Assembly (NCBI GenBank): GCA_030833725.1
Contig: JAURGP010000016.1
Location: 1-41,935, forward strand
Origin: Candidatus Kapaibacterium sp.
GTDB lineage: Bacteria > Bacteroidota > Ignavibacteria > Kapaibacteriales > Kapaibacteriaceae
Direction of reading: 5' to 3'
Length of the DNA: 41,935 nucleotides
The stretch's first letter is position 1; each line of letters opens with the position of its first letter. A program made the position numbers and the translations under genes. Below are positions 1 to 41,935 of the stretch, in pieces. The notes under the pieces are model-generated. The model ran no database searches, had not been told where the DNA came from, and was given only the letters and a program-made list of their open reading frames with translations.

Positions 1-455
1 TTGCGGTTGATCACAACGGAGAAGTCCTTCTCCCCTGCCACGGCACAACCGGCATCGATGGCCGCTTGGTGCAGGGATCCATCCGCCGTTGTCTGCATAC
101 TCAACTGCACGGCATTCGCCAGGATATCGCGCACGTCGGAGTAGGCAGCTCCCACACGCAGGGCCATCTCGTTGGCAGACGGCAGTCGAACTAAGCCCAG
201 CAGTCGGGCTAGTGGCATGCTTGTCATTCCGCCCGCCAGAATCGACGTCGTCAGGATCCACCCGTACCACATGGCCGTGCGAGCAGCAACAGACCCATGA
301 AGGATCCACTCCGCACCCATCAACAGCAGCAGGAGTACCGCCGAAAACCATGCCTGGGTGAAGAGAGCATGACCCAGGTTCCACACCTGCTCTCGGCGGG
401 CAGTGGCGTGCAGGCGGTGGATGATCTGGTGGATAGTCTGGTTGATAGCTGGCAT
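1..455 (-). CDS. DUF4175-like membrane protein, N-terminal part (cut by window edge)
   Basis: An open frame starts at ATG 455 and runs without a stop off the left edge, giving about 151 residues. The N-terminus is amphipathic (MPAINQTIHQIIHRLHA). It is followed by two hydrophobic stretches, around residues 34-48 and 60-75. Next comes a segment of the type A-L-R-V-G-x-x-Y-x-D-V-x-D-I-L-x-N-A-V-Q-L, which resembles the region after the first membrane hairpin of DUF4175-type proteins (A..iG..fp.v.D.L.NalQL). The start lies 8 nt after the stop of the DUF4159 gene, so the two are probably co-transcribed. DUF4159 and DUF4175-type genes are commonly near each other in Bacteroidota. The function is unknown. 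Only the N-terminus is visible, so the family call is tentative. No Shine-Dalgarno sequence is evident. Confidence 0.55.
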   Translation of the reverse strand, partial: MPAINQTIHQIIHRLHATARREQVWNLGHALFTQAWFSAVLLLLLMGAEWILHGSVAARTAMWYGWILTTSILAGGMTSMPLARLLGLVRLPSANEMALRVGAAYSDVRDILANAVQLSMQTTADGSLHQAAIDAGCAVAGEKDFSVVINR

Positions 456-463
456 AGGAGCGA

Positions 464-1141
464 CTAGTGGGACAGCACGTAGACGAGCAGGTTCGTACCA
501 AACTTCAAGGCAGCTTCGCGTTTCTCGGGAGGGTCGTGGTGAACGTTGGGATCAGCCCAGCCATCGGCCGGATTTGATTCATACGTGTAGTACACCACCA
601 GCCGACCGTTGAGAAACAGCCCGAAGCCCTGCGGTGGTTTGCCGTCGTGCTCGTGAATCTTTGGTGGTCCAGACGGAAAGTCGAAGTGGGCGTGGTAGAG
701 CTGATGACTGAACGGCAGCTCCACGAGATCCTGTTCTGGGAACACCTTCTTGAGTTCCTTGCGGATGGAGGCATCCATACCATAGTCGTCATCGATGTAC
801 AGGAATCCACCGTTTTCCAGATAGGACCGCAACCGACGCACCTCGCCCGCACTCAGGTTGACGGTCCCATGGCCGGTCATGAACAACACCGGATATTGAA
901 AGATCTGATCACTAGCCAGATCCACAAAGGTGTAGGTCGGATCAACGCGAATGGACGTGTGATCGCCAACGTACTTCAGCAGATTGACCTCCGCACTTGG
1001 ATCGTTGTACCAATCGCCACCACCGCTGTACTTCAGCCTGGCAATCCGCAGCGACGATCCCGACGGTATTTCTTGGGCTATGGTACTCACCTGACTACAG
1101 AAGAGCACCACCACAACAGCTATGATCACGTTCGACAGCAC
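464..1141 (-). CDS. DUF4159 domain protein, exported
   Basis: This 225-residue protein begins at GTG 1141 with a signal-peptide-like segment (LSNVIIAVVVVLFCSQVSTIAQ). The mature part matches the DUF4159 pattern. An early R-L-K-Y-x-G-G-G-D-W-Y-x-D stretch is followed by T-G-H-G-x-V and then L-R-x-Y-L-E-N-G-G-F-L-Y-I-D-D-D-Y-G-M. This is a glutamine-amidotransferase-like fold, possibly a ligand-binding domain, with no established reaction. The 5' end overlaps the last 16 bases of rsmG, which implies translational coupling. Family members usually sit beside MoxR/DUF58/vWA-type genes and act in the envelope, but the next genes lie outside the window. The family call is firm. The start is less so, since GTG was chosen because it places the signal peptide correctly. 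Confidence 0.85.
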   Translation of the reverse strand: MLSNVIIAVVVVLFCSQVSTIAQEIPSGSSLRIARLKYSGGGDWYNDPSAEVNLLKYVGDHTSIRVDPTYTFVDLASDQIFQYPVLFMTGHGTVNLSAGEVRRLRSYLENGGFLYIDDDYGMDASIRKELKKVFPEQDLVELPFSHQLYHAHFDFPSGPPKIHEHDGKPPQGFGLFLNGRLVVYYTYESNPADGWADPNVHHDPPEKREAALKFGTNLLVYVLSH

Positions 1142-1785
1142 AGCACCACCTTTTTCTCATCCTCGGTAAGCCACGGCAACCCGAGCGCCGACATGGGTTG
1201 CTCGGTGATCGTCCAGCCGGGGAAGGCAGCGCGGGCTTCATCGAGCTCTGCTGCTAGATCGCCGCCCTTCAAAAACGCACACGTGCCACCATTGGCAAGA
1301 AGGTTCTCCGTCCACTGCAGTAACTGCATCGTAGGAGCTACCGCTCGCGACACGATAACGTCGAACGAGCGCCGGTAGTGCTGTTGGTCAGCAAGCGTTT
1401 CAACGCGCCGCGACATCACGGTAATGTCTTTGAGGAAGGTGTGCTGGGCAAACATCTCCACCATGGTGGCCTTCTTCGCAATCGAGTCCACGAGCGTGAT
1501 CAGGATATCCGGACGGGCAATCTTGATGGGCAGTCCCGGCAAGCCCCCTCCCGTCCCCACGTCCAGCACACGCGCCTTGGGTTTGAGGGAGACGTACTTC
1601 AACAGCATGAGCGAGTGGAGGATGTGGCGCTCCCACAATCGATCAACGTCCTTGCGCGAAACCATGTTCACGCGCTCGTTCCAGTAGCGGAGATCGTTGT
1701 GGTAACGCTCTAGCGTTTCCATCTGCTCGCGCTCGAGCTGGATGTGATTGGCCGAGCAGGTTGTCCAGACGTCGACAAGTTCCAT
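1126..1785 (-). CDS. rsmG: 16S rRNA (guanine-527-N7)-methyltransferase RsmG (GidB)
   Basis: This is a 219-residue methyltransferase of normal family length. RsmG transfers a methyl group from S-adenosylmethionine to N7 of G527 of 16S rRNA in the small subunit. Visible family marks are the N-terminal helix with N-x-x-x-N-M-V-S-R, the R-H-I-L-H-S segment, and the SAM-binding loop V-L-D-V-G-T-G-G-G-L-P-G-L-P around residues 92-105. The motif F-D-V-I-V-S-R-A-V-A follows, and then F-L-K-G-G. The start at ATG 1785 is 40 bases from the divergent glycosyltransferase start. The 3' end overlaps the DUF4159 gene by 16 bases. No perfect TAnnTTTG box lies upstream; a TAACTTGC stretch is the closest. Confidence 0.97.
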   Translation of the reverse strand: MELVDVWTTCSANHIQLEREQMETLERYHNDLRYWNERVNMVSRKDVDRLWERHILHSLMLLKYVSLKPKARVLDVGTGGGLPGLPIKIARPDILITLVDSIAKKATMVEMFAQHTFLKDITVMSRRVETLADQQHYRRSFDVIVSRAVAPTMQLLQWTENLLANGGTCAFLKGGDLAAELDEARAAFPGWTITEQPMSALGLPWLTEDEKKVVLCCRT

Positions 1786-1825
1786 AGAACATGCAAGTTA
1801 GCTGCGGGCGGTCGTATTTTCCCGA

Positions 1826-2476
1826 ATGGTACCGTTCTTCACCGTGATTCTTCCCGTCTACAATCGTGCCGATCTGCTTCCCCGAGCCGTCGCCTCGCTG
1901 CTGCAGCAAGAGGAACAGGACTGGGAGGCCCTCATCGTTGATGACGCTTCGACGGATACAACTTCAGCGATTGCACAGGAACTCGCCGCTCAGGACGAAC
2001 GGATTCGCTATGTGCTGCGCACGGCCAACGGTGGAACAGCAGCCGCTCGCAACTCCGGTATCGAGCAGGCTCGTGGCCTGTTCGTCACGTTTTTAGATAG
2101 CGACGACGAATACCTTCCCGAGCACCTGTCGTCCCGGAGGGAGATGTTGTTGTCGCATGAAGAGATTGAGTTCCTTCACGGAGGCGTTGCCGTGATCGGC
2201 GATCCGTGGGTCATCGATCGTTTCGATACCACGCAGAAGATCCACATTAACGACTGTGTGGTAGGAGGAACCTTCGTCATCCGCCGAGACCAGCTATCGA
2301 GAATTGGCCCCTTCCGCGAGGGCGCCTACGCCGACGACGCCCTCTTCTTCGAGCGTGCCGAAGAGGCCGGCGTGACGATTGCTGCCACCGACTACCCCAC
2401 CTATCGCTACTACCGCAACGTTCCCAATCAGCAGACATCGGTCTACACTACCCCTCCTGCACCCCATGGCTCGTGA
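1826..2476 (+). CDS. family 2 glycosyltransferase
   Basis: This 216-residue GT-A fold glycosyltransferase is short for the family and has no membrane segment. The N-terminus has the GT2 opening (F-F-T-V-I-L-P-V-Y-N-R). It is followed by I-V-D-D-A-S-T-D-T-T for nucleotide-sugar binding and G-T-A-A-A-R-N-S-G-I. The DxD-type motif is F-L-D-S-D-D-E-Y. The donor and acceptor cannot be read from the sequence. The 3' end overlaps nth by 11 bases, so the two are translationally coupled despite unrelated roles. ATG 1826 is preceded by no clear ribosome binding site. A TATTTT stretch at 1815-1820 lies almost on top of the start. Confidence 0.9.
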   Translation: MVPFFTVILPVYNRADLLPRAVASLLQQEEQDWEALIVDDASTDTTSAIAQELAAQDERIRYVLRTANGGTAAARNSGIEQARGLFVTFLDSDDEYLPEHLSSRREMLLSHEEIEFLHGGVAVIGDPWVIDRFDTTQKIHINDCVVGGTFVIRRDQLSRIGPFREGAYADDALFFERAEEAGVTIAATDYPTYRYYRNVPNQQTSVYTTPPAPHGS

Positions 2477-3146
2477 ATCACTCCAACGGAAGCGCGAGCG
2501 GGTAGTTGCCATCCTGGACACCCTTGCTGAAGCCTATCCCGATGCACGCGTCGGCCTGGACTTCACGACGCCATTTGAACTACTCATTGCCACGATCTTG
2601 AGTGCACAATGCACCGATGAGCGGGTCAATCAGGTGACACCCCTCCTGTTTGCCAAGTATCGTACGCCACGGGACTACCTCGGTGTGCCGATCGAGGAAC
2701 TTGAAGCCGACATCCACTCGACGGGATTCTATCGCAACAAGGCCCGCAACATTCAGGCCTGCTGCCGAGAGCTGATCGACCGTTTCGACGGCGAGGTACC
2801 CACAACGCTCGACGACCTGGTCTCCCTTCCCGGCGTTGGACGAAAAACAGCCAATTGTGTGCTGAGCAATTGTTGGAACATTCCCGGCATCACGGTGGAT
2901 ACGCACGTCACGCGGATCAGCCGACTACTCGCACTCACCACGGCAACGGATGCGGTGAAGATCGAGCATGACTTGATGAAGCTGATGGAGCGTGATCGCT
3001 GGAATAGCTGGAATCATCTGATCATCAGTCACGGCCGACGCACGTGCATTGCCCGACGTCCGAAGTGCGACCTCTGTCCGATTATCGACCACTGTCCATC
3101 GGCCCATCGTCAAACGGGCAAGAGTCACATCGGAGCGCGCAGATGA
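2466..3146 (+). CDS. nth: endonuclease III (DNA glycosylase/AP lyase)
   Basis: This is a 226-residue base-excision repair enzyme. It removes oxidised pyrimidines from DNA and cleaves the abasic site. The helix-hairpin-helix L-P-G-V-G-R-K-T-A-N carries the catalytic Lys127, and the catalytic Asp145 is in V-D-T-H-V-T-R. The C-terminal 4Fe-4S loop has the exact C-x6-C-x2-C-x5-C spacing (Cys194, 201, 204, 210). The frame is open further upstream, but ATG 2466 gives the normal family N-terminus (MARESLQRKRERVVAIL). It overlaps the end of the GT2 gene by 11 bases. The stop overlaps the start of the next gene as ATGA. Confidence 0.97.
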   Translation: MARESLQRKRERVVAILDTLAEAYPDARVGLDFTTPFELLIATILSAQCTDERVNQVTPLLFAKYRTPRDYLGVPIEELEADIHSTGFYRNKARNIQACCRELIDRFDGEVPTTLDDLVSLPGVGRKTANCVLSNCWNIPGITVDTHVTRISRLLALTTATDAVKIEHDLMKLMERDRWNSWNHLIISHGRRTCIARRPKCDLCPIIDHCPSAHRQTGKSHIGARR

Positions 3147-5077
3147 CACGATCACGTATGCGGTTCATCTCACGTGTGTCTGTTGCGGTGCTTGTTGTTG
3201 CTGTCGGTGTCGCAACTGGACTTCGTGCCCAGGATTCCGATACTTCGGTGACGGTCGGCCTGGTAGGGGGCGGAACAATGGCTCTGCACCAGGGGTCCTT
3301 CACTCAGCTTGGCTCCTTCGCTTCGTGCTGTCCGGAGTTTACTTCGGGAACGGGTGTAGGGGGCTACATCGGCGGCTTTGCAACGCTGCCGTTATCGAAC
3401 CGGTGGAGGCTCCACGCGCGGCTGGTCTATGCCGGCGAGCCGGGCACACTTGTCAGCATCGAAAACGTTGCCGTGGCCGATCTGCGCGATAGTGCTCGAG
3501 TGGTGCAGGCGGAAATGACGCATGAACTTCAGGCCTCGCTCACGAGTGTGGGTATCGAGCCACTCCTTGCTCTGCGTCTGGGCAAGGGTCTGGATCTGAT
3601 GGCGGGTGCGCGTGTTGCCACCGTGCTGAGCCGTTCCTTTCGGCAAACGGAAACGCTCACCAAGCCCGAAGACTATGGCACCTACCTCGGAGGCGACCGC
3701 ATCTGGGTGAATCATCAGGCAGACATCCCGGAGGCATCATCGGTACGCGCTACGGCCGTGTTGGGTGCTCGGATGATGGTCCCCCTGCGTCGCGATGGCT
3801 CGTTCTTCATGGCACCGGAAGCTTTTCTGCACGTGCCGCTGACAGACGTGGCTACTGTACCCTGGAGCATCACAGAGCTGCGTCTCGGTGTGTCGGTGGG
3901 CTGGGCCCTGCGTGGCTCAACGCCCGAGCCTCCTCCCGCAGTACCTGCTCCCCCTCCCCCACCGCCTGCCGAGCCCCCTGCCACACTTGCAGGACTGACG
4001 TTTTTGGCCAACAATCAACCGATAGAGGCCATGACCATCGAGCGAACGGAGGTCACGGAACTCGTGCCGGTGCTCGGACACGTGTACTTCGACGAGGGGT
4101 CGTCGGACATCCCGGATCGCTACCGATATCGCGGTCCAATCACGACACCCGTCAACGTGGTGTACAGCGTGCTACCGATCGTCGCCGAGCGCATGCAGCA
4201 GTCACGTGGCGTGCTGACTATCACCGGTACAACCTCCGGTACAGCTGCCGACCAAGGTCTTCCACTGGCTCGACAACGTGCTGAACGCATTCGCCAGGAG
4301 TTGATCAACATGGGAGTTCCGGCACATCAGCTGCGTGTAGAGGCACGCCGTTTGCCACGGCAACCGACAGCAGCGTCGTCGGAGGATGAAGTCGTGCTGG
4401 CGGAACAGGAGAACCGCCGTGCGGAGCTGAGGTGTAGTGATCCGGCAGTGCTGGCCCCCTACATGATACGCATGGTCGAACAGCGGGTTGTGCCAGAGGA
4501 GATCCAGCTGCGTCCGTCGGTGATCTCATACGCTGGAGTGGTCTCCACCAGCATCACTATCGGCGAGGGCAACGCCAGACGCATCTATCGCCCTGGAGAC
4601 GTGATCCGCACGGCCGACCTGCTTGGTCCCGATGGCTCGTTCCGCACGTCGGGCCTTGCAGCCACCATTACGGTACTGGATAGTGCTGGACGCACAACAA
4701 CGGAGTCAGTTCGCCTGCCACTCCGTCCTGCACAGATGCGCGTGGCACCATCTGAGCGGTATCGGCTGATTCTGTTTCCCTTTAACAGTGCCGACATCAA
4801 CGCTGATCACCGAGCAACCCTTACCATGATCTCCGCCTCGTTGCAGCCATCCGCCACGGTGAGGATTATCGGCCTAACCGATACCATGGGTTCCAGTGAG
4901 CACAATCTGGAACTCTCCGCCCGCCGAGCCGAGGCCGTCGCTCGGGCCCTGGACGTGCCACTGTCCAATGCCCGCGGACTGGGTTCGCAACAACCGTTGC
5001 TGTCGAATGGTCTGCCCGAGGGTAGGGCCTACCACCGTACGGTGGTGATCGAAGTGCAGCCCAGTACTTCCGAATGA
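3143..5077 (+). CDS. outer-membrane barrel protein with two OmpA-like domains (paralogue 1)
   Basis: The 644-residue protein starts at ATG 3143, which overlaps the nth stop as ATGA. A signal peptide covers about residues 1-28 (...VAVLVVAVGVATGLRAQ). A beta-barrel-like region follows to about residue 260 and carries a Cys62-Cys63-Pro64 motif (F-A-S-C-C-P-E-F). A proline-rich linker lies at about 261-280. The first OmpA-like domain, about 312-430, has T-S where the canonical T-D should be. An Ig-like linker region leads to a second OmpA domain at about 540-636 with the canonical peptidoglycan-binding pattern G-L-T-D-T-M-G-x5-N-x-x-L-S-x-R-R-A. The likely role is an outer-membrane anchor tied to peptidoglycan. 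It is clearly paralogous to the gene at 9502-11571. The barrel and OmpA assignment is strong, but the substrate or partner is unknown. Confidence 0.85.
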   Translation: MTRSRMRFISRVSVAVLVVAVGVATGLRAQDSDTSVTVGLVGGGTMALHQGSFTQLGSFASCCPEFTSGTGVGGYIGGFATLPLSNRWRLHARLVYAGEPGTLVSIENVAVADLRDSARVVQAEMTHELQASLTSVGIEPLLALRLGKGLDLMAGARVATVLSRSFRQTETLTKPEDYGTYLGGDRIWVNHQADIPEASSVRATAVLGARMMVPLRRDGSFFMAPEAFLHVPLTDVATVPWSITELRLGVSVGWALRGSTPEPPPAVPAPPPPPPAEPPATLAGLTFLANNQPIEAMTIERTEVTELVPVLGHVYFDEGSSDIPDRYRYRGPITTPVNVVYSVLPIVAERMQQSRGVLTITGTTSGTAADQGLPLARQRAERIRQELINMGVPAHQLRVEARRLPRQPTAASSEDEVVLAEQENRRAELRCSDPAVLAPYMIRMVEQRVVPEEIQLRPSVISYAGVVSTSITIGEGNARRIYRPGDVIRTADLLGPDGSFRTSGLAATITVLDSAGRTTTESVRLPLRPAQMRVAPSERYRLILFPFNSADINADHRATLTMISASLQPSATVRIIGLTDTMGSSEHNLELSARRAEAVARALDVPLSNARGLGSQQPLLSNGLPEGRAYHRTVVIEVQPSTSE

Positions 5078-5110
5078 GGTTTTGACGGCCTGAAACAAGG
5101 CTGGGCGTTG

Positions 5111-5118
5111 TACTTTTG
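5111..5118 (+). promoter_or_regulatory. candidate Bacteroidota-type -7 promoter box
   Basis: TACTTTTG matches TAnnTTTG in the 72-base gap before the T9SS giant and lies 31 bases upstream of its start. A TTTG at 5081-5084 is 26 bases upstream of the box, which is longer than the usual spacing of about 20. The -33 element is therefore not convincing. If the box is used, the surface cluster from 5150 onward has a promoter separate from nth and the first OmpA gene. Confidence 0.4.
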
Positions 5119-5135
5119 GGGATACGTGCCACCCT

Positions 5136-5142
5136 GGAGGAG
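5136..5142 (+). promoter_or_regulatory. ribosome binding site deciding the start of the T9SS giant
   Basis: GGAGGAG ends 7 bases before ATG 5150. The frame is open to an earlier ATG at 5108, but that start has no such site and would put a charged, Trp/Pro-containing stretch in front of the signal peptide. ATG 5150 is therefore preferred. Confidence 0.75.
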
Positions 5143-5149
5143 TCCCCTC

Positions 5150-8100
5150 ATGTATCACTGCTTCTGGCAACGGTGCATCGCCATCGTCATCACTGGACTG
5201 TTGCTCCTTGGTGGCTTGCCGCTGAGAGCCACCGGACAGACCATCTTCGGCCTTGGACCGGCCAACTCGGAGCTGCGTACCGTGCAGATTCCGATCTACG
5301 GATTTAGCGCCGAAGGTGCCGCCACCGACATCGACGCCGCGGAGATCGAACTGCGTGTGGATGGGCAGGTACAGACGTTTACGCTGGGAACGGATGATCA
5401 GGCCACCGAGCGAACGATATCGATGGCCGTGCTCGTTGACGCCTCCTCCGGAGCCAGTGCACCAGACATCCGCAGTGTTCTACGTGCCGGCGTGGATGCC
5501 GTACCGTCGGCGGTACGAACCACGGCAGATCTTCTTGCCTTGACACAGTTCGCCAGCGAGCCCACGATGCTTCTTGGCTTCGATGCCGATCCCAGCAACT
5601 ACACGCAAGCTGCCAACGAGCTTGCGTCCTTATCCGGCTTCGACCTACAACGCGCCTTGATCGAACCTACCATGGGTGGGCTGCGCATGATGCAGACAGC
5701 GCCGCGTCATCGCGTCCTACTGATCCTCACCTCGACGAGCACAGCGATTGATCTGGATGCGACGCTCGCACTGGCACGGACGTTCCAGATCTCGGTGTAC
5801 GTGGGATGTACCGATGCCTCGTTGGATCCCTCCGTCCGCCTCTTGTGTGAAGGTAGTGGCGGCACGTGGGCCGAAGGCCTGACCACCACCGAGGCCATGT
5901 CCGGCTTCGTGTTGGCAGCTATCAGCCATGCCAAGACGCTTCCGGCACAGCGCGTGGAATTCGACCTGCCGAGCGCCTGTGCTCCATCGGTTGCCGCGAC
6001 ACTGACCATCGGCGCCACAACGCGGGAGATCAACCTTGCTGTAGATCCTCTGGCGCCTTCGACGTTTGAATGGTTCCCGGCCGGACTTGACTTCGGTACG
6101 GGCTCCGACGAACAGGTTCTGGAGGCCACCGTTATTGCCCGGGGGCCCGAGCCCCTTACCATCGAAGCAGCACGGATTTCAACGGCTGCCTATACCATTC
6201 TGAACCCGGTCGTGGGGATCGAGACCATTCTACCCGGCAGCTCGCGGACCTTCCGCATCCAGCGTGCGGCCAATCCAGATGGTACGTTTGCCGTGCTGGA
6301 GTTAGTGGCCACAACATCGTCTGGCGTGGCTATCTGTGATGGTACGACCTTTGTGATGCGAGGAGGGTTGCCAACCACAGGAGACCGCTTCACGGTGGTT
6401 GCGCCAAATGGTGGAGAGGCTCTCACAGCTGGTGCACCCACCACCATTCGGTGGACGAACAGCCTGCCTCAAACAAAGGTGCGCATCGACCTCTCCACCG
6501 ATGGTGGAGATTCCTGGCGTCCGATCACCGAGCAAGCTCAGGGATTGGCGTACACCTGGATACCCGGTCCGGAGCTCACCACTGATGCCCGCATTCGCAT
6601 TCAAGAGACCCTCCTGCCAGATACGTCCATCGTAGAACTGCGTGGACATCTGTCGCCGGTGTACGCTACGGTGTTTGCCAATGAAGGACGGTGGGTACTC
6701 ACCGGCGGACACGATGGTACGATCCGCGTGTGGGATGCCAATACGGGAGAGTTCCTGCAGCAACTCGGAAGTCATGGTTCATGGGTCTGGGATCTCGACG
6801 TAAGCCCTGACGGACGATTTCTTGCTTCTGCCGGACACGACGGCGTGGTGTCGATCTGGAACCTCTCTACCGGTGCCCGCGTGCGAAGCATCCTAGCGGA
6901 TGCTCGTGTATGGTCGGTAGCCTACCATCCATCCGGCACCGAGGTCGCCATTGGCACCGATCGGTCACTGTCGGTTGTAGACGTAGCGACTGGGCGGACG
7001 ATCGATTCTCACAGTACCGGTGCCAGCCGTTGTTTAAGCGTGGCCTACACGTCAGACGGTACAGCCATCCTGAGCGCTGAAGGTTCCACGGTACGCCTCC
7101 GAGAACGTAGCTCGCTCCAGGTGGTCCGGTCCACCTTTACCGGACACACCGCCGACGTCTACGCTGCCGTGATCGATGCCGCCTCTTCCACGGTCTATAC
7201 AGGAAGCGCCGACTACACGATTGCTCGGTGGAACGCCTCCACGGGCGTGCTGACGCACGTCACCACGCCATCCATTGCCTCGATTCTCAATCTTGATCTG
7301 GCGCCAGATCAGCAGACCCTAGCTTCGGCAGGGGGCGATGGCACGGTAAAGGTGTGGTCAAGTACTGATCTAGATCTGCGATCCAGCTTTGCCGATCACG
7401 TCGGATCGGTGTACTGCGCTACGTTCGACGCAGCCGGTACGCGCATAGCTTCCGGTGCCACCGATACCAAGGCCTTCATTTGGAACGTCGCCTCAGCTGT
7501 CACGTCCGAGGACCTCAGCGATGCCGGTTGGTCGATCGTGGGCGGAATGGTTGCTACGGCCGACGCCAACCACGGCAGTATCCGCGTGGGCGCCGGTGCC
7601 GACATCAGCACATCAATGGTGTCCAACACCGGTGCGGAAGATCTCATCCTGCGCAGCATGCGCGTGGTGTCGGGCGACGTCCAGGACTTCCTGCTTATGG
7701 TGCCGTCCTTACCGGTGCGGTTGGAGCCGGGCATGTCACTTCGACTCCGATCGTCGTGCTCGCCAACAACCATTGGTCCGCGTACGGCACTGGTCGACAT
7801 CGAAACTGGTGTGGGCACTACCACAGCCGTGCTGCGAGCTGAAGGCGTTGCACCCCAGCTGCAGACCATCCCACAGAGTCGCCTGATCGACTTTGGTCGA
7901 TTACTGGTAGGTCAGACGCAGGCCGACACCACGATCCGGTTCACCATTCCAAGCGGCGGTAGTAGCGTCGAGGTCACACGAGTGGTACTTACGGGTGTTC
8001 AGCGCGGTGCCTTCACGATCACCTCTGGAGGGTCGGCCTTTACCTTGAGTCCTGGTGCGGTACACACGATGTCCGTGCGGTGCTCACCCACCCAGGTAGG

Positions 8101-9502
8101 ACGGTACGCAGCTCGCATCGAGCTCACCACAGCAGATGGATCGGTGACCACCATCCGCCTCTACGGCGAAGGCCTTGGTGATGGTCGCATTGCTACCACC
8201 ACCAATACGCTCCTCTACCAGACGGATCCCTGCGTACGGCAGACCACCGTGCAAACGGCTACGATTCTCAACCAGGGTACAGCTCCGCTGACCCTCTACA
8301 GTATTGCTGTTGTGGGGTCACGCGCCGAGGACTTCGACATTACCACTCCGGCAATCTCGGCGCTTCCACTGCAGATTCCTCCGGGCGAACAGATTGGCGT
8401 GTCGGTTGCCTACCAGCCCGTTGGTGTCGGTTCGAGTATCTCCCGCTTGGTGATTTCCTCGAATGGAATCGGCGTTGGAGGGAGCACACTGGAGATCCCT
8501 CTGATTGCCCGTCAGGACAGCGTCGGCTTCGAGCTGACCGTACCCCATGTTCACTTCGACAATGTGCAGGCGCAACAGCAGGCAGCACAAACAGCAACGA
8601 TCGTGAATACCGGCACGACAAGCTTGCAGTGGCCCACCCAAGGGATCGACCTTGGAGACTTCCGCCTCGAGAACATCGAGCCAACCATCACGCCGGCCGG
8701 TGGCACCTCAAGCTTCACAATCCGGTTTAAAGGTGCCGAGCCGCGCTCGGAACCCTATATCGCCAGCTACACTTTTACCGATTCCACGTGTGGGCGTAGC
8801 AGCACGCTTACCATGTCGGCAACCGTGAAGAGCTACATCGGTGCTACGCTCGAGGCGGCCATTGTGCGCGCTTCCATCGGTCAGGAGGTAGACGTTCCCG
8901 TGCGCCTGACCAACCGAGTCAACTTCGATCGAACCACCATTCGCGAGATCTCCGCTCGTGTTCGCGTTAACGGCACGATCCTCACACCACTCGGTGTGGA
9001 GAGTACCTTCGCCGACGGCGAACGGACATTTGTGACATCGCTCTCCATTCCCGAGTCCGGCGATGTGGTAGGAACGCTGCGCTTTCGCACGACGTGGGGC
9101 AATGACACCTCTGCCATCGTAGAGTTCGACTCCGTCTGGACAGCCGACACCGTTGTGGTGACCACGCGCAACGGCGAGGTTATTCTCGATGATCTGTGTC
9201 GGGAAGGGGGCCCACGACTCTTCTTGCGACGATCCTCTCAACAAGGGATCGGCATCACGCTGGTTCCGCATCCTATCGCTGACGCTGCCACAGCGGTGAT
9301 CACGGTGGTAGAACACGGGCCAACCCTCGTGCAGGTTGTCAACGTACACGGTCGTGTGGTGGCCACACTTGCAGATCAGGTCCTGGCTCCTGGACGATAC
9401 CTCTTGCCGCTGGAGGCCACAGACCTCGAAACCGGCAGTTACACGGTGGTACTGACCACCCGAACACAGCAGATGTCTCAACGTTGTACGGTGGTGCGAT
9501 AA
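5150..9502 (+). CDS. giant T9SS-exported surface protein: vWA-like, seven WD40 repeats, anchor-D/ASH-like domains, C-terminal sorting domain
   Basis: This is a 1450-residue exported protein. A signal peptide spans about 1-30 (...ITGLLLLGGLPLRATGQ). A vWA-like domain at about 85-280 opens with V-D-A-S-S-G, so the metal-site motif D-x-S-x-S is incomplete. At about 420-495 is a P-N-G-G-E ... I-R-W-T domain. Seven WD40 repeats lie at about 497-783, with closing residues I-R-V-W-D, V-S-I-W-N, L-S-V-V-D, V-R-L-R-E, I-A-R-W-N, V-K-V-W-S and A-F-I-W-N. That is enough for one complete propeller. About four choice-of-anchor-D/ASH-like Ig domains follow (about 790-1220), then a cohesin-like domain, then D-D-L-C-x-x-G-G-x-R-L-F. 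The last 80 residues are a T9SS type A sorting domain (V-V-N-V-H-G-R-V-V ... G-S-Y-T-V-V-L). It is presumably anchored at the cell surface. The stop TAA shares a base with the next ATG (TAATG). Confidence 0.85.
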   Translation: MYHCFWQRCIAIVITGLLLLGGLPLRATGQTIFGLGPANSELRTVQIPIYGFSAEGAATDIDAAEIELRVDGQVQTFTLGTDDQATERTISMAVLVDASSGASAPDIRSVLRAGVDAVPSAVRTTADLLALTQFASEPTMLLGFDADPSNYTQAANELASLSGFDLQRALIEPTMGGLRMMQTAPRHRVLLILTSTSTAIDLDATLALARTFQISVYVGCTDASLDPSVRLLCEGSGGTWAEGLTTTEAMSGFVLAAISHAKTLPAQRVEFDLPSACAPSVAATLTIGATTREINLAVDPLAPSTFEWFPAGLDFGTGSDEQVLEATVIARGPEPLTIEAARISTAAYTILNPVVGIETILPGSSRTFRIQRAANPDGTFAVLELVATTSSGVAICDGTTFVMRGGLPTTGDRFTVVAPNGGEALTAGAPTTIRWTNSLPQTKVRIDLSTDGGDSWRPITEQAQGLAYTWIPGPELTTDARIRIQETLLPDTSIVELRGHLSPVYATVFANEGRWVLTGGHDGTIRVWDANTGEFLQQLGSHGSWVWDLDVSPDGRFLASAGHDGVVSIWNLSTGARVRSILADARVWSVAYHPSGTEVAIGTDRSLSVVDVATGRTIDSHSTGASRCLSVAYTSDGTAILSAEGSTVRLRERSSLQVVRSTFTGHTADVYAAVIDAASSTVYTGSADYTIARWNASTGVLTHVTTPSIASILNLDLAPDQQTLASAGGDGTVKVWSSTDLDLRSSFADHVGSVYCATFDAAGTRIASGATDTKAFIWNVASAVTSEDLSDAGWSIVGGMVATADANHGSIRVGAGADISTSMVSNTGAEDLILRSMRVVSGDVQDFLLMVPSLPVRLEPGMSLRLRSSCSPTTIGPRTALVDIETGVGTTTAVLRAEGVAPQLQTIPQSRLIDFGRLLVGQTQADTTIRFTIPSGGSSVEVTRVVLTGVQRGAFTITSGGSAFTLSPGAVHTMSVRCSPTQVGRYAARIELTTADGSVTTIRLYGEGLGDGRIATTTNTLLYQTDPCVRQTTVQTATILNQGTAPLTLYSIAVVGSRAEDFDITTPAISALPLQIPPGEQIGVSVAYQPVGVGSSISRLVISSNGIGVGGSTLEIPLIARQDSVGFELTVPHVHFDNVQAQQQAAQTATIVNTGTTSLQWPTQGIDLGDFRLENIEPTITPAGGTSSFTIRFKGAEPRSEPYIASYTFTDSTCGRSSTLTMSATVKSYIGATLEAAIVRASIGQEVDVPVRLTNRVNFDRTTIREISARVRVNGTILTPLGVESTFADGERTFVTSLSIPESGDVVGTLRFRTTWGNDTSAIVEFDSVWTADTVVVTTRNGEVILDDLCREGGPRLFLRRSSQQGIGITLVPHPIADAATAVITVVEHGPTLVQVVNVHGRVVATLADQVLAPGRYLLPLEATDLETGSYTVVLTTRTQQMSQRCTVVR

Positions 9503-11571
9503 TGTCTACACATCTCTTCCCCGTGGCTCCGCGCTGGATGCTCGTCATCGTACTGCTTGGATCGTGTGCCGTCTCGATCCATGCGCAAGCACAATCCTCG
9601 CTCTATGGTCGCCCACAGCCAGCACGGTTTGGCGTATACGGTAGCTGGGACGGTACCCTCAATAGCGCAGCGTTTACTGGTCTGCCAGGCATTGCCAGCT
9701 GCTGTCCATCCTACGGTAGTACAATGTCGTCGGGTTGGCGCGCAGGCCTTGCCTACATCAAACCGATGTCGTCGGAACTGTCACTCCAGGTGCGCATGTC
9801 GTGGGAGTCGGGCACGGTGAATTTCCAGTCGCTGGAGAACCAACCGATCGTGTCGGAAACAGGTCTACCCGAAGAGGCAACGATTCGTCATGAGTTGGCA
9901 ACAGCATCCAGCCTGATCAGCATTGAGCCCCTTATCGGATGGCAGCCTGTACCAGGGTTGAATCTGCTTGGCGGCGTTCGGCTGGGCTACCGCGTCTCCA
10001 ATACGTTTACGCAGCGGGAAGTACTGGTAGATCCCATCGACGGTGTCTTCCGTAATCTGTCGCGCGAACGTAACGTTCTCAGCGGAGACATCCCCGAGGC
10101 GTTGCCGTATGCAGCCAGCGCCACAATTGGGGCGAGCTACGACCTGCCACTCAATGCCGACAGATCCCTGGTCCTCAGTCCGGAACTGTTGGTCTCGGTT
10201 TCCCCGATTGGGGTTGTCTCCGGACTGTCGTGGACGCAGCATACGCTGCGTGCCGGACTTGTGCTCAGCTTCGTTCCTCCGTCGATTGTGATCGATCTCA
10301 CCGACCAAGAACTGTTCGAGGAGAGCCTGAATCGGTCGGCGTCCAGCTCGTCCTCCAGCTCGGCATCCAGTTCGACGTCAGCCACCGTTCCCTTCCGGGC
10401 AGCCCTGGTGGCACGTGGTGTAAGCGAAGACGGCCGGGAGACGGCCCTCCAGGAGCTCCTTGTGGAAGAGGTTCGGTCGTACCGCCAACGACCCGTGCTC
10501 CCGCTGGTCTTCTTCGACGCCGAGAGCTACGACCTACCAGCGCGCTACTACCGCGTGACAGCCGATCAGCGCCAACTGTTCTCGATGGATAACTTTTACA
10601 ACCTGGACGCTCTAACGACATATCGCCATGTGCTGAACATCGTTGGTCGGCGGATGACCGACGATCTCGCTACAACGATCACACTGGTGGGTTCGGCAGC
10701 TCCTAAGGAACGTGGAGGAACAGATCTGGCACTCGAGCGCGCCGCGGCGGTACGCGACTACCTCGTAGACACCTGGAACATCGACGAAGACCGCATCACG
10801 GTGGACGGCACGGTGGGTGGTGATCGCCAGGTCACGCTCAGGGCGTCCACACCAGCCGTCTTCGATGACGTCCACTCCATGGACACCGTGCGCCTAACCT
10901 CACCCGCGGGCCTGCGATTCCAATCGTCGGTGTCGTCGGCGGTGTCGTCGTCGGCGGTTCCTATTGCCGACTGGCGCATTCTGGTATCGCGACGCGGTGT
11001 TGTTGTGCACAGCGAGCGAGGGGGAGAGCCCCTTGCAGCCTCTGTTGATTGGCGCGTTTCTACTCGACCCGCAGCCATCAGCCGAGGTACGACGGAATTG
11101 AGTTTTCTCCTAGCCGTCACCGACTCTAACGGTGTGGTGGTGCCAACCGAGGTACAACGACTTCCGGTACGAGAGGTACGGCTGACCGATCCAACGGCAC
11201 GCGCGACGCGCTTGGATCGCTACTCGCTCCTGTTCAACGACGCCACAACGGCAGATCTGACGCAGGATCAGCTTCAACGCATTGCGCAGATACGCACGTT
11301 GATTCCGTCGGGTGCTACTGTGCGCGTAACGGGCTACACCGACGCCGCGGGACAGGACGACGTGAACTTGAACGTGAGTCAGCGACGAGCCAACAACGTT
11401 GCCAAAGCACTCGGAATCCCGGTGGCAGAAACCCGTGGGAACGGTCAGCGATTGCCACTCTATGCAGATGGCACACCGGAGGCACGGCTGTATTGCCGTA
11501 CCGTAGAGATCACCGTCGAGATCGCCGTCGAGAACGGCGTGGAACCGTCCGGTGAGGTGCGAAAACCCTGA
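9502..11571 (+). CDS. outer-membrane barrel protein with two OmpA-like domains (paralogue 2)
   Basis: The 689-residue protein starts at ATG 9502, inside the stop of the giant. A signal peptide spans about 1-35. A beta-barrel-like region with Cys67-Cys68-Pro69 (I-A-S-C-C-P-S-Y) runs to about 270. A serine-rich linker at about 279-295 occupies the position of the proline linker in paralogue 1. The first OmpA-like domain (about 332-450) has G-S-A-A in place of the G-x-T-D motif. The last domain (about 572-676) has the canonical G-Y-T-D-A-A-G-x4-N-x-x-x-S-x-R-R-A. Shared details such as S-I-E-P-L, the R-H-E-L/T-H-E-L segment and D-I-P-E-A show duplication from a common ancestor. The likely role is a peptidoglycan-linked outer-membrane partner of the giant. 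The stop TGA shares a base with the next ATG (TGATG). Confidence 0.85.
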   Translation: MSTHLFPVAPRWMLVIVLLGSCAVSIHAQAQSSLYGRPQPARFGVYGSWDGTLNSAAFTGLPGIASCCPSYGSTMSSGWRAGLAYIKPMSSELSLQVRMSWESGTVNFQSLENQPIVSETGLPEEATIRHELATASSLISIEPLIGWQPVPGLNLLGGVRLGYRVSNTFTQREVLVDPIDGVFRNLSRERNVLSGDIPEALPYAASATIGASYDLPLNADRSLVLSPELLVSVSPIGVVSGLSWTQHTLRAGLVLSFVPPSIVIDLTDQELFEESLNRSASSSSSSSASSSTSATVPFRAALVARGVSEDGRETALQELLVEEVRSYRQRPVLPLVFFDAESYDLPARYYRVTADQRQLFSMDNFYNLDALTTYRHVLNIVGRRMTDDLATTITLVGSAAPKERGGTDLALERAAAVRDYLVDTWNIDEDRITVDGTVGGDRQVTLRASTPAVFDDVHSMDTVRLTSPAGLRFQSSVSSAVSSSAVPIADWRILVSRRGVVVHSERGGEPLAASVDWRVSTRPAAISRGTTELSFLLAVTDSNGVVVPTEVQRLPVREVRLTDPTARATRLDRYSLLFNDATTADLTQDQLQRIAQIRTLIPSGATVRVTGYTDAAGQDDVNLNVSQRRANNVAKALGIPVAETRGNGQRLPLYADGTPEARLYCRTVEITVEIAVENGVEPSGEVRKP

Positions 11572-12695
11572 TGAGAATCCTGGTGATTAACTGGCAGGAC
11601 CGCACGCATCCCCAGTCTGGCGGAGCAGAGGTCCATCTGCATGAAATCTTCGGACGCATTGCTAGGATGGGGCACGACGTCCATCTCCTGTGCTGTGGTC
11701 ATGGCACTGCGCCGGCCTATGAGGTTCTGGATGACCTGCACGTCTATCGCGTTGGGCACCGCCCCACCTTCAACTACTCGGTGCCCCGCTGGTGGAAGCA
11801 GTACGGTGCCGGGATGAAGCTGGATATTGTGATCGACGACATCAACAAGATTCCCTTCTTTACACCGCTCTACATTCGTCAGCCACTGCTGGCGATTGTT
11901 CACCATTTCTTTGGTTCGGCCATCTTCAACGAGGCCGGCTGGCTAGCGGGTACGTATGTCAAGATGTTCGAGGATCGCATCGGTAGAGTGTATCGGTCCA
12001 CGCCAATCGTAGCTGTTTCCGAGAGTACACGCCAGGAATGTCTGGAACGGGGCTTTGGAGCATCGAGTGTGTCCGTGATTCACAATGCCATCGACCATCG
12101 CTCCTACCCGATGCGTGTCGGCACGAAGAGTACGTCACCATCGGTGGTCTACTTTGGTCGACTGAAGAAGTACAAGAGCGTTGATCACGTGATTAAGGCC
12201 ATGGCACTTGTCCGGGAAACGATTCCTGACGCACACCTGCATATTCTTGGCACCGGTGACGAGCGCACAGAGCTGGAGCGCCTGGTAGACTTCCATGATC
12301 TGCAGGATACCGTCACCTTCCACGGTTACGTGACGGATGCCCAGAAGGTGGCTCACCTATCAGCGGCCCACGTTGCCGTGAATTCGTCGGTGAAGGAAGG
12401 CTGGGGCATCACCAACATCGAAGCCAATGCCTGTGGAACGCCCGTGATCAGTGCCAATGTGCCCGGCTTGCGCGATTCCGTTCGCGACGGCCTCTCCGGG
12501 TTGCTCTATCCCTACGGTAACATCGAACAGCTGGCTCAACTCATGACTCGTGTGTTGGTAGATCATCCGGAACGGACGCGCCTAAGTGAGGGGGCTGTTG
12601 CCTGGGCGTCGACCTTTACCTGGGAGCGCTCGGCGCGGGAAATGCTCGATCGGTGCGAGAACACCATCCAATCGTGGAAGCAGACGCATGGTTGA
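11571..12695 (+). CDS. family 4 glycosyltransferase
   Basis: This is a 374-residue GT-B glycosyltransferase. The N-terminal domain opens with I-N-W-Q-D-R-T-H-P-Q-S-G-G-A-E-V-H, a GG-A-E donor/acceptor loop typical of GT4 enzymes. The C-terminal domain has the retaining-enzyme motif E-G-W-G-I-T-N-I-E-A-N-A-C-G-T-P-V-I-S (E-x7-E type). No signal or membrane segment is visible, so it is cytosolic or peripheral. Its start overlaps the stop of the second OmpA gene by one base, and its end overlaps the next T9SS cargo gene by 8 bases. It therefore sits inside a surface-protein operon. It may glycosylate the surface polysaccharide or the cargo, but that is inference. Confidence 0.92.
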   Translation: MRILVINWQDRTHPQSGGAEVHLHEIFGRIARMGHDVHLLCCGHGTAPAYEVLDDLHVYRVGHRPTFNYSVPRWWKQYGAGMKLDIVIDDINKIPFFTPLYIRQPLLAIVHHFFGSAIFNEAGWLAGTYVKMFEDRIGRVYRSTPIVAVSESTRQECLERGFGASSVSVIHNAIDHRSYPMRVGTKSTSPSVVYFGRLKKYKSVDHVIKAMALVRETIPDAHLHILGTGDERTELERLVDFHDLQDTVTFHGYVTDAQKVAHLSAAHVAVNSSVKEGWGITNIEANACGTPVISANVPGLRDSVRDGLSGLLYPYGNIEQLAQLMTRVLVDHPERTRLSEGAVAWASTFTWERSAREMLDRCENTIQSWKQTHG

Positions 12696-14688
12696 ACGAT
12701 TCCTGTACATGATACTGCTACTGTGTTGCACCTCCATCGGGATGTGTGCGCAGCAGTTGGAGGGACGGGATACCAGGGGGCGAGATTTCTGGCTAGCCTT
12801 CCCACCCAATGATCATCCGTCGAACGTGGATGAGGCGGCGTTGAATGTGTACCTCTCCTCCGATGTCAACACAACGGCAACCGTATGGGCACGGACACGC
12901 AATGGCACCATCGACGAACGCACGTTTGCCGTTGATGCAGGTACGGTGGTGAAGGTAGACTTTCTGCCTTCCTTCCTTGAACTGCGTAGCGCCTCCTATC
13001 CGTCGGGAAGTACCGGTGATGCGGAGATTCCCAGCCCGGCGAGTGTGCACGTGACCTCGATCGATGAGATTACCGTGTATGCGTCGATCCGTGAACTAAA
13101 TACGTCGGATGCATGGGTCGTACTACCAACGGACGCTCTCGGTACCGAGTACCGTATTCTCTCCTACCCGTCTGATGCCCGCGCCGATACAGTCTTCATT
13201 CCCCTGCTCACTACGGCCTATCCCTCACAGTTCGTGGTGGTAGCCACAGAAGACTCTACGATCGTGGAGATCACTCTCTCCACCGCTGGATCACGCGTTG
13301 ACCCGTCGCAGCGCATTCGGTCCGTGCGGCTCGAGCGTGGTGAATCGTATCTCGTGCAGGCGCAGGTGACGGTCGCGCAGCAGAATGATGACCTCACGGG
13401 GTCGCTGATTCGCAGTTCTAGACCACTTGTGGTGTTGGCCAGTCACAGGCGCGCCCAGGTGCCAATTCTCAACGACAATGCCTCGCGCGACATGCTCGTT
13501 GAGCAGGTGCCAGCCGTCGACACGTGGGGAAAGTCCTTTGTGGTTCCCCCATTGCAGCCTCCAGCTGACGCGCCGGCGACGAGTCCAACGAGTTCTCCCA
13601 GGTTACGGGTTCTAGCGCACAAAGATGCCACTGACGTAATGATCAGCCCCGGCTCGATCATCACACTGAATGGTGGCGACGTGGCGGACGTTCCGCTGAT
13701 AGAGGCTGTCTCCGTGACGAGTTCCGAACCCGTACTCGTTGGCATCATCGATCGCACAGCGAACGAGGGGCAGTTGGGGTTAAACCGATCGGGTGACCCG
13801 TCGCTGATCGTTGTTCCGCCCCAGGAACAGCATCTGACTTCCTACCGCATCATCTCGATTGAACCACGTACCGTGGCGGACCCGTTTTACCGCGAGCACT
13901 TCATCACGGTATCAGCTCCGCTGGGCGCGCTGATCACCATCGACGGTCAACCAGTTCCAGCGCTGACGCCTCTGGCTGCATTACCCAGCTACGGATACGC
14001 ACACGTGCCGGTTGCCAGTGGTGCCCATGTTGTTGCGAGCGACTCCCTCTGTGGAGTAATCGCCTACGGATATGGGCCCGCTGAATCGTATGGCTATACC
14101 GGCGGCATGGCCTTCGAGCGCTTGTATCAACCCACAATCGTGCTGCGCGTGCTGGACCTTGACGCAGCACCGGGTACGCCGGGAGATCTGGTGGTAGTGG
14201 TGGATTCCGTCCTCGAGCAAGCAAGCCTAAACGCACTGCGTTTGTCACGTGTATCGGGAACGCTCTCCTACGATCGGACCATCTTTGTGCCGCAGGTACC
14301 GGGGAGTCCGTCACAGCTCCAGCGCGGTGATCTTGCCTTTACGCACACCTTTGACTCCCTCAACGTTGGCGACACCATGGCGGTGATTCCCGGGACAGTG
14401 GTGCTTGGACGGGTAGCGATGGATACGGTCACGATCGTGTCGACTGCTTGGTTCGATGTAGAAGAGAAACCGGTGTCTCCCACGGTCCGCACGCAATCAG
14501 GTGTGGTGACCGTAACCGACCTCTGTGACGCTGGCGGGCGCGTGCGACTATTCGACCCTCTAGCGACCGCACCGGTCGTTCGCATCTATGATGTGTTGGG
14601 TCGGCAGCGACCATCGATAGGTGATGGCTTCAACCTGGTCGTTACAACGCTTCAGGGGCGGACGACAACGCAGAAGGTGTGGCGCTAG
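12688..14688 (+). CDS. T9SS-exported protein with IgGFc-binding-type N-terminal region
   Basis: The 666-residue protein starts at ATG 12688, overlapping the glycosyltransferase by 8 bases. A signal peptide spans about 1-21 (FLYMILLLCCTSIGMCAQ). The next 450 residues match the IgGFc-binding-type region of bacterial surface proteins: G-R-D-F-W-L-A-F-P-P-N, L-N-V-Y-L-S-S, then several S-x-x-P-L-V-V-L-A-S and E-Q-V-P-A-V-D-T-W-G-K-x-F-V-V-P segments. A cohesin-like Ig domain follows. Then comes T-D-L-C-x-x-G-G-R-V-R-L-F and a short T9SS-type tail (V-V-R-I-Y-D-V-L-G-R). The tail is compressed relative to the giant's sorting domain. The ligand is unknown, and mucin/IgG binding is only a family name. 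The last 47 bases overlap ccmF on the other strand. Confidence 0.82.
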   Translation: MVERFLYMILLLCCTSIGMCAQQLEGRDTRGRDFWLAFPPNDHPSNVDEAALNVYLSSDVNTTATVWARTRNGTIDERTFAVDAGTVVKVDFLPSFLELRSASYPSGSTGDAEIPSPASVHVTSIDEITVYASIRELNTSDAWVVLPTDALGTEYRILSYPSDARADTVFIPLLTTAYPSQFVVVATEDSTIVEITLSTAGSRVDPSQRIRSVRLERGESYLVQAQVTVAQQNDDLTGSLIRSSRPLVVLASHRRAQVPILNDNASRDMLVEQVPAVDTWGKSFVVPPLQPPADAPATSPTSSPRLRVLAHKDATDVMISPGSIITLNGGDVADVPLIEAVSVTSSEPVLVGIIDRTANEGQLGLNRSGDPSLIVVPPQEQHLTSYRIISIEPRTVADPFYREHFITVSAPLGALITIDGQPVPALTPLAALPSYGYAHVPVASGAHVVASDSLCGVIAYGYGPAESYGYTGGMAFERLYQPTIVLRVLDLDAAPGTPGDLVVVVDSVLEQASLNALRLSRVSGTLSYDRTIFVPQVPGSPSQLQRGDLAFTHTFDSLNVGDTMAVIPGTVVLGRVAMDTVTIVSTAWFDVEEKPVSPTVRTQSGVVTVTDLCDAGGRVRLFDPLATAPVVRIYDVLGRQRPSIGDGFNLVVTTLQGRTTTQKVWR

Positions 14689-16966
14689 CACGCAGGTAGC
14701 GAACAATACTCACGGCAAAACCTAGCACCATCGTGATCACGCCAATCCAGACCAGCGACATCAACGGCTTCACGCTGAACTCCACAGTAAACACCTCACG
14801 AGGCGCGGGCATCTCCTGACCAACGCGCTTAAAGGAGAGCTCCCCCGTCGACTGCGAAGGATCGGCATTGTTACGGGTAATGTTCGTCAGACCCACAGCG
14901 ATGTCCGTCCCGGAAATCGGCGTCCATTCCGGATCAAAGGCTGGACCGCCGTCTCCTGTTGAAATCCGTGTACGTGCCCGAAGCTCGCGTGGCGATCCGT
15001 CACCATCAGCAATTTGTAGGACGGCCGACATCTGCATCCGCCCGTCTTCCGACTGGCCCTCTTCCATCGGCATGGTAAAGCGTTGCAGCGTAATGGACTG
15101 TGTCGAGTCCAAAGGGTTGGCGATGGTACCGCCTCGCATCACGGTGGTAGCGTTCCACACATTCTCCCACTCCGTGGCTTTGGGAGAGATGTAGAGGTCG
15201 TTTGTCAGGCCCCAGCGAATACCGGGCTCGAGGAAGGCACTCTGGCGCTGATTGAAGTCGCTCCAGTACAGGATCGCCGACACGGTACGGCTCTCACCGT
15301 TTCCCTCGATGGACACATCGTATCGCAACTTCTCCCGATCCAGAAATTCACGCTCGATCTGTTCCTTGCCGACGTACGTCAGGGTGTAGTCACCCACCAT
15401 TGTCGGAACGCCCTGCACCAGCACGGCGTGGTAGCGCTCCTCGTACTGCGAGGTAGCAATCACGCCGAAGATGAGCAAGGCAATACCAAGATGCGAAACG
15501 TAGGCTCCGGCCACAGCAATGGACTTACGTGCAATCATCCAACCGGTTTGCACATTCACCACCAAAGAAAACCAGGCAGTGCTTGCCAGAAAGATGTGTT
15601 CAAGTGCACTCAAGCCCGTCATCACGGTTGCGATGGTCAGTAGCATCGTCAGCCCCGCCGCCACCAGCATGTTTCTGCGGAACTGTCCCTTTGACGTCGA
15701 CCTCCATTGCACCAGAAGCGACAGACCATTGACGACAAACACCAAGGGCATAAGAATGAGGTGCACATCGTTGTAAAAGGCAATCGCCACGGCCACCTTG
15801 GGCTGGCCAATAATCTCCATGATCACCGGCCACGACGTACCAACTGTGACGAAGATCGCCGAGGCCATCACGATGGCTGCGCCGATGGAAACCATGAACT
15901 CACGCGTGGTAGGAGCGAAGTCCTCGCGGCGGATGTTCATGTCTTCCCGGCGGGCCAGCACCAGCCACAGTCCCAATACTGAGAACACCACCATGAATGC
16001 CAACAGTATCCAGAAGGCGAACTTGCCCGGATCAACAAAGGAGTGGACGGAGGTATCCCCCAAAATCCCCGATCGCGTCAGGAAGGTGGAATACAGCACC
16101 ATCACGAAGGCCACCACTGCCAGGGACATGTTCGTTTTCACCAAGCCACGCGTACGACGTTGCACCAGCATGGTATGCACCAGAGCCACGCTCACCAGCC
16201 ATGGAATCAGCGATGAATTCTCTACGGGGTCCCAACCCCAGAACCCACCCCAGCCAAGGGTCTCATAGGCCCAGAACCCACCGAGCATGATCCCGAAGCC
16301 TAACACGGCCGTGCTGAGCAGTGCCCACGGCATGGCAACGGTGATCCAGCGGTGATAGTCCCGTTTCAGCAATCCCGCCATGGCAAACACAAAGGGCACG
16401 GACATCGACGCAAAGCCCGTGAACAGGATCGGAGGATGAATGGTGATCCACGCATTGTGCAACAGTGGGTTCAGCCCCTTACCATTTGCCGGAACATCAG
16501 CTGGCGTCATGCCACTGGCCGCAAAGGTTTCCCAGTAGTAGGAGAATGGATTCTTCGCGACAAGTAACAGTGTGAGAAACACCATGATGAGTCCGTAGAT
16601 GCTCATGGCGGCTGTCTCGTACTGATGCCGGCGCGCATACGGTGTGAGCATCACGCCGATAAGCGACACCAGCAGTGTCCACAGTAGGATACTCCCTTCT
16701 TGACCCGAGTAGAAACTGGCAATCAACAAGTGCAGCGGTAGCTCGGTGGAGGAGTAATTCCACACGTACGTGTACTCAAACCGATGTTGAACCACATCGA
16801 TGATCAGCATCGCCGATGCGGTAATCAACCCGATGCTTAGTGCCGTAAACAAGGTGCGACCGATGGTGGCAAGGCGAGGATCCGACCTCAACCACGACCA
16901 CACGTAGCTCACGGCCGACCCTACTGCCAGACCGAACAACACATGGATGAGAATCTGTCCGATCAT
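14642..16966 (-). CDS. ccmF: cytochrome c haem lyase subunit CcmF
   Basis: This is a 774-residue polytopic inner-membrane protein of cytochrome c maturation system I. The WWD haem-handling motif lies at residues 237-250 (L-G-W-G-G-F-W-G-W-D-P-V-E-N). Flanking histidines include H-P-P at 177 and one in the D-T-S-V-H-S-F segment. The large periplasmic domain before the last membrane segment (from about residue 510) is typical. CcmF receives haem from holo-CcmE and attaches it to apocytochrome CxxCH sites. The ATG at 16966 overlaps the preceding OB-protein stop by 4 bases. The 3' end overlaps the convergent T9SS cargo gene by 47 bases. No CcmH, CcmI or CcmG gene is in the window. Confidence 0.95.
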   Translation of the reverse strand: MIGQILIHVLFGLAVGSAVSYVWSWLRSDPRLATIGRTLFTALSIGLITASAMLIIDVVQHRFEYTYVWNYSSTELPLHLLIASFYSGQEGSILLWTLLVSLIGVMLTPYARRHQYETAAMSIYGLIMVFLTLLLVAKNPFSYYWETFAASGMTPADVPANGKGLNPLLHNAWITIHPPILFTGFASMSVPFVFAMAGLLKRDYHRWITVAMPWALLSTAVLGFGIMLGGFWAYETLGWGGFWGWDPVENSSLIPWLVSVALVHTMLVQRRTRGLVKTNMSLAVVAFVMVLYSTFLTRSGILGDTSVHSFVDPGKFAFWILLAFMVVFSVLGLWLVLARREDMNIRREDFAPTTREFMVSIGAAIVMASAIFVTVGTSWPVIMEIIGQPKVAVAIAFYNDVHLILMPLVFVVNGLSLLVQWRSTSKGQFRRNMLVAAGLTMLLTIATVMTGLSALEHIFLASTAWFSLVVNVQTGWMIARKSIAVAGAYVSHLGIALLIFGVIATSQYEERYHAVLVQGVPTMVGDYTLTYVGKEQIEREFLDREKLRYDVSIEGNGESRTVSAILYWSDFNQRQSAFLEPGIRWGLTNDLYISPKATEWENVWNATTVMRGGTIANPLDSTQSITLQRFTMPMEEGQSEDGRMQMSAVLQIADGDGSPRELRARTRISTGDGGPAFDPEWTPISGTDIAVGLTNITRNNADPSQSTGELSFKRVGQEMPAPREVFTVEFSVKPLMSLVWIGVITMVLGFAVSIVRYLRASATPSALSSAPEAL

Positions 16967-17316
16967 TCGTTGTACACCTGCGTTGCGTGAAAGTATGCGT
17001 CTGTCCCCTGTCCGTGGACGTGTCCGACAAATCGGTAGGTAGAGCCTACCAGGAGCGGACCCTCGAACTCATGACCGGTATAGTCAACGCGAAACCGTCG
17101 ACCTTGACGATCTTCACCGTAGATCTGACCGCCCGAATTCTCCGTGATTGTGGTGAGAATCACCACCTTGGCCGACTGCTCCTGCTCGGATTGACCTGCC
17201 TGCTGCTGGATCGCCTGTTCAAAGGTGGCGGTGGGTTGTTGGCCATAGCGAATGGCTAAGGTTACCACCAGCGGAATGGCTATTGCAGCAGCAATGAGAA
17301 TAATGCGACGCACCAT
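16963..17316 (-). CDS. CcmE-like OB-fold protein lacking the haem motif
   Basis: This is a 117-residue protein with one N-terminal membrane anchor (about residues 4-22, IILIAAAIAIPLVVTLAI) and a periplasmic domain. Its last third runs parallel to CcmE of the same operon: E-D-R-Q-G-R-R-F-R-V, then S-T-Y-R-F-V-G-H-V-H, then Y-F-H-A-T-Q-V-Y. CcmE reads D-E-E-G-R-Q-I-P-V, S-L-V-V-K-G-R-V and T-L-H-A-S-N-V-L. The protein ends just where CcmE has its C-x3-Y haem site, so it cannot bind haem in the CcmE way. It lies 6 bases after ccmE and overlaps ccmF by 4. A role as a helper of CcmE/CcmF is inference, and I do not recognise a named family. Confidence 0.7.
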   Translation of the reverse strand: MVRRIILIAAAIAIPLVVTLAIRYGQQPTATFEQAIQQQAGQSEQEQSAKVVILTTITENSGGQIYGEDRQGRRFRVDYTGHEFEGPLLVGSTYRFVGHVHGQGTDAYFHATQVYNE

Positions 17317-17322
17317 GACGGA

Positions 17323-17703
17323 CTACACTCCCTGGGGTTGACCTTCGTACTTCGAAGGGCACTTGGTGAGGACGTTGCTCGCATGCAGTGTTCCGTTTTC
17401 GACACGCCCTTTTACCACAAGACTCACGGCAATCTCGAAGTTGTTCGGCTTTGCACCGTGAAGAACCACGGGAATCTGACGGCCCTCTTCGTCGGCCATC
17501 GTAAAGCGAAAGACATCGGCTTGGGCATCGTACGACTGCCCCTGATCCTTGACCCACGTGCCGACTACCTGTACGGTGCTACCGAGCTGCTCGGCACGCT
17601 CAAGATTGGCGTACTCGATGGAGCTAGAATCCAAGGAAAACCATGCCGCAACGGCCAGAACGATGGCCACAATCCCACCGATGAGATACCTTGGCTTCAT
17701 CAC
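17323..17703 (-). CDS. ccmE: haem chaperone CcmE, cysteine-type
   Basis: This 126-residue periplasmic haem chaperone is membrane-anchored by residues about 7-24. An OB-fold domain follows with V-V-G-T-W-V, F-R-F-T-M-A-D and V-V-L-H-G-A-K-P-N-N-F. The haem-binding motif is K-C-P-S-K-Y (Cys115, Tyr119) instead of the His-x3-Tyr of proteobacterial CcmE. Cys-type motifs are known in archaea and Bacteroidota. CcmE takes haem from CcmC/CcmD and hands it to CcmF. The ATG at 17703 overlaps the ccmD stop as ATGA. ccmA and ccmB do not occur in the window. Confidence 0.95.
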   Translation of the reverse strand: MMKPRYLIGGIVAIVLAVAAWFSLDSSSIEYANLERAEQLGSTVQVVGTWVKDQGQSYDAQADVFRFTMADEEGRQIPVVLHGAKPNNFEIAVSLVVKGRVENGTLHASNVLTKCPSKYEGQPQGV

Positions 17704-17843
17704 GGTGTGTGCTCCGATGGTGATTGTTCCAACTGCGTCAAGCGCTGTTCAATGCGCCACAAATAGGCGGCGATCCCAGCCCAGACGGTCAGGGCACAGA
17801 TCAAGACCACGTACGTTGCATTCGTGGACAGGAAGGTCATCAT
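17700..17843 (-). CDS. ccmD: CcmD-like small membrane protein
   Basis: This is a 47-residue protein with one membrane helix (T-Y-V-V-L-I-C-A-L-T-V-W-A-G-I-A-A-Y-L-W) followed by a charged R-I-E-Q-R-L-T-Q-L-E-Q segment. That is the standard CcmD layout. CcmD helps release holo-CcmE from the CcmABCD complex. The start is ATG 17843, one base after the ccmC stop (TAG-C-ATG). An in-frame ATG at 17840 is an alternative. The stop overlaps ccmE by 4 bases. Identity rests on size, topology and position between ccmC and ccmE. Confidence 0.85.
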   Translation of the reverse strand: MMTFLSTNATYVVLICALTVWAGIAAYLWRIEQRLTQLEQSPSEHTP

Positions 17844-17844
17844 G

Positions 17845-18873
17845 CTACAGCTTTCGAAGAGAGAACACAGTTGTTCGGACATCAATGCTCACCAACCAGA
17901 AGAAGATGAGCGTAAACGAAAACAAGGATCCACCAAAAATCATCTGCTTGACGGTATTGATCGCATCAGATTGCGGACTGAGAAGTGGGCCGGCATTCAC
18001 GTCGTCGGCACTACCGGGATGCAATCCTGGAATCAAGCGAGGCAGAATGTAGATCAGGAACGGTACCGTTGGTGCCGCGATGATCGAGTAGGCCGCCGAC
18101 AGCGAGGCTCGGCGCGTTGGATCCGTTACGGCGCTGCGCAACAGGAAGTATGCCCCGTACACCAACAGCAACAGAAAAATCGATGTTTGGCGTGGATCCC
18201 AGTTCCAGAACATCCCCCAGTTGAACTTCGCCCAAATGGCCCCGGTCACCGTGGCGAGAATGGCGTAGAGCGTCGCGATACGGGCAGCTGAGGCCGACAG
18301 CGTATCGTACTCCCTCTTGCGCGTCCGGAGGTACGCAACGGCGTAGATCATGCCCAGGATGTAGGCGATCGAGGCTACCCAGCTCATGGGAACGTGGAAG
18401 AAGATGATCCGGGCGCGCTCTTCCAGACCCATGATGTAGGGCAGCGTGATCAGGGGATCCGTCTGGCCAACCTGCTGTGCAACGAACTGTGCATCCTGTC
18501 CATATCGCTGGAGATAGAGAATCACCGGCTGGTCTATCGGCAACAACGATGGGTCGATCGTCGGGCCTAAGATCACGGTGATCACGACGCGCTGGTCGCG
18601 AGCATCCGAAGCCACAATGGAAGACAGTTCCGCTCCCGGCTGCAACGTCGAACGCAGCAGCACCGGAACCACGGCCGTGCTGTCAGCACGGGAGGCGATG
18701 ACGGCATCCGTAACCGTGCCCGCAGTGGGTGGCAACAGCGCCAACACCACAACAACGGTTACCGAACCGAGGGCCAACATGCGCCACCAACGTGGACGAG
18801 GCTTCGTAATCGACGGCAGATATCCCAGAGCAATTCCCAGGAGGGTTGCTCCAAGCATAATGGCAAACTTCAT
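17845..18873 (-). CDS. ccmC: haem exporter/handler CcmC with periplasmic insert
   Basis: This is a 342-residue inner-membrane protein. The core from about residue 150 is a standard CcmC: I-I-F-F-H-V-P-M-S-W (His160) and the WWD motif N-W-G-M-F-W-N-W-D-P-R-Q-T-S (218-231). It presents haem to CcmE. Between the N-terminal membrane segments (about 1-19 and 31-48) and the core is an extra soluble stretch of roughly 95 residues, presumably periplasmic. Proteobacterial CcmC is about 240 residues and lacks it, but Bacteroidota CcmC proteins can carry a similar insert. A TAnnTTTG box ends 5 bases before the start. The gene is 15 bases downstream of the RsbW-type kinase gene. Confidence 0.93.
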   Translation of the reverse strand: MKFAIMLGATLLGIALGYLPSITKPRPRWWRMLALGSVTVVVVLALLPPTAGTVTDAVIASRADSTAVVPVLLRSTLQPGAELSSIVASDARDQRVVITVILGPTIDPSLLPIDQPVILYLQRYGQDAQFVAQQVGQTDPLITLPYIMGLEERARIIFFHVPMSWVASIAYILGMIYAVAYLRTRKREYDTLSASAARIATLYAILATVTGAIWAKFNWGMFWNWDPRQTSIFLLLLVYGAYFLLRSAVTDPTRRASLSAAYSIIAAPTVPFLIYILPRLIPGLHPGSADDVNAGPLLSPQSDAINTVKQMIFGGSLFSFTLIFFWLVSIDVRTTVFSLRKL

Positions 18874-18878
18874 AGCCG

Positions 18879-18886
18879 CAAAACTA
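18879..18886 (-). promoter_or_regulatory. candidate -7 promoter box directly before ccmC
   Basis: On the minus strand this reads TAGTTTTG, a full match to TAnnTTTG. It fills half of the 15-base gap between the kinase gene and ccmC. Only 5 bases separate it from ATG 18873, so a transcript from it would start at or beside the start codon. No TTG is found 19-23 bases upstream. It could give the ccm genes a promoter independent of the partner-switching genes. Confidence 0.4.
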
Positions 18887-18888
18887 CG

Positions 18889-19338
18889 TTATCCCCGTCG
18901 TTTTGTGAGGGTCAGACGGTTGGCTCCACCTAGCTGTGGAGCGGGCACATATCGGACCTCATCCATCAGGGACAACATCAAGACGATGCCCAGCCCATGA
19001 CCAGATTTTTCAGCTCGATGCCTGCGGAGATACGACTCGACATCCTGTGGGAGATACTCGGAGGGATTGAATGGGGCTGCTGAATCACAGATCTCGAGGT
19101 GTAGCGCATCTGGCTCCATTTGGAGGGTGACGGTAAAGGACTCTCGCGCATCGCCATGAAACGCGTGACGGACGAGATTGGCACATGCCTCGTCGAGTGC
19201 CAGAACCACGGCTTCGATTACGGTGGACTGCCACCGCTCGGCCTCCATGGCACTGCGCACGTGCTGTCGCAGGCCAGAGAGCGATGCCGTCTCCGCCAAG
19301 ACGGTAAACTGCGCGGTCACTGGTTGAACACGATGCAT
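18889..19338 (-). CDS. RsbW-type ATP-binding serine kinase/anti-sigma factor
   Basis: The 149-residue GHKL-fold protein has an N box A-L-D-E-A-C-A-N-L-V-R-H-A-F, a G1-like D-S-A-A-P-F-N-P and a G2 K-S-G-H-G-L-G-I-V-L-M-L-S-L-M-D-E-V. The usual D-x-G of the G1 box is D-x-A here, a small deviation. In partner-switching systems this kinase phosphorylates a STAS antagonist and binds a sigma factor or other target. ATG 19338 follows the STAS stop by one base (TAG-C-ATG). ATG 19353 in the same frame is an alternative start. The target is not encoded nearby. Confidence 0.88.
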   Translation of the reverse strand: MHRVQPVTAQFTVLAETASLSGLRQHVRSAMEAERWQSTVIEAVVLALDEACANLVRHAFHGDARESFTVTLQMEPDALHLEICDSAAPFNPSEYLPQDVESYLRRHRAEKSGHGLGIVLMLSLMDEVRYVPAPQLGGANRLTLTKRRG

Positions 19339-19339
19339 G

Positions 19340-19711
19340 CTACGAATCACCATGGTTCGGAAATGCTGCGATGGCTTCGGCCGTGGTGCCGTAGATGTTG
19401 AACACCACCGGGAAGCCCAGAAGGTCAAAGACGGAGAACACACGGTCCGACATGGCGGCCAGCTTGAGGTCTCCACCTGCCTGACGCACAGATTCGATGA
19501 AGACCATGAACACGCCTAGACCGGCACTACTAATGTAGTCGAGATCGGAAAAATCAACCACCAGTCGAACCGAGCCCCCTTCCACCGCTGTGCGCAATGT
19601 GGACTCCAGATCCGAGGCGGTATGCGCATCCAGGTAGCCCGAAACGCGTATCACGGTTACCGCAGGATCGGGCGGCATCAATTCTCGAACATCGATCGTA
19701 AGTGGTGTCAT
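19340..19711 (-). CDS. STAS-domain anti-sigma-factor antagonist
   Basis: The 123-residue single STAS domain has the conserved phosphorylation loop D-Y-I-S-S-A-G-L-G-V-F (Ser61/Ser62). In RsbV/SpoIIAA-like proteins the kinase phosphorylates this serine and a PP2C phosphatase dephosphorylates it. The unphosphorylated form binds the kinase and frees its target. The ATG overlaps the phosphatase stop by 4 bases, and the stop is one base from the kinase start. All three parts of the switch are therefore translated from one message. Confidence 0.93.
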   Translation of the reverse strand: MTPLTIDVRELMPPDPAVTVIRVSGYLDAHTASDLESTLRTAVEGGSVRLVVDFSDLDYISSAGLGVFMVFIESVRQAGGDLKLAAMSDRVFSVFDLLGFPVVFNIYGTTAEAIAAFPNHGDS

Positions 19712-21900
19712 GACGTACCTTCCGGTGGTAGATAGACAAGGGCAACAATGGTGATATCGTCGTGAGGGGGCTCGTCCCCTCCATGTTCGTCCAGCACATG
19801 CAGCGTTGTGTGGACAATCTCTGAGGCGGTAGCGGTGGACGCGTTCTCGACGACCTGCTGCAGTGCGTGAAAGCCCAACTCGTCGAGCGTGTGGTTTCGT
19901 CGCTCGTTGACGCCGTCAGTAGTGAGCAGGCAGATTCCGCCGTAGCCAACATCAATCTCTTCTTCGTCGATCAGGGTGAAGAACTGCTCTGGTGCTACCA
20001 AGCCAATGGCTACGCCAGAGGGCGTAAGTGCCACCACAGCATCCTGCTGCTTGACAAGCATGGGCGTGTGCCCAGCCCTGGCAACTCGCACGACGCCACT
20101 ATCCTCGTGAAGTTCAACGCACGTGAGGGTGATGTATGTACGACGATCAATCGATCCCCATACGGCAGCGTTGATCCGCCGAATCAAGTCGGCAGGTCCG
20201 AGCGCTGATCGCATCTCTGCCAGAACGATGCCCTTTAACGTGGCCATATACAGGGCTGCCGGTACCCCTTTGCCGGCCACATCGGCAATCACCACGCCCC
20301 GATGACCATTGGCAAACTCGATGTAGTCGTAGTAATCTCCTCCGACGTCGGTAGCGGGTACCATCACAGCATCAACCGACCATGCCTGTGATGGGAAGGA
20401 GGCACGCGGTAGAAGCGATCGCTGAATCGAGCGGGCAACGTTCATTTCCTGCTGCATCCTCTCCCGCGCGATTGCAGATTCCGTCAACCGTGCCTGATCG
20501 ACCGCCACGGAGACCACATCCGCAAACGACGCCAACAATCGAAGATCGTGCGGTTCCAGACCATACTCCATGGTACTGATCACCACCAACGTGCCGATTC
20601 TCGCTGAGCCGTCGAGCAACGGCACGGACATCATCGACCCTACCGCAGCGGGAGCATTCGGATCGCCCTGACGATCATGCAGGTCTGGAACCGAGTCCAC
20701 GTGCACTGGCCCGGACGACGTTCGCAAGAGTTCATCAATAGTTGGATCGCGATGCACCATCTGCACGAAGTCTGGCCCCACGGCAACGGCACCCACCACA
20801 CGCACATCCGAGCGTGTGCCCGGCGCGGCATACAACTCCACCCACGCTCCGTGGGCTCGACACATCGTGTAGGCATCGTAGGCAACGGCCGAAAGAAGAT
20901 CGTCGAGTGATACGGCCTGAGCGATCTTTCGCGTGAGGTTCGTCAGCGCCTCCACTTCACTCGACCGACGCTCAACCAAGCCACTGTTCGGCATGGCTGC
21001 AAGCGTTGCCAGTAGTATACGGGAGAAAAACAACTCGCCGAACAGCGTTAAGAGTGCGGGGACGACTCGTCCACTCGGAAGGAATGCCTCCATGGCTGCC
21101 GTCATTGGCATGTCAGGGTTGAAGGCCAGCATCGGTGCCACCACCACTGTCGTGAATAGTCCAAGAATCGACAACCAGAAGAGGCGAATCTTCTTGCTAA
21201 GCGTAAGGGTCGCCAACCACGACATACGACGGATGTTCAGCAGCAAGGAAATGGAAGAGACAACGGTTGCGAGAATGGTGCCCACCACAAACACTTCGCT
21301 CACCGGAAGTAAGATCACACTCAACCACGCAACGGCAATCATCCATGCCATGATGCGCAGCAGCACGTACGTTCGTTGATGCCGACGAATGAGCAACACC
21401 ATGATGATGAAGCCTGCCAGTCCTATTGAAACGGCAAAGGTCCCGACGGCAGCGATGTGCAGCGACACCACAGCTACGAGCCGCACTAGAACAGTATCTG
21501 AGGGTTCCCACTGCTGTGGCGCAATAGATGAAAACACGATCAGCGCCAGCGTAGCCACCACGTACGTGGTGATGGCCGACGTCACGTGCTCGTACGAAAC
21601 ATCCTGCAGGCGCGTACGCCGAGGGAGGACGATATAAATCACCACCACCAGCGCCATGATGGCAGCAGCTAGGCCAGATGTCACGATGCTGTAGAGAAAG
21701 CCCTGCTGAGAGGTCCACAACGTGACCACGGCAATTCTCACGAGCAACAGTGCCAGACCTGCGCCGATGAGCGACGGAATCACGGCAATTGGCACTGGAG
21801 GACTTGGCGCAGCTGTCTGAGTCGCCTGGCGTGGTGGCATGAGGTCTGTCGACGATGATGGACCGAGAAGTACTGAGCTGTATCTAGTGCGACGAGCCAT
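19708..21900 (-). CDS. membrane PP2C (SpoIIE/RsbU-type) phosphatase with GAF domain
   Basis: This is a 730-residue sensor phosphatase. About eight membrane helices lie between residues 40 and 305. A GAF-like domain spans about 325-480 (L-T-R-K-I-A-Q-A-V-S-L-D-D-L-L ... V-G-S-M-M-S-V-P-L-L). A short coiled linker (E-R-M-Q-Q-E-M-N-V-A-R-S-I-Q-R-S-L-L-P) leads to the SpoIIE catalytic domain. Metal-site residues are in T-D-V-G-G-D-Y-Y-D-Y, I-A-D-V-A-G-K-G-V-P-A-A-L, T-T-D-G-V-N-E and P-H-D-D-I-T-I-V. It should dephosphorylate the STAS protein encoded next in response to a membrane or GAF signal. The start at 21900 overlaps the DUF4920 gene by 17 bases. An in-frame ATG at 21840 would avoid the overlap. 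Confidence 0.93.
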   Translation of the reverse strand: MARRTRYSSVLLGPSSSTDLMPPRQATQTAAPSPPVPIAVIPSLIGAGLALLLVRIAVVTLWTSQQGFLYSIVTSGLAAAIMALVVVIYIVLPRRTRLQDVSYEHVTSAITTYVVATLALIVFSSIAPQQWEPSDTVLVRLVAVVSLHIAAVGTFAVSIGLAGFIIMVLLIRRHQRTYVLLRIMAWMIAVAWLSVILLPVSEVFVVGTILATVVSSISLLLNIRRMSWLATLTLSKKIRLFWLSILGLFTTVVVAPMLAFNPDMPMTAAMEAFLPSGRVVPALLTLFGELFFSRILLATLAAMPNSGLVERRSSEVEALTNLTRKIAQAVSLDDLLSAVAYDAYTMCRAHGAWVELYAAPGTRSDVRVVGAVAVGPDFVQMVHRDPTIDELLRTSSGPVHVDSVPDLHDRQGDPNAPAAVGSMMSVPLLDGSARIGTLVVISTMEYGLEPHDLRLLASFADVVSVAVDQARLTESAIARERMQQEMNVARSIQRSLLPRASFPSQAWSVDAVMVPATDVGGDYYDYIEFANGHRGVVIADVAGKGVPAALYMATLKGIVLAEMRSALGPADLIRRINAAVWGSIDRRTYITLTCVELHEDSGVVRVARAGHTPMLVKQQDAVVALTPSGVAIGLVAPEQFFTLIDEEEIDVGYGGICLLTTDGVNERRNHTLDELGFHALQQVVENASTATASEIVHTTLHVLDEHGGDEPPHDDITIVALVYLPPEGTS

Positions 21901-22348
21901 CCAGGATTCGCATCCCTGTGGCCGTCAACATTGGAATACGTTGATCCCCCGTCATTTGTTGCAGGCGAGCCTCGGACCATCCCATCGTCTCGGCAATGGC
22001 CTTGGCATCCTCTTCGTTGAAGACTTCTTCACGTACCGTTCCCGTGACCATCACTTCACCCGTGAGCGTCGTGGGAACGTACCACGAGCCCCCTTCAAAC
22101 TGTACCCTCAGAACCTGTTCTGGAGTGGTGTTTGGATCTGTCAGCGTCATCCAGCATCCCTCTTGCTGGCAGACGCTGTAGACCGTTCCGCGAATGGTCA
22201 CCACCCGTCCGAAGCTCGTGGGGTTGAGGGCCTCGCCCACCGTCATCGTTGGGGCGTCGATGGCAGGGGGCTCTCCAAAGGTAGAATCCGATGAGCATCC
22301 CGGTGCCAGAAACAAGACAATAGAGAGTATGAACAGTAGATTGTGCAC
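21884..22348 (-). CDS. DUF4920 lipoprotein
   Basis: This 154-residue protein has a lipoprotein signal peptide (F-I-L-S-I-V-L-F-L-A-P-G-C, lipobox Cys18). The single domain carries the DUF4920 features: V-T-I-R-G-T-V-Y-S-V-C-Q-Q-E-G-C-W-M-T-L, with a Cys pair spaced like a metal or redox site, then W-Y-V-P-T-T-L-T-G-E-V-M-V-T-G-T-V. The domain looks like an OB fold. The function is unknown. The start used is GTG 22348, chosen because it begins the signal peptide. It is the first gene of the minus-strand run that continues through the partner-switching genes. Confidence 0.85.
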   Translation of the reverse strand: MHNLLFILSIVLFLAPGCSSDSTFGEPPAIDAPTMTVGEALNPTSFGRVVTIRGTVYSVCQQEGCWMTLTDPNTTPEQVLRVQFEGGSWYVPTTLTGEVMVTGTVREEVFNEEDAKAIAETMGWSEARLQQMTGDQRIPMLTATGMRILDGSSH

Positions 22349-22404
22349 GGCATTGCTACCAGAGTAGTGGGACAGGTCGTTGCAGGACCCATAAAACTAC
22401 AAAC

Positions 22405-22434
22405 GCCCCTTCCAACCGCGGTTGGAAGGGGCGA
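22405..22434 (-). terminator. intrinsic terminator after tRNA-Thr
   Basis: This is a perfect 30-base palindrome (15-base arms, GC-rich, CGCCCCTTCC... mirrored). On the minus strand it is followed by TTTGTAGTTTT. It lies 13 bases past the end of the tRNA and is the only clear intrinsic terminator in the window. The T-rich run behind it also contains TAGTTTTA (22393-22400), one base off the TAnnTTTG box, so it might serve the DUF4920 gene as a promoter. Confidence 0.88.
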
Positions 22435-22447
22435 GTGCTTTTCGAGA

Positions 22448-22519
22448 GCCAACGACCGGACTTGAACCGGTGACCTGCTCATTACGAATGAGCTGCTCTA
22501 CCAGCTGAGCTACGTTGGC
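22448..22519 (-). tRNA. tRNA-Thr (anticodon CGU)
   Basis: The 72-base cloverleaf reads GCCAACG at the 5' end and CGTTGGC at the 3' end (7 paired bases). It has a D arm with AGCTGGTA, an anticodon arm GCTCA-TTCGTAA-TGAGC with anticodon CGT, and a T arm ACCGG-TTCAAGT-CCGGT. CCA is not encoded. The CGU anticodon reads ACG threonine codons. It has its own promoter upstream (box 22538-22545) and a hairpin terminator downstream. Confidence 0.97.
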
Positions 22520-22537
22520 GTAGCCGAAATCAAGCCA

Positions 22538-22569
22538 CAAATATACGGTAGCTACCGGGTACAGTGCAA
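22538..22569 (-). promoter_or_regulatory. Bacteroidota-type promoter of tRNA-Thr
   Basis: On the minus strand, TTG (22567-22569) is followed by exactly 21 bases and then TATATTTG (22538-22545), a full TAnnTTTG match. The predicted start would be near 22532, about 13 bases before the mature tRNA. The TTG lies within the end of the SMUG2 coding region. The same TTG-N21-TAnnTTTG arrangement occurs before queA. Confidence 0.75.
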
Positions 22570-23262
22570 GAGGGTATCAACGTAGCGCTGCACATACGCC
22601 CCCATCTGCGACCTGCGGTATTGCATGATGTAGCGAGGATGTTCCAGGTAATGTACCGTGGAATACGAAATCTCTGGGCGTATGTACTTCTCCATGAAGG
22701 CCTTCAGCTTACCGGATCCTAACACCACACACACATCATCCCGCAGCCCCATGGACATCTGCGTCCGCATGCACTCCACCACAAACGGAACGATGTTGCG
22801 CGTCAGTGCAGGATCGTCGTAGAAGTTGATGTTCACCCCATTCTTGATGAAACCAAGGGGGCTCAAGGCCGACATGTAGACGTCGTGATAGAAGGTCTTG
22901 GGGCCACCATAGGCGCTGATGACACGATACACGTACTCGGCAGAGGGCTCGCGCCGGCCTGCAATAGACGTTATCAAGCCAAGGTCGTGCTGCAGTGCAT
23001 AGGGATCGGTGAAGGAGAGTCCCGTGATGCCCGCGCCAAATCGGCCGGGGTTGATACCCCAGATGGGCACACGTGCGTGATTGCCCGCGTAGTACCGTGC
23101 ACAGAACTGCTGTACAACATCTACGACCGCCTGATCTCGATACGGATCGAGCACGGTAAAGCCACGGGGAAGGGGTACGTCAAACCGCAGTGACGTGAGG
23201 AACGCCGCTGCGCGACTGCCGAACTCAGGCTCCGTAGACGCGCGCTGCCTTGGCACCGACAT
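22552..23262 (-). CDS. SMUG2-family (DUF4918) uracil-DNA-glycosylase-fold protein
   Basis: This 236-residue protein belongs to the family formerly called DUF4918. Family marks are L-P-x-G-F-T-V-L-D-P-Y, W-G-I-N-P-G-R-F-G-A-G-I-T-G (the catalytic-motif region of the uracil-glycosylase fold), F-T-D-P, Y-G-G-x-x-x-F-Y-H-D-V-Y, V-L-G-S-G-K and L-E-H-P-R-Y-I-M-Q-Y. It is predicted to excise damaged or deaminated bases, although substrates for this branch are poorly defined. The frame is open much further upstream, antisense-like and Arg/Ser-rich, but the family N-terminus fits ATG 23262 or GTG 23256. This start overlaps the M32 gene by 38 bases. The tRNA follows on the same strand. Confidence 0.85.
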   Translation of the reverse strand: MSVPRQRASTEPEFGSRAAAFLTSLRFDVPLPRGFTVLDPYRDQAVVDVVQQFCARYYAGNHARVPIWGINPGRFGAGITGLSFTDPYALQHDLGLITSIAGRREPSAEYVYRVISAYGGPKTFYHDVYMSALSPLGFIKNGVNINFYDDPALTRNIVPFVVECMRTQMSMGLRDDVCVVLGSGKLKAFMEKYIRPEISYSTVHYLEHPRYIMQYRRSQMGAYVQRYVDTLLHCTR

Positions 23263-24724
23263 ACTCCAGAAAGTCCGTCGACGTGAGTGATCGGCCGCAG
23301 ACGCGTTGCAGGATCTCATTCGGTCGCTCCGTGCGGCCGCAAGTGTGGATCCTGTCGCGCAACCACGAGCGTATGCCGTCGAACTCGCCGTTGGCAATGT
23401 GATTCCGCACCTCTGGCATCTCGATCTGCATGGCATTCCACTCCATGGCTGCGTAGAGCTTGCCAAGGGTGTACGACGGGAAGTAGCCGATACCACCAAA
23501 GGACCAATGTACGACTTGGAGGCATCCCTCGCGATCGTTCGGCGGCACAACGCCGAGCGAGTCGCGCATCTTCTGATTCCACAACTCGGGTACGTCACGC
23601 ACCTCGATGGCTCCAGCAATAAGGTCGCGCTCGAGTTCGAACCGCAGGATGATGTGGAGATTGTACGTCAGTTCGTCGCTCTCTACACGATTGAGCGAGG
23701 GCTTCATGCAGTTGATGGCCTTGAAGAACGACGTCGGTGTCTGGTCGCCCAACTGATGTGGGAAAGCATCGCGGAGCTTCGGGAAACACCAGGACCAGAA
23801 CTCTTCACTCCGGGCTACAACGTTCTCCCAAAACAGTGATTGCGATTCGTGAATGCCCATGCTGGCACCTTGACCGGCAAACGTCCGCCAGAGCGATGGT
23901 CCAATCCCCTGCTCGTACATTCCGTGGCCGGCCTCGTGCACCAGTCCAAACAGGCACGACCGAAGATCGTTTTCGCGAATACGGGTTGTGAGTCGGACGT
24001 CGGAAGCACCAAAGTTGGTGCAGAAGGGATGTGCCGACAAGTCCACGCGTCCGGTGTTGAAGTCGAATCCAAGGGTGCGGACGATGTCCTTAGCAAAGGC
24101 CAATTGCTGGTCCGACGGATAGCTGCGATACAACACATCGTCGTTGACCGAAGCCTGATGTGGATCGATGTTGGCCAGGATGGCCTTGGTGCCCTCACGC
24201 AACTCGTCGAAGACCGGCGTTAGTAGCGCAACCGTCATGCCTGGCTCGTAAGTCTCGATCAGATTGTCGTACGGATGGTCCGCCGTGCCCAGGAGGTCGG
24301 CCTCGCGACGCTTCAGCTCCACGATCTTTTCGAGCAACGGCTGAAAAATCGAAAAGTCGCTAGCCTCGCGGGCACGCTTCCACGCGTCCTGGGCAAAGGA
24401 GGCCACGCGGGCAGATTCCTCGACGAGGTCTGCCGGTAGCTTCGTCGCGCGCTGCACATCGTAGGCGAACACGCCAGCCACACGCTGCTGCTCGTCCGTG
24501 AGAGTATCCTTCACTGCCAAGATCTCCGAGGCAATGGCCTGCGCCGCTTCGTTGGTCGAGAAGCGATGGATCAACGTCGACAGTGTTGCCAGCTGCTCGG
24601 CTCGTCCGGCAACGGCTCCATCGGGCATGTACGTTTCCTGATCCCAGCCCAGCACAGCCGAAGCGGCACCAAGGTCCGTAACGGTGTGCATAAGCTCCTG
24701 CATGCGCTGATATGCTGTCGACAT
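23225..24724 (-). CDS. carboxypeptidase Taq family (M32) metallopeptidase
   Basis: This 499-residue enzyme has normal family length. The zinc motif is H263-E-A-G-H267, and the third ligand is likely Glu293 in I-H-E-S-Q-S-L-F-W-E. Other family marks are the N-terminal L-G-W-D-Q-E-T-Y-M-P, the H-P-F-C-T-N-F segment and H-W-S-F-G-G-I-G-Y-F-P-S-Y-T-L-G-x-L-Y-A-A near the C-terminus. It removes C-terminal residues from peptides in the cytosol and has no signal peptide. ATG 24724 has a good ribosome binding site (GGAGAGG) and lies 17 bases after the queA stop, so the two are probably co-transcribed. Confidence 0.96.
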   Translation of the reverse strand: MSTAYQRMQELMHTVTDLGAASAVLGWDQETYMPDGAVAGRAEQLATLSTLIHRFSTNEAAQAIASEILAVKDTLTDEQQRVAGVFAYDVQRATKLPADLVEESARVASFAQDAWKRAREASDFSIFQPLLEKIVELKRREADLLGTADHPYDNLIETYEPGMTVALLTPVFDELREGTKAILANIDPHQASVNDDVLYRSYPSDQQLAFAKDIVRTLGFDFNTGRVDLSAHPFCTNFGASDVRLTTRIRENDLRSCLFGLVHEAGHGMYEQGIGPSLWRTFAGQGASMGIHESQSLFWENVVARSEEFWSWCFPKLRDAFPHQLGDQTPTSFFKAINCMKPSLNRVESDELTYNLHIILRFELERDLIAGAIEVRDVPELWNQKMRDSLGVVPPNDREGCLQVVHWSFGGIGYFPSYTLGKLYAAMEWNAMQIEMPEVRNHIANGEFDGIRSWLRDRIHTCGRTERPNEILQRVCGRSLTSTDFLEYVGAKAARVYGA

Positions 24725-24741
24725 GATTCCTCTCCGGTCGG

Positions 24742-25788
24742 TTAGATGATCAACATCGCATCGCCGTAGGCAAAGAAGCGGTAATCCGACTTCATCGCCC
24801 GCTTGTAGGACTTGAACAGTTCGTCCTTGTCACCCATGAAGGCCGCCGTCATGAGCAGTCCCGGTGATGCCGGCGTGTGGAAGTTCGTGATGAAGCGATT
24901 GGCAATCTTGAACTCATACGGAGGGTGGATGAACTTATCAGTCCAGCCCTTGTTTGGCTTCACAATGCCAGACGTCAGTACACTCGACTCGAGGGCGCGA
25001 ACCACCGAACATCCTACAGCATACACGTTCTTCTTGGCTTTCAGGGCCTTGTTGATGATGTCGGCCGACTGACGGGTAATCTCGAAGTACTCACTGTACA
25101 TACGGTGCTTGGTGAGATCCTCGACTTCGATCGACTCGAACACACCCTGGCCAATGTTGAGTTGAATGGGAGCAACCTGGACGCCCTTCTTCTCTGCTGC
25201 CTTCAGGAGCTTCTCGCTGAAGTGCAAGCCGGCTGTAGCCGGTGCAATCGATCCAACCTTGTCCGGGTTGGCAAAAATCGACTGGTACCAGTCTTTGTCG
25301 TCGTCAGTAGGCTCGCGCTTGATGTATTCCGGTATTGGCATCTGACCGATACGCTCAATCACGGAGTGAAGGTCCCCATCGTAGGAGAATCGCACGGTAC
25401 GTCCACGCGACGTGGTGTTGTCGATGATCTCGCAGTAGAAGCTGCCATCGTCGAAGTAGATCTTGTTGCCGATCCGCACCTTGCGGGCAGGCTCCACCAA
25501 GACATCCCAGATGCGTTCTGCCGACTTTAACTCCCGCAGAAGCATGACTTCAATCTTCGCGTTGGTTTTCTCCTTCTTGCCGAACAAACGTGCCGGAAAC
25601 ACCTTGGATTCGTTCACCACAATCACATCGCCCTTCTGCATGTAGGACACGATGTTCTTGAACTCCTTATCCTCAACCTGTTTTGTTTCGCGGTTGTACA
25701 CCATCATCTTTGCCGTTTCGCGGGGTTCTGCGGGCACCTTGGCTACGGCATTTCGAGGTACGGAAAACTTGAATTCCGAGAGTTTCAT
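24742..25788 (-). CDS. queA: S-adenosylmethionine:tRNA ribosyltransferase-isomerase QueA
   Basis: This is a 348-residue enzyme of the queuosine pathway. It transfers and isomerises the ribosyl group of S-adenosylmethionine onto 7-aminomethyl-7-deazaguanine in tRNA, forming epoxyqueuosine. Family marks are [44 protein letters not shown] and [16 protein letters not shown]. The frame extends upstream across the promoter, but ATG 25788 is the family start and has GGAG 8 bases before it. A complete TTG-N21-TATCTTTG promoter lies upstream. The gene is divergent from uvrB. Confidence 0.97.
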
Positions 25789-25830
25789 CCTGGCTCCAGT
25801 TCTGAAAGGCGTGATTGGGGCGAAAAACTG

Positions 25831-25862
25831 CAAAGATACGGCGCGCGTACCGGCCTTAGCAA
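25831..25862 (-). promoter_or_regulatory. Bacteroidota-type promoter of queA
   Basis: On the minus strand, TTG (25860-25862), exactly 21 bases, then TATCTTTG (25831-25838). This gives a leader of about 40 bases before ATG 25788. No comparable box is seen for uvrB on the other strand of this 126-base gap. Confidence 0.75.
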
Positions 25863-25914
25863 CCATGATTTCCCTGTTTTCCGTGCTTTCACTGAAAATG
25901 ACGAGTTTTACGAG

Positions 25915-27935
<2,021 letters not shown>

Positions 27936-27951
<16 letters not shown>

Positions 27952-29243
27952 CAACGCTCCAGAGCGCTGCGATAGACGTGGAGGAGCTGCTGGATGCTTG
28001 CCTGCCACGAGTGCTTCTGGCGCACGAACTCCTGCCCTTCTCCTGCCAACCGGCGCCTCTCTTCGGGATCGCTGAGTAACGCGATACACGCTTGGGCCAT
28101 TGCCACAGGTTCGTCGGCGATCACCAGCTGCCGACCAGGCACGACCGACAGCCCTTCAGCACCGCGCGTCGTGGTAACCATCGCACAGCCATGGGCCATA
28201 CCCTCCAAGACCTTGATGCGCACACCGGAGCCGCTGAGCACGGGTGCGACCACCACATCTTGCTGAGCTAGAAACTCCGCTGCCCACGAGACAGGTCCAA
28301 GTACTCTGACGCCCTCGGTAGTGGCAAGCGATTGCACCCGTAATCCGGGAGCCCTGCCTGCAATGGTAAAGGTGGCTTCAGGCAGTTGGTGTCGAATGGT
28401 AGGCCACACGGTGCGCACGAACCACTCCAGGCCTTCAATGTTCGGTTCCCACTCGAGCGACCCGAGAAATCCCACCTTGAACGTGGCATGTCCATGTTCC
28501 TCTTGAACCATGTTTGGTACCACGGTCGGTGCCACTTCCATCCCTGGGGCCACAGCAATCACCCGTGTATCGCTACCCATCGCCAACAGTTCCTCAGCAT
28601 CGATCTCGGACATCGCTGCCACGGCTGGAGCCCTGCGAACGATCTCCTGTTCGAATCGTCGGGTTTGCCACGCCAGGAATCGGTAGTACCATCGCTGCCA
28701 GAAGGGCCGCGCCGAAGTATGGCTCTGCTGCTCTAGAATCCGATACTCTACGTTGTGACTTCGATAGATCCACGGAGGGCACTCTGCACCCAGAGTCTGT
28801 TGTAGAGCCACGCCATACCAGGCCATGGGTAGGCCATCCAGGTGTACCACGTCGACGGGCTGCCCCGGGCGCCGACAGCGTTCTACGATGCTGGACAACA
28901 GTTCCGCCGAGAAGAATCGCTGCAGCTGATACGACGCCCGAGGAAGAGAGGTTGCAAGGGGCTCTCCACGCTCGAGCACCGCTTTCAGAGCCCCCTGCAC
29001 CTGAACGGTGGTGTCGATGTCCACAAGGATCAGCTCATCGCAAAACTGCTGCGCCGCCGTCGCCTCCACGCGATGCTTTTGAGGATTCAGGGCGATAAGG
29101 GTAACATGACATCCGGCTTGTCGCAATCCTTGAAGCGTGTGACTTACAACAACCATCGCCCCATCATAGGGGGGGCTGGGAATGCGTGAAACCACGAAAA
29201 CCACCGAACGCGGAACCTGCGGTTCATTCAGGAGGCATGACAT
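27936..29243 (-). CDS. family 4 glycosyltransferase
   Basis: This is a 435-residue GT-B enzyme. The N-terminus reads [16 protein letters not shown], a pattern of sugar transferases with an N-terminal Glyco_trans_1_4-type domain. An H-N-V-E-Y-R segment lies mid-protein. The C-terminal donor domain has [16 protein letters not shown] and [21 protein letters not shown]. It probably acts in exopolysaccharide or O-antigen assembly together with the divergent Wzz/ligase genes. ATG 29243 is only 4 bases from a TAnnTTTG box. A downstream GTG near 29204 would give a shorter protein starting at the first beta strand. The 3' end overlaps uvrB by 16 bases. Confidence 0.9.
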
Positions 29244-29247
29244 GTGG

Positions 29248-29255
29248 CAAAGTTA
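29248..29255 (-). promoter_or_regulatory. candidate -7 box for the minus-strand glycosyltransferase
   Basis: TAACTTTG on the minus strand is a full TAnnTTTG match. Only 4 bases separate it from ATG 29243, which implies a leaderless transcript if that start is right. No TTG occurs at 19-23 bases upstream. It lies back to back with the box at 29272-29279, 16 bases away. Confidence 0.5.
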
Positions 29256-29271
29256 AAGCTCTCCGGCGCCG

Positions 29272-29279
29272 TATCTTTG
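29272..29279 (+). promoter_or_regulatory. candidate -7 box for the wzz-like operon
   Basis: TATCTTTG is a full TAnnTTTG match 42 bases upstream of ATG 29322. No TTG is found at the expected distance; that place is taken by the oppositely oriented box. It supports ATG 29322 rather than the earlier in-frame GTG 29244 as the start of the Wzz-like gene. Confidence 0.5.
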
Positions 29280-29321
29280 GCAACAATTGTCTACGGTTAT
29301 TCCTCAGTTCTATCGGACGAC

Positions 29322-30446
29322 ATGTCGAACTCGTTTCCAACCGCTGAGACCATCCGCTACCTGCTCCGGTACAAGTGGCTCCTCATGGGAATCACGGTAG
29401 TTGTGGCCCTTGGCACCTACATCTATACGCGTACGTTGCCGAACTACTACAAGTCCACGATCAACTGTGTTCCCGCAACAAGCGATCAGGGACTTCTTGG
29501 CGGCGCCGCCGGAGGCCTGGGGTCTGCACTCAAAGACTTTGGCCTGTCCAAGCTCAGTGGCGGTGGTGGTGAACAGTATGAGTTCGTGCTGATCTTCTTC
29601 ACACGTCAGATTCAGGACTCGATGATTGCACGATTCGACCTGAGGCGCGAATACGAGCTAGAAGACAAGCCCATGAAGGACGTGCGGAAGGAATTCGAGG
29701 ACAACCTGGACGTAGAACTCCACGCTGAAGGCAACTATGAGATTTCGATCTGGAGCCGTGATTCGGTCAAGGCCGCCACGATGTGTCAGACCTACGTTGA
29801 CTATGCCAATGGCATTGCCAACAACATCCACCGTCAGGACGCAGCAAAGACGTATGGCTACCTCAAAGGCCGCCTTGGTCTGATTGATTCGACACTCGAT
29901 GCACTTACCGACTCTCTACAGTACTACTCGCGCACGTACCTGATGTTCTCACCCGAGGATCAGGCAAAGGCGTCGGCTACGGCGATTGCCGAGGCCAAAG
30001 CCAACGTGCTGCAGCAAGAGACAATTCTGGGATTGCTGGAAACGAGCTACGGCCCCAACGATGCTCAGGTGCGGGCTCAGAAGACACTGGTGCAGGATTT
30101 GAAGCAGCGCACGGAGTCGATGCTGCGCACGCCCGGTCTGGCTGGAGACTTTGCCATCACGGACGCAGCTGGCATTGGTGCTCGATACATGCGCATTCTG
30201 GGCGACTTTGAAGCTCATGCGAAGCTGAAGGCGTTTTTGATGCCGTCGTTTGAGCAGGCGCAGCTTGATCAGATGAAGTCCACACCCTCGCTGCTGGTAG
30301 TAGATTCACCCATTCCAGCCGAGAAAAAGGATCGACCAAAGCGTGCGCTCATCTCTGCCGGGGCCGGCCTCGGCATGGGCATCCTCACCATGATCGTTCT
30401 GTTGGCGATTCGGGCCTATCGTACGATGATGAATGCCGAATCGTGA
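29322..30446 (+). CDS. Wzz-type polysaccharide chain-length determinant protein
   Basis: The 374-residue inner-membrane protein has the Wzz layout. It has a first membrane helix at about 19-40 (W-L-L-M-G-I-T-V-V-V-A-L-G-T-Y-I-Y), a large periplasmic part with a helical region at about 190-300, and a last helix at about 345-366 after the P-x2-P-x4-D-R-P-K-R segment. A glycine-rich stretch (G-G-A-A-G-G-L-G, then S-G-G-G-G) lies at about 64-90. No C-terminal tyrosine kinase domain is present. It sets the length of a Wzy-type polysaccharide. The start 29322 follows the promoter box. It overlaps the next gene by 14 bases. Confidence 0.9.
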   Translation: MSNSFPTAETIRYLLRYKWLLMGITVVVALGTYIYTRTLPNYYKSTINCVPATSDQGLLGGAAGGLGSALKDFGLSKLSGGGGEQYEFVLIFFTRQIQDSMIARFDLRREYELEDKPMKDVRKEFEDNLDVELHAEGNYEISIWSRDSVKAATMCQTYVDYANGIANNIHRQDAAKTYGYLKGRLGLIDSTLDALTDSLQYYSRTYLMFSPEDQAKASATAIAEAKANVLQQETILGLLETSYGPNDAQVRAQKTLVQDLKQRTESMLRTPGLAGDFAITDAAGIGARYMRILGDFEAHAKLKAFLMPSFEQAQLDQMKSTPSLLVVDSPIPAEKKDRPKRALISAGAGLGMGILTMIVLLAIRAYRTMMNAES

Positions 30447-31755
30447 CGCGCGGATGATGTCGGTGTCCAAGACATGGCCGAAAGTCTGGTTGGGCAGCGT
30501 CCTGCTGGCCTTCCCCTTCTTCCTGTTCGACACTGGCAAGGGGCTGAGTGTCTCTGAAGTCATTCTTGCGGTGTACATTCTCGGGTCGCTGAGCATCTGG
30601 TTGGTGCATGCACTGGCCACCGGCAAGAAACTCCTGCGTTGGTGGGGTGATTTTCTTCTCGTGCTGTTTCTGGCTTTGTCGGTCTTCAACGTCGGGATCG
30701 CCCTTCTGAATGATGTGGAGCTCCTCGACTGGATCAGCGAGTGGGCCGTGTTGCTGCTCATGCTCTACTACTTTCCGCTGCGAGAGGTGTTCGGCGAGAG
30801 TGAGCGCTCACTGCGGCAGCTCCTGGTATTGCTAGCCATTGCCTCTCTGGAAGCCGCTGGGCTCTCAGCCTACCACTACGCTACGCGCACAGGGTCCGGA
30901 CTGGTGTATGCCTATCAGATTCTTGCGTCACGGAGCCGCTTGTTTGGCCCCGTCTTCGTGCTAGCTATCCTGCTGGGCACCTCCATCCTTTTCCACGTGC
31001 GATCGCGTTGGACAAAGGTGCTGCTTACGATCCTTGTCCTGATCAATGCCGGTGGACTGATCCAATCCTTTACGCGCTCCCTGTGGATTCCGACCGGAGC
31101 GTCGTTAGTGCTGCTACTTGCCTTTCTGACCTGGCCACAGCGCCTGCGCTACATCGCAGCAACCACGGTCTTGGTGGGGGCAGCCTACGTTGCAGGTTCG
31201 ATCGTTGCGCCACGTATCACGCAGATTGGCCTTCGGCTCATCGAGGATCGCATCACCAGCTCCACCCAGCTTACCGGTGGCGACTACTCCTTCGAAACAC
31301 GCCTGATCGAAGCCGATGCTGCTGAGCAGTATATCCGCATGTATCCTCTGGGTGGAAACGGTATTCGAGCGGAGCTGCTGGCCTGGGATCCGATCTCGCA
31401 GTTCACGTGGCAAAAGTCGTTCATCCACATCGGCTACGTCAGCGCGATGTTCAAGTACGGTATTCCCCTATCATTGATCCTGTTCTGCTTTATCATCTTG
31501 TTCTCATGGAGGTCGGTAGAGCAGGCATGGTTTGCCTGGAGAGATCCGGATGCCCACGGGTTCACCCCAACAACCCGTTCCGTGGCCATTGGTATCGCCT
31601 TATTTTTACCCACGCTGTACTTGACAATTCTCACGGCCGGATTCTTCGACCAACGGTACGGCAATGTCCTGTTCGCTATCGCGTTTGCATTGGTGTCGAT
31701 TGTCTCGCATCAATGTCAACAGCATACAACTAACCATCGGCACAACTCCCCATGA
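30433..31755 (+). CDS. O-antigen ligase / polymerase-like membrane protein
   Basis: This 440-residue polytopic protein has roughly 11-12 hydrophobic segments. One large extracytoplasmic loop (about 265-325) contains F-E-T-R-L-I-E-A-D-A-A and M-Y-P-L-G-G-N-G-I-R, the Wzy_C/O-antigen-ligase-type loop. A conserved Arg is in S-F-T-R-S-L-W-I-P-T-G. Such proteins polymerise or ligate lipid-linked polysaccharides at the periplasmic face. Sequence alone does not separate ligase (WaaL) from polymerase (Wzy). Pairing with Wzz slightly favours Wzy. Starts at ATG 30433, 30454 or 30457 are all possible. The stop overlaps the PBP2 start as ATGA. Confidence 0.85.
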   Translation: MPNRDARMMSVSKTWPKVWLGSVLLAFPFFLFDTGKGLSVSEVILAVYILGSLSIWLVHALATGKKLLRWWGDFLLVLFLALSVFNVGIALLNDVELLDWISEWAVLLLMLYYFPLREVFGESERSLRQLLVLLAIASLEAAGLSAYHYATRTGSGLVYAYQILASRSRLFGPVFVLAILLGTSILFHVRSRWTKVLLTILVLINAGGLIQSFTRSLWIPTGASLVLLLAFLTWPQRLRYIAATTVLVGAAYVAGSIVAPRITQIGLRLIEDRITSSTQLTGGDYSFETRLIEADAAEQYIRMYPLGGNGIRAELLAWDPISQFTWQKSFIHIGYVSAMFKYGIPLSLILFCFIILFSWRSVEQAWFAWRDPDAHGFTPTTRSVAIGIALFLPTLYLTILTAGFFDQRYGNVLFAIAFALVSIVSHQCQQHTTNHRHNSP

Positions 31756-33635
31756 TTGGTGATGATCACTTCGGATCGGTCGCACGCCAGCGCATCCTGC
31801 GGTACGCAGTTCTGGCCATCGCCGGCGTCTTCGTGGTACGCTTGGGCTACTTGCAGATCATCCAGGGAGGAGATTACCGGCTCAAAGAAGAAGCACAGGC
31901 CATCAAACAGATCAAGGTGGAGCCGTTTCGCGGTGTGATGTTCGACCGCCACGGTACGCCCATGGTACAGAACGTAGGGGGCTTTTCCGTGATCGTGACA
32001 CCCTACGACGTGACCGATGAATCGCTGAAACGTCTAGCTCGCATCCTCGGTGTCTCGGACTCTTCGGTGAAGGCCGATGTTGCCAAAGCTGCGCGGTTGA
32101 ATCGGTTTAGCCCGTACAAGATCAAGGATGGCCGCGACATCGCCATCGACGTACTGGCCATGATCGAGGAACAGCGCGAGTGGCTACCGGGCGTGGACGT
32201 CATCACCGACCCAAAGCGCTTCTACAACTTCGATGGCAACGGTGCACATCTACTTGGCTACACCCGCGAGGTGAACGATCGCGAGCTCAAGCGTCTCGGC
32301 GACATGTACGACCCTGGTGACATTACCGGGAAGATCGGCCTGGAAAACAGCTACGAAACCTACATTCGCGGCCAAAAGGGCTTCGAGTTTGTGGCTGTGA
32401 ACAACCGCGGGCAACGCGTTGCGAGTTTCAACAACGGTCGCAGTGATATTCCCGCCAAAGAAGGCTTCGACCTCTACCTGGGCATTGATGCCAACCTACA
32501 ATCACTGGCCGAACGACTGCTGCACGGCAAACGTGGAGCGGTGGTAGCACTCGACCCTCGTAATGGTGAGATTCTTGCCTTTGCCAGTATGCCGGACTTC
32601 GACCTGCGGGAACTGACCGGTCGCACCACACGAGGCTACTACAACAAACTCTTTGCCGATCCCGAAAAGCCGCTGTTCAACCGGGCGAGCATGCCGAACT
32701 ATCCCCCAGGATCCATCTGGAAGATGCTCGTAGCCATCGCCTGCCTCGAGGAAGGTTTAATCACGCCACAGACACGCATCTCCTGCTCCGGTGCCTACTA
32801 CTATGGCAATCGCTCGATGGCCTGCCACGGTGCACACGGTCCCATCACGGTGGATCACGCTATCCAAGTGTCATGCAACGTCTTCTTTGCCACGTGTGGA
32901 ATGAAGCTTGGGCCGGACTTGATGAAGAAGTGGGCCGACAAGTTCCAGTTCGGTCATAAGACGCGCGCCGATATCAGCGAAGAGGCGGTGGGACTTGTGC
33001 CGAGCACAGCCTTCATGGACAGGCGGTGGGGCAAGGGTGGCTGGAGTAAGTATGCAGCTGCGAACTGGGGCATCGGCCAAGGAGAGATTCTGGTCACGCC
33101 TCTGCAGATGGCTCGGTATGCGGGGGCACTGGCCAACGGTGGCACATTGTTCCAGCCTCATGCGGTTCGGTCCATCTACAATGCCGTGCTCGGAAGAAAG
33201 ACCATGGTAGGATACGACTCGGTAGACCTGCGCATTTCGCCAGCTACGATGGCCGTGGTGCAACGCGGCATGTACAAGGTGGTGAACGAACCAGGTGGTA
33301 CGGCCGGCAACGTCAAGTTGCCCGGTACGGTCGTCTGCGGCAAGACCGGTACGGCTGAGAATCCTCATGGCAAGGACCACTCCTGGTTTGTAGCATATGC
33401 GCCAATGGATAACCCCACCATCGTGATCTGTTCGATGGTCGAAAATGCGGGCTTCGGTTCAACGGTAGCTGCACCAATTGCACGAGATCTGATCAACTTC
33501 TATCTCAATGACGTGTGGCCCGAGGGCGTACCTCCGCTCAAGACCAGTGGTACACAGATGCGTTCGGCGGATTCCGTTGTTGCTCCACCACCTCCACGTG
33601 AGACAATCCGAGGCCCCTTTGTTGTGGCGCGTTAA
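31752..33635 (+). CDS. mrdA: penicillin-binding protein 2 (peptidoglycan D,D-transpeptidase)
   Basis: This 627-residue class B PBP has one N-terminal membrane helix (about 17-37). A dimerisation/pedestal region has R-G-V-M-F-D-R-H-G and G-Y-x-R-E-V. The transpeptidase domain has Ser321-I-W-K324 (nucleophile), Ser374-C-N376 and Lys531-T-G-T534. It cross-links peptidoglycan during side-wall elongation with RodA and MreBCD. The C-terminus has a short proline patch (A-P-P-P-P-R). It is usually encoded next to mreC/mreD/rodA. Here it instead ends a polysaccharide operon, overlapping the ligase-like gene by 4 bases, and rodA is not in the window. The 3' end overlaps the solute-binding gene by about 17 bases. 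Confidence 0.95.
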   Translation: MIGDDHFGSVARQRILRYAVLAIAGVFVVRLGYLQIIQGGDYRLKEEAQAIKQIKVEPFRGVMFDRHGTPMVQNVGGFSVIVTPYDVTDESLKRLARILGVSDSSVKADVAKAARLNRFSPYKIKDGRDIAIDVLAMIEEQREWLPGVDVITDPKRFYNFDGNGAHLLGYTREVNDRELKRLGDMYDPGDITGKIGLENSYETYIRGQKGFEFVAVNNRGQRVASFNNGRSDIPAKEGFDLYLGIDANLQSLAERLLHGKRGAVVALDPRNGEILAFASMPDFDLRELTGRTTRGYYNKLFADPEKPLFNRASMPNYPPGSIWKMLVAIACLEEGLITPQTRISCSGAYYYGNRSMACHGAHGPITVDHAIQVSCNVFFATCGMKLGPDLMKKWADKFQFGHKTRADISEEAVGLVPSTAFMDRRWGKGGWSKYAAANWGIGQGEILVTPLQMARYAGALANGGTLFQPHAVRSIYNAVLGRKTMVGYDSVDLRISPATMAVVQRGMYKVVNEPGGTAGNVKLPGTVVCGKTGTAENPHGKDHSWFVAYAPMDNPTIVICSMVENAGFGSTVAAPIARDLINFYLNDVWPEGVPPLKTSGTQMRSADSVVAPPPPRETIRGPFVVAR

Positions 33636-34722
33636 GTGGGCACTCTTGATCATCGCAGCGGCTGTCGGTTGTACGTCCGGCAGTGAGCGCCGTGAACACG
33701 TCATCACGCTGTGGCATTTCTGGTCGGAACCAGCACAGGAGCTTGTCCTTGACTCCCTCCTGCAGCGCTTCATGCGTGAGCATCCCGGTGTCCGCGTCGA
33801 CGCGACAGCGTTGGCCTGGTCCGACGGAAAGCAAAAACTGCAGATGGCTTTCAATGCTGGTACACAGCCAGATGTGATTCACCTCGGCTTGGACTGGTTT
33901 GCCGAGTTCCATCAAGCCGATGTCTTCGCTACTTGCGCGCCTCTCCACACCGACGACACGCTGCTGCAAGGGGCTGGACGCCTCTGGGTGCAGAACTGCA
34001 GAGCCTTGTTGGTCCATCCACATCCACCACACCGATTTGAACTTGGCCTTGCCGTTCAAGATCCGCACAACGTGCTGAAACGAGCCCTGCCGTTTCTCTG
34101 GGAGTTCGGCGCCCCGGACTTCATGATGCGCCTACCGATTTCGACCACAATGGACAACAGCCTTGTGCAAGCACTGCGAAAACTGCGCGATACGGTTCAA
34201 CAGTGGGGCGTGGCTGAACCCTCACGGCAGCTCGACGACCGCTGGCTCCGTGGTGAGATTCACTACCTGTGGTCTGGACCATGGATGATTCCACGCGCCA
34301 GTGCGCTACACGCTACAGTGCGCCCACAGCGTTCAATCCGGAATGCAGACGTACTGGCACTTTCTCGTAACGCTGCCAACCGCATCATGGCTGACTCGCT
34401 CACGCAATGGTTGGCCGCCTACCAGCAAGCACGGTGGTTCTGTCAACACGTTCCCGATGCGGGAGTACCCATCGCTGAAGCTGTGTGGACCGATTCCCTG
34501 TTCCGCCAGACACATCTTCACGCAGGGTTCCTGGAAACGCTACGGCAGTCCGTCTACCTGCCCATCAGCCCACATGCACTACAGACCGAACCCATCATTG
34601 AAACCATGATTCAGGCTAGCCTACGGGCAGCAACGGCTGAAGAGGTGTCGAGGATTGCTGCGGAGGCGCGTAACAAGATCAAGAAGATCGAGCAGATCGA
34701 ATCAGGTGGACGCTTCCAGTAG
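33619..34722 (+). CDS. extracellular solute-binding lipoprotein (ABC family 1 type)
   Basis: This is a lipoprotein of about 367 residues. No ATG fits: the frame is open from ATG 33508, but that lies in PBP2 and gives a long Arg/His-rich leader. TTG at 33619 or 33622 gives (M)LWRVKWALLIIAAAVGC, a textbook signal with lipobox A-A-V-G-C. GAGG lies about 5 bases upstream. The mature part matches family 1 binding proteins: I-T-L-W-H-F-W-S-E-P, E-H-P-G-V-R-V-D, and F-N-A-G-T-Q-P-D-V-I-H-L-G-L-D-W. No permease or ATPase genes are nearby, so the transported sugar is unknown. The end overlaps the SRPBCC gene by 21 bases. Confidence 0.8.
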   Translation: MLWRVKWALLIIAAAVGCTSGSERREHVITLWHFWSEPAQELVLDSLLQRFMREHPGVRVDATALAWSDGKQKLQMAFNAGTQPDVIHLGLDWFAEFHQADVFATCAPLHTDDTLLQGAGRLWVQNCRALLVHPHPPHRFELGLAVQDPHNVLKRALPFLWEFGAPDFMMRLPISTTMDNSLVQALRKLRDTVQQWGVAEPSRQLDDRWLRGEIHYLWSGPWMIPRASALHATVRPQRSIRNADVLALSRNAANRIMADSLTQWLAAYQQARWFCQHVPDAGVPIAEAVWTDSLFRQTHLHAGFLETLRQSVYLPISPHALQTEPIIETMIQASLRAATAEEVSRIAAEARNKIKKIEQIESGGRFQ

Positions 34723-35166
34723 ACGCTTCGTTGCCTGCTGTCGGTACGCAAACATGCCCTCGATCTCGCGCTGGATCACCAGCCAGTTGGCCAACTGTCC
34801 GAGCGGTCCAAACGGAACCGCATACTCCACGGTATCGGTCAGTTCCGTGCCACCGTCAACGACGCGGAGATCACGCATCTGCTTCCACGATGCAAAGGGG
34901 CCGCTGATCTGCTCATCCACCATCCGCGTTGGAGAGACATATTCGGTGATCTTCACGTGCCAGTTCATGGTTAGCAGACCGAACTGACGTACGCGCAGGT
35001 GAACCTCGTACCCCAAACCTGGCATTCCACGACTTTCGATGGCCACCTTGATGTGCGGCGGTGTAATCTTGAGAAGGTTGTCGGTATTGTCGTGGAAATG
35101 AAACACCTGTTCAATAGGTGCAGCAATGATCACAGATCGCGAAATCCGGTGGAGTGTCCCGCTCAT
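34702..35166 (-). CDS. SRPBCC-fold (START-like) protein
   Basis: The 154-residue single domain has the ligand-binding SRPBCC fold: V-I-I-A-A-P-I-E-Q-V-F-H-F-H-D at the N-terminus, a central W-H-V-K-I-T-E-Y, F-A-S-W-K-Q-M-R-D-L-R and T-E-L-T-D-T-V-E-Y. The closing helix reads R-Q-Q-A-T-K-R-L-L-E. Homologues are annotated as cyclase/dehydrase or CoxG-like, and the ligand is unknown. The start ATG 35166 overlaps the NUDIX stop as ATGA. An earlier in-frame start at 35196 is unlikely. Confidence 0.85.
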   Translation of the reverse strand: MSGTLHRISRSVIIAAPIEQVFHFHDNTDNLLKITPPHIKVAIESRGMPGLGYEVHLRVRQFGLLTMNWHVKITEYVSPTRMVDEQISGPFASWKQMRDLRVVDGGTELTDTVEYAVPFGPLGQLANWLVIQREIEGMFAYRQQATKRLLEAST

Positions 35167-35717
35167 ACGTGAGAACTCCCAAGAAGGTGTCGCCACTTCA
35201 TCGACATGCGCTGCATCGACGGCTCCGTGGTGTAGGTATCAATGGCATCTGCATGCACCCACGCCAGATCGTGCGACTCTTCGCTGACGACATGCTGCGT
35301 ATGCATCGCTTGCACGAGGAAACGCACATCGTAGTGAAGATGTTCCGGGTCCTGTCCACGAGCCGGAATCGGATGAATGTCGACGTCAAAGATTTCAGCA
35401 CTGATCGGGACCACGTGATCGATTCCCGACTCCTCTCTGGCTTCGGTAAGCGCTACCGCCAACAAATTGCCCTCACCATCTGCATGACCGCCAAGCTGGA
35501 GCCAGCGATTGAGCTTGCGATGGTGTGTCAGCAGTACGGACTGGTGGCTGGGGTCAACAAGCCAGGCCGATCCCGTGAGATGGCCCTTGATTGTGGCACG
35601 ATCGAAACAGCCTGGTTCGTCCATAATGAACTCCATCATGGCTTCAATCGTTGTAGTTTCCTCCGGATAGCGATGCCGGTACGTTGTTAGTGCATTTACC
35701 AGCCATGAGCGCCACAT
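35163..35717 (-). CDS. NUDIX hydrolase
   Basis: The 184-residue protein has a NUDIX box variant at about residues 76-99: G-G-H-A-D-G-E-G-N-L-L-A-V-A-L-T-E-A-R-E-E-S-G-I. The metal-binding R-E-x-x-E-E core reads T-E-A-R-E-E, so the first Arg is replaced. This matches the GGHxDGxxxLLAVALxEAxEE(S/T)G subgroup. It should hydrolyse a nucleoside-diphosphate-linked compound of unknown identity. ATG 35717 is preferred (MWRSWLVNAL). Earlier in-frame starts at 35735/35738 exist. The preferred start codon overlaps the msrB start codon on the other strand within CATG. Confidence 0.9.
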   Translation of the reverse strand: MWRSWLVNALTTYRHRYPEETTTIEAMMEFIMDEPGCFDRATIKGHLTGSAWLVDPSHQSVLLTHHRKLNRWLQLGGHADGEGNLLAVALTEAREESGIDHVVPISAEIFDVDIHPIPARGQDPEHLHYDVRFLVQAMHTQHVVSEESHDLAWVHADAIDTYTTEPSMQRMSMKWRHLLGSSHV

Positions 35718-36258
35718 GTCTATCCTACGATCCATCACTCATCTTTCATTCTGCATGATTGGTGCGGGCCTTTTCGGTGGTGCCTGCTCAAGTACCGATG
35801 GTGCGGATACTGAGACTGTTCACCACTACACGCGGAGAGAACCTATGAAACCCATTCCAGCTACGGAAGCCGAATGGAAAGAACGTCTCGCGCCGGAAGA
35901 ATACCACATTCTGCGCGAAAAAGGTACCGAGCGTGCCTACACCGGGATGTATTGGGACCATCACGAGGACGGCACCTACACTTGCAAGGGTTGTGGGTCC
36001 GTGTTGTTCTCGAGCTCGCAGAAGTTCGACTCACACTGTGGATGGCCCAGCTACTTCGATGCGATCGACAGCGGTGCGATCAAGACCGCACCCGACTACT
36101 CCCACGGCATGATCCGCACGGAGATCATGTGCGCCACGTGTGGCGGCCACCTCGGACACGTCTTTGACGATGGCCCCCAACCAACCGGACTGCGCTACTG
36201 CGTGAACTCTGCCTCGATCAGTTTCGTCCCCGATTCTGCCCAGACCAGCGAGAAATGA
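35716..36258 (+). CDS. msrB: peptide-methionine (R)-S-oxide reductase MsrB, lipoprotein form
   Basis: The 180-residue protein has an N-terminal lipoprotein-like signal (L-S-F-C-M-I-G-A-G-L-F-G-G-A-C24). The MsrB domain then has zinc cysteines C90-x-x-C93 and C139-x-x-C142, a resolving Cys108 (S-H-C-G-W-P-S) and a catalytic Cys162 (R-Y-C-V-N-S-A-S). It reduces R-methionine sulfoxide in proteins. An internal in-frame ATG at 35845 (Met44), with GGAGAG 7 bases upstream, would give a normal cytosolic MsrB of 137 residues. The last 41 bases overlap the RND gene on the other strand. Confidence 0.94.
   Translation: MSILRSITHLSFCMIGAGLFGGACSSTDGADTETVHHYTRREPMKPIPATEAEWKERLAPEEYHILREKGTERAYTGMYWDHHEDGTYTCKGCGSVLFSSSQKFDSHCGWPSYFDAIDSGAIKTAPDYSHGMIRTEIMCATCGGHLGHVFDDGPQPTGLRYCVNSASISFVPDSAQTSEK
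35834..35839 (+). promoter_or_regulatory. internal ribosome binding site in msrB
   Basis: GGAGAG lies 5-6 bases upstream of the in-frame ATG 35845 inside msrB. The upstream start at 35716 has no comparable site. Either 35845 is the true start or the gene makes both an exported and a cytosolic enzyme. Confidence 0.55.
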
Positions 36259-39200
36259 GTCGACGCAGACGCAAGCGCTCAACGAGGTAGACGTAGTAGA
36301 TACTCGGCATCATGACCAAGGTGAGGAACGTCGAGAAACTCAAACCAAAGATGATGGCCCACGCGAGTGGCCCCCAGAAGGCCACAGAGTCCGAGCCGAT
36401 GTGGATATGTGGGTTCCGCAACTCCAGCAGGGCCAGGAAGTCCAGGTTGAATCCAATCGCCAGAGGCACCAGGCCAAGAATGGTCGACGCTGCCGTCAGG
36501 AAGACCGGGTTGAATCGAATGGCACCTCCCTCGATCAGAGCTGCTCGCGTGCGCCATCCTCTCGACAGGAGTTCATCGGTGAAGTCCACCAGGACGATAC
36601 CGTTGCGCACAACGATACCACCCAGCGCTACGATACCCACGCCCGTGATGACCACCGAGAACGTTAACTGAAACACGGTGAATCCTAGCAGCACGCCAAT
36701 CACGCTGAAGAGAACGGTGCTCATGATCAGCAACGGCTTGATCACAGAGTTGAACTGCATCACCATGATCAGCAGAATGATCATCGCTGCAATCAGGAAG
36801 GCAAAGGAGAGGAAGTCAGCAGCCTCCTGCTGTTCCTCCTGAGCGCCTGTCAAACGAACGGTATAGCCCTCTGGCAGGTCGAGTGTGCTCACGGCCTGCT
36901 GTATCTGACGGTTCACATCCGTGGCGTTGTAGCCCTGCTCCTTGAGCACGTTGGACGATAGCGTCACCACTCGCTGCTGGTTCTTTCTGCTGATGCCGGC
37001 ATAGGTGGAGGCGTACTGCACCTTTGCTACGGAGGCAATCGGTACCTGACGGAACTTGCCGGAGCTCATCTCTCGATACGTAATGGGCAAACTCAGCATG
37101 GAAGAGAGGTCGTCGCGCATGGCTTCTTCCACGCGCACCTGAATCGGATACTCCTCTTCACCCACGCGGAGTTTGCTGGCTTCCATCCCGTAGAGGGCAC
37201 TCCGAATAGCCATACCAATCTGACCGGATGAGATTCCCTCGGCGCTCGCCTTCTCACGATCGATGACAATGGATACTTCTGGCTTGTTCTGCTCTAGGTC
37301 ACTCTTGAGCCGCTCGATACCAGAGATTCTTAGGGAATCGGTGATAAGGGCTGATACACTCTCGGCAATGCGGGTGAGCTCCTGGAAATCATCACCGGCA
37401 ATCTCGATATTCACGTCCTTGCCCTGCGGAGGACCATTGACTTCTTTTTCAACGATGATCTCCGCGCCGGGAATGTTCATGACGGCATCACGGAATTTCG
37501 TGAGGTACCTACTCGTGAGCGGGTTACCGCGCTCGGCATAGGGCTTGAACGCCACCGTGACCTTGCCTTTGTGAGGCGTAACGTTGCGGTCGGGGTTTCG
37601 AGGATCGCCAGCTCCAATGCCAACGTTGGAGACTACAGTACTTACGTCAGCGTTATTCTCGCCAAGGATTGCCCGAACACGCGACTCTATGACCCGGGTG
37701 ATACTATCGGTTACCGTTGCGTCGGTACCGATTGGCGTTTTGATGTAAACGTAGGCATAGTTGGGTTCACCTGACGGGAAGAACGTGGGCGACGTGCCGA
37801 ACAGTGCAGTCAGTATCAAGGTGGCAAACAGCAGCAGCGTCATGCCAACGATGACGAGATGTGGGCGAGCCCCCTGCAGCACGAATCGCAAGGTAGCGCG
37901 GTACCGATCCATGATCCATGGAAGCAACCGCTCCTGGAAAGGAGTGATCAATTTCGGTGTGATGAAGAGTCGGTTTGCAACAAAGAATACCACGTTGAGG
38001 ACGACGAACGTCACCAGCCATATCTGGCCAGTCGCCAATCCGATTCCGATGATGATTCCTACGAGACTACCAAAGAAGACCAGCTTCGGTCCGCGCATGG
38101 GCGTGGACTTGCGATCCATGAAGTCCACCGCAAAGACGGGATTGATAATGTAGGCTACCACAAGTGACGCCGTGAGGGTCACAATCAGCACCGCTGGGAG
38201 ATATACCATGAACTCCCCCACCAGGCCGGGCCAGAACAGCAACGGAAAGAACGGTGCCAGAGTCGTAAGGGTGCCGGCAACGACCGGACCAAAGACTTCT
38301 GCGGCCGCATGTTTGGCGGCGGTCTTGACGTCGATGCCCTCCTTGGTATGAATGCGGTGCGTGTTCTCTACCACGACGATGGCATCGTCTACGATGATGC
38401 CAAGTGCAAGCAGGAAGGCGAAGGTGACCACAACGTTAAACGTGAAGTCCAGTCCGGGGAGCACCATGAAGGCGAGGAAGGACGACAGTGGCGTGGCCAA
38501 TCCTACAAATAGGGCGTTCTGGACACCCATGAAGAACATTAGAACGATCGTCACCAGGATAAAACCAATGATGATCGAGTTCACCAGATCGGCGATGTTC
38601 GTTCGCGTGGCGATGGACATGTCGTTGGTGGTCACGATCGACACATCACCCGGCAGTTGCGTAGCCTGGTACTCAGCCACAATCTCCTGAATCTTGTCGG
38701 AGGCGTCAATCAGATTCTCTCCGGACTTCTTGAGCACGGAAAGGGTTACGACGGGCTTTCCGTCTAGGCGGGCAAACGATTGCTGCTCCTTGCTGGTCTC
38801 TACTACGGAGGCAATGTCACGCAGGTACACAGCATTCCCCCGTCCACCACGCACGATCACGTTAGCAACATCATCGGCAGTTCGGAACTCTCCCGTTAGC
38901 TGCACGTTTCGCCGAACGCCCCCTACCACCAACTCTCCACCCGACACATTCAGATTCTCATTACGAATCGCCGAGGCCACATCTCCGAACGACACACCCA
39001 GTGACTGCATCAGATATGGATCCAAGTCGACTCGGACTTCCTTCTCAAGCGCACCGATGATGTCAACCCGGCGGATCTCCGTGAGCGACTCAATTCGATC
39101 CTGGAGTTCGTCGGCATACACCTTCAATCGATCAAGCCCTACTTCACCAGCGATGTTGACGAACATGATCGGGAACTCGGAAAAGTCAATCTCCGCAACG

Positions 39201-39601
39201 TCTGGTCCCTTCGTCAGATCCGTTGGCAAATCCCCCTTGGCACGGTCGACAGCATCATTGACCCGCTGCTTGGCCTCTGTGGGTGTGATCGTGGTGGTAA
39301 ACTCTACCACGATGATCGACGCATCTTGCAGGGACTGACTGGTAACCTTTTTGACGTCGGCTACCGACTTGATCTGCTTTTCAATCTGGCGTGTGACCAG
39401 GTTCTCCATGTCTACCGGCGACGTTCCAGCGTTGATCGTGGTTACCAGCACCGTCGGAACAACGATGTCCGGGAATTGCTCCTTCGGCAACCGCACATAG
39501 GAGAGTGCTCCGATGATGAAGATCAGAACGGTCAGAACGTAGATGGTAGTCTTGTTCTCGACAGCCCAGGCTGTAATGGGAAACGATCGATGATTCGACA
39601 T
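36218..39601 (-). CDS. RND efflux transporter permease
   Basis: This is a 1127-residue inner-membrane pump of the AcrB/HAE1 type. It exports toxic compounds using the proton gradient. The TM4 proton-relay pair is Asp405-Asp406 in I-I-V-D-D-A-I-V-V-V-E-N. The TM10 position of the AcrB lysine (K-N-A-I) is Arg999 (V-V-R-N-G-I-V-L-V-D-F). The protein is about 80 residues longer than AcrB. The extra part (about 510-570) adds two hydrophobic segments between the two halves. It follows the adaptor gene by 53 bases with no terminator. The 3' end overlaps msrB by 41 bases. Confidence 0.96.
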   Translation of the reverse strand: MSNHRSFPITAWAVENKTTIYVLTVLIFIIGALSYVRLPKEQFPDIVVPTVLVTTINAGTSPVDMENLVTRQIEKQIKSVADVKKVTSQSLQDASIIVVEFTTTITPTEAKQRVNDAVDRAKGDLPTDLTKGPDVAEIDFSEFPIMFVNIAGEVGLDRLKVYADELQDRIESLTEIRRVDIIGALEKEVRVDLDPYLMQSLGVSFGDVASAIRNENLNVSGGELVVGGVRRNVQLTGEFRTADDVANVIVRGGRGNAVYLRDIASVVETSKEQQSFARLDGKPVVTLSVLKKSGENLIDASDKIQEIVAEYQATQLPGDVSIVTTNDMSIATRTNIADLVNSIIIGFILVTIVLMFFMGVQNALFVGLATPLSSFLAFMVLPGLDFTFNVVVTFAFLLALGIIVDDAIVVVENTHRIHTKEGIDVKTAAKHAAAEVFGPVVAGTLTTLAPFFPLLFWPGLVGEFMVYLPAVLIVTLTASLVVAYIINPVFAVDFMDRKSTPMRGPKLVFFGSLVGIIIGIGLATGQIWLVTFVVLNVVFFVANRLFITPKLITPFQERLLPWIMDRYRATLRFVLQGARPHLVIVGMTLLLFATLILTALFGTSPTFFPSGEPNYAYVYIKTPIGTDATVTDSITRVIESRVRAILGENNADVSTVVSNVGIGAGDPRNPDRNVTPHKGKVTVAFKPYAERGNPLTSRYLTKFRDAVMNIPGAEIIVEKEVNGPPQGKDVNIEIAGDDFQELTRIAESVSALITDSLRISGIERLKSDLEQNKPEVSIVIDREKASAEGISSGQIGMAIRSALYGMEASKLRVGEEEYPIQVRVEEAMRDDLSSMLSLPITYREMSSGKFRQVPIASVAKVQYASTYAGISRKNQQRVVTLSSNVLKEQGYNATDVNRQIQQAVSTLDLPEGYTVRLTGAQEEQQEAADFLSFAFLIAAMIILLIMVMQFNSVIKPLLIMSTVLFSVIGVLLGFTVFQLTFSVVITGVGIVALGGIVVRNGIVLVDFTDELLSRGWRTRAALIEGGAIRFNPVFLTAASTILGLVPLAIGFNLDFLALLELRNPHIHIGSDSVAFWGPLAWAIIFGLSFSTFLTLVMMPSIYYVYLVERLRLRRLISRWSGQNRGRN

Positions 39602-39654
39602 ATGCTGTGGGGAGTGTCAGGTGGTAGAACGGAGGACGAAACGAGAGACCGCGA

Positions 39655-40785
39655 TTACGATGGATCAATAATCCGCACGGTAGAGCCCGGCGATACATCC
39701 TGGTTGCCACGAACAACCACGCGCTCGTTGGCAGTCAAGCCCTGGGTGATCTGAACAAGCTCACCGGCCACCAGACCCATGCTGATCGTGCGTTTTTCAA
39801 CGCGAAGATCTTCACCGATCACGTACACGTAACTCTCGCCATTATTCTGCAACACTGCTGTCAGTGGCACACTGATGGCCTGCGGTATGGTTTGATCGGT
39901 GATCTCTACCAAGGCCGTGGTATTCGGTAACAGCCGTGCTGGTACGTTCCGCAGTGGGACCTCTACGCGGAACGTTCGGTTGACGGTGTTGAGCGTTCGC
40001 GCTACATGATCGATGGTACTCCGAAACTCATACATCAGATCGGGCACCATGATGCGCACGACGTCACCACGGTTGATGGTCTGCAAGTACGCTTCTGCCA
40101 GGTCGATCACCACACGCATGTCCGAGGTGTTGACGATTGTGAGCATTGGCATACCGGGCATGGCCATTTCTCCAGCCGAAACCGTCACGTTATCAACCAC
40201 GCCACTGGTAGGAGCCGTCACACGCATCAGGGCCAGCTGCTCGCGTAAGACCTCGCGCCGACGCTCCAGCGACTCCTTGTTGGCCTTGGCCTGAAGGTAC
40301 TGCACCTCGCTCCCAGCCTTCTGCTGGTAGATGCGCTCCTGCTTCACAAACAGTGTGGTCGCAAAGTCGAGCTGTGTTTCCACTTCGGCGATTGTGCTAC
40401 GCAGCATCTCGGCGTCCAGCTCCATGAGCACGTCACCTTTCTTCACCACACTCCCGTTGGCCACGTTGAGCGTAACGATGCGCCCACCCATCTGTGGGGC
40501 GACGGAGATCGTGCTGCGGGAGTCCACCGTTCCCTGCACACTCACCACGTGATGGAAGGGGGCTTCCTGCGTGGTGATGGCCGTAACCGGGACGGCGGTA
40601 GACGCATTCGCTTGCGAGCCTTGGGCTGCCTCTAGTGCGGCAATGCGTTGGTCGAGTTCCGCTCGCTCGGCTCGGAGTTGTTCCAAGGTTTGTTCGGCAC
40701 TCTTTTCCGTGGAGGGCGAACAGGCTCCAAGAAAGCCAACGGCTGTCAGAACCAAGAAGGTGTGGGCAGAGAAGATCGTCCGCAT
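39655..40785 (-). CDS. RND periplasmic adaptor (membrane fusion) lipoprotein
   Basis: The 376-residue adaptor joins the RND pump to the TolC channel. It has a lipoprotein signal (V-L-T-A-V-G-F-L-G-A-C22) and a short N-terminal coiled coil (about 34-58, L-R-A-E-R-A-E-L-D-Q-R-I-A-A-L-E). A barrel-sandwich half follows (V-A-P-Q-M-G-G-R-I and V-K-K-G-D-V-L-M-E-L-D), then the helical hairpin (about 130-190). The second barrel half is V-T-A-P-T-S-G-V-V-D-N-V. Beta-barrel and membrane-proximal domains complete it. ATG 40785 has AGGA about 6 bases upstream and is 17 bases after tetR. Confidence 0.95.
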   Translation of the reverse strand: MRTIFSAHTFLVLTAVGFLGACSPSTEKSAEQTLEQLRAERAELDQRIAALEAAQGSQANASTAVPVTAITTQEAPFHHVVSVQGTVDSRSTISVAPQMGGRIVTLNVANGSVVKKGDVLMELDAEMLRSTIAEVETQLDFATTLFVKQERIYQQKAGSEVQYLQAKANKESLERRREVLREQLALMRVTAPTSGVVDNVTVSAGEMAMPGMPMLTIVNTSDMRVVIDLAEAYLQTINRGDVVRIMVPDLMYEFRSTIDHVARTLNTVNRTFRVEVPLRNVPARLLPNTTALVEITDQTIPQAISVPLTAVLQNNGESYVYVIGEDLRVEKRTISMGLVAGELVQITQGLTANERVVVRGNQDVSPGSTVRIIDPS

Positions 40786-40802
40786 GAATGTTCCTGTGAA
40801 AC

Positions 40803-41483
40803 TCAGTGTTCGTTGTCGTGTTCAGTTCGTCGAGGGTCGTAGGAGAGAGCTCGAATAAACATCTGTGCTTGATCGAGAAGGATGTCGCGCAAGTTCAGCG
40901 TTGGCCATAGCGGTGGAAGCATGTTATTGCGCAGGATCACCACCGTTCCCTTGAGCATGAGCACGAATTGTAATCCCACGTGCTCGATCGGAGAGCTGAG
41001 ATAGAAGATGCCAGAATCCACGCCCTGGCGGAGAATCGATGCAATTACCGCGTACATCCGTTGATTGAGCGAATGAAACCTCTCTCCCACCTCAGCAATG
41101 CTACCTTCCGAGCTTGCCCCATCAATCATGCTCTGGACATTCACCTGCGTCATCACCTGATAGAACAGCTGATGTTCCGTCGCAAAGGTGTAGAACGCCT
41201 CAACACCACGAAGAATCTTGCGATCGGCACGATACTTCGACGCTGCGACACGTTCCAACTCTGCAACAAGAACCTCCATCTCCTCCGAAACAAGTGCCAT
41301 CAGGAGCTCATCGCGATTGCGGAAGTACAGGTATAGTGTACCCTTCGCCAGCTCTGCCTCGGCAGCAATCTTCTCCATGGAGACTTGATGAATGCCATGC
41401 TGAATAAACATGTGGCGTGCCGACTCGAGGATGTCGTGCCGCCGCTGCTCGCGCTCGCGCTCTTTGCGTTCCTGGACTCCCAC
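40803..41483 (-). CDS. TetR/AcrR-family transcriptional regulator
   Basis: The 226-residue repressor has an N-terminal helix-turn-helix at about 16-62: I-L-E-S-A-R-H-M-F, then V-S-M-E-K-I-A-A-E-A-E-L-A-K-G-T-L-Y-L-Y-F-R-N-R-D-E-L. The ligand-binding C-terminal half is helical. The start is GTG 41483, with GGAG 8 bases upstream, and begins 5 bases after the tolC stop. It lies inside the efflux operon, between the channel and adaptor genes, so it probably represses its own operon until a pump substrate binds. The operator would lie upstream of tolC, beyond the window. Confidence 0.94.
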   Translation of the reverse strand: MGVQERKEREREQRRHDILESARHMFIQHGIHQVSMEKIAAEAELAKGTLYLYFRNRDELLMALVSEEMEVLVAELERVAASKYRADRKILRGVEAFYTFATEHQLFYQVMTQVNVQSMIDGASSEGSIAEVGERFHSLNQRMYAVIASILRQGVDSGIFYLSSPIEHVGLQFVLMLKGTVVILRNNMLPPLWPTLNLRDILLDQAQMFIRALSYDPRRTEHDNEH

Positions 41484-41488
41484 GGCCG

Positions 41489-41935
41489 TTACTCCGCCAC
41501 CGAAAGGAGTTCTTCGCGGATGGAGCCCGTCACCAGATCGTACTGTGCCCTTGCCAGGTAGTAGTCGTAGAGGGCCTGTAGTCGGTTTACGCGAGCTTGC
41601 GCTAGCGCCGTTTCGGCATCATTGATCTCGAGCAGACTGCCGGTACCTTCCGTATATCGAATGCGAGCAATCTCGAATCCGCGTTGCGCCTGCTCAACCG
41701 TCGATTGCTGGGCCGTGATACGCTCCAGCGCCGACTGCAGGTCATTGATGGCGGCTCTCACTTGGAGTTGGATCACGTTCTTGAGGTTAGCCAATTGTTG
41801 TTCCGCTTGAAGGTAGTCGGCTGTTGCCTGCTCTCCCTTGGCCATGGTCTGGGATCCGTTGTAGCGATTAAAGCTCAAGTTGACTCCCACGTAGGCCGTG
41901 CTTGCACTCAACCACGAGTCACAGGCAGCGCTCTG
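41489..41935 (-). CDS. TolC-family outer-membrane efflux protein, C-terminal part
   Basis: About 148 residues are visible. The frame is open to the right edge, so the N-terminus lies outside the window. Features are V-G-V-N-L-S-F-N-R-Y-N-G (strand entering the second barrel half), long helices with Q-A-T-A-D-Y-L-Q-A-E-Q-Q-L-A-N-L, and the repeat mark F-E-I-A-R-I-R-Y-T-E-G-T-G-S-L-L-E-I-N-D-A-E-T-A-L-A-Q-A-R. This is the typical second TolC repeat. It forms the trimeric outer-membrane channel for the adaptor and RND pump encoded downstream. It is the first visible gene of the operon. Confidence 0.94.
   Translation of the reverse strand, partial: QSAACDSWLSASTAYVGVNLSFNRYNGSQTMAKGEQATADYLQAEQQLANLKNVIQLQVRAAINDLQSALERITAQQSTVEQAQRGFEIARIRYTEGTGSLLEINDAETALAQARVNRLQALYDYYLARAQYDLVTGSIREELLSVAE

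Follow-up and report, generated by a model that had tools for sequence, protein, structure and literature searches.

OmpA-type barrels encoded beside type IX secretion substrates in Kapabacteria are candidate dedicated surface anchors

Why would a very large surface protein, predicted to leave the cell by the type IX secretion system (T9SS), be encoded between two outer-membrane barrel proteins that resemble each other? The question is raised by a locus of Candidatus Kapaibacterium sp., in a window (the whole stretch of DNA analysed, 41,935 nucleotides) that represents one contig of a genome of 1.98 Mb that is 98% complete. Three consecutive plus-strand genes encode OmpA1 (644 aa), a protein that we refer to as the giant (1450 aa) and OmpA2 (689 aa). 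The original prediction had read them as a coupled cluster, and the junctions that it described are all present: ATGA between nth and OmpA1, a 72-base gap between OmpA1 and the giant, TAATG between the giant and OmpA2, and TGATG between OmpA2 and a glycosyltransferase-like gene. A promoter-like box claimed for the gap had to be dropped, as a search of the 72 bases gave no site. The features of the locus are:

3143..5077, plus strand: OmpA1, with signal peptide, 8-stranded barrel, Pro-rich linker, degenerate OmpA-like domain, linker domain and predicted C-terminal peptidoglycan-binding OmpA domain (Pfam, alignment)
3326..3331, plus strand: Cys62-Cys63 codons of OmpA1, in loop L1, predicted to be extracellular (loop position from the OmpA2 model)
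5150..9502, plus strand: the giant, a predicted T9SS substrate of 1450 aa (Pfam, TIGR04183, AlphaFold2 model)
6629..7519, plus strand: WD40 propeller of the giant, residues ~494-790 (Pfam, AlphaFold2 model)
9197..9220, plus strand: linker motif CREGGPRL of the giant (Cys1350-Leu1357), ahead of the sorting domain; proposed disulfide partner of the barrel L1 Cys (co-variation)
9251..9499, plus strand: T9SS C-terminal sorting domain (CTD) of the giant
9502..11571, plus strand: OmpA2, the second barrel/OmpA paralogue, overlapping the giant's stop by 1 nt (TAATG) (AlphaFold2 model)
9700..9705, plus strand: Cys67-Cys68 codons of OmpA2, in loop L1, predicted to be extracellular (AlphaFold2 model)
11571..12695, plus strand: glycosyltransferase-like gene, kept in the syntenic block and with a putative role (TGATG junction)
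12688..14688, plus strand: second predicted surface protein, with signal peptide, IgGFc_binding (PF17517), C..GG.RL motif and short degenerate CTD
14524..14550, plus strand: motif CDAGGRVRL of the second surface protein

The barrel-giant-barrel trio is intact in 15 of 15 other loci of the family that have full context, which places the arrangement beyond chance and confirms the three-gene cluster, kept in every family genome whose contig covers the locus. The giants of these loci are ~1430-1466 aa long and 33-51% identical, and the trio is followed by a glycosyltransferase gene and then by another large gene.

The two outer proteins are, as had been proposed, paralogues over their full length (27% identity, E 3e-46). 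Each contains a low-complexity linker and two Pfam OmpA stretches, in agreement with the linker and paired OmpA-like domains first read from the sequence. Only the second of these domains is canonical; in the first, the Arg is kept but the Asp that contacts peptidoglycan is missing. In the C-terminal domain both contact residues are invariant in a 56-row alignment, and D580 and R595 of OmpA1, the residues that contact peptidoglycan in the OmpA family, are conserved in 64/64. The Cys-Cys-Pro motif, said to lie about 35 residues into the mature protein, occupies residues 62-64 of OmpA1, 33 after its predicted mature N-terminal Gln, and residues 67-69 of OmpA2. An AlphaFold2 model of OmpA2, built with 56 relatives (mean pLDDT 92.7), has eight barrel strands and places the motif between strands 1 and 2, in loop L1, where a His is also conserved among the barrels; the fold of OmpA1 is assigned by homology to this model. 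L1 would have to be extracellular if the OmpA tail is periplasmic. The closest structural matches of the barrel are NspA, OmpW, OmpA and OprF (Z 15-17), and the tail of OmpA2 resembles peptidoglycan-binding domains of the OmpA type (Z 12-14), among them that of the A. baumannii OmpA-peptidoglycan peptide complex (3td5, Z 13.9). No FadL-type chain is among the best 50 structural matches listed, an absence that by itself excludes nothing. The eight modelled strands and the conserved Asp and Arg assign these proteins to the OmpA family and predict that they bind peptidoglycan.

The giant consists, from the N-terminus, of a signal peptide, a vWA-like region, Ig-like domains, a 7-bladed WD40 propeller, ASH/HYDIN Ig-like domains, a C-terminal beta-sandwich, a Cys-containing linker and the CTD, with matches to choice-of-anchor-D and HYDIN-type Ig domains. 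Pfam sees WD40 in five stretches (E 8e-36), and the AlphaFold2 model bears out the seven repeats originally counted, as a 28-strand, seven-bladed propeller. The vWA-like region stands in the relatives, where VWA_2 matches 17 of 18 aligned giants and many orthologues have a MIDAS (DxSxS with TDG), and falters in the window copy, which has no Pfam vWA match and reads DASSGAS, with LTSTSTA replacing TDG; its MIDAS looks degenerate. The sorting domain that had been claimed is weak in the window copy, whose tail alone reaches 17.8 bits against a TIGR04183 cut-off of 23, and is upheld by the family: the same model matches 22 of 22 aligned giants at E<=0.01, with a best value of 5e-10. The host genome also encodes the T9SS core, including SprA, PorU and three PorV-family proteins, and its CTD matches number 73 at E<=0.1, with 50 exceeding the cut-off. 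Sorting-domain match and machinery together predict T9SS-dependent export of the giant. In its AlphaFold2 model, a low-pLDDT linker that starts at Cys1350 joins the beta-sandwich to the CTD. This Cys is one of five (277, 396, 1028, 1214 and 1350), an odd number, that are invariant in 18 of 18 orthologues.

The barrels belong to a large family, with about eleven members in the host genome and 9-37 in each of ten other genomes scored in full. All 35 genomes sampled from the order, and three more of the class, give strong matches to it; elsewhere in a 392-genome sample of the phylum the matches reach no better than ~E 1e-21. We surveyed the neighbours of 215 unique barrels, 38 of them in trios. 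With genes called as the longest non-overlapping ORFs and a CTD profile built from 37 CTDs of the host genome, so that single gene or CTD calls can be wrong, a CTD was found in the same-strand gene directly upstream of 97 of 158 non-trio barrels (61%), directly downstream in 16 of 153 and at the control positions 3-4 away in 11 of 333 (3%; Fisher p=5e-47 for the upstream position against positions 3-4). Whether homologous OmpA genes mostly stand without a T9SS neighbour, a check put forward with the original prediction, is thus answered in the negative once WD40 is disregarded. The first in-frame start found for the barrel is <=5 nt from the substrate stop, or overlaps it, in 70 of the 116 pairs that are directly adjacent. 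No CTD neighbour was seen for 62 of the 215 barrels, a group that includes loci truncated by the end of a contig and others that may be orphans. Twelve members are a barrel with no OmpA tail, yet for ten of them the gene immediately upstream encodes a CTD, which argues that the barrel is the core of the unit and the cell-wall tether an option.

The partnered substrates are varied and include proteins with ASH/HYDIN Ig domains, CotH with a lamin-tail domain, nuclease-like domains, WD40 and IgGFc-binding domains. WD40 is therefore incidental, and we rejected it as a defining trait. The recurring unit is a T9SS substrate gene followed immediately by a gene for an 8-stranded OmpA-type barrel, usually with a peptidoglycan-binding tail. 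The proposal that two barrels hold the giant is supported by these results in part: the general unit is a pair rather than a trio, the WD40 propeller is not what defines it, and a second substrate gene extends to 14688.

That second gene, at 12688-14688, is coupled to the glycosyltransferase gene and matches IgGFc_binding at E 1e-53. Where the C-terminus is intact, its orthologues in the family retain a Cys with RLF(D/S/N)P after it. At a locus of another family (L207), a CC barrel gene is immediately preceded by the gene of an IgGFc-type protein that has a full CTD. The presence of a second surface protein with the Cys motif suggests that the two barrels may serve two substrates. Alternatively, OmpA1 and OmpA2 might both grip the giant, as tandem barrels stand behind one substrate elsewhere (L122, L125, L129, L131, L145). 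One of these two arrangements probably applies: the pair serves the giant and the IgGFc-type protein, or both hold the giant.

What might join substrate to barrel is suggested by their cysteines. Partnered substrates carry the motif C..GG.RL ahead of the CTD, and barrels carry Cys-Cys-Pro in L1. The pattern G..R[LFI] occurs in 101 of 122 partnered CTDs versus 4 of 37 unpartnered CTDs of the host genome, and unpartnered linkers are often of the SVEE/SVDE type. Over 122 pairs, the Cys are present in both partners in 103, in neither in 16 and discordantly in 3. Among non-trio pairs, 85 have both, 16 neither, one the barrel Cys only and one the substrate Cys only (p=1.3e-16; here and below p-values are indicative only, because related sequences are counted as independent). 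In the substrate-only pair, the barrel is the second of two in tandem, and the first of these does have CC. Trio pairs comprise 18 with both and one discordant (L216), the latter an N-masked stretch. With each substrate counted once, the segment just ahead of the CTD has a Cys in 103/105 versus 0/11 (p=1e-13), and other substrate segments come nowhere near this (best p 0.012, with the opposite sign). Held-out pairs from ten genomes, which share genera with the discovery set, gave 14 with both, 12 with neither, 4 with the barrel Cys only and none with the substrate Cys only (p=2e-5). When the barrel tree was computed with the loop columns left out, five clades showed loss of both Cys together.

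A genome-wide loss of disulfides was rejected as the cause of this co-variation, since Cys and Cys-less pairs share single genomes: G059 (L069), G036 (L071 and L081 versus L262 and L267) and G037 (L305 and L328 versus L330 and L331). A few CC barrels are paired with a Cys-less substrate (L006 in the host genome and the four held-out cases), which shows that pairing does not require the Cys. The numbers are also unequal, with two Cys in L1 of each barrel against a single one in the substrate motif. A further Cys lies ~130-170 residues upstream in many substrates, which makes an internal bond possible in some of them. As the sole explanation an internal disulfide is disfavoured: no second Cys lies within ~190 residues in 14 non-trio substrates, and the upstream Cys does not follow the Cys state of the barrel.

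From the gene pairing, the architecture, the modelled loop position and the Cys co-variation, all of which come directly from sequence or computation, we propose the following mechanism. The giant would be exported by Sec and then, via its CTD, through the SprA translocon, and the neighbouring 8-stranded OmpA-type barrel would bind it physically, receiving or holding it at the surface, where it is predicted to function. Cys1350, in CREGGPRL, would most likely form a disulfide with one Cys of the L1 Cys-Cys-Pro, and the barrel's C-terminal OmpA domain would bind peptidoglycan, so that the surface protein is tied to the cell wall. We put at roughly two in three the probability that the barrel is a dedicated carrier/anchor for its T9SS substrate, analogous to SprF with SprB, built on a non-homologous barrel and probably disulfide-linked. 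We also lean, with less assurance, towards the fuller version, a new class of anchoring for T9SS substrates, in which a dedicated 8-stranded OmpA-type barrel captures its partner covalently by an extracellular disulfide between C..GG.RL and CCP, holds to peptidoglycan by its own tail and does in Kapabacteria the job that falls to PorP/SprF and PorE together in other Bacteroidota. The barrel might take part in export or in anchoring alone; being 8-stranded, it is smaller than the 14-stranded carriers of T9SS and may not dock to SprA, in which case it could act after PorV.

This last point bears on a different reading, in which PorV carries the substrates as type A proteins and the barrel is a later anchor or tether, outside export. 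The match of all 22 aligned CTDs to TIGR04183 (type A), the PorV and PorU encoded in the genome and a barrel that is not FadL-like are consistent with it, but partnered CTDs form a distinct subset by their G..R[LFI] pattern, as would be expected if they had a receiver of their own; we regard it as a serious but not the favoured possibility. A dedicated barrel partner might also operate without any disulfide, with the Cys as part of a surface for non-covalent docking or of a metal site that the partners share. The pairing of substrate and barrel holds regardless of Cys, Cys-less pairs have identical gene order, and the L1 His is conserved. That His, however, stays in Cys-less barrels and does not co-vary with the Cys as a metal site would, so that a site formed by His and Cys is disfavoured, and several Cys-less substrates retain the motif and swap the Cys alone (SYAGGARL, GLYYEDGIPRL, GLNYAGGGVRL), which leads us to consider a partnership free of disulfides unlikely.

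Two further explanations dispense with a dedicated partnership. The barrels could serve the stability of peptidoglycan and outer membrane, the general role of OmpA, with their use by the giant incidental, and the invariance of the canonical peptidoglycan-binding Asp and Arg in the aligned set would fit this. Such a role has no need of 9-37 paralogues, and it leaves the tail-less barrels with their upstream CTD genes unaccounted for; we judge it improbable. Finally, abundant gene families might simply lie side by side and owe their Cys correlation to descent. OmpA-type and T9SS families are both large in these genomes, and kinship of the sequences inflates the counts. Yet the association is specific to position (61% at -1 versus 3% at +-3 and +-4), the five Cys losses coincide, and G059, G036 and G037 each hold pairs of both kinds, so that co-localisation without interaction is already largely refuted and deserves very little credence.

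The preferred reading, a dedicated carrier/anchor barrel, also draws support from what these genomes lack. No PorP_SprF (PF11751) was found in the host genome, and only weak matches in 2 of 35 genomes of the order, in a search that was positive in other classes with E down to 1e-99; likewise, no type B CTD (TIGR04131) exceeded the cut-off in 30 of 30 genomes, the host included. The NCBIfam model of PorE matches OmpA1 and OmpA2 at 16.7 and 17.8 bits, against a cut-off of 600 and in the OmpA part only. These results, with a barrel that is 8-stranded and OmpA-like rather than of the 14-stranded FadL type, support the earlier view that the proteins are distinct from PorE and PorP. Across the class as a whole PorP/SprF is missing or marginal, even where the OmpA-type barrel is rare, so the barrel need not be its direct replacement, and replacement is one reading.

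How T9SS proteins are retained in lineages without PorP/SprF is undescribed, as far as the papers searched show; the open-access literature yielded nothing on Kapabacteria and OmpA, and only unrelated work on Kapabacteria and type IX secretion. Our analysis suggests, from sequence patterns, the anchoring of a surface protein to its own barrel by a disulfide, a route undescribed in the open-access papers searched. If true, it would account for a paralogue family of 9-37 copies in an almost unstudied group, and the sequence rule of C..GG.RL with a neighbouring CCP barrel would predict pairs of surface protein and anchor.

Parts of this unit have known counterparts. OmpA and OprF share the 8-stranded barrel, and the OmpA/OprF/Pal family the C-terminal peptidoglycan-binding domain; the Kapabacterial proteins differ in an extra degenerate OmpA-like domain, a linker domain, the CCP of L1 and their pairing with T9SS substrates. 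PorE is likewise a T9SS-linked protein with an OmpA-like peptidoglycan-binding C-terminal domain (PMC7192894), but it is a lipoprotein of the periplasm that contains TPR and a propeller and has no barrel (PMC9143113). PorE joins TPR, propeller, CRD and OmpA parts, and the Kapabacterial proteins have a barrel in place of TPR and propeller. The sorting of type A proteins to A-LPS by PorV and PorU resembles the present case in the CTD type and in the PorV and PorU of the genome; type A proteins, however, have no barrel of their own, and partnered Kapabacterial linkers read C..GG.RL where unpartnered ones are often of the SVEE/SVDE type.

The closest parallel in arrangement is with type B substrates, each of which stays bound to a PorP/SprF carrier of its own, usually the product of the next gene downstream (PMC12618676, PMC9143113). 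As in SprB-SprF of F. johnsoniae and PG1035-PorP(-PorE) of P. gingivalis, the substrate gene is followed by its own barrel gene, and there are many paralogous pairs per genome; in those systems the barrel holds the substrate at the surface, and in P. gingivalis PorE links it to the cell wall (PMC9143113, PMC12618676). The Kapabacterial unit is not a member of the type B substrate/PorP-SprF pairs, as judged from the PorP_SprF and type B CTD searches. Its barrel is 8-stranded and OmpA-type where PorP/SprF is 14-stranded and FadL-type, a single protein combines the anchor with the peptidoglycan-binding domain, its CTD is type A-like rather than type B (TIGR04131), and its Cys pair lies in a predicted extracellular loop, where it is predicted to bond the substrate. 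Twin Cys in an outer-membrane partner are themselves not new: SprF is disulfide-linked to the gliding track (GldK) by a C-X-C in its periplasmic tail, and for SprF covalent attachment is proven (PMC12635249). The Kapabacterial Cys, in contrast, belong to a predicted surface loop, and their presence tracks that of a substrate Cys. If the proposed mechanism is true, the problem that SprF solves for SprB was solved a second time in these bacteria, by independent evolution, with carrier, anchor and tether fused and a predicted disulfide at the surface.

The co-variation of L1 cysteines in the barrels with pre-CTD cysteines in the adjacent substrates has a single clear exception within the discovery set, the own-genome pair at L006:6442-11942, in which a CC barrel is preceded by a WD40 substrate that lacks the pre-CTD Cys. 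The barrel family also has periplasmic cysteines: Cys665 of OmpA2 (window 11494-11496) lies in the last OmpA strand, as in many family members (GRFYCRTV), and some members carry a Cys in the first OmpA-like domain (TGC).

At five loci (L122, L125, L129, L131 and L145), two barrel genes stand in tandem after a single substrate; all are Cys-less, with the motif SYAGGARL/PRL, and the L1 loops of the first barrel are unusually long. Three barrel/OmpA paralogues of the own genome have neither CC nor a CTD neighbour:

L003:6752-8707, CC-less barrel/OmpA paralogue
L004:6709-9135, CC-less barrel/OmpA paralogue
L004:11101-13110, CC-less barrel/OmpA paralogue

A recR-like gene adjoins one of them. These barrels may be orphans or members with a different role. 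Unpartnered CTD proteins of the same genome, encoded at L172, L174, L183 and L201, carry a C..G..R(L/I)-like motif and are possible orphan substrates of unlinked barrels.

The window encodes a further surface protein, with an IgGFc_binding domain (12688-14688), that combines a C..GG.RL motif with a degenerate CTD; its gene is coupled to a glycosyltransferase gene, and the protein is kept across the family. In the giant, the vWA domain (within window 5150-6500) appears to have lost its recognisable MIDAS residues, these positions reading DASSGAS, and LTSTSTA where TDG is expected, whereas many orthologues retain them.
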